A stretch of 38,302 nt of DNA from positions 1 through 38,302 of the forward strand of contig JAADHZ010000144.1 of NCBI GenBank assembly GCA_013151575.1, read 5' to 3'. Below the pieces are notes generated by a model, which was given only the letters and a program-made list of their open reading frames with translations, was not told the origin of the DNA and did no database searches. The DNA is from Gammaproteobacteria bacterium (lineage in GTDB: Bacteria > Pseudomonadota > Gammaproteobacteria > SZUA-152). This document shows positions 1-38,302 of this stretch, one piece after another (positions within the stretch are counted from its first letter, which is position 1; the number at the start of each line of letters is the position of its first letter). The translations under genes were made by a program, and so were the position numbers.

Positions 1-849
1 AATCTCTGAAAATTCACGGACGGTAGGCACACCGAAACCACCACCAAAATCAAAATAGCGAATATCAATATCGAGATCGCGCTTCAGCAGGTTGGCAAAT
101 TCCAACACTTCCTTTATCGCTTTCAGGTAGGTTTCGATATTGCGAATCCCGGTACCAAGGTGCACATGTATGCCACAGGGCTCAACCTGTTCATGCTCGC
201 GTAATTGCCGGAATGCCTTTAACGCATCACCATTGCCGATGCCCAACCCAAATTGTGCCGACCACCCCACTGAAGTCACCACCCGTACACCGACCCGTTG
301 ACGATGGCCGTACTTTTTCGCCAAGCCCGCAATCCATTCGATTTCGTGCAAACCGTCAATATTGATAATTTTGGCCTGACTGGAAACAGCCAGCTCCAGT
401 CCCTCACGGGTTTTACCCGGGCCATTGACGATAATAGAAGGTCCGGGCACACCCAGCTTCAGAGCCAGCCAAAGTTCAAAGTGGGAAATGACTTCCGCGC
501 AGGCACCACACTCATGCAGGGCGCGGATCACCCTCGGTAACGGATTGGTTTTATAGGAGGTGCCAATCACGACGTTGGGATAATGATCAGCAAACGCATT
601 GTAAAAGGCATGGTAGTTTCGGGTCAGTCTCTCCCCGTCCACCACATACAACGGTGCGCCATATTCCCTGGCAAGGGAAACCAGATCACAGCCCTGTGCC
701 TCCAAGTGGCCGACGTCATTAATGCCCAAATCCCAGTGAGAAGGGGCAAGTCCGTGCAGATCAAGCCCCCGGCGTGTGAACGCTTTGCGATCAGAAGCGG
801 CAATCCGGCGAAGAAATGCTCGTTTGAGGGTATTTTTGAGTGCCCCCAT
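1..849 (-). CDS. Group IV PLP-dependent decarboxylase (Orn/DAP/Arg decarboxylase 2 family), 3' end outside window
   Basis: Minus-strand frame open from the window edge to ATG at 847-849: MGALKNTLKRAFLRR...; PLP-lysine-like GTSYKTNPLPRVIR, HVHLGTGIRN and DFGGGFGVPTV motifs. Not in the ORF track because the stop codon lies outside the window. Confidence 0.85.
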   Translation of the reverse strand, partial: MGALKNTLKRAFLRRIAASDRKAFTRRGLDLHGLAPSHWDLGINDVGHLEAQGCDLVSLAREYGAPLYVVDGERLTRNYHAFYNAFADHYPNVVIGTSYKTNPLPRVIRALHECGACAEVISHFELWLALKLGVPGPSIIVNGPGKTREGLELAVSSQAKIINIDGLHEIEWIAGLAKKYGHRQRVGVRVVTSVGWSAQFGLGIGNGDALKAFRQLREHEQVEPCGIHVHLGTGIRNIETYLKAIKEVLEFANLLKRDLDIDIRYFDFGGGFGVPTVREFSEI

Positions 850-1248
850 CATTGGTCAGCTCCGCGTCCGACACCACAAATGGAGCTGAAAAACACAGAT
901 GGAAAAGTTTCCCGGTCTGAAAATAGGGGGGGCACGACAATACGAAGAGACGTTATTAGCATAGTGTGTTCGCTTCCTGCGCAAAATGGTAAATCGGATG
1001 ATACGCGCATGAACGCGACCCATGAGGCATCTCAGCCGGACGTAAATCCGCTACGTACGCTCTTCCCGGACTAAAAACCCCCTGAGCCCGCACATTTTAA
1101 GGAAACACGCGCAAACGCGCAATTTTATCAGAGGAGTATCGGGATTTTACCCACAGAGGAAGCCCCTGGTTCATTCGTGAAACGCGCTCCTGCCGTTCTG
1201 GAATGAATCAGAGGCCTCAAAATTTGCCCAATTGAAGATATCGTTTCA

Positions 1249-3870
1249 CTAGGCAGACAAACCCTGTCGGGAAAAGCGGCCATTGCAGGGGAAAAAATGG
1301 TCGCTATTCAGCAGCAACAAAATCAACAACAGCAGTACTCCAAAACCACCGCCACCTGAAGAGGAGCCACCTGAAGAGGGGCCGCCTGAGGAGGAACCGC
1401 CACCTGAAGAGGAGCCGCCTGAGGAGGAACCGCCACCTGAAGAGGAGCCGCCTGAGGAGGAACCGCCACCTGAAGAGGAGCCACCGGAGCCACCACCACT
1501 GGAACCCGATATTGCCTGCACGCTGATGTCGTCAAAAAAGGCGGAGTCATTGAAACTGCCAACACCCAAACGTCCCACTGCAAACGTGGCGTCGGTGGCG
1601 CTCAGTAACAGGCTACCGTCAAAAGTAACGCTGATTTGATCGCCGTTGCGCACAAGTTCAATGGCGTGATAATCATTGTCATTCAACCAGTCTGTGTCTG
1701 TGGTGGCCTCAGCCAATTTCCTGTAACTGCCAGCTTCCACCTTGAGCAGCTGCGTGGCATATGCTTCATTGTTGAGACTGAGGAAGTAGTAGTTGTTCGC
1801 ATCCTGGTAACCAAATAGCAGGGCCATGTCGGCAAAACTATTGGTTGCCACGTCATCACCTAGTCGGGCATTGAGACTGAACACCACGTCACCGTAGACC
1901 CCGGGCAGCAGACTGTATTCGCCCAGTGACCTGTTGTCGGGGGCATCGAAACTTGAGGTGTTGAGGCTGTAGGCGTAGTCACCATCATCCTGCACAACGG
2001 TCCAGCGCGATGGCGTTTGGGGTTCAAAACCGGCGGCGTTACCGTCTTCAAAACCTTCGCTGGCTTTATTAACAAAGGTTACGCTGGTGGCCGTTGTCAT
2101 GGTGTTGGGCACTATAGCGCGGTCGGTAATACCATCAATGGTCAAAGTGTAGCTAAGGCCCTCACTGAGGCTGCTGACACCAAGCAGCACCACCTGATTG
2201 TTGGCCTCCAACACGGCACTGTTCACCATTATGGAAGGGGCGATGCTGTAGCGACGGGTATCTTGTGCCGACACCGCGTCCACCGATTCATTGAACACCA
2301 CCTGAACAATATCAGGTCCGAGGGTGAGTGCTGCGACCACTATCGGGGCAGCGGTGTCAGCAACAATAGTCAGTGTGGCGCCATCGCTAACCATGCTGCC
2401 GCCGGCATTGCTGATCTCGGTGTTAAACACCGCAGCGTTATCGGCCATATCGGAGGCGGTGAGGGTGTAACTGGCCAATGTGGCACCGGCAATGGCCATT
2501 CCATTTTTTCTCCATTGATAGACCAGATTTCCGGTTCCCGCCGCCAGCACATTAAAAGTCGCATCCTGTCCCTGGTCAACAGTCACTGCCTGCGGCTGAA
2601 CGACAATGCTCAGCGCCGCCGAGGCGTCCGCCAACTTGTAAATCAGCACGTTCTGGCGGGAATCGTTCACCAGCACGTAGGCATTTTCACGCGGACTGTA
2701 GCGAAAACGCCCGTAGGTGCCTGTCGGAGCGGGCTCCTGGGAGGGTGCGCTTAACGCAATCCAGTCTTTGGCATCCATATCAAGCGCATGAACAGCACCA
2801 CCACTCCAGACAACTATCCTGTCGATAACCGGATCATAATTGACGCCGGGACGATATTGCCTTCGCACCGTTCCCCCGTCCCGCCCCCAGCCTTTGACGA
2901 TAAACTCGCCACCCGTCGTATCCCAATACTGGGGGGTGTAATTCTGATTCCTGATGTCATACACGATAATCCCTTTATCCTGTGGGGTATCGATAGGCGG
3001 CATTCCGATAACAATCAGCAAACCGCGCTTCGTGTCCACGGTGATACCACGATCCAGCCAGACAGCGGTGGAATTTAATTTATCCCAGCGATTACTCGAC
3101 ACATCGTAGACAAACAGGCCATCCGGGCCCACAGAGTAAACTTTGTCGGATTCAGGGTCATAAGCCGCTGACGTAGGCGCCCAAACCGGAGGATGGATAG
3201 GCTTGCCATTGCCGTCAAATTCTGAATCAGGCGCCATGCTAATCCATTGTTTGTTATCAAAATCAAACGTCCAAGTATTATGGTCCACCCCGCCCTGAAA
3301 GCAGGACAATGCGCCTGCGGGGGTCGAAAAAAATCGGTCGATGGTGGAAATGTAGTCAATATTGTAATAGGTGTGACGGCTATTCGGATTACCATCCGCC
3401 AGCAAAGAAGGGCACGGCCAAGTTTCCGGGTCCATGGCAGTAGAGGGATCGGTAACCCGTCGCCACGAAAAATCCGTCAGGTCGAACGTATAAATTTCAT
3501 TCCCAAAATAGGCCGCGTGCCCCCCACCCCAAATGGCCAAACGATTCCGCTTGGAATCAAAAGCCGCACCGCTGTATAGGAAAATACCCCGACTATCCAA
3601 ATAGGCCGACCCCGCATCCGTAATATTCGAAAAAAACGCGCGGTTTGCCTCCACCTGACGCATTTCACTGTTGGGCACCTCGTACCAGGTATTCGGTGGA
3701 AGATTTTGGATAACGCTGTTTGGGGCTGCGCCAACCACAGCAAAAACCTGTGCAGAAGTGACGATCAGCGCACAAAAAAGGCTCAACAACATCAGCAAGT
3801 AGCGGAAAATGGGCGTAATAGTTGAAACAGTGGATAAACTCGAAGACTGGCTCACCTTTAACCTCGTCAT
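1249..3870 (-). CDS. Secreted multidomain protein: kelch/galactose-oxidase-like beta-propeller, Ig-like domains, ConA/LamG-like domain, Ser/Gly repeat linker and C-terminal hydrophobic helix
   Basis: 914-aa ORF (1249..3993); the internal start MTRLKVSQ at 3870 is followed by signal-like YLLMLLSLFCALIVTSAQVFA. Kelch-like AFDSKRNRLAIWGGGH; Ig-like VVQPQAVTVDQGQDATFNVLAAGTGNLVYQWRKNG; tail (SSSGGG)n then GFGVLLLLILLLL. Confidence 0.75.
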   Translation of the reverse strand: MTRLKVSQSSSLSTVSTITPIFRYLLMLLSLFCALIVTSAQVFAVVGAAPNSVIQNLPPNTWYEVPNSEMRQVEANRAFFSNITDAGSAYLDSRGIFLYSGAAFDSKRNRLAIWGGGHAAYFGNEIYTFDLTDFSWRRVTDPSTAMDPETWPCPSLLADGNPNSRHTYYNIDYISTIDRFFSTPAGALSCFQGGVDHNTWTFDFDNKQWISMAPDSEFDGNGKPIHPPVWAPTSAAYDPESDKVYSVGPDGLFVYDVSSNRWDKLNSTAVWLDRGITVDTKRGLLIVIGMPPIDTPQDKGIIVYDIRNQNYTPQYWDTTGGEFIVKGWGRDGGTVRRQYRPGVNYDPVIDRIVVWSGGAVHALDMDAKDWIALSAPSQEPAPTGTYGRFRYSPRENAYVLVNDSRQNVLIYKLADASAALSIVVQPQAVTVDQGQDATFNVLAAGTGNLVYQWRKNGMAIAGATLASYTLTASDMADNAAVFNTEISNAGGSMVSDGATLTIVADTAAPIVVAALTLGPDIVQVVFNESVDAVSAQDTRRYSIAPSIMVNSAVLEANNQVVLLGVSSLSEGLSYTLTIDGITDRAIVPNTMTTATSVTFVNKASEGFEDGNAAGFEPQTPSRWTVVQDDGDYAYSLNTSSFDAPDNRSLGEYSLLPGVYGDVVFSLNARLGDDVATNSFADMALLFGYQDANNYYFLSLNNEAYATQLLKVEAGSYRKLAEATTDTDWLNDNDYHAIELVRNGDQISVTFDGSLLLSATDATFAVGRLGVGSFNDSAFFDDISVQAISGSSGGGSGGSSSGGGSSSGGSSSGGGSSSGGSSSGGGSSSGGPSSGGSSSGGGGFGVLLLLILLLLNSDHFFPCNGRFSRQGLSA
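1348..1500. repeat. 33-bp tandem repeat (minisatellite) encoding Ser/Gly-rich linker
   Basis: Unit accgccacctgaagaggagccgcctgaggagga recurs at 1396, 1429 and (partly) 1462, with degenerate copies upstream; exact 33-bp period. Confidence 0.9.
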
Positions 3871-4189
3871 TAGCAAAATACTCAACTGGATACGATAGAC
3901 GTTTTCAAGGATAGAAATCGACTGAAAACTGCATGCGTTAACCCTCTGGCGAGTGGTTTTGGGACGTAGTATGCATTCTTCATTCAGGTACATGTTTGGC
4001 TATGCCCACAATTTTCGTAAAAAGATATAGATTAGGTTCATTTCTATGGCAAAGCATCCCTGGGGCACAATAACCCCTCCTCACACACACGTTTTACCGC
4101 CAAATTACGTTCCAAAAATCGAAATCAATCAAATAAAGTGCTTGAAATCGTTTATCGCATTATAAAATAATGAACTACCCTGCAGCACA

Positions 4190-4319
4190 TTTAGGTTCTT
4201 TAATTCGAAAACCTAAACGTAGGTGCGGGCGATTAACCTCAGCTAATTTTTATTAATCGGCAGGTTATTTTTTAGCCCCTACCCCCAACGACCGGCAATC
4301 CTGATCCTGACACAGGATT
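4190..4319. promoter_or_regulatory. Cluster of inverted repeats in the divergent intergenic region
   Basis: TTTAGGTT(4190-4197)/AACCTAAA(4210-4217); GATTAA(4231-4236)/TTAATC(4253-4258); TAACCT(4234-4239)/AGGTTA(4262-4267); AATCCTG(4297-4303)/CAGGATT(4313-4319). Confidence 0.45.
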
Positions 4320-4426
4320 ACGCCCCACCTATTTTTCATGCTCGGGTCAACCATCCCGTTATCAGTGCGTTGTTATTAGTGAACACAACATTCACAGATG
4401 CAACAACACAAGCAACGGAGTTTCCC

Positions 4427-4831
4427 ATGAAATACACCAAAATCTGTTACACCGGCCTGTGTGCCGCCCTGCTGGCTCTCCCGATGATCGCTAGCGCCAG
4501 CCCCGAACATAACGCGGGGAATCGACTGGATAATCGCGGTGACCGCATTGAAAACCGGTTGGACCTTCGCGGTGACCGCAGCGACCGACGTCTGGACAAC
4601 CGAGGCGATCGCATCAATGGCCGCCTGGACCGCAGGGCCGACCGTGCCGCCGCAGCCGGTATGGACGTCCGCGCCGCACGCCTGGATCGCCGGGGTGACC
4701 GCATCGACAGCCGACTGGATCGCCGGGGCGACAGAATCAATGCCCGACTGGACCGTCACGGCGGTCGCATCAACCATCGTCTGGGGCATCGCGGTGACCG
4801 TCTACAGAATCGCGTAAACCGCCGCCACTGA
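4427..4831 (+). CDS. Exported Arg/Asp-rich protein of 11-residue RLDxRGDRIxx repeats, function unknown
   Basis: ATG at 4427; signal peptide MKYTKICYTGLCAALLALPMIASASP; mature part is tandem RLDNRGDRIEN/RLDLRGDRSDR/RLDNRGDRING/RLDRRGDRIDS... Confidence 0.8.
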   Translation: MKYTKICYTGLCAALLALPMIASASPEHNAGNRLDNRGDRIENRLDLRGDRSDRRLDNRGDRINGRLDRRADRAAAAGMDVRAARLDRRGDRIDSRLDRRGDRINARLDRHGGRINHRLGHRGDRLQNRVNRRH

Positions 4832-4848
4832 TCAGCCGCGCGGCCATC

Positions 4849-6066
4849 TCACGAAGCGACAGGAATGAGGCGTAGCTCGCGGGTATCACCTTTTTTACGA
4901 CGCGGCGGCAGTCTGCTGCTTAACAACGCCATCACCTTTTCGGCTGTGGCGCGGTAGGCGGTGAGTTTTCCACCATAAATAGTGAGTACACAGGGTGTAT
5001 CAGTGCGGGCTTGATCGTTGTCGATATGCAACACCGTATCGCGTGTTTTTGCACCCAGGCCCCCGTCTCCTGCGGGCAATACCCGCAGCCCGGCGAAAGC
5101 CCGGCTCACGATGTTCTCACCCCCCCGATCCGGAAAATAATAGCTAAAAGTTTCCAGCAAATAGGCCTGTTCTTCCGGCAGGGGGTGGACCTCTCCAGGG
5201 TCGCCCTGATACCGGGTTTCGGTGGTACCCAGTAGCACCGAATCACCCGCTATTTTCTCCTGCCAGGGTATCGCGAACGTCGGGCGAGCATCACGGGGTG
5301 ACTCCAGATAATAGATTCCCTTTTCCAATTGGGCATCCAGCACCAAATGCGTGCCCTGTACCATGTCGAACGCCAGTGACACGGGTTCGGGGCTTACCCG
5401 TCCCAGCACCCGGTTCACCCATGGACCGGCGGCGTTGACCATGGCACGGGCCAGGCAGTGCCGCTCCTCCCCGTGACTGCGATAACGTATTTGGATGCGA
5501 TCACTGGCGATGGTTGCCTGCAATAGTTCTGCGTCCTCTTGCAGTTGCGCGCCCAGACCTTGCGCAGAGGCCATTACCGCCTGGGTCAAAGCGCGGTCAT
5601 CGGTTTGTGCGTCCCAATACTGGAAGACGGAGAGTAAGCCTTCGCGATTGAGCCCGTCCAGGCTATCCCACTGCCGACGAGGTAAACGATGAAAACGCAC
5701 ATCCTTGCCGCCACCGGCTAACATGGAATATAGGGCCAAGCCGGAAGCTATCGTGAACCGGTTTCTTGTGCTGTTTTTATAAATAGGAATATAAAATCGG
5801 CGCATGCGCACCAACTCCGGAGCCAGCTTCAGTAACAGGCTGCGCTCCCGCAAACATTCACGCACCAAATCGATTTGTCCGTGTTCGAGGTAACGCAGCC
5901 CACCATGAATCAGCTTGCTCGACCGGCTGGAGGTGGCGCAGGCCAGAGTTCCCTGCTCCAGCACCAACACCGAAAAACCGGCGGCCACTGCGGCCTGCGC
6001 CACGCCAACGCCGTGAATGCCGCCGCCCACCACAACCAAATCAAATTCGTTGCGCTCAATCCCCAT
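4849..6066 (-). CDS. FAD-dependent glycerol-3-phosphate dehydrogenase-like protein, short form
   Basis: N-terminal FAD motif DLVVVGGGIHGVGVAQAA; TSSRSSKLIHGGLRYLEHG; GTTETRYQGDP; IYGGKLTAYRATAEKVM. Only 405 aa. Confidence 0.85.
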   Translation of the reverse strand: MGIERNEFDLVVVGGGIHGVGVAQAAVAAGFSVLVLEQGTLACATSSRSSKLIHGGLRYLEHGQIDLVRECLRERSLLLKLAPELVRMRRFYIPIYKNSTRNRFTIASGLALYSMLAGGGKDVRFHRLPRRQWDSLDGLNREGLLSVFQYWDAQTDDRALTQAVMASAQGLGAQLQEDAELLQATIASDRIQIRYRSHGEERHCLARAMVNAAGPWVNRVLGRVSPEPVSLAFDMVQGTHLVLDAQLEKGIYYLESPRDARPTFAIPWQEKIAGDSVLLGTTETRYQGDPGEVHPLPEEQAYLLETFSYYFPDRGGENIVSRAFAGLRVLPAGDGGLGAKTRDTVLHIDNDQARTDTPCVLTIYGGKLTAYRATAEKVMALLSSRLPPRRKKGDTRELRLIPVAS

Positions 6067-6841
6067 CGCACGCCGCCTCTGCTAGTCGCGGATCCGCGAG
6101 CATGCCACCGATATCCCAGGTTTCGATGAAATGCGCACCCCGTTGCGCCCAGTGCAAAGCCAACGCCGGGTTCACAATATCGTACAGCGCCCAGCGCCAA
6201 GGGCCAGACCACAGCGCGCCATCGGTATCGGGTATCTTTTTGTAGTTACAAATCAACACCTCCGGTTGCAGTTGTTGCGCGGCCTGCTGTGCTTCGCTGC
6301 CCCATTCACGGATCACCCAGCCGATGGGGGGAATAGTATTTTTTTCGGTGCCCAATTTTTTCACTGCGGCCAATACCGCAAGGTCGAAGGAAATCAACAC
6401 ACAACGCGTGCAGTATTGCGCCAACTCCGCAACCATGCGCTGAGCCACGTGCTCAACACCAAAACACACCACAGTACGGCGTTTGATCTCCACAAAAGCC
6501 GTGGCTTGCGGCCAGCGGTCCAGTAGCTGCAACACATTTTTTAATGTAGGCACCGGCTCATCGTTAAAACGGTCACCAAAACGGCCTGGCTCACCCGCGT
6601 GCAGGGTGGACAATTGCGCCCAAGTGCTTTGATGAATGTCACCGGCGTGGCCGGTGGTGCGAGACAGTTCGCTGTCGTGAAACACCACGGGCACATTATC
6701 TTTGGTGAAGTGCACGTCAAACTCGAAATAGCGAGCCCCGGCCTGCAATGCAGCCAGCAGGCCCGCCAGGGTATTCTCCGGGTAACATTGGCTGTAACCA
6801 CGGTGGGCGATCAATTGCGGTACGGGTAACGCGTCATTCAT
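6056..6841 (-). CDS. Glycerophosphodiester phosphodiesterase
   Basis: LIAHRGYSQCYPENTLAG, FEFDVHFTKDNVPVVFHDSELSRTT: GDPD catalytic motifs. Overlaps the neighbouring genes at both ends. Confidence 0.9.
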   Translation of the reverse strand: MNDALPVPQLIAHRGYSQCYPENTLAGLLAALQAGARYFEFDVHFTKDNVPVVFHDSELSRTTGHAGDIHQSTWAQLSTLHAGEPGRFGDRFNDEPVPTLKNVLQLLDRWPQATAFVEIKRRTVVCFGVEHVAQRMVAELAQYCTRCVLISFDLAVLAAVKKLGTEKNTIPPIGWVIREWGSEAQQAAQQLQPEVLICNYKKIPDTDGALWSGPWRWALYDIVNPALALHWAQRGAHFIETWDIGGMLADPRLAEAACDGD

Positions 6842-8451
6842 TGTGACGATTCTCCTGATGGTTTTTCGATCATGTGGCTGCCCTCTGATTCGCCGGGATC
6901 AAACACCCCAAAACCCGTTGGAAGTTGAACGCCATTTTTTTGCGACAATTCTTGTGCCAGCGCCTGACACCAACGCCGGTAGCGCCCTTGCAGCTTCGGG
7001 TTTGGTTGAGGCTCGAAACCTTGCAAGGATAGTTCGCGCCAGCTCGCAGATTTTATCGCCCCTTGCGCAAATCGCGATGCGGCGAGTTGGCGCGCCAGCC
7101 CTCGGGCCGTCGCCTCGGGGCAGTGCGCCCGCAGTACCGGGAACCCGCTAAGGTTAGCCAAACGTTGGCACAAACCGTCCAGCACCGCCAACCCTCCGCT
7201 GACCACTATGCGCCGCACGGGTTGGGCTGGTTGTTGCGCCTGTGCTAACTGCCACAAATTAACCTGGACTAAAAACAGGATACTCTCCACCACCGCCACC
7301 AGTTTTTCGCCCGTCGTTGCCCTGCCCGTCCCGTCAATGTAGCGGGATGTAAAATCCGCCACCCAAAACGGCGAACCCAGGCCGGACACGCCGTTGAGGT
7401 AAAGTGGGATGTTGCTTGCGGTGGCCAACCAACGGGGTAGATTTTCCTCGGCCTGTTGGGGCGAAATCGCCAGCGCCTTTTGCTCTGCCAACAAGGCACT
7501 GCCGGCGCCGTTCACCGTGGCCTCGGCAACATAGGTGGCTGACTGCTCGTCGGCCCACACCACGCTGCGTAGCAGGCATCCGGGCATGGCGGTATTGTCG
7601 TGCGCCAGGGTGCGTTGCAGAAATCCGCCGGTACCGATATTCAGGTAGGCCGTGTCGGTTTGCGGCTCCCCGAAGGCGAACAACGCGGCGGACTGATCAC
7701 CCATACACACGGTGAGCGGCACTGCGCGGCCTGCGATGTTCCGATGCCCAAAACAATGGCGACTGGGCACGCAGCGGGGCAATGCAGCGGCGTCCAAACC
7801 GAACATCGCCAGCAGCTCGGGGGACCAGTCCCGCGTGCGCACATCCCACAGCAGGGTGCGCGAGGCATTGGACGGGTCCACCAACAGCGGCTTTTCCGTC
7901 AGTAGCCGGTATAGCAAAAAACTCGCCAGCGGCCCCCACGCAAGACGATGCTCGCGGTGGGCAACCTGCACTGAAGGGAGCTGTTCCAGGCACCAGCGCA
8001 GTTTGCTCACCCCAAAATGCGGAGTGGGCAGCAGGCCGGTGATGTGTTGAATGCGCGGGGTCTGCGCACCGAACGCAGACATCCAGCGTCGCGCACGCCG
8101 GTCCTGCCAGCTGATGACGGGGGACAACGCCTCCCCGGTACGACGGTCCCAGCACACCACGCTGGAACGCTGGGTGGCCAGGCCCATTGCTGTCACCCGG
8201 GCGGCCTGTTCGCCCAGCTGTGCCACGCAATCCGCCAGCGCCTGTTCCACCGATAACACCAGCTCGTCGGCATTCTGCTCCACCCGGTCCGGCGTGGGGT
8301 GTTGCAACTCCGGCTCCCGTTCGGCGCGCGCCAGCACCACACCGTGGGCGTCAAAGGCCATCACCCGGCTGGCATGACCACCCTGGTCGATCACGAGGTA
8401 AATCTCTCCGACGGTCACAAGCCACTCAGCATTCGCGGTTACCCGACACAT
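6838..8451 (-). CDS. FGGY-family carbohydrate kinase, glycerol-kinase-like
   Basis: VIDQGGHASRVMAFDAHG, ATQRSSVVCWDRRTGEALSPVISWQDRR, MGDQSAALFAFG, LNIGTGGF. 4-bp overlap with the GDPD gene. The start is uncertain; internal GTG codons before IDQGG are possible. Confidence 0.85.
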   Translation of the reverse strand: MCRVTANAEWLVTVGEIYLVIDQGGHASRVMAFDAHGVVLARAEREPELQHPTPDRVEQNADELVLSVEQALADCVAQLGEQAARVTAMGLATQRSSVVCWDRRTGEALSPVISWQDRRARRWMSAFGAQTPRIQHITGLLPTPHFGVSKLRWCLEQLPSVQVAHREHRLAWGPLASFLLYRLLTEKPLLVDPSNASRTLLWDVRTRDWSPELLAMFGLDAAALPRCVPSRHCFGHRNIAGRAVPLTVCMGDQSAALFAFGEPQTDTAYLNIGTGGFLQRTLAHDNTAMPGCLLRSVVWADEQSATYVAEATVNGAGSALLAEQKALAISPQQAEENLPRWLATASNIPLYLNGVSGLGSPFWVADFTSRYIDGTGRATTGEKLVAVVESILFLVQVNLWQLAQAQQPAQPVRRIVVSGGLAVLDGLCQRLANLSGFPVLRAHCPEATARGLARQLAASRFAQGAIKSASWRELSLQGFEPQPNPKLQGRYRRWCQALAQELSQKNGVQLPTGFGVFDPGESEGSHMIEKPSGESSQ

Positions 8452-8618
8452 TTTTCTGGCAAATATAGGAAGTAACGGACGACACGGCGCTAAATTTTGT
8501 TAACAGGGCAGCATTGCTGCGATGTATTTTAGTCACGATAGGAATACCGAATGCACCTGGCAGCTGGGGCTTTAGCGCTCCGTTAATTGTGCATGACGAC
8601 TCATATCACGACACTGTA

Positions 8619-9041
8619 CTAGAGACCTTTTTTCAAAACCTTCCCGGCAGCTTTTCCAGGTGCAAGGGTGACGGTATTGGTAATGATGACCGATGCGGCT
8701 GGAGAGGCGTGGCCGGATGGCAGGGCCTTGGTGAAAGTCACCCGCTGCGGCATACCTTTGCACCAGTCGGGTTTGGTGCGGACGACGGTAATACGTAGTG
8801 CGGCGTTATGGTCAGATGAGTCGCGTTCGACCGACAGGTCAAAATCCTGCACGCGAGTGCAGCCCGTGCTGGTAACGGTAAAGGTGAGCGTCTGCGGCGA
8901 CAACGAGTAGTGGTGCAGTCGTGCTGCGCTCGGCGCTGCTTGGGCCTGGGCGATGAACAATAGTATTGCGGCAATGACGACGATGGTGAAAAAATAACGG
9001 GAATAACCCTTTCCAGTGACGTTTTTCGCCGCGTTTTTCAT
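8619..9041 (-). CDS. Small exported protein of unknown function
   Basis: N-terminal hydrophobic signal FFTIVVIAAILLFIAQAQA; two Cys in the mature region; start lies 3 bp after the stop of the upstream protease gene. Confidence 0.65.
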   Translation of the reverse strand: MKNAAKNVTGKGYSRYFFTIVVIAAILLFIAQAQAAPSAARLHHYSLSPQTLTFTVTSTGCTRVQDFDLSVERDSSDHNAALRITVVRTKPDWCKGMPQRVTFTKALPSGHASPAASVIITNTVTLAPGKAAGKVLKKGL

Positions 9042-9044
9042 GTG

Positions 9045-10706
9045 TTATCCGACGCGATTGCGCTCGCCCGACAGGCGAGATACCCTTGACCATAATAAGG
9101 GAAACAGTAATAACCACAGCGGATTGGGGCTGCCACCGCCACCGCTGCCACCACTTCCACCACCACAGGTAGCACCGGTGTTGGTGGCAGTGACCGCGGT
9201 ATTGATAGCATCCAGCCAGATGCGGTCATCGTTCGCATTGATCGAAAAGTCCTTTTCGTAGCTCCATTGCAGCACATGCTCGTCATTATCCGAGATAACA
9301 ATTTGCTCCTGTACCCAGTCTTTCTGGCCGCTGATGGACTTTCTGAGCGCGCCATCCACGTAAAATCGACCGAAGTCGTAGCGCGGCTCACTGGAAGCCC
9401 TCCAGCGGAAGGTAAGAGTGGCTGGGCCGGTGATGTAGGTGACGAGCGTGGACGTTTCATTGTGGTTGATGGTGCCGCTGCTCAGGGCCGTGCCATTGAC
9501 GTTGCCAGCGCGGCAAACGGGGTTCCAGTTGGCATCGTCGCCGCTAAACCACTCCAGGCCATCGGTGTCGTCCAGTGCTGCACCGTCAATGCGGCTGAGG
9601 CCGACACCAGTGAGGGTGGAGCTGCGGGTTTCCTGGGTGTCCAACGTGATGACCACAGAGCCACCGTGCTGGACGGCGCTGTCAGGTTGGAATTTCACGG
9701 TGATGGTGCAGTTATCGGAATCAGCGATGATGACGCCGGTGCAGGTCTCATTGATGATGCTGAAACTGCTGCTGCCGCTGAGGGTCAGCGACGCCAGGGA
9801 AATATCCGCACCGGTGTTGTTCGCCAGCTCCAGTACCTCCTGCGTCATATGGCCGATGCCCTGAGAACCGAATGTCTGCGTCGGTGTCAGCGCGACGGAG
9901 GTCGTGTCGCTGATCCACCGAGTATAGCCGGCCACCCGGGCGTAAACGCCGGGGAAACCCGGCGACGCGCAACCTATGTCGAAGCTGGTGATGCCAGTTT
10001 GATACCAGGTACCCTCATCCTGGTAGACCAGGGGGCCACCACTATCACCGGAACAGGAGTCCTTCATCAGGGCGGTGGCGCAGAGCATGTTGTCGGTGAG
10101 GGTGTTGTCGTAGGCGGCGTTGCAACTGCTGAAGTCTGCTAATGTCAGACCGACGTGCTGTAACAGGTCGGGAAAATTGTATGGCAGGTTGTTATCGTAG
10201 GCGGTTGCCCCCCAGCCCAAGGTGGTAAGCGGATCACCCACCGACAGAGTGTCCATCAGCGCGTTGTCGGCCAGTGTCAGCGGAGTGTTAAGCGAAGGTG
10301 CCGCCAGGTGCAGCAGGGCGAGGTCATTGTCTTTATTGGCGTTATTGTAGGCGGGGTGTACGTATACCCCGGAAACCGCGATACGCTCCGACACAGAAAT
10401 GTCCCGCAGGTCTTCGATACCCACCGCCACGTCGATGTTGTTGGCGGCAAGTGTGTCCACACAATGGGCCGCTGTCAGCACCCAGCGTGGCTGGATCAGG
10501 CTGCCCCCGCAGAATAGCGTTCCTGGCACGGAGGCGATGAACCCTGGCCGCAACAGGGCCGCCGCCCAGGGGTAATCGCCCTTCAGGGCTGAGCTGCCAC
10601 CGATGATACGGGGGCTGACGGTGGGAGTGTCGGCGCTGGCCGATGTGGCGAACAAACTGGCGGCCGCGAAGGCAATAATAACGGTACAAAGTAAAAACGG
10701 TTTCAT
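9045..10706 (-). CDS. Trypsin-like (S1) serine protease with C-terminal beta-rich domain and GlyGly-CTERM sorting tail
   Basis: ATG at 10706 with signal peptide MKPFLLCTVIIAFAAASLFATSASA; activation site PR|IIGG; triad TAAHC, DNDLALL, GDSGGP; C-term GGGSGGSGGGGSPNPLWLLLFPLLWSRVSRLSGERNRVG. Confidence 0.92.
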   Translation of the reverse strand: MKPFLLCTVIIAFAAASLFATSASADTPTVSPRIIGGSSALKGDYPWAAALLRPGFIASVPGTLFCGGSLIQPRWVLTAAHCVDTLAANNIDVAVGIEDLRDISVSERIAVSGVYVHPAYNNANKDNDLALLHLAAPSLNTPLTLADNALMDTLSVGDPLTTLGWGATAYDNNLPYNFPDLLQHVGLTLADFSSCNAAYDNTLTDNMLCATALMKDSCSGDSGGPLVYQDEGTWYQTGITSFDIGCASPGFPGVYARVAGYTRWISDTTSVALTPTQTFGSQGIGHMTQEVLELANNTGADISLASLTLSGSSSFSIINETCTGVIIADSDNCTITVKFQPDSAVQHGGSVVITLDTQETRSSTLTGVGLSRIDGAALDDTDGLEWFSGDDANWNPVCRAGNVNGTALSSGTINHNETSTLVTYITGPATLTFRWRASSEPRYDFGRFYVDGALRKSISGQKDWVQEQIVISDNDEHVLQWSYEKDFSINANDDRIWLDAINTAVTATNTGATCGGGSGGSGGGGSPNPLWLLLFPLLWSRVSRLSGERNRVG

Positions 10707-10801
10707 CGGTTTCTCTGTGGCGAGGTTTTCTGCGGGAGGAGTTCCCACGCCAGACCATTCTACCTCATTAATAACCTGGGTGGCTGTGCGCCAATAGGCC
10801 A

Positions 10802-12367
10802 TCAATGACGGAAATGGCGCATGCCGGTGAAGACCATGGCGATGCCGTGCTCGTCGGCGGCGGCGATGACTTCGTTGTCACGCAGGGAGCCGCCGGGCTG
10901 AATGACGGCGCGGATGCCCACTTCGGCGGCACTGTCCAGGCCGTCGCGGAATGGGAAAAAGGCGTCGCTGGCCATCACCGAACCTTTCACTTCCAACCCG
11001 GCATCGGCAGCCTTGATGGCGGCGATGCGCGCGCTGTACACGCGGCTCATCTGCCCAGCGCCTACGCCGATGGTTTTTCCATCGCGGCCGTACACAATGG
11101 CGTTGGATTTGACGAATTTAGCCACCTGCCAGGTGAACAATAGGTCGCGCAGTTGCTGCTCGCTGGGCGCTTGCTGGGTCACTATTTTCAGTTGGTCAGC
11201 GCCGACCATGCCTAAATCTCGGTCCTGTACCAACAAGCCGCCGTTAACGCGTTTGTAGTCCAGCCCGGCAAAACGCTTGTTGCCCCACTGGCCGCATTCC
11301 AGCACCCGCACGTTTTTCTTTTCTGCCAGCACGGCCTTGGCGCGCTCGCCCACACTAGGGGCGATGATCACTTCCACAAACTGGCGGTCGATAATGGCGC
11401 GGGCGGTGTCGGCGTCCAGCGGCCGGTTGAAGGCGATGATGCCGCCGAAGGCGGAGGTGGGGTCGGTCTGGTAGGCGTGGTTGTAGGCGTCGAGGATGTT
11501 GTCGGCCAGCGCCACGCCGCAGGGGTTGGCGTGTTTAACGATGACGCAGGCTGGGGCCTCGAACTGCTTGACGCATTCCAGTGCGGAATCCGTGTCGGCA
11601 ATATTGTTGAACGACAACTCCTTGCCTTGTTGCTGCACGCTGGTGGCGATGCAGGCCTCGGCTGGGCTTTCCTCCACATAAAACGCCGCTTTTTGATGCG
11701 GGTTTTCACCGTAGCGCATTTCTTGCACTTTGATGAACTGGGCGTTGTGGGTGCGAGGGAAGTCGCTGCGGCTGCCGTCCAATTGGGTGGCGCCAAGGTA
11801 GTTGGCGATGGCGCCGTCGTAGTGTGCGGTGTGTTCAAAGGTTTTGACGGCCAGCAAGTAGCGGGTGGTTTCACTGACGGCGCCGTTGTTGGCTGTCATC
11901 TCTGCCAGCACGTCTGCGTAGTTGTTGGCATCCACCACCACAGTTACTGCCGCGTGGTTTTTGGCGGCGGCGCGCAGCATCGTGGGGCCGCCAATGTCGA
12001 TGTTTTCGATGGCCAAATTCAGGTCACAATCATCACGGACGATGGTTTGCTCAAAGGGGTAGAGGTTCACCACCACCAGGTCGATGGGCTGGATGCCGTG
12101 CTCGGCCATCACCGCGTCATCGGTGCCGCGCCGCCCCAGCAGGCCCCCGTGGATTTTCGGGTGCAGGGTTTTGACACGGCCGTCCATCATTTCTGGGAAG
12201 CCGGTGTAGTCGGACACCTCGGTGACTTCCACGCCATTTTCCGCCAGCAGCTTTGCAGTGCCGCCGGTGCTGAGTATTTCCACTCCCAGGGCTTTGAGTT
12301 CCCGGCTGAAATCGAGGATGCCGCTTTTGTCGGAAACACTGATGAGTGCGCGTTTGATGGCTGTCAT
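10802..12367 (-). CDS. purH: Bifunctional AICAR formyltransferase / IMP cyclohydrolase
   Basis: 521 aa; [74 protein letters not shown]. Confidence 0.97.
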
Positions 12368-12436
12368 GGGAACCTGCTGTTTGGCTGTTAATTGAATGAT
12401 TAGGGGGTGTGAATGACGTTGGGCCTAAATGATTCA

Positions 12437-12456
12437 GGGCCAGACTGGCTGGCCCC
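12437..12456. other. Intercistronic hairpin between fis and purH
   Basis: GGGCCA-gactggc-TGGCCC inverted repeat; no adjacent U-tract on either strand. Confidence 0.4.
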
Positions 12457-12499
12457 GTATTTTCAGGCATACGCTCGTTGTTAAGGGCGTTACCGGTCG

Positions 12500-12868
12500 T
12501 TAATTAATATCGTATTGCTTGAGTTTTTTGCGCAGCGTGCCACGGTTAAGGCCCAGCAACGTAGCGGCTTTGCTCTGATTTCCACGTGTGTAAGTCAGCA
12601 CGGCTTCCAGCAGGGGTTGTTCGACTTCCTGCAAAACCATTTGATAAAGGTCAGCGGGTGGGTGGCCGTCCAGGTCCTTGAAATAATTCTCCAGCATGGT
12701 TTTGACGTGGCCACTCAAGGGGGTGGTTTGTTCGTTGTCCGGTACGGTTTCCGTGGGTGAGGCCTCCGTGGCCAGGGCCTTCGGAATCACCGACGGATCG
12801 GTCATGGTTTCAACGGTGTTCTCAAGCGCGGTTGCACCTTCCGGCGCATTGCAAAATTGTAGTGTCAT
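12500..12868 (-). CDS. fis: DNA-binding protein Fis with N-terminal extension
   Basis: C-term LYQMVLQEVEQPLLEAVLTYTRGNQSKAATLLGLNRGTLRKKLKQYDIN; start overlaps the dusB stop by 4 bp. Confidence 0.95.
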   Translation of the reverse strand: MTLQFCNAPEGATALENTVETMTDPSVIPKALATEASPTETVPDNEQTTPLSGHVKTMLENYFKDLDGHPPADLYQMVLQEVEQPLLEAVLTYTRGNQSKAATLLGLNRGTLRKKLKQYDIN

Positions 12869-13860
12869 GCAGCGAGTCCCTCCCCCACTAACAACTGATT
12901 AAAAAAATGTGTGGTAATTTGTAATTGTTCTTCGATGGTTTCAACGCGGTTGACTGCCTGTCGAAAGGCCCCTCCGTGTCGTTGGCCTTTGCTGTACCAG
13001 GCAATATGTTTGCGCGCCATGCGCACCCCAGCATATTCCCCGTAAAACGCGTAAAGATTATTCAGATGTTCGAGCAGGATGTCGCGTACTTCTTTGACGT
13101 CAGGCTCCGGTCGTTTTTCCCCTGTTTCAAGGTAGTGGGCAATCTCGCGAAAAATCCACGGGCGCCCTTGCGCGGCCCGGCCGATCATCACCGCGTCCGC
13201 CTGGGTGTAGTCCAGCACAGCCCGGGCTTTTTCCGGTGTGGTGATATCACCGTTGGCCACCACCGGAATGCCGATAGCGGCCTTAATGGCGGCGATGGTG
13301 TCAAACTCGGCCTCACCCTTGTAGGCACAAGCCCGGGTGCGGCCATGCACCGCCAGAGATTGAATGCCAGCGTTCTCCGCAATGCGAGCAATGGCCACGC
13401 CATTGCGGTTGTCAGTATCCCAGCCGGTGCGGATTTTTAGGGTGACCGGTACCGCCACCGCTTTCACTACGGCATCGAGGATTTCTCCCACCCGTTTTTC
13501 ATTTTTCAACAGGGCCGACCCCGCCGCCACATTGCAGACTTTTTTCGCCGGGCACCCCATGTTGATGTCGATGATTTGTGCGCCATTGTCGGCATTGTAA
13601 CGGGCGGCCTCGGCCATCATCGCAGGATCCGCGCCCATGATCTGCACGGCGCGGGGTTCGGTTTCGCCATCGTGATTGGCGCGGCGCCGGGTTTTCTCCG
13701 AGCCCCACAACAGAGAGTTGGAGGACACCATTTCTGACACCGCCATGCCCGCGCCTAGTTTTTTGCACAATTGACGGAAGGGGCGATCGGTCACACCTGC
13801 CATGGGGGCAAGGATAAGTTGATTGGCAAGAGTGTAAGGACCAATTTTCATTGCGGACAT
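12865..13860 (-). CDS. dusB: tRNA-dihydrouridine synthase B
   Basis: IGPYTLANQLILAPMAGVTDRPFRQLCKKLGAG, INMGCPAKKVCNVAAGSALL, AVHGRTRACAYKG, VVANGDITTPEKA; located upstream of fis. Confidence 0.95.
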   Translation of the reverse strand: MSAMKIGPYTLANQLILAPMAGVTDRPFRQLCKKLGAGMAVSEMVSSNSLLWGSEKTRRRANHDGETEPRAVQIMGADPAMMAEAARYNADNGAQIIDINMGCPAKKVCNVAAGSALLKNEKRVGEILDAVVKAVAVPVTLKIRTGWDTDNRNGVAIARIAENAGIQSLAVHGRTRACAYKGEAEFDTIAAIKAAIGIPVVANGDITTPEKARAVLDYTQADAVMIGRAAQGRPWIFREIAHYLETGEKRPEPDVKEVRDILLEHLNNLYAFYGEYAGVRMARKHIAWYSKGQRHGGAFRQAVNRVETIEEQLQITTHFFNQLLVGEGLAA

Positions 13861-13997
13861 GGGGCTCTTTGCTGGCGCGAGAGTTCAGGGCGTTTCTGGT
13901 GCGGGTGCGATTCGTGGAAGCACCGCGAGTCTACCGGGTAAAGCGAGCCGTAAATGGTACCTGCATCCTGTTTGGGATAAAAGCCGTTTTTGAGATT

Positions 13998-15086
13998 TCA
14001 GCCAGCACGTCCCCGCCATTGGACGGAACGCGGGTCCCGTTCGGCGCGGAATTCGAAATTAACGGCGGCCTTGCCCGGGTCCATCAACTTCAGCTCGATT
14101 TGCACCGGCCTATCGGGCGGCATGCCAGCATCGACGTCCGTGTGTGCATCGAGATATTCGCTGGGCGTAAACCGACGCTGAGCCAGTCGCGTGCCATTGA
14201 TGTCGGAAAATGTCAGCGTCAGCAGTGGGAAAGGTTGGGGGAAGGGAGCGTTGTTAATCAAAATGGTGGCCGCAATCAGCCCGTTTTTCGCGCTGGGGTG
14301 GCTGCGCACATCATGGCTGATGATGTCGATTTGTTTGATGTCGTAGGGCACCGCCAAGGTGCAGTCGGCAATTTCGCAGGCCTTAATGATCCAGTCGCGA
14401 TACTGCGGGTCGCGGACCAGCTCGTCACGTTGGAAGTAGACCGTTTGGGCCACTAACAGCAGCATCAAAAACAGACTGCCCATAACCCAAGGGGCGCTAG
14501 AGGGTCGAAGTTGGGCCTCTTTTTCTTCCTGCCATTGCTGGAGAATAACGGCCGGAACATTTGCTTGAACATTGTCGGGGGCAGGCGGTAGTGGGGTTTG
14601 GGTTTCGACGACGGGGTTGTCGCTATCGGTCGATACTGCGTCGGTTTCCTCATGGGTATCCGCAAAAAAAATGGCCAGGGATTCGCTTTCCTCATCGGCC
14701 ATTTCTGCGGTATCACGATGAGCGGTGTGTTGTTGAAGATCGTCGTCGGGAAGGATGCGGGTTTCTTCGGGGGATGGCTCTGTTTCTGTCATGGTGTCAT
14801 TTTTTTCGAGCAAGGCCTCCAGCGCTTGCGCGGCGCGGGAGGTGGGGTCAAGCTCGCCGTAATGCGGCGGTTCGTTCTCGACGTCATCATCGGTGACGCT
14901 AATGTCGGGGGAGGGTTCGGATTCAAATTCCGGTGCGGCAGTTTGCGGCGGGGCCGCTTCTGACAAATTGTTGAGCGCGTTGAAAACGGCCAGGCACTGG
15001 CCGCAACGCACGTCGCCAGCGGCGGCCTTGAGGTGTTCCGCAGACACCAAAAAAACGGCCTGACAGTGTGGGCATTGTGTGTACAT
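13998..15086 (-). CDS. Zinc-finger/DUF3426-type membrane protein
   Basis: N-term MYTQCPHCQAVFLVSAEHLKAAAGDVRCGQCLAVFNAL (MJ0042-type finger); single TM WVMGSLFLMLLLVAQTVYF; C-term LTFSDINGTRLAQRRFTPSEYL. Confidence 0.85.
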   Translation of the reverse strand: MYTQCPHCQAVFLVSAEHLKAAAGDVRCGQCLAVFNALNNLSEAAPPQTAAPEFESEPSPDISVTDDDVENEPPHYGELDPTSRAAQALEALLEKNDTMTETEPSPEETRILPDDDLQQHTAHRDTAEMADEESESLAIFFADTHEETDAVSTDSDNPVVETQTPLPPAPDNVQANVPAVILQQWQEEKEAQLRPSSAPWVMGSLFLMLLLVAQTVYFQRDELVRDPQYRDWIIKACEIADCTLAVPYDIKQIDIISHDVRSHPSAKNGLIAATILINNAPFPQPFPLLTLTFSDINGTRLAQRRFTPSEYLDAHTDVDAGMPPDRPVQIELKLMDPGKAAVNFEFRAERDPRSVQWRGRAG

Positions 15087-15159
15087 GTTTGTGATGCGGC
15101 CGGGGGGTCACTAGGGTTGGGTAGGTTACCGCAAAATGCTTTGCGGGTTGCTTCGGGGT

Positions 15160-16998
15160 TCAGTGCAAGCTGTTAAGTTCCATGGCGGCAATTTTTTTCT
15201 GCTCTTCCCTGGGTTGTTCAATGTCGGCGAATGCAAACAGCGAAAAAGTGCTGGTGGTTTCGACGACGCGTGTTAACCGCACGTACTTTATCGTAGTTTT
15301 CAGGTTGAGTACCAATTGTGTGCCGACACCATACACGCTGGCGGGCACGACTAGCACGCGTTCGTCGAAATTGGAGGCGTCGGCGCCGATGAGCAGGCTA
15401 CGAAAATATTCACTCCCGCTGCCGGGGCCGCCGATGGCGCGAACGGCTACGGTGTTGGTGTTTTCGCTGAGCGTTTTAATGCCAATGTCGAGAACCGGTT
15501 CGCCGTGTGGGTCAGACGTGTCATGCAGGGGGGCATGCAGCCAGCGGATTTCTCCAATGCGCCAGTCCGAGCCGGGCTCCGGGGCACGAATGGCGACCAG
15601 TGCGCCCACGCGCAGTCGTACCCGGTTGTCTGGGTGTCGCCGTAAACCCAAGCCGTTTTTGCTGACGTTGTTGATCTCCCACGGCTCCACCACAAAATCG
15701 CTCATGGTGGATTCCCGCAGTGCTCTCGCGCGGATTTCAGTGTCATGCAGGGGATCCCACACGTCCACTTTGGCCTCGAAGCGCGACAGACGGGTGCTGT
15801 CAAACCCGGGCTGGTCCTGCGTGTGCAGGCTCGATGCTTCTGTCCTGGACATGAGTTCCAGGTTGCCCGTTTTGTGTCCGCAGGGCTGGTAAAAATAAAT
15901 TTCTCTGTGTTCCGGGTGGAAATCTTGTTCGTCGTCCATAAAGTGGTGAATTGCTCCCAGGCCGACGCATACCAGCACTCGATCCTGATGGTTGGGGCTC
16001 CGTTCATGTCCCCGTTCACTTCGCCCGGCCCATGCCGTCATCAGTTGATCCAAAAAATCCTGGTGTATGCGTTCGACCAGGGCGAGAGATGGTGATGTTT
16101 GTTCCGTCTCGGTGTTTGAGCAAAGAGTGGCCTCGTGGAGCCGTTGCTGTAGCGGGCTGATGTCCAAAAACCGCCCTTCCACGGGTCGAAAACGCGTGTA
16201 TCCGGCGGCCACGACAGGGGCGCGATCGTCGGCCAGGTCCACCATGATGTCGCCGATGTTGACGGCAGTCTCTTTGCGGTTGAGCAACCGACAGTCGGCG
16301 GTCCAGCTTTCCAGATAACGGTAAACCCGTTCCGCCTGTCCCTGGCCAAGGTGATTGGGCTCGGCCAGCGCCAGCAGCACGACACGCAGGTAGGTGTGCT
16401 TCACGGTGGTGAGCGGGTCGGCCGAATCCGCATCGGCTTCCAGCGTCATGGTGTGCAGGCCGTTGCGCTCAGCGAAGTGATATAGACGATGCAGTTCTCC
16501 CCATAGGCCCGGAGGGGCGGGGGCGTACATGGCGTAGCGTTCCAATAGCAACAGTCCCAGTTGCACGATGGCTTGGCGCAGGGCCAGCAAAAAGTCGTTG
16601 TGGCTCAGATGGCCGGTGACATCGTCCGCCAGGCAGATGGCATCGTTAACCACCAGCTTGAAGGCGAAGGACATTTCTTCCAGCAGCAGGTGCACCTGTT
16701 CTGCCAACGATTGCTGTTTTGTGCTCAGGGGCAGGGGTTTGTTGCGTACCTGTTCCTGAAGTGGTTGCAGCAGAGAAATAATTGCCGGTTGCAGTAATCG
16801 TATGGTGTGGAAACGTTCGGCCGCAGGCAGTAGCAGGCGGTTGTAGCGTTGCAGCAGGCCCAATATTTGCGAGTAACTGTTGGGACTGTCATCCAGATCC
16901 AGCGTGCCCAGCCAGGTGGCGATTTCCCCAGTAGTGGGGATGTGTTGGGCGGGATCCTGTTTGCTCGGAGTTGGCAGGTGGAGTTTGAGCGGATTCAT
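15160..16998 (-). CDS. 612-aa helical protein with divergent C-terminal PilZ-like domain
   Basis: Long helical N-terminal region; C-terminal WEINNVSKNGLGLRR fits the [D/N]xSxxG motif of PilZ domains. Sits between prmA and the DUF3426 gene. Confidence 0.6.
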   Translation of the reverse strand: MNPLKLHLPTPSKQDPAQHIPTTGEIATWLGTLDLDDSPNSYSQILGLLQRYNRLLLPAAERFHTIRLLQPAIISLLQPLQEQVRNKPLPLSTKQQSLAEQVHLLLEEMSFAFKLVVNDAICLADDVTGHLSHNDFLLALRQAIVQLGLLLLERYAMYAPAPPGLWGELHRLYHFAERNGLHTMTLEADADSADPLTTVKHTYLRVVLLALAEPNHLGQGQAERVYRYLESWTADCRLLNRKETAVNIGDIMVDLADDRAPVVAAGYTRFRPVEGRFLDISPLQQRLHEATLCSNTETEQTSPSLALVERIHQDFLDQLMTAWAGRSERGHERSPNHQDRVLVCVGLGAIHHFMDDEQDFHPEHREIYFYQPCGHKTGNLELMSRTEASSLHTQDQPGFDSTRLSRFEAKVDVWDPLHDTEIRARALRESTMSDFVVEPWEINNVSKNGLGLRRHPDNRVRLRVGALVAIRAPEPGSDWRIGEIRWLHAPLHDTSDPHGEPVLDIGIKTLSENTNTVAVRAIGGPGSGSEYFRSLLIGADASNFDERVLVVPASVYGVGTQLVLNLKTTIKYVRLTRVVETTSTFSLFAFADIEQPREEQKKIAAMELNSLH

Positions 16999-17092
16999 GG
17001 GGTCGTTTTGCGCCGCAGTGTAAAAAGAGGTTACACAATAATTTCGGCAGCACAGTCAGTAAGTTGAGTCTTCGGAATGAGCCCGTGGCAAT

Positions 17093-17980
17093 TTACTCCG
17101 GCGTGCGTCGCGTGCCAGTGAGACGCACCCAGTCATCTTGCAGGGCAGGAGTTTCCATGTGGAACCAGGGTTGGTAACAGGCGGCCACCGCCTTGGCCTG
17201 GTGGTCGAGGATGCCGGACAGCACGATGTGACCGCCGGGTTCCACGATACTGGCGAAGCGCTCGGCAAATTCCATCAGCGGTTGGGCGAGAATATTGGCT
17301 AACAGCAGCGGGGTGGTGATGATCGGCAGGGCCTCAGGTAGCACGGCGTTAACGGCATTGCCCACCCGATTTTTTTCCGCGTTGTCGCGGGTGGCGATGA
17401 GCGCCTGCGGGTCGTTGTCCACCGCCCACACGTGTTTTGCTCCGAGTTTGAGCGCCGCGACGGCGAGGATGCCGGAGCCGCAGCCGTAATCAATGACCTG
17501 CGCGTGATCGGCTCCGTGCCGGTCCAGCCATTGCAGGCAGAGCGAGGTGGTGGGATGGGTCCCGGTACCAAAGGCGAGCCCCGGATCTAACAGGATATTG
17601 ACAGCGTCGGGGTCTGGCGGCGTGTGCCAGCTGGGGCAGATCCACAGCCGTTTGCCGAAGGGCATGGGGTGGAAGCTGTCCATCCACTCGCGTTCCCAGT
17701 CTTTGTCTTCCAGTGGTGACACGCGGTGGGCTGGCAGGGAGGCTGGGAGCAAGGCCTTGGTCAGTTGCGCCAGCACCGAGCCCATGTCGCGGTCGGCGTC
17801 GAACAGGCCAATGACCCGGGTGTGTGCCCACAGTGGCGTGGCGCCCGGTGGGGGTTCGTACAGGGGCTGGTCGGCGTTGTCGAGGAAGGTGACGGCGCAA
17901 GCACCGGCTTCACTGAGTAAATCAGAGAGCTGTTCGGCGCCGTCCGGCGTGGTGTCGAGAACGAGCTGTAACCAGGGCAT
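17093..17980 (-). CDS. prmA: Ribosomal protein L11 methyltransferase
   Basis: MPWLQLVLDTTPDGAEQLSDLLSEAGACAVTFLD, DPGLAFGTGTHPTTSLCLQWLD, VIDYGCGSGILAVAALKLGA. Confidence 0.96.
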   Translation of the reverse strand: MPWLQLVLDTTPDGAEQLSDLLSEAGACAVTFLDNADQPLYEPPPGATPLWAHTRVIGLFDADRDMGSVLAQLTKALLPASLPAHRVSPLEDKDWEREWMDSFHPMPFGKRLWICPSWHTPPDPDAVNILLDPGLAFGTGTHPTTSLCLQWLDRHGADHAQVIDYGCGSGILAVAALKLGAKHVWAVDNDPQALIATRDNAEKNRVGNAVNAVLPEALPIITTPLLLANILAQPLMEFAERFASIVEPGGHIVLSGILDHQAKAVAACYQPWFHMETPALQDDWVRLTGTRRTPE

Positions 17981-17998
17981 GATTGAGTCTAACGAAAG

Positions 17999-19339
17999 TT
18001 AGAGCCCCAGTTTCTTTTCCAGATAATGAATATTGGTGCCACCGGCCTGAAAGGCGGCATCATTGAAAATTTCCTGTTGCAGGGGAATATTGGTTTTAAT
18101 GCCTTCAATCACTGTTTCATACAGGGCGGTGCGCATGCGCGCCATGGCGATCTCGCGGGTGTCACCGTGCACGATGAGTTTGCCGATCATGGAGTCGTAG
18201 TAAGGCGGCACACAGTAACCGTTATAAATGTGCGAATCCACTCGCACTCCCAGGCCGCCGGGGGTATGAAACTGGGTGATGGTACCCGGTGAGGGCATGA
18301 AGGTTTTCGGGTCCTCGGCATTGATGCGGCATTCAAAAGCATGGCCGCGAATTTTGATGTCGTCCTGCTGGTAGCTCAGCGGCAGGTTAGCGGCGATGCG
18401 AATCTGTTCCTTAATCAGATCCACGCCGGTGATCATTTCCGTCACCGGGTGTTCCACCTGAATGCGGGTGTTCATTTCGATGAAATAAAATTCGCCGTTT
18501 TCGTACAGAAACTCGAAGGTGCCAGCGCCACGGTAACCGATTTTTCGGCAGGCTTCGGCGCAGCGGCCGCCGATTTTGGCGCGCAGCTCTTCGCTGATGC
18601 CGGGAGCAGGCGCTTCTTCGCACACTTTCTGGTGGCGTCGTTGCATGGAGCAGTCGCGCTCGCCCAGATGAATGGCGTTGCCGTGTTGGTCCGAGAGCAC
18701 CTGAATTTCCACGTGGCGCGGGTTTTCCAGGTATTTCTCCATGTACACCACACCGCTGCCGAAAAATGACAGGGCCTCGGCGGTGGTGAGTGAAATGGCG
18801 TTCAGCAATGCGGCTTCGGAATGCACTACACGCATGCCGCGACCACCGCCACCGGCGGCGGCTTTGATGATGATGGGATAGCCGATTTCTTTGGCGATGC
18901 GCATATTGGTGTCGGTATCAGCACCCAGCGGGCCGTCGGAGCCAGGCACACAGGGTACGCCGGACGCCTTCATGGCTTCAATGGCGGACACCTTGTCGCC
19001 CATCAGGCGGATGGTCTCCGGTTTGGGACCAATGAAGGTGAAACCGCTTTGTTCGATGCGTTCGGCAAAATCGGCATTTTCCGCCAGGAAGCCGTAGCCG
19101 GGGTGGATGGCCACCGCGTCAGTCACTTCGGCCGCGCTGATCAGCGCGGGGATGTTCAGGTAACTGTCGGTGGACGAGGCTGGACCGATGCACACGGATT
19201 CATCCGCCAGGCGCACGTGTTTCAGGTCGCGGTCGGCGGCGGAATGAACGGCCACGGTCTGGATGCCCAGCTCCTTACAGGTACGCAGAATGCGCAGCGC
19301 AATTTCTCCGCGGTTGGCAATGACGATTTTTTCAAACAT
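17999..19339 (-). CDS. accC: Acetyl-CoA carboxylase biotin carboxylase subunit
   Basis: ATG at 19339: [60 protein letters not shown]. Confidence 0.97.
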
Positions 19340-19406
19340 AGCTATAAGTTTATCTTGTTTATGTTGGGCGCGTAGCGGGTTGTTGATCGGCGTTCGGGAC
19401 GCGGAT

Positions 19407-19850
19407 TTATTCGATAACAAACAGCGGCTGGCCGTATTCCACCGGCTGGCCGTTTTCTGCGTGGATGGATTTAATCACCCCAGCCTTATCCGCTTCAATT
19501 TGATTTAGCAATTTCATGGCCTCGATGATGCATAGGGTGTCGCCCTCCTTGACGCTTTGGCCCACTTCAACAAAGGACGAAGTGCCGGGTGACGGAGCCC
19601 GGTAAAAGGTGCCGACCATCGGAGAGTCCACCGTGTGGCCGCTGATTTCAGCGACATCGTCGGGCTCGGCTGGCGGGCTAGCCGGTGCTGCGGCAGGCGC
19701 TGCGAGGGGGGCCGGAGCCGCCATGTACTGCGGAGGCAGGGAGCCGTGGCGGCTAATGCGAACCGACTCATCTTTTTCGTGAATCTCGATCTCGGCAATA
19801 TCGGACTCTTCCAGTAGTTCGATGAGTTTTTTTATTTTACGAATATCCAT
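19407..19850 (-). CDS. accB: Biotin carboxyl carrier protein of acetyl-CoA carboxylase
   Basis: [23 protein letters not shown]; biotinylation motif [14 protein letters not shown]; adjacent to accC. Confidence 0.97.
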
Positions 19851-19881
19851 GGCTGTCTTTTTCAGTTAGGGATGAATGTGG

Positions 19882-20325
19882 TTACGCATGTTCAAGTTGC
19901 TGCATAGCGGCGCGCAGGGCCAGTTCGTAGCCCAGTGCGCCGAGGCCGCTGATGACGCCTTCTGCCAAATCCGAAAAATAGGAGTGCTGGCGAAATTCCT
20001 CACGGGCATGAATATTGGAAAGGTGCACCTCGATAAACGGAATGGCGACGCCTGACAGGGCGTCCCGCAGAGCGACGCTGGTGTGGGTGAAGGCGGCGGG
20101 ATTGATGATGATGAACGCCACGCCTTCCTGTCCGGCCTGATGAATACGTTCCACCAGTGCGTGTTCGGCATTGCTTTGAAAACTGCTTAACGGGTGGCCG
20201 ACCTCGCTGGCCGCAGCGATCAGTTGCTGGTCGATCTCCGCCAGCCCGATACGACCGTAATGGGACGGTTCACGGCTGCCCAACAGATTGAGGTTCGGGC
20301 CGTGGAGGACGAGTATCTTTGCCAT
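19882..20325 (-). CDS. aroQ: Type II 3-dehydroquinate dehydratase
   Basis: ATG at 20325: [56 protein letters not shown]. Confidence 0.96.
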
Positions 20326-20529
20326 GCGGAGATTGTGTCCGCCTTTGGCGACGAAGGCAATGCCTTTCACGGGCTTTTTTGGGTTAATTGGTGGGCATTG
20401 TGTGGTTAATCTTCTTGAACTCCCCGTAAATGTTGTTGTCGCTGCTAATAGAGGGGGATTTCAAGAGCGAGGTGGCGGTCCGCATGGGGTAAAAATGTAT
20501 TTTTTTGTTTTTGGCGGAAAAGCAGAATG

Positions 20530-20551
20530 TTGGCGGCATGATCTCCGCCAA
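20530..20551 (-). terminator. Candidate hairpin terminator/processing site downstream of the tlpA-like gene
   Basis: TTGGCGG(20530-20536)/CCGCCAA(20545-20551) perfect 7-bp stem starting about 19 bp after the 20570 stop; only a weak U-rich tract follows. Confidence 0.45.
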
Positions 20552-20569
20552 ATAGGCAAATATGACGTA

Positions 20570-21133
20570 TCAGGTTTTGGCGTTGGAAGGCTGTAGCAGC
20601 TGGGTGATATTTTTTTCCGCCACTTCCCGGGAAAGTTCCCCTCGCTGCACGAAGCTGATTTGCCCCTGACGGTCGATGATCACGGTGTAGGGCAACGCGC
20701 CGAAGCGGTCACCGTAGGCTTTGGCTATCTCGATGGCACTGTCTTCGCCAATTAGCACCGGGTAATTGACGCCGTAGGTGTCCACAAAGTCTTGCACGCT
20801 TTCTTTGTTGTCGATAGCGATGCCCACGAATTGCACGCCATCGACCCCGTACTGTTCCTGTAATTCAACGAAGGTGGGGGTTTCGCTACGGCAGGGGGGG
20901 CACCACGTGGCCCAGAAGTTGAGCACCACCACTTTGCCGTTCCATTCGCTGGATTTGCGCAGCTGATCACTCAAATCCGGCAATTCAAAACTGGGCGCAC
21001 GGTGCTTCACCATGGCCTGCGCGGCTTGGCTACCCTCGGAATTGTCGGACAGTTTTTGAATCAGTAGATTGCCGCCCCACATGCCGATGATAAAGGTAGC
21101 GAGGTAGGCAGTGTATTTAACGTATTTTTTCAC
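20570..21133 (-). CDS. TlpA/ResA-like thioredoxin-family protein, membrane-anchored
   Basis: N-terminal anchor; VVVLNFWATWCPPCRSETPTFVELQ; GALPYTVIIDRQGQI. Confidence 0.92.
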   Translation of the reverse strand: MKKYVKYTAYLATFIIGMWGGNLLIQKLSDNSEGSQAAQAMVKHRAPSFELPDLSDQLRKSSEWNGKVVVLNFWATWCPPCRSETPTFVELQEQYGVDGVQFVGIAIDNKESVQDFVDTYGVNYPVLIGEDSAIEIAKAYGDRFGALPYTVIIDRQGQISFVQRGELSREVAEKNITQLLQPSNAKT

Positions 21134-21161
21134 GAGGCTATTTTTGTGTACGGTTCATGCG

Positions 21162-23474
21162 TTAATTGATGGCGTTTTGCACATGACTGCGGAATTCTTC
21201 TGCCTTCATGAAACCCACCACGCGATGACGGCGGCGTTCCGTGCCGTCGGTGCCGAAAAACAAGATGGAAGGAGGCCCGATGAGCCCGTATTTTTTCAGC
21301 AGGGCACGGTCTTCATCGTCGTTGGCGGTGACGTCAGCTTGCAATAATACGACATTTTTCAGGGCCTGTTGCACGCCCGCATTGCCAAAGGTGTATTTTT
21401 CCATTTCTTTGCAGGAGACGCACCAGTCCGCGTAAAAGTCCAGCATCACCCCCTTGCCGCTGGCGGAGGCGCTGGCGATCTCGCGGTTCAGCGCATTCAG
21501 GCCTTTTATTCGTTTGAAGGCCAGTTCGCGGGTGTGGACGGGGCCGGTGGTTGCGCTGCCACTGAATCCCGCGCCGTGCAGGGGTTGTAGCATGTCGCGG
21601 CTGCCGGAGGCTACGCCCACCAACAGCAGCGCGCCGTAGATCAGCAACACCATGCCCAGGCCTTTCCACAGTTTTGGCCAACCAGTAGCGTCTTTGCCGT
21701 AGGGTTCCAGTGCGCCCATGTAAATAGCGGAGACAATCGCCAGCGTGGCCCACAGGGTCATGGTGATGGCAGTGGGTAAAATGCGTTCCAGCATCCAGAT
21801 GGCCACGGCCAGCATGGTTACGCCGAACACGGCCTTGATGGTGTCCATCCAGCTGCCAGCCCGGGGCAGAATTTTGCCCGCAGACGCGCCAATCAGCAGC
21901 AGCGGTGCCCCCATGCCCATGCTCAGGGCAAACAGGGCCACGCCTCCCAGCACGGCATCGCCGGTTTGTCCTATGTAAATCAGCGCCCCGGCCAGCGGTG
22001 CAGCCACGCAGGGACCGACGATCAGTGCAGAAAGAAAGCCCATGATGCCGACGCCCACCAAAGTGCCGCCCTTCTGACGATTGCTGACGTCCGTGAGCCG
22101 GCTCTGTAAAAAGCTGGGCATTTGCAGTTCAAAAAAGCCGAACATGGACAGGGAGAGCGCCACGAACACCGCGCTGAAGGAACCCAGCACCCAAGGGTTC
22201 TGGAAAGCAGCTTGCAGGTTGGCCCCCCCTAGTCCGGCGAACACACCGGCGGCGGTGTAGGTGAGGGCCATGGCCAGCACGTACACCAACGACATGATGA
22301 AGGCTTTGCGAGTGGTGAGGTTTTCTCCCTGACCGGCGATGATGCTGGACAGAATGGGGATCATCGGAAACACGCAAGGGGTGAAAGCCAGCAGCAGCCC
22401 GAAGCCGAAAAAAGTCAGTATGGTCAGTAGGTTGCTGTCGCCAGCCAGGGTATCGGCAATGCGATCCTGTTCTGAGATGGGGCCATCGTCACCGGTCGCT
22501 GGGGCGGTGGTGGCTGCGCTTGTTGCTGGCAACGATACCGGCATGCTGTCGGTGATGGGCGGGTAGCAGAAACCGGCGTCGGCGCAGCCCTGATATTTGG
22601 CGATGAGCGTGACATCGGTGGCGGCGAAGTTGCTGCGGATCAGCGGGATGTCGATGTCTACCGCGCCGTGGTAGACAATCATCTCGCCGAAGGACTCGTC
22701 AACTTTTTTGTCGCCCTCGGGTAATACCGGTTTGCCCAGTGTTACTCCGTTAGCATCCTGTAATTCGAAAGCAAACTTATCGCGGTACAGGTAAACGCCG
22801 TCGGCGATGTCCCAGTGGGCGCGCAGGGTGTTGCCATCCCGTGCTTCAACCGACCAGCTGAAGGCCTGTTCCGGGGTCAAAAAATCATCGCCGGAATCGG
22901 TGAACCCCAGACTGTCACTCAGGTTTTTCAGGGCCGCCAGCGGGTTGAAGCCCTTATCGGCAGTTGGCGCGGCTGGGCTGGCGGCGGTGACCACCGGCGG
23001 CAATCGAAGTGAGATGGTCTGGGTCTGTGGCGGGTAACAGATGCCCATATCAGCGCAGCCTTGCGAGACGACAGTGAGCTCCAATGTGTCGGCATCACCG
23101 CTGCGTATGAGGGGGATGTCGATGGCAATGTGGCCGCGGTAGGTTTCCACTGCGCCAAAAAATTCGTCTTCTTTTATTTTGCCTTTGGGGTATTGGGCCT
23201 CGCCGGTGGTGATACCTGCGGTGTTGCTGGTGAACTTGAATTTATCGCGATACAGGTAGTATTTATCGGCGATCTCCCACTCCGCACGCACCATGTTGGC
23301 GTTGATGACCTCAGCGCTGAGCGCAAAGGCCTGGTCTGGCATCAGTGGTTCTTCATCATCAATGCTGCCTCCCAGGCCCGCTAGCACGGGGCCGGTGAAC
23401 AGGCTGGCCAAAAAAATACTGGATAATAGAACACGGTTCAATTGACGTGAAAACAGTCGCTGCGCAATGATCAT
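21162..23474 (-). CDS. dsbD: Thiol:disulfide interchange protein DsbD with two tandem N-terminal DsbD-alpha domains
   Basis: Signal peptide; two repeats each ending QGCADxGxCYPP; TM core with GFGLLLAFTPCVFPMIPILSSII; C-terminal thioredoxin MLDFYADWCVSCKEME. Confidence 0.95.
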   Translation of the reverse strand: MIIAQRLFSRQLNRVLLSSIFLASLFTGPVLAGLGGSIDDEEPLMPDQAFALSAEVINANMVRAEWEIADKYYLYRDKFKFTSNTAGITTGEAQYPKGKIKEDEFFGAVETYRGHIAIDIPLIRSGDADTLELTVVSQGCADMGICYPPQTQTISLRLPPVVTAASPAAPTADKGFNPLAALKNLSDSLGFTDSGDDFLTPEQAFSWSVEARDGNTLRAHWDIADGVYLYRDKFAFELQDANGVTLGKPVLPEGDKKVDESFGEMIVYHGAVDIDIPLIRSNFAATDVTLIAKYQGCADAGFCYPPITDSMPVSLPATSAATTAPATGDDGPISEQDRIADTLAGDSNLLTILTFFGFGLLLAFTPCVFPMIPILSSIIAGQGENLTTRKAFIMSLVYVLAMALTYTAAGVFAGLGGANLQAAFQNPWVLGSFSAVFVALSLSMFGFFELQMPSFLQSRLTDVSNRQKGGTLVGVGIMGFLSALIVGPCVAAPLAGALIYIGQTGDAVLGGVALFALSMGMGAPLLLIGASAGKILPRAGSWMDTIKAVFGVTMLAVAIWMLERILPTAITMTLWATLAIVSAIYMGALEPYGKDATGWPKLWKGLGMVLLIYGALLLVGVASGSRDMLQPLHGAGFSGSATTGPVHTRELAFKRIKGLNALNREIASASASGKGVMLDFYADWCVSCKEMEKYTFGNAGVQQALKNVVLLQADVTANDDEDRALLKKYGLIGPPSILFFGTDGTERRRHRVVGFMKAEEFRSHVQNAIN

Positions 23475-23549
23475 GCTGGGTTCTCGTTCAAGTGAGTGAG
23501 TTTTTTGATGATTGTTATTCGTTACTATCGGCCGGACCGAAAGTCTTGC

Positions 23550-23870
23550 TTAACTCGGGGATGTTTCTTCACGAACCCAGCCCAGGTATCCCCCCAGGCC
23601 GTGCTCTATGGGGACCACCACCAGCTCAGGAAGTTCATAAGGGTGTATTTCCAACACCGCCTGCTCCAACTTGTCGTAGGCTGCCGCCGTACTTTTGATA
23701 AGCAATATCAGCTCCTGCGATTGTTCCCGTTTGCCCTGCCAGCGATAGACGGACGTTGCGCCGGGCAGAATGGTCACGCAGGCTGCCAGGCGTCGCTCCA
23801 CTAGGGTGTCCGCAATGGTTTGCGCCGACGTCACGTCAGGGCAGGCACATAAAATCAGCTCGATGCCGGA
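23550..23870 (-). CDS. cutA: Divalent-cation tolerance protein CutA
   Basis: LVERRLAACVTILPGATSVYRWQGKREQSQELILLIKS, HPYELPELVVVPIEHGLGGYLGWV; alternative start at 23894. Confidence 0.94.
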   Translation of the reverse strand, partial: SGIELILCACPDVTSAQTIADTLVERRLAACVTILPGATSVYRWQGKREQSQELILLIKSTAAAYDKLEQAVLEIHPYELPELVVVPIEHGLGGYLGWVREETSPS

Positions 23871-24013
23871 CATACGGGTCTCCAATCGGCTCATCGTTGA
23901 GTTTGGTGAACCCTATCTTTACATGCGGCAGCCGTTGGAGTCGACGCGTCAAGGCTGTCGGAATAGAATGAAAGCTCCTCGTCGCGTTGACGGACACATA
24001 GCGATACAAGTTC

Positions 24014-24487
24014 ATGGGCCTATTTCAGCTACTTTTCATACTCTTTCTCATTGTCCCCATCGTTGAAATCTACCTGCTTATTGAGGTGGGTTCCATGATC
24101 GGTGCCTTACCTACCGTCGGTTTGGTGGTATTCACCGCAATACTGGGGGTATGGTTGCTGCGTATTCAGGGCTTCGCCACCCTCGCCCGGGTGCGATCCA
24201 CCGTCGCTCGTGGCGGTATTCCCGCGATGGAAATGCTGGAGGGCGCGGTGTTGCTGATATCCGGCGCATTGCTACTCACCCCCGGTTTTTTCACCGACGC
24301 CATTGGTTTTTTCTGTCTAGTGCCCGCATTCCGGCGGGCCTTGATCCGCTGGGTGCTGGGGCGATTTTTAACGCCATTTAACGGGCGCGGTGGCCCTAAA
24401 GGGCCACGCGGCGGGGCGTCTGGGGAGGATTCTTCGCGGAATGGCCCGACGACGTTGGAGGGGGAGTTTCGGCGGGAGGATGATTAA
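24014..24487 (+). CDS. fxsA: FxsA family membrane protein
   Basis: MGLFQLLFILFLIVPIVEIYLLIEVGSMIGALPTVGLVVFTAILGVWLLRIQG; EGAVLLISGALLLTPGFFTDAIGF. Confidence 0.93.
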   Translation: MGLFQLLFILFLIVPIVEIYLLIEVGSMIGALPTVGLVVFTAILGVWLLRIQGFATLARVRSTVARGGIPAMEMLEGAVLLISGALLLTPGFFTDAIGFFCLVPAFRRALIRWVLGRFLTPFNGRGGPKGPRGGASGEDSSRNGPTTLEGEFRREDD

Positions 24488-24518
24488 GGAGAGTCGTTGA
24501 TATCACTTGATTTGGTAA

Positions 24519-24622
24519 GGCCCTTGCAAAACTATTTAATGAGAACCAAAAATCAATAACTTACGTCCAGCGTGTGACCGTAAATCATTGATATTTACTT
24601 TGTATTGAAGTTTTGCAAAAGG
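24519..24622. repeat. About 100-bp imperfect inverted-repeat element (MITE-like or IS-end remnant)
   Basis: Outer arms TTGCAAAACT (24524-24533)/AGTTTTGCAA (24609-24618); inner arms aatcaataacttacg (24551-24565)/cgtaaatcattgata (about 24579-24593), 12 of 15 complementary. Confidence 0.5.
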
Positions 24623-25054
24623 TTCATTAGTAGTGGATTACCTCAGTAAATTTATTATGTTTATTTTTTATGCACATTTGCATAACTATAAACATGATCT
24701 TTTCAAGTGCCAGACCAGCTTGTTGTCGCTGAATTGATTGGATCCAAGCTGGGCTATGAGTAGGACGATGGTGTTGGGCGCTGATATCTTTTATGGTGAT
24801 GCGGCAGGATTGTTCGGCCACGTTGACCGGGATGATCGGTAGGCGAACGGAGCGTGAGGCGGGCTGGGCCGTTGTCAGAGCAGATTGCGATAACTGGCGC
24901 ATGGTGCCGGAGCCTGATCTACTCGGCCGCAAGCGTCTGAGAAATGCTGCACGGTAGAATTTTCAGTGCCATGGGTAATCTCCCTAAAGTTATTTTTCGG
25001 GATTGCCGCTAATTTTTACAAATCGCACGAAGACTTAATATAGGAGGGAACATC

Positions 25055-25894
25055 ATCAGCACACTGCCCGTCAAATCGGTAGATTCGTTGCCGATGATGC
25101 CGCTGATTCCACAAATCATCCGGTCTTTTGCCAAATCCGACGATCAGTTTGATCTGGTTGGCTTTGTGGACTCGGTAAATAAAGAACCAAGCGTTGTTGC
25201 CCGACTGGTTGGCTATGCGAATTCCGCGTTCAATCGCGGTAGCCGTGAAGTGGTTTCCGTGAAAGATGCCGTGATTCGTCTTGGTCTCGCACAAACCAGG
25301 GGCGTGGTGCTTGCCCTGCTGGTCAATGAGCAATTCGATAGCAAGCAATGCCCGGGATACCGACCGGATATATTCTGGTTTACGGTGATGATGCGGGCTC
25401 AGTACACGAAGCAGCTGCTGAAATATTCACCGGCTAAGAGCAAGCTGGACGGGGAACACATGTACTGCCTCTCGTTGGTGAGTGATTTGGGCCTGTTATT
25501 GTTGGTCAGCCAATATCCCAAGGAACTCAGCGCAGTACTGGACGTTGACCGGGATCCCGCAGTGTCCATTTCCCAGAGCATCCGGGAGTTGTTTGATGGC
25601 CACGGGATTCATTTTTTCACCGCGCAACTTTCGAAATTCTGGGGTTTACCGGACAGTTTTGTGAGCACATTCAGCCATATTGATGACGCCAAGTACGGCG
25701 GACAATTTGTTGACCAGGTTTCATTACTGAAGATTTCCAATTATTTACAAAAGCAGGGAGAGGATGCTATTGAAGCATCTGCTGATCTCGTGGGCTACGG
25801 TTTCGCACTAAGTCGAACGGACCTTGACAACATTCAATATCACGTCAATCAGCAACGACGCGGTATTCAGTCAATGTCTGAGTACATGCGTTAG
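25055..25894 (+). CDS. HDOD-domain protein; probable AUC start
   Basis: Reading frame ISTLPVKSVDSLPMMPLIPQIIRSFAKSDDQFDLVGFVDSVNKEPSVVARLVGYANSAF...; AGGAGG at 25042-25047, 7 nt before ATC 25055. ORF track start is TTG 25088. Confidence 0.8.
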   Translation: MSTLPVKSVDSLPMMPLIPQIIRSFAKSDDQFDLVGFVDSVNKEPSVVARLVGYANSAFNRGSREVVSVKDAVIRLGLAQTRGVVLALLVNEQFDSKQCPGYRPDIFWFTVMMRAQYTKQLLKYSPAKSKLDGEHMYCLSLVSDLGLLLLVSQYPKELSAVLDVDRDPAVSISQSIRELFDGHGIHFFTAQLSKFWGLPDSFVSTFSHIDDAKYGGQFVDQVSLLKISNYLQKQGEDAIEASADLVGYGFALSRTDLDNIQYHVNQQRRGIQSMSEYMR

Positions 25895-25902
25895 GTATTA
25901 CC

Positions 25903-26664
25903 GTGGGGAAACGAAATTTGAAAGATGTCACCAATGGTGAGAACGGGTGCTCACTGGGTAAAATTTCTGTTGAACTGCTAGTTCACGAGCTGCGGACACC
26001 GCTGGCTGCGGTGATCGGCTATAGCCAGCTGGCCCTGGAAATAGCGGAAGAAAAACAGGAAGTGGATATCGCCGAAGAACTCACAACGTCACTCCGGGCA
26101 ACGCGGCATCTTTCGCGCCTGGTGTCCGACATGCTAGACCTCTCCAAAATCGAAAGCGGCAACATCGAACTCTCGATGCAAACCATTAAATTACGTGATC
26201 TGTTTTATGATATTTCGGCGGTATTGGAGCCTCAAATGATGGCCAATAATAACCGTCTGATTTTTGTTGGTGAGGATAACGATACCCCGTTTGCCAGCGA
26301 TGCACTGCGATTAACGCAAATTCTGATTAATTTGGTAAGTAATGCCAACAACCATACTGAAAATGGCACGATCACCGTAAGCTACGAACCCGTTGAGTGC
26401 AGCGGTATGGGCGAAGATTTATTCACCGTGTCCGATACCGGCTGCGGTATGCCATCGACAAAACTGGCAACCATTTTCGAACCGTTTGCGCAGGACGTCA
26501 ACGCCCGGGTCAGATCAACACCCGGCACCGGTTTAGGGCTGACCATCAGCCGGGCGCTGTGCGAATTACTGGGCGGCGATATCAGCGTTCGCTCCACCGA
26601 CGGCGAGGGTTCCACCTTTACGGTTGCGTTGCCCGCTACCCGGGTTGCCCCCTCTCACGATTGA
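25903..26664 (+). CDS. Soluble sensor-type histidine kinase (HisKA + HATPase_c)
   Basis: H box VHELRTPLAAVIGYSQLA; N box NLVSNANNHTENG; DTGCGMP; FEPFAQ; GTGLGLTISRALCELLGG. No TM segment or recognisable sensor domain. Confidence 0.92.
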   Translation: MGKRNLKDVTNGENGCSLGKISVELLVHELRTPLAAVIGYSQLALEIAEEKQEVDIAEELTTSLRATRHLSRLVSDMLDLSKIESGNIELSMQTIKLRDLFYDISAVLEPQMMANNNRLIFVGEDNDTPFASDALRLTQILINLVSNANNHTENGTITVSYEPVECSGMGEDLFTVSDTGCGMPSTKLATIFEPFAQDVNARVRSTPGTGLGLTISRALCELLGGDISVRSTDGEGSTFTVALPATRVAPSHD

Positions 26665-26796
26665 CCCCTCTGCTCCTTGGCGAGCCTTCTCCTTGTTTAT
26701 TTAGCAACGGCCTGAGCCTGCGGATTCCAGCGATGGTTTATGGTGGTAATATCCATCAGGAACCGCAACACCTGTTGCAACGGAAGGGAGGCGATA

Positions 26797-27600
26797 ATGA
26801 GTGTTCAGCCAGGAAACCCACGCACGGTACTGTGCGTACACGGCGTACAAATAGGGGATGATGATGACCAGCAACAGCAGGAACAGATTGCGGCATTAAT
26901 CGAAAGTCGGCTCGGCAACATCCCGCTGGAGTTTCAGGCCGAGATGTTTCGCTACGAAGACATCAACGACGACGCACAAAACCTGTACAAAAAACTGGCA
27001 GGCTTGCTGATGTCCACCCCAGTGGGCAGTTATGTCGCGCAGCAGGTGCTGGATTTAGTGGCCGACGTGGTGACCGCCTACCTGGATACCAGTACCGCAT
27101 CGGAAATTCGCGACAGCTTGCGCGAAACCATCATGGACATCTACGGAACCGGCAACCCCTGTTACCTCGTGGCCCACAGTCTGGGGACGATTTACGCGTT
27201 TGATGTGGTGAACGACCTCATGCGCGAAGGCACATTTTTCAAACGTGGTTCACGGCGCACTTGGCCGGTGCAGGGGCTGGTCACCCTAGGCTCTCCCCTC
27301 GGGCTGGCATTATTTCAGACAGCCGATCGCGCGCAAGTGGCCAATCTAGGGTCGGGAGATAAATGGTTCCGCTGGTTGAATTATTGGGATCGCACCGACC
27401 CGGTGGTGTCCGGGAAAATTTTTGGCGCGCAGCAACGGGGCTTTGATATCGTGGAGCACTACCAATCGTCATCACCGGATCAGGGTTGGATAATCCGTGA
27501 CCGGGTGGTGGACACTGGCAAAGCCTGGCTGTTGGCGCATACGGCCTACTGGGACAATCCCATGGTGGGAGATGGCATCGTCGACATGATGACCAATTAA
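26797..27600 (+). CDS. Alpha/beta hydrolase-fold protein, lipase-like
   Basis: ATG 26797: MSVQPGNPRTVLCVHGVQIGDDDD; nucleophile-elbow VAHSLGTIYAFDV; LVTLGSPLG. Confidence 0.75.
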   Translation: MSVQPGNPRTVLCVHGVQIGDDDDQQQQEQIAALIESRLGNIPLEFQAEMFRYEDINDDAQNLYKKLAGLLMSTPVGSYVAQQVLDLVADVVTAYLDTSTASEIRDSLRETIMDIYGTGNPCYLVAHSLGTIYAFDVVNDLMREGTFFKRGSRRTWPVQGLVTLGSPLGLALFQTADRAQVANLGSGDKWFRWLNYWDRTDPVVSGKIFGAQQRGFDIVEHYQSSSPDQGWIIRDRVVDTGKAWLLAHTAYWDNPMVGDGIVDMMTN

Positions 27601-27627
27601 GGCAGGGAATTGGCGAGGAATCGAAGT

Positions 27628-28164
27628 ATGGAAAAATATTCCGGGTTGGTACTAGTGTTATTGGCAGGCCTGCTCAACGGCTGCACCACTTACGTGTATC
27701 AAGGCTCGATGTCAGGCCCAGACTCCGACGGCGTTCAGCGCGATGTGCTGTTGTACTGGACTAAAACCGACCCCTTGATGGGAGAGCCCAAGGCTGACAT
27801 GGCTCATTTGCGCACGGCCTGCGGCGCGCTGGTCGTTTATGAAAATCGTGAAAGCGGCGTGGTGTTCAGGGGGCAGGCCGGGCGGGATAGGCGGGTGTCC
27901 GGCGACCAGCCCGCAACGGTGGACGGATTTGAGTGCGGGCGTTTTGTGGGTAAAAACTCGTTACTTGATGTTGAAAAGGGGCCGTTGGAATTGACGATAT
28001 GGTGCGCGCCCGACAGCAATGAATTCAGCGTGCAAAAACTGCGTTACCTGAAGGCCCGGGAAGCGCCGTACCGGTTTCAGATCACCGAATCCCGGCAATG
28101 GCATTTTTTCGGCGCAACGCCGGATGTGCCACCACCTCCCCCTTGCCGGGAATCCGTCGACTAA
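27628..28164 (+). CDS. Lipoprotein of unknown function
   Basis: ATG 27628; MEKYSGLVLVLLAGLLNGC lipobox LNGC; 28 bp after the hydrolase gene. Confidence 0.75.
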   Translation: MEKYSGLVLVLLAGLLNGCTTYVYQGSMSGPDSDGVQRDVLLYWTKTDPLMGEPKADMAHLRTACGALVVYENRESGVVFRGQAGRDRRVSGDQPATVDGFECGRFVGKNSLLDVEKGPLELTIWCAPDSNEFSVQKLRYLKAREAPYRFQITESRQWHFFGATPDVPPPPPCRESVD

Positions 28165-28171
28165 ATGGATA

Positions 28172-28930
28172 CTAAATCCACTCGCCCGCCCAGCGTCGGC
28201 TTAATTGGCGCCACAGTGTTTTACTGTCGTCCTCAAATATAATCGACGGATCGGTGCGCACCACCAACCAATCACCGCGATCAATCTCACCCTGTAACTG
28301 CGAAGGTGCCCAGCCCGCATACCCGGCGAAAGTACGTGTAGTGCCTTGGATGGTTTCGCGGAAGGCCACTTTGGCCGTGGCGAAATACACATCATCCGCT
28401 ACATGGTGCATGCCCTTTGCGGGGTTGCGCGTGTGTGCCAACACAAAAACGGCGTGGGTGCCTACCGGCCCCCCCATAAACAGCGGTTGTGTTTGCGGGA
28501 GTGCTTGTTTCAATTGGGGAAACGCTTCGCGCACGAGGATGTTCGTGGGGCGATTCACCGCCAGCCCTGTCGCTCCCCGTTGGCTGTAATGGGTCAGCAG
28601 GATCACGGTCTCTTGAAAACTGGTGCCTTGTAGCCGCTCGGTGGCGACGAGAAAAACGCCGGACTTAGCATCTGAGGCAGTGTGAGGGTTTTTGTTAGGG
28701 CTGTGGCGGGAGCCGTCATGCGGCGAGTGGGTAATACCGTTTGCGGCCATGGCCCACATAGGCAAGGCAAAAAAGGCAAGCAAGACTAGCAGGCCTTTCG
28801 TCAATAGCCTGGGAAGCGCCTGGTCGATGCCAGGAAACATCAGCCACAGAGTGGTGTTTCGCCCATGAGTAGGAGGTTTACCACGACCCGAATTTCTCAT
28901 ACTCCGCATTTTGCAACCGTCCTCTGGCAT
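28172..28930 (-). CDS. YqgE/AlgH family protein with N-terminal signal/TM region
   Basis: SGVFLVATERLQGTSFQETVILLTHYSQRGATGLAVNRPTN, LFMGGPVGTHAVFVLAH, FAGYAGWAPSQLQGEIDRGDWLVV; preceded by LLTKGLLVLLAFFALPMWAMA. Confidence 0.88.
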   Translation of the reverse strand: MPEDGCKMRSMRNSGRGKPPTHGRNTTLWLMFPGIDQALPRLLTKGLLVLLAFFALPMWAMAANGITHSPHDGSRHSPNKNPHTASDAKSGVFLVATERLQGTSFQETVILLTHYSQRGATGLAVNRPTNILVREAFPQLKQALPQTQPLFMGGPVGTHAVFVLAHTRNPAKGMHHVADDVYFATAKVAFRETIQGTTRTFAGYAGWAPSQLQGEIDRGDWLVVRTDPSIIFEDDSKTLWRQLSRRWAGEWI

Positions 28931-28947
28931 ACTCCGCAGCCATGATG

Positions 28948-29853
28948 TCAGCTGCCATACCCGAACATTATAGCGGAGTTACTGGCAGGAAGGTCTACCG
29001 CCTTGACGCTATAGGCTGAGCCGCTGCTGGCGGCAATCGCAACGGCCTCAGCAGAGCGAGCCAGCAGTAGCTTTGCGTCGTCACCTTTGCCCCAGGTGCT
29101 GACACCGAAACAGGCCTCGGCACGTTGAGTGCTGTTTTCATTCACCTGAATTTGCAAGTCGTGCAGCATGCCGCCAATTTTTTTGGAAAGAGTGATAGCC
29201 GCTTTCTGATGGGTTTCCGGCAGCACCAGCACAAATTGGCCGGAATCAATACGGCCGATCAAGTCCGCCCAGCGTAGCTGGTCGCGTAGTAAATGACTAA
29301 TGACGACCACCAGCTTGTCAGCAGGCACTTGACCCCAGTCCTGCTTGAGCTGCGCAAGGTTGGTGACCTCCATGGTGATCACCGACAAGGGATTTTGATA
29401 ACGGCGGCTGCGGGTGACGAGAGGCTCAAGGCTGTGGGTGATGGCCTGTTGGTTCAGTAGCCCACTGAGGGGTTCAACGGTGTTATGCGCTTCAAGTTGG
29501 TGAACAAGGTAATTACGTTCTTTTCGCAGCTCTTCTTCCTCACTCACATCCAGGTAACTGATAGCCTGACAGGCATCGGTCAACGTCACAGGGCAGCGCA
29601 TCAGCAGTCGACCCGATGCGAGTCGGTAGGGGCCGGGGTTGGTGGGGCTGGTGGGGCGATCGTCGGGGTTATCACAATGTAGTAACGTTGCTTCCGGTTG
29701 TCCCAAATATTGTCTGGTGTCTGTGTCTGCGCCCGTCCAGGAGGCCAGGGTTTTGTTATACCAGAGCACCAACCCTTCATCGTCAGTGATGGCAATACCA
29801 ATTGGCACATTGGCCAGCATGTCATGCTGGGTTTCAAAACTGGGGCTGTACAT
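28948..29853 (-). CDS. PAS + degenerate GGDEF-domain protein
   Basis: ATG at 29853 preceded by AAAGGAG; PAS-like NVPIGIAITDDEGLVLWYNKTLASWTG; GGDEF-like domain with RIDSGQFVLVLPET at the active-site position. Confidence 0.8.
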   Translation of the reverse strand: MYSPSFETQHDMLANVPIGIAITDDEGLVLWYNKTLASWTGADTDTRQYLGQPEATLLHCDNPDDRPTSPTNPGPYRLASGRLLMRCPVTLTDACQAISYLDVSEEEELRKERNYLVHQLEAHNTVEPLSGLLNQQAITHSLEPLVTRSRRYQNPLSVITMEVTNLAQLKQDWGQVPADKLVVVISHLLRDQLRWADLIGRIDSGQFVLVLPETHQKAAITLSKKIGGMLHDLQIQVNENSTQRAEACFGVSTWGKGDDAKLLLARSAEAVAIAASSGSAYSVKAVDLPASNSAIMFGYGS

Positions 29854-30194
29854 GAATTTTTTCTCCTTTAAGGCCGACGTGGTTGCCGGGAGCGGGCGCC
29901 CGGGCCAGGTGAAAATGACGGCTGAGCGTGGTCCCTGTGACATGTCTTTTGGGTATTCGCTGTCCTGGCGCTGACATGTCCGGTATTTCATACCCCTCAT
30001 CAGCGGTAGTGATGGGGGAAACTTTAGGCTGGCTCGGCTCCTTAAACAAATTCCTCGTGATGCCGAAGAGTAGAGTGCGGTTTCGGTGGGTTGTCCCGCG
30101 TATTTCCCGGGTTCCGACGGCAGCGTCAGCCAGGAAATCTCCCTCATTGGAGAAATGATTAACCCGATAAAATAATAATAACGGCGCGGAGTCG

Positions 30195-33026
30195 ATGACG
30201 GCGAAAAATAAACAGGTAGCAGAAAATCAGTCGCTGGATGTGCGGGCGGCACGTAAGCGTTTCCTGGCCATCAACCGTGATCGCTTGCGTCGCACCGCAG
30301 AGGCGTTGCGTTATCGCACTCGTGATTTTCTTGATTTGTTGCCGCTGTTGTTTCATATCAATCACGCGATGCTGCCGGGGTTCATCAGCAAACAAACCCC
30401 GGCCGGTATTTCTGACTGGTCGCCCACTAAAAAAAGCCTGGAAGCAGGCAAACGCATTGCTAAAAGTTTTGACTACAAAAAACGCGCCTTGCGCGTTTAT
30501 GACATTCAGTCCGTTTTTCTCATGGGCAGCGTGGGCACCATCGCCCACTCGGAAAGAAGTGATTTCGACATTTGGATTTGTCATCGTCCGGAATTGTCTG
30601 GGAAGCAGTTAGATAACCTGCAACAAAAATGCACCGGCATTGAACAATGGGCGGATTCCGTTGGCCTAGAGGCACATTTTTTTTTAATGGATGCCGAAAA
30701 ATTTCGCGCTGGCACCGTGGTTGAACTCAGCAGTGAAAGCAGCGGCAGTACCCAACACCATTTACTGTTGGAGGAGTTTTATCGAACCAGCCTGCTGGTG
30801 GCGGGCTGTTATCCCATCTGGTGGCTGGTGCCCCCCCACGAAGAAGCCAACTACGTCGAGTACGTGGAGCGCTTGCTCAGGCAACGCTTTATTCCTGCTG
30901 CGGAGGTCATTGATTTTGGCGGGCTCAGCGCGATCCCAGCGGAAGAATTTTTTGGTGCCGCCCTGTGGCAGGTGTACAAGGGAATCGACTCCCCGTACAA
31001 ATCGGTGTTGAAAATGTTGCTGATGGAAGCCTATGCGGCGGAGTACCCTCACAGCGATCTACTAAGTCTGCGTTACAAGCATGCTATTTATCAGGGGGTC
31101 ACTGACATGGATGTGCTCGATCCCTACGCTATTTTGATGGAAAAACTGGAACAGTACCTGATTGCCCGTAACGAAACTGAACGCCTGGAACTGGTGCGTC
31201 GGTGTTTCTACTTCAAGGTAGAACTACCCCTCAGTCGCAAGGTGCGGGCCAACGAAAGCTGGCGCGGCGAACGCATGCAGGGCTTCACCAAAAAATGGGG
31301 GTGGAATGACGCCCAACTGCAAACACTGGACTGCCGTTCAGCGTGGAATGTGCACCGGGTATTAAAAGAGCGTCGTATTTTGGTAGATGAAATCACCCAT
31401 AGCTACATGTCGTTATCCAAGTTTGCCCGTAGCCAATCCCGCGTTGCCCGAATCGAACAAAAAGATTTGAACGTACTGGGCCGCAAACTGTACGCCGCCT
31501 TCGAGCGCAAGGCTGGCAAAATCGAGCTGATCAATCACGGTATATCGGACAATATTGTCGAAAGTCATATTACGATCATTCAGGGAAAAAATCAGTCGGA
31601 AGAATCCTGGAGCCTTTACCCTGGAGTGGTGGAAGATCACGAGCCGGGCGGGGCATTAAAACGTGCGCGCAGTGTGGTGGAATTATTGGCGTGGTGCCAT
31701 TTTAATCGGCTCATTGGCGTGCGCACCATTATTTCTCTGGTGCGCACAGAGGGCATTTTATCACTAAAAGAAATGCGCGAAATATTGTCCACCATGCAGA
31801 CGCAATTTCCTCGAGGTGAATTTCCCGCCGCCAGTATTGAACACTTTTCTCGCCCGCCAAAAATTTTCACCAGTTGCTTGTTCGCCAATGTGGGGGTTGA
31901 TCCGCTGCCCGCGCATTCCCGCCGCGGCAACGACTTGGTGAGCGATAAAACTGACGTCATGAACTACAGTGGGTTTTCACTCAATTTGGCGGTTTCTTTT
32001 GATTTGCTGATTGTCACGTCCTGGCAGGAAATCATCACTTATAAATATTCTGGCATTGAAGGTATGCTGGATTGTCTCGGCCAATATCTTCGCTGGGACC
32101 GGGCGGAAGGCGCGGCCGCACCACCAGCATTGGAGGCATTTAGTTTTTCATCCAGCCACAGTAACGCCATTGCGCGGCGTATTGAAGAATTGTTTGAAGA
32201 CGTGGGCCGAATTTTTTTTGACCCAGAAAATACGGCGGGCGTTCGTTATATTTTACAAGTTGAAAAATTTTATTATCTACTGGAATCCGACCCCGGCGGT
32301 TTTACCTATTCACGCCAGGAAACGGGCGATGATTTGATTGAAACGCTGGCAAGTCCGCAAGAGGTGTTCAAACCGATTCTGGTGGATAGAAACGCGCTAC
32401 GCAATACGCCGTTGCCATCCATTCTGGCGCGTAACCGCACCGGATTCATTCAAATGTTTTACCACGCCAACGGCAACGAAACGGACGTATTTGTGCTGGA
32501 CGAACAGGGCTCGCTGTTTCATCAACGAGTGCCATATTCTGAAGAGGACGCCCTGGTCAGCCATTACAGTCGTTTTTTTGATGCCGTACTGAATCGGCAG
32601 AGTTATCTTTTTCAGGATGAAAATGCCAGCCTTATGCTGGATGCGCTGGAAATCTACAAAGTGGTGAAGCGGCGTGCGAGGCACTACGCCTTTGAGCGCA
32701 AACCCGTGGCCGAAGACAGCGCGGCGCACTATTTTAATGTGCAAGTCATTGGCGATGTGGTCAACAAAAATGCGGCATTCACTGTTTATTGCAATGACCA
32801 GGAGTTTTCGTCACTGGACTACGGGAACGGACTGTTCCGGGAAGTGGCGCGTTACGTGCTGGGGCAACGCGGTGGCTCGCAGCGTTATCCCATTTATATT
32901 ACCGACGTGGATTTATCCCCTAGCCTGTTGGGGGCACGCAGTGCGGACCGAGTGCAGGCCATCGATTATCTGAAATACAAAAAACGCATCGAAGAAAAAC
33001 TCAATCGCGAACTGGCGCGTCTGTAG
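30195..33026 (+). CDS. cyaA: Class I adenylate cyclase
   Basis: 943 aa; VFLMGSVGTIAHSERSDFDIWICHRPEL nucleotidyltransferase motif; YPIWWLVPPHEE; next to cyaY. Confidence 0.96.
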   Translation: MTAKNKQVAENQSLDVRAARKRFLAINRDRLRRTAEALRYRTRDFLDLLPLLFHINHAMLPGFISKQTPAGISDWSPTKKSLEAGKRIAKSFDYKKRALRVYDIQSVFLMGSVGTIAHSERSDFDIWICHRPELSGKQLDNLQQKCTGIEQWADSVGLEAHFFLMDAEKFRAGTVVELSSESSGSTQHHLLLEEFYRTSLLVAGCYPIWWLVPPHEEANYVEYVERLLRQRFIPAAEVIDFGGLSAIPAEEFFGAALWQVYKGIDSPYKSVLKMLLMEAYAAEYPHSDLLSLRYKHAIYQGVTDMDVLDPYAILMEKLEQYLIARNETERLELVRRCFYFKVELPLSRKVRANESWRGERMQGFTKKWGWNDAQLQTLDCRSAWNVHRVLKERRILVDEITHSYMSLSKFARSQSRVARIEQKDLNVLGRKLYAAFERKAGKIELINHGISDNIVESHITIIQGKNQSEESWSLYPGVVEDHEPGGALKRARSVVELLAWCHFNRLIGVRTIISLVRTEGILSLKEMREILSTMQTQFPRGEFPAASIEHFSRPPKIFTSCLFANVGVDPLPAHSRRGNDLVSDKTDVMNYSGFSLNLAVSFDLLIVTSWQEIITYKYSGIEGMLDCLGQYLRWDRAEGAAAPPALEAFSFSSSHSNAIARRIEELFEDVGRIFFDPENTAGVRYILQVEKFYYLLESDPGGFTYSRQETGDDLIETLASPQEVFKPILVDRNALRNTPLPSILARNRTGFIQMFYHANGNETDVFVLDEQGSLFHQRVPYSEEDALVSHYSRFFDAVLNRQSYLFQDENASLMLDALEIYKVVKRRARHYAFERKPVAEDSAAHYFNVQVIGDVVNKNAAFTVYCNDQEFSSLDYGNGLFREVARYVLGQRGGSQRYPIYITDVDLSPSLLGARSADRVQAIDYLKYKKRIEEKLNRELARL

Positions 33027-33702
33027 CAGGCGATAAACAGTGGCTTAGCCACTGAGCGATGTCACGAATTTCTTGCGTGCACACACTGTGCTCCATGTTG
33101 TACTCCTGCCATTGCACCGGATAACCCAGTTGTTGCAGTATGTCCCGGCTTTGCTCCCCCAGTACAAAACGCACCACCGGGTCCTGGCGGCCGTGAGCCA
33201 TGAATAGGGTGGTGTGTTGATTGGTGGTGCTAGCTTCACTTGCGGTGCTGTTGCGCAACGGCAAGTAGCAGGACAGGGCACCAATGCCAGCAAGTTGGCG
33301 CTGATAGCGCAGGCCGCTGTGCAGGGCCACAGCGCCACCCTGTGAAAAGCCCATGAGCACGATGTTGTCGGCGGTGATGCCTTTTTGTAATTGTTCGTTA
33401 ATCAGCCCGTCTATTCGTTGCCGCGCCTCGGCAAAACCGGCCTCGTCTTCCCGCTCGAAATTTTCCAGCGAAAAAATATCGTACCAAGCCCGCATAGCAT
33501 AACCACCGTTGCAGGTGACCGGCCGCACCGGCGCGTGGGGGAAAATAAAACGCACTTGTTTGTTGTCGGGCAGCGACAACAGCGGTGTCAACTCGGCGAC
33601 CACAGGCACAAAATCATTGCCGTCGGCCCCCAGGCCGTGCAACCAGATGACGGCCGCATCGGGCGACGGGCCGGTGGTGATTTCAATGCTGTTGTCAGGC
33701 AT
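33001..33702 (-). CDS. Phospholipase/carboxylesterase family alpha/beta hydrolase
   Basis: AAVIWLHGLGADGNDFVPVVAEL, VLMGFSQGGAVALHSGLRY, FMAHGRQDPVV. 3' end overlaps cyaA convergently. Confidence 0.93.
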   Translation of the reverse strand: MPDNSIEITTGPSPDAAVIWLHGLGADGNDFVPVVAELTPLLSLPDNKQVRFIFPHAPVRPVTCNGGYAMRAWYDIFSLENFEREDEAGFAEARQRIDGLINEQLQKGITADNIVLMGFSQGGAVALHSGLRYQRQLAGIGALSCYLPLRNSTASEASTTNQHTTLFMAHGRQDPVVRFVLGEQSRDILQQLGYPVQWQEYNMEHSVCTQEIRDIAQWLSHCLSPATDAPVRD

Positions 33703-33708
33703 GGTGTT

Positions 33709-34032
33709 TTAGTCCGTTGTTAAAAGCTGCACGGGTTCGCCGCTTTGTTCGCTGAGCACGCGGTCTAGCAGCGCGAACAGTTCCAGTTTACCTTGCCGCC
33801 AGGCGTTGGCCTCCGGGTCGAAGCCAAACTGGAAACCGCCACTGCGGGCGGCCACCCAGATCTGGCGAGTGGGTGTTTGCCGATTGATGATGATGTGCGA
33901 ACCGTTGTTACATTCGATGCTGAGAATACCGCCGGCGAAGTCCCAATCCAGGTCGGCATCGCTGTTTTCCAGTGCGTCTTCGATAGCTGCGAGGGTGGTG
34001 TCGACTTTTTGGTTGAATTCACGCTCTTCCAC
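33709..34032 (-). CDS. cyaY: Iron donor protein CyaY (frataxin)
   Basis: DLDWDFAGGILSIECNNGSHIIINRQTPTRQIWVAARSGGFQFGFD. Confidence 0.95.
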   Translation of the reverse strand: MEEREFNQKVDTTLAAIEDALENSDADLDWDFAGGILSIECNNGSHIIINRQTPTRQIWVAARSGGFQFGFDPEANAWRQGKLELFALLDRVLSEQSGEPVQLLTTD

Positions 34033-34164
34033 TGGGTGATTCCTTTTGGTTTGTTGGGCGACGCGATGTGGCTGCTGAGAGTTGGGTTTCCGCGCAGTGG
34101 CGGTTTATAATCGCCGTTATTATTTTATGCAACTCTTTTGAGCAATAACGTCGAGCAATTATCA

Positions 34165-34302
34165 ATGAAAACCTGCGGGGCACACTATCTACTTTGGTTG
34201 GTGATCGCGCTGCTGGGCTTAGGCTCCATGATGACTGCCTGCGGACAAAAGGGAAACCTGTACCGCCCCGCTGAGATTGTCGCGACACCGGTTGCGCCCT
34301 GA
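34165..34302 (+). CDS. lptM: Small lipoprotein, LptM (YifL)-like
   Basis: 45-aa ORF absent from the ORF track: MKTCGAHYLLWLVIALLGLGSMMTACGQKGNLYRPAEIVATPVAP; lipobox MTAC followed by GQKGNLY; lies between cyaY and lysA. Confidence 0.85.
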   Translation: MKTCGAHYLLWLVIALLGLGSMMTACGQKGNLYRPAEIVATPVAP

Positions 34303-34348
34303 TTCGCATCACCCGTCTTTTCCACTCGTTCACACAGAATCCAATATC

Positions 34349-35596
34349 ATGAATCATTTTGAATATCGCGACGGCAGCCTATTCGCGGAGGGCGTTGATG
34401 TCAGCCGCATTGCAGCGGAGGTGGGTACGCCCTGTTATGTGTATTCGCGCGCCACGCTGGAGCGCCATTGGCGGGCCTTTGACTCGGTATTTGACGACCA
34501 CCCGCACCTCATCTGTTATGCCGTGAAGGCCAACTCCACGCTGGCAGTGCTGAATGTGCTGGCACGTCTGGGTTCGGGGTTCGACATTGTGTCCGGCGGC
34601 GAGCTGGAACGGGTGGTGACCGCCGGTGGTGACGTAAGCAAGGTGGTGTTTTCCGGGGTGGGCAAAACCTCACGGGAGATGCGTCGTGCGCTGAAGCTGG
34701 GAATACGCTGTTTCAACGTGGAATCGGTGGCTGAGCTTTCGAGGCTCAACGACGTGGCAGGGCAGCTGGGCGTGCAGGCGCCGGTATCGTTGCGCATTAA
34801 CCCGGATGTGGACGCCCAGACCCACCCCTACATTTCCACCGGCCTGAAAGAAAACAAATTCGGCATCGACATCGCCGACGCCGAGGATGCCTTTGTGCTG
34901 GCCGCCGACTTGCCGCACCTCAACGTGGTGGGTGTGGATTGCCACATTGGTTCCCAGCTCAGCGATGTCAGCCCCTTTGTAGACGCCCTCCAACGCCTGC
35001 TGGTGCTTATCGACAAGCTCGTGGCTCAAGGCATCACGCTGCGGCACGTGGACGTGGGTGGCGGCTTGGGCATCACCTATCACGACGAGGCCCCGCCCAG
35101 CCCGGCGGAGTACGCGCAGGCCATCCTCACTGCGTTGCAGACCCGTGGTTTGGACATTATTCTCGAACCGGGCCGCGCCATCGCTGGCAACGCTGGCATC
35201 CTGCTCACCGAGGTGGAATTTCTCAAGCACGGCGGGAGTAAAAATTTCGCCATCGTCAACGCGGCCATGAACGACCTGCTGCGCCCGGCACTGTACGGCG
35301 CCTGGCAGGACATTATCCCCGTGCGCCCCCGTCAAAGCGGCGAATCACGGGTCTACGATGTGGTAGGCCCGGTGTGCGAGACCGGTGATTTCCTCGGCAA
35401 GGAGCGTGAGTTGGACATCATGGCTGGGGACGTGCTGGCCGTGTGCTCCGCGGGCGCTTACGGCTTCACCATGAGCTCCAACTACAATTCGCGCCCCCGG
35501 GCGGCGGAGGTGATGGTGGACGGTGAGCACTATCGGGTGATCCGTGAGCGGGAATCCATCGACGACCTGTGGCGCGGCGAGCAGCAATTGCCGTAA
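34349..35596 (+). CDS. lysA: Diaminopimelate decarboxylase
   Basis: ATG 34349: MNHFEYRDGSLFAEGVDVSRIAAEVGTPCYVYSRATLERH; ICYAVKANSTLAVL; GVDCHIGSQLSD; DVGGGLGITY; ILEPGRAIAGNAG; CETGDFLGKER. Confidence 0.97.
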   Translation: MNHFEYRDGSLFAEGVDVSRIAAEVGTPCYVYSRATLERHWRAFDSVFDDHPHLICYAVKANSTLAVLNVLARLGSGFDIVSGGELERVVTAGGDVSKVVFSGVGKTSREMRRALKLGIRCFNVESVAELSRLNDVAGQLGVQAPVSLRINPDVDAQTHPYISTGLKENKFGIDIADAEDAFVLAADLPHLNVVGVDCHIGSQLSDVSPFVDALQRLLVLIDKLVAQGITLRHVDVGGGLGITYHDEAPPSPAEYAQAILTALQTRGLDIILEPGRAIAGNAGILLTEVEFLKHGGSKNFAIVNAAMNDLLRPALYGAWQDIIPVRPRQSGESRVYDVVGPVCETGDFLGKERELDIMAGDVLAVCSAGAYGFTMSSNYNSRPRAAEVMVDGEHYRVIRERESIDDLWRGEQQLP

Positions 35597-35652
35597 TCAT
35601 ACTTCGGCCCGCATGGTGTCGTTATATCCCGTTATGAAATGGATGGCGACCC

Positions 35653-35668
35653 ACACAAGATATTGTGT
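35653..35668. promoter_or_regulatory. NrdR-box-like palindrome
   Basis: ACACAAGATATTGTGT; perfect 6-bp arms; 15 of 16 positions fit the consensus acaCwAtATaTwGtgt as recalled. Confidence 0.7.
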
Positions 35669-35826
35669 GTAGGGCATATTGCCGTAAAAATTATATGTGT
35701 GTGAAAACCTTGGTGTTTTTTTGTTGCATACATCCTAAGTCATTGTTTTTATAGAAAAATAATTCTCTCCGCACATCGCCTTTCCGTATTGACAGTACCT
35801 GATGTTGAGATTAACCTCCCCCGCGA

Positions 35827-35842
35827 ACACAACATCTTGTGG
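35827..35842. promoter_or_regulatory. Second NrdR-box-like palindrome
   Basis: ACACAACATCTTGTGG; 13 of 16 positions fit the same consensus. Confidence 0.45.
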
Positions 35843-35958
35843 TTGTGATTCTTGGGAAGTTCCGCGCTGGCATATTTTGGACGACTGGTTTCCGGTCAGC
35901 CCATGCAAGCGTCGCGACAAGACTATAAAAATACGCAGTGACCGAAGGTGCCCGTCTC

Positions 35959-38112
35959 ATGAAAGCCGCTTCTATTAAAGCCGCAGCAACCCGCATTGAA
36001 GATATTCCTTTCCAATCCGCCTCCGTGGACATCTGGGAGAAAAAATATCGCCTGCAAAGCAAAGACGGCGTGGTGGTGGATGAGACCATCGACGACACCT
36101 ATCGTCGCGTCGCCAACGCCCTAGCCGATGTGGAAGACACCGCAGCCAAACGCGAAGCATGGCGCGAACGTTTCCTGTGGGCACTGCGTCATGGTGCCAT
36201 CCCCGCTGGCCGCATCACCTCCAACGCCGGTGCCCAGGCCTACAAACCCGCTACCTCCACCATCAATTGCACCGTCTCCGGCATCGTGCGGGATTCCATG
36301 AACGACATCCTGGAAAAAGTGCACGAGGCCGGCCTCACGCTGAAGGCCGGTTGCGGCATCGGTTACGAATTTTCCACGCTGCGCCCCAAAGGGGCCTTCG
36401 TGGCCGGTGCCGGAGCTTACACCTCCGGCCCGCTGTCGTTCATGGATATCTACGACAAGATGTGTTTCACCGTCTCTTCCGCCGGTGGTCGACGTGGCGC
36501 ACAAATGGCCACCTTTGATGTGGGCCACCCCGACGTACTGGATTTCGTGCGCGCCAAACGGGAAGACGGCCGCCTGCGTCAGTTCAACCTGTCGTTGCTT
36601 ATCACCCACGAATTCATCAAAGCCGTGAAGGCCGACGCCGACTGGCCGTTGGCTTTCCCACTGAATGAAAAAGAAGCCGAAATCGACGGCATCGACACCA
36701 ACAATCCCACACAAGTGGTATGGCGGGAATGGCCCATTCACGACGGTTACATCACCAACGACGAAGGTCTGGTGGCCTGCAAAATTTACCGTACGATCCG
36801 CGCCCAACGGCTGTGGGACGTGATTATGTCCTCTACCTACGATTACGCCGAACCCGGCTTCATCCTCATCGACAAAGTGAATGAGATGAACAACAACTGG
36901 TTCTGCGAAAATATCCGCGCGACAAATCCATGCGGCGAGCAGCCGCTGCCACCCTATGGCTCCTGCCTGCTGGGCTCGGTGAACCTCACCAAATTTGTGG
37001 CGGCCCCCTTTACCGAAAACGCCGAATTCGACTGGGAGAAATTCCGCAAGACCGTCGCCATCTTCACCCGCATGTTGGACAACGTGGTGGAGATCAACGG
37101 CCTGCCGCTGGAAGGCCAGCGCGAAGCTATCCTGAATAAACGCCGCCATGGCATGGGCTATTTAGGCTTAGGTTCCACACTCACGCTGATGGGCATGGAA
37201 TACGGCTCCGATGATTCGCTGGAATTCACCGAGCGCGTCACCCGCGAGCTGGCCATGGTGGGCTGGGAAACCGGCGTTAAACTAGCAGATGAAAAAGGCC
37301 CGGCGCCAATCATGGAAGAAGACTTCACCGTCACCGCCGAGATGCTGCGCAAACGCCCCGAAATGAAGGCCGACGGATTCAAAGTGGGCGATGTAGTGAA
37401 AGGCCGCGTACTGCACGCCCGCTACAGTCGCTACATGCAAAAGGTCGCCGAAGTGAATCCGACGCTAGTGGCAGAAATGGCTGAAAAGGGTTGTCGCTTT
37501 ACTCATCACAGCTCCATCGCCCCCACCGGCACCATCTCACTTTCCCTGGCCAACAATGCCAGCAACGGCATCGAGCCCAGCTTCGCGCACCTCTACTCCC
37601 GCAACGTGATTCGCGAAGGCAAAAAGAGCAAAGAAAAAATTGACGTGTGTTCTTTTGAGCTGCTGGCCTATCGCAAAATGGTCAACCCCGACGCGCTCCC
37701 CTTTGCCGAGGACGATAAAAACAAACTGCCGGACTACTTCATCAGCGCCGACGACATCGCCCCCAAAGCTCATGTGGACGTACAAGCCGCCGCGCAAAAA
37801 TGGATAGACTCCAGTATCTCCAAAACCGCCAACGTGCCCACCGATTTCCCCTACGAGCAATTCAAGGATATCTACCTCTACGCTTATGACAAAGGGCTCA
37901 AGGGCTGCACCACTTTTCGCTTCAACCCGGAAGTGTTCCAGGGCGTACTGGTCAAAGAACAGGACTTAGAAAACACCACCTACCAATTCACCCTGGAGGA
38001 TGGCAGCATCGTCGAAGCCAAAGGCAATGAAGAGATCGAGTACGACGGTGAAATGCACACCGCCGCCAACCTTTACGATGCCCTCAAAGAAGGTTACTAC
38101 GGCAAATTTTGA
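35959..38112 (+). CDS. nrdJ: Class II (adenosylcobalamin-dependent type) ribonucleotide reductase, large part
   Basis: ATG 35959; RFLWALRHGAIPAGRITSNAGAQAYKPATSTINCTVSGIV, AGCGIGYEFSTLRPKG, RATNPCGEQPLPPYGSCLLGSVNLTKFV, APTGTISLSLANNASNGIEPSFAHLYSRNV. Confidence 0.9.
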   Translation: MKAASIKAAATRIEDIPFQSASVDIWEKKYRLQSKDGVVVDETIDDTYRRVANALADVEDTAAKREAWRERFLWALRHGAIPAGRITSNAGAQAYKPATSTINCTVSGIVRDSMNDILEKVHEAGLTLKAGCGIGYEFSTLRPKGAFVAGAGAYTSGPLSFMDIYDKMCFTVSSAGGRRGAQMATFDVGHPDVLDFVRAKREDGRLRQFNLSLLITHEFIKAVKADADWPLAFPLNEKEAEIDGIDTNNPTQVVWREWPIHDGYITNDEGLVACKIYRTIRAQRLWDVIMSSTYDYAEPGFILIDKVNEMNNNWFCENIRATNPCGEQPLPPYGSCLLGSVNLTKFVAAPFTENAEFDWEKFRKTVAIFTRMLDNVVEINGLPLEGQREAILNKRRHGMGYLGLGSTLTLMGMEYGSDDSLEFTERVTRELAMVGWETGVKLADEKGPAPIMEEDFTVTAEMLRKRPEMKADGFKVGDVVKGRVLHARYSRYMQKVAEVNPTLVAEMAEKGCRFTHHSSIAPTGTISLSLANNASNGIEPSFAHLYSRNVIREGKKSKEKIDVCSFELLAYRKMVNPDALPFAEDDKNKLPDYFISADDIAPKAHVDVQAAAQKWIDSSISKTANVPTDFPYEQFKDIYLYAYDKGLKGCTTFRFNPEVFQGVLVKEQDLENTTYQFTLEDGSIVEAKGNEEIEYDGEMHTAANLYDALKEGYYGKF

Positions 38113-38193
38113 TCACGTCAAGGCTAAACACAAAATCATATCCTCACGGTCACACGCCGTCGCCACCAGCGACCGCGAGCAGGAGCAAACACC

Positions 38194-38302
38194 ATGGCCA
38201 TTAAGCTAGATAAAAAAATCGTCGGTTACAGCGTTGTCAAAGAAAATGCAGAACTCGCTGAAGTTATCGATATTGCACCGGGAGAAGCAGAACAGAAAAC
38301 AG
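38194..38302 (+). CDS. Probable NrdJb-type accessory/C-terminal subunit, truncated by window end
   Basis: ATG 38194: MAIKLDKKIVGYSVVKENAELAEVIDIAPGEAEQKT..., in frame to the window edge and 81 bp after the nrdJ stop. Confidence 0.6.
   Translation, partial: MAIKLDKKIVGYSVVKENAELAEVIDIAPGEAEQKT

Follow-up and report, generated by a model that had tools for sequence, protein, structure and literature searches.

An exported hendecad-repeat protein as a candidate effector of an ECF-sigma envelope-stress regulon

Introduction

Spy, CpxP and other proteins of the LTXXQ family (PF07813) are small, exported and rich in helical hairpins, and are outputs of stress regulons under the control of the Cpx two-component system. 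Operons of the RpoE–RseA type consist of an ECF sigma factor followed by a single-TM protein, are transcribed from an autoregulated promoter and have exported targets. An 11-residue helical period is found in the exchangeable apolipoproteins (PF01442) and in other amphipathic 11-mer helices, including those of LEA group 3 proteins and synuclein. Antiparallel helical hairpins occur in FadA, beta'MtbSI and the PspA/Vipp1 core.

The exported repeat protein described here is encoded in the window, by which we mean the whole 38,302-nucleotide stretch of gammaproteobacterial DNA that was analysed (contig JAADHZ010000144.1 of assembly GCA_013151575.1), and it shares some properties with each of these systems. 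Like Spy and CpxP, it is small, exported, predicted to form a helical hairpin and probably an output of a stress regulon; unlike them, it is built of hendecad repeats and is linked to an ECF sigma factor instead of the Cpx system. Membership of the LTXXQ family was rejected on sequence, as the PF07813 profile matched neither the repeat protein (P0001) nor any of 33 family members. The associated sigma operon has the layout of RpoE–RseA-type operons, but its sigma factor is of the PRK09047 type and is accompanied by DUF3619 and DUF3106 proteins, and its promoter is GTCAACC-N15-CGTT. The apolipoprotein-type helices have the same period; in the repeat protein, however, the charge stripes run along opposite flanks instead of being symmetrical, and Gly lies within the hydrophobic stripe. 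An apolipoprotein A1/A4/E domain was rejected, the score of 17.7 bits falling below the curated PF01442 cut-off of 90 bits. FadA, beta'MtbSI and the PspA/Vipp1 core resemble the predicted model in overall shape and were the top Foldseek entries, but no match to the PDB reached E ≤ 0.001, the TM-scores of the top entries were 0.3–0.5 and there is no sequence relation.

Sequence searches of Pfam, NCBIfam and the PDB gave no assignment, returning only sub-threshold apolipoprotein-like matches, and the open-licence literature in PMC held nothing relevant on the repeat, or on its promoter in papers on ECF factors. The first-pass annotation's description of an exported, helical, repeat-built protein outside any characterised family is borne out by profile and literature searches, by AlphaFold2 and by the signal peptide. 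While ECF sigma regulons are known, one combining a GTCAACC-N15-CGTT promoter with repeat-protein outputs was not found described in the open-licence PMC literature. What began as an orphan, low-complexity open reading frame (ORF) can now be placed in a defined family, with a fold predicted for it, a promoter, a regulon and a testable role.

The repeat gene and its product

The gene lies at positions 4427–4831 on the + strand and encodes a protein of 134 amino acids made of RLDxRGDRIxx hendecads. A Shine–Dalgarno sequence, CGGAG (4416–4420, +), is separated by a 6-nt spacer from the ATG at 4427. The signal peptide MKYTKICYTGLCAALLALPMIASA (4427–4498, +) is probably cleaved after ASA, and the resulting mature chain of 110 amino acids contains 32 Arg, 17 Asp and 2 Glu, giving a net charge of +13. 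It has no Lys and no Cys, as had been noted at first pass, and the ORF translates exactly into the signal peptide and repeat array claimed there, with RLDxRGDRIxx units beginning at residues 33, 44, 55, 66, 85, 96, 107 and 118. The 33-bp DNA period that was also reported holds for part of the array only: TRF detects it at 4682–4752 (score 93), and not in the remainder because synonymous codons have diverged between units. Despite this divergence, the 11-residue period is plain and intact in the protein.

Downstream of the repeat gene, and convergent with it, is a glycerol metabolism cluster (4849–8451, −) that by sequence encodes glycerol-3-phosphate dehydrogenase, glycerophosphodiester phosphodiesterase and glycerol kinase; it has no apparent link to the repeat protein. 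Elsewhere in the window are genes for a large exported beta-propeller/Ig-like protein with a Ser/Gly linker and a C-terminal hydrophobic segment (1249–3993, −) and for a trypsin-like protease with a Gly-rich linker and a hydrophobic C-terminus (9045–10805, −), both of which resemble GlyGly-CTERM sorting substrates.

A conserved promoter

Inspection of the gene neighbourhood, a step proposed at first pass, revealed an ECF-type promoter and linkage to an ECF sigma gene, both of which had been missed. The −35-like element GTCAACC (4346–4352, +) is exact in the gene's own genome and is preceded here by G; the −10-like element of the same promoter, GCGTT (4367–4371, +), lies 55 nt before the start codon. 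The upstream sequences of relatives have TGTCAACC-N14-GCGTT in common. The gene's own 2.48-Mb genome contains three exact GTCAACC-N15-CGTT sites: one precedes the repeat gene, and two on contig C80 precede an ECF sigma operon and a DUF4382 lipoprotein gene, respectively, so that the repeat gene and a sigma operon share a promoter within one genome. Approximately 1.2 sites are expected by chance (11 fixed bases, both strands) and the number of sites by itself therefore says little; both of the sites on C80 are correctly placed.

The family of homologues is termed RLD below. The 41 family loci (588 kb, both strands) contain 34 exact copies of GTCAAC[CG]-N15-CGTT, every one of them located 61–136 bp upstream of an RLD gene and none elsewhere; the promoter thus precedes 34 of the 41 members. 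Across 185 genomes of the class, an extended promoter pattern finds approximately 50 sites, versus approximately 10 for a reversed control. Scans for sigma-70 promoters and terminators gave nothing above chance, and a scan against Rfam gave nothing.

The ECF sigma operon

The likely cognate sigma operon in the gene's own genome is on the − strand of contig C80 (G000:C80; L107 9668–12657) and encodes, in order, the ECF sigma factor, a DUF3619 protein, a small LELLEFLG-type protein, a DUF3106 protein and an outer-membrane-type protein of 295 amino acids; the DUF4382 lipoprotein gene that comes after it is separately promoted. The sigma factor matches NF006550/PRK09047 at 219.8 bits (cut-off 173), and the DUF3619 and DUF3106 proteins were assigned by Pfam. 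The DUF3619 protein, the presumed anti-sigma factor, has a single TM segment and an acidic periplasmic tail.

Data on linkage cover 39 homologous loci; in 23 of them sigma is encoded on the same strand as RLD, starting 38–229 bp downstream of it, and at most of these linked loci DUF3619 and DUF3106 come after sigma. The promoter is retained at 12 of the 16 loci where sigma is not nearby. Sixteen of the 185 class genomes are strong RLD carriers (E < 1e-15) and all have sigma, which is full-length and over the cut-off in 13 and truncated or partial beside the RLD gene in three. Full-length sigma is present in 13/16 carriers versus 28/169 other genomes (Fisher p = 2e-7, in a sample where related genomes are non-independent). 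Given the linkage in relatives and the promoter in the window, the window copy is a detached member of the operon that has kept its promoter, and the repeat gene very probably belongs to the regulon of the PRK09047-type sigma factor.

No paper mentioning DUF3619, DUF3106 or PRK09047 was found in the open-licence PMC literature, where DUF4382 appears only in a paper on archaeal glycoproteomics. The PRK09047–DUF3619–DUF3106 system gains a likely promoter and a small list of targets (exported repeat proteins, DUF4382 lipoproteins and an outer-membrane-type protein), and its signal and function become testable in cultured carriers. At one locus (L143, G169:C115) RLD-type repeats and sigma region 4 are fused in a single open frame, probably through deletion between neighbours or misassembly.

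Other genes under the promoter

When genomes have the sigma gene but lack an RLD gene, the motif is usually found just upstream of sigma (for example, in G097, G083, G187, G059 and G148). Some of the genomes lacking RLD have another exported gene between promoter and sigma; in G141, G061 and G128 the products are highly charged repeat or helical proteins. This slot is occupied by an EF-hand protein with RREDVRD heptads in G141 (L138), by a pair of RRD-repeat proteins in G061 (L140), where either gene has a motif to itself, by a helical Arg/Glu-rich protein in G128 (L170; the motif has one mismatch) and by a Gln/Thr-rich exported protein in G147. At sites unlinked to sigma, the motif lies ahead of DUF4382 lipoprotein genes in five further genomes; in G058 the motif precedes an outer-membrane-type protein, and in G206 (L152) and G144 (L160), from two different genera, it precedes Gly-rich exported proteins with GxGxAxG repeats. 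A further point of likeness to Spy and CpxP is found in G141, where an unlinked motif precedes a 122-amino-acid LTXXQ-like protein (PF07813 E = 0.0024, below the Pfam cut-off). Exported proteins and lipoproteins as targets give the regulon the profile of an envelope-stress response.

It might be speculated that the promoter-proximal slot is filled by unrelated exported repeat proteins (RLDxRGDRI, RREDVRD, RRD) in which a charge pattern is selected and not a sequence, and that hairpins with cationic and anionic edges assemble into a protective periplasmic layer. We regard this as rather doubtful; if true, such slot-filling proteins would be a new class of envelope-stress output.

In one genome of the window's genus (L122, G011:C84), in which no RLD gene was detected, the promoter occurs a third time, ahead of a gene for a 486-amino-acid exported protein whose sequence resembles 5′-nucleotidase-type metallophosphoesterases.

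A predicted helical hairpin with a nearly invariant hinge

One irregular unit interrupts the array, RLDRRADRAAAAGMDVRAA (4622–4678, +). It had been recorded at first pass, where its significance as the most informative part of the family was missed. The distance from RLD to RLD across this stretch is 19 residues in nearly all members, and the number of regular units in each arm varies. The hinge follows the consensus RLDRRADRAAxxGxDxLAx, and 35 of the 37 hinges scored have Gly at position 13.

AlphaFold2, supplied with an alignment of 33 sequences, predicts an N-terminal helical arm at residues 26–76 (4502–4654, +), a turn at residues 77–79 that includes Gly78 (4655–4663, +) and a C-terminal helical arm at residues 80–133 (4664–4825, +). 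From residue 51 to 110 the block pLDDT is 93–95, the pTM is only 0.58, and AlphaFold2 models of regular repeats may be over-confident. For a member with two hinges (L040), four helices are predicted, with breaks at both hinges and at the linker.

Two sequence tests that are independent of the model point the same way. The two arms that flank a hinge correlate in length (r = 0.74, n = 35), and in 30 of the 35 members they differ by no more than 10 residues, whereas 10,000 shuffles gave 15.2 such members on average and never more than 24; two truncated or tandem members were left out, and these statistics ignore sequence relatedness. In addition, with the centre of the turn at 78.5, every Leu-2 of one arm is opposite Gly-6 (or Ala71) of the other, pairing L34 with G123, L45 with G112, L56 with G101 and L67 with G90, together with the reverse set; it is the fixed 19-residue length of the hinge that sets this register. 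On the model and these two tests, the protein is likely to fold as an antiparallel helical hairpin, in place of the one long helix suggested at first pass, with the irregular unit as its turn. A Leu-opposite-Gly hendecad hairpin with segregated charges would be an unusual structural design rule, and one that a structure could check. A role as a secreted RGD adhesin binding integrins was rejected, because AlphaFold2 places all RGD triplets in helices and none in an exposed flexible loop.

Proposed role in the envelope

We propose that the repeat protein is a periplasmic effector of an uncharacterised ECF-sigma envelope-stress regulon, acting in the manner of Spy and CpxP from outside their family; we would give this reading a probability of roughly 0.62. 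An envelope signal would inactivate the membrane-anchored DUF3619 protein, and the freed PRK09047-type sigma factor would then transcribe its own operon, the DUF4382 lipoprotein gene and the repeat gene from GTCAACC-N15-CGTT promoters. The exported product would fold into the predicted antiparallel hairpin of approximately 50 residues per arm, held together by the Leu-opposite-Gly hendecad interface with its register set by the 19-residue hinge, and this fold would leave an Arg-rich edge and an Asp-rich edge. When abundant, the hairpin may act as proteins of the Spy/CpxP type do, shielding or binding unfolded proteins or anionic polymers of the envelope. A protective effector is somewhat favoured over a signalling component, but any specific activity, be it as a holdase, in binding LPS or a polyanion, or in assembly, can be put forward only tentatively.

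The charge pattern bears on a related proposal, according to which the protein primarily binds or crosslinks polyanions or envelope material: the Arg edge would be the site for LPS phosphates, nucleic acid or polyphosphate, while the Asp edge would take divalent cations or a neighbouring hairpin's Arg edge, giving sheets or fibres. In a helix with 11 residues per three turns, the residues fall into the stripes L2/G6/I9, R1/R5/R8 and D3/D7/x10. In a hairpin packed on L/G/I, both Arg stripes would come to lie on one edge and both Asp stripes on the other, an arrangement that suggests side-by-side assembly or counter-ion binding; by our own geometric reasoning, a simple antiparallel pair would have like-charged flanks facing each other and would need counter-ions or a higher assembly. 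Net charge is positive in every RLD member, averaging +2.0 per unit in the C arm and +0.08 in the N arm. A chain of net charge +13 with an Arg-rich edge may bind polyanions, as the first-pass annotation suggested, but composition alone is weak evidence, and as a full account of the protein this proposal is clearly the less probable one.

Alternatively, the hairpin could be a signalling component: as a feedback regulator in the periplasm it would bind the DUF3619 protein's periplasmic portion and reset or tune sigma, as CpxP or CnrX does. Consistent with this, RLD is the first gene of an autoregulated sigma operon in the 23 linked loci, and the acidic tail of DUF3619 would complement a basic C arm. 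Against it, in most genomes the sigma operon works without RLD, and in the window's genus RLD has moved off the operon; the presence of unrelated exported proteins in the same slot elsewhere also suits an output better than an essential part of a sensor. We consider such a regulator unlikely.

More improbable still is a disordered protectant of the LEA kind, folding only when it dries out or meets a membrane, by analogy with the 11-mer families of LEA group 3, synuclein and the apolipoproteins. The hendecad period with its central Gly and the weak PF01442 matches that 30 of 33 RLD members show below threshold would fit, but no LEA family was matched, the hydrophobic stripe is narrow, and the matched arm lengths and invariant hinge register imply a specific fold.

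The first-pass annotation envisaged a rod of intramolecular salt bridges, that is, a single alpha-helix (SAH) stabilised by pairs at i,i+4. High helical propensity and charge content would favour it, but the excess of opposite charges expected of an SAH is absent: there is one opposite i,i+4 pair versus 10.7 in shuffles (z −3.7), a depletion of approximately tenfold, and 28 like-charged pairs versus 11.8 (z +6.2); the family as a whole has 193 opposite versus 1601 same-charge pairs. With the charges arranged in like-charged stripes, any salt bridges would lie between helices or molecules, and with AlphaFold2 predicting a hairpin the rod has very little left in its favour.

Conservation and distribution of the family

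That the gene is a spurious low-complexity ORF is refuted by conservation: a 137-amino-acid antisense ORF overlaps it, as is common in repetitive GC-rich DNA, but the antisense frames hold stops in homologues, the gene itself has full-length homologues, and the promoter and the operon are conserved. Related genomes encode homologues that are 75–77% identical across all 134 residues, and comparison with the closest homologue of intact length (L032) gives dN and dS of approximately 0.16 and 1.00, pointing to purifying selection. On this comparative evidence, 4427–4831 is a real gene.

Of 96 related genomes, 14 carry an RLD homologue, and genome_contigs yielded 46 homologous loci. Most of these homologues are gammaproteobacterial. 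Other members come from records assigned to Alphaproteobacteria, Mariprofundus, Desulfobulbaceae, Desulfocapsa, Nitrospinaceae, Nitrospirae, Myxococcales and Binatia; most of the carrying records are MAGs, in which single odd taxon labels may reflect mis-binning. By contrast, two carriers, Sedimenticola selenatireducens BK-1 and Solimonas sp. SE-A11, are named strains in which the RLD gene adjoins the sigma gene, and the CTD079 carrier is represented by a complete chromosome. Overall, the family extends over many Proteobacteria and reaches a few other phyla, and the N-terminal hydrophobic segment is conserved throughout. Homologues are therefore numerous and none leads to a characterised family, in keeping with the first-pass view. 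Of the 41 genomes with full-length sigma, 28 lack the RLD gene, as do several genomes of the window's genus that are more than 95% complete; RLD thus behaves as an accessory gene. A plasmid search gave no match, and viral contigs gave pattern matches only, none of which was confirmed; there is accordingly no sign of mobile or phage origin.

Several loci depart from the usual arrangement. One homologue (L007/L059, G008:C203) is split over two frames near the hinge, through a frameshift or an assembly error. L040, L056, L061 and L009 each encode a protein with two tandem copies of the entire arm–hinge–arm array. In four Chromatiales-type genomes (L045, L048, L055 and L065), an unlinked RLD gene lies beside a large ribonucleotide-reductase-like gene on the opposite strand, which constitutes a second conserved neighbourhood of RLD genes.
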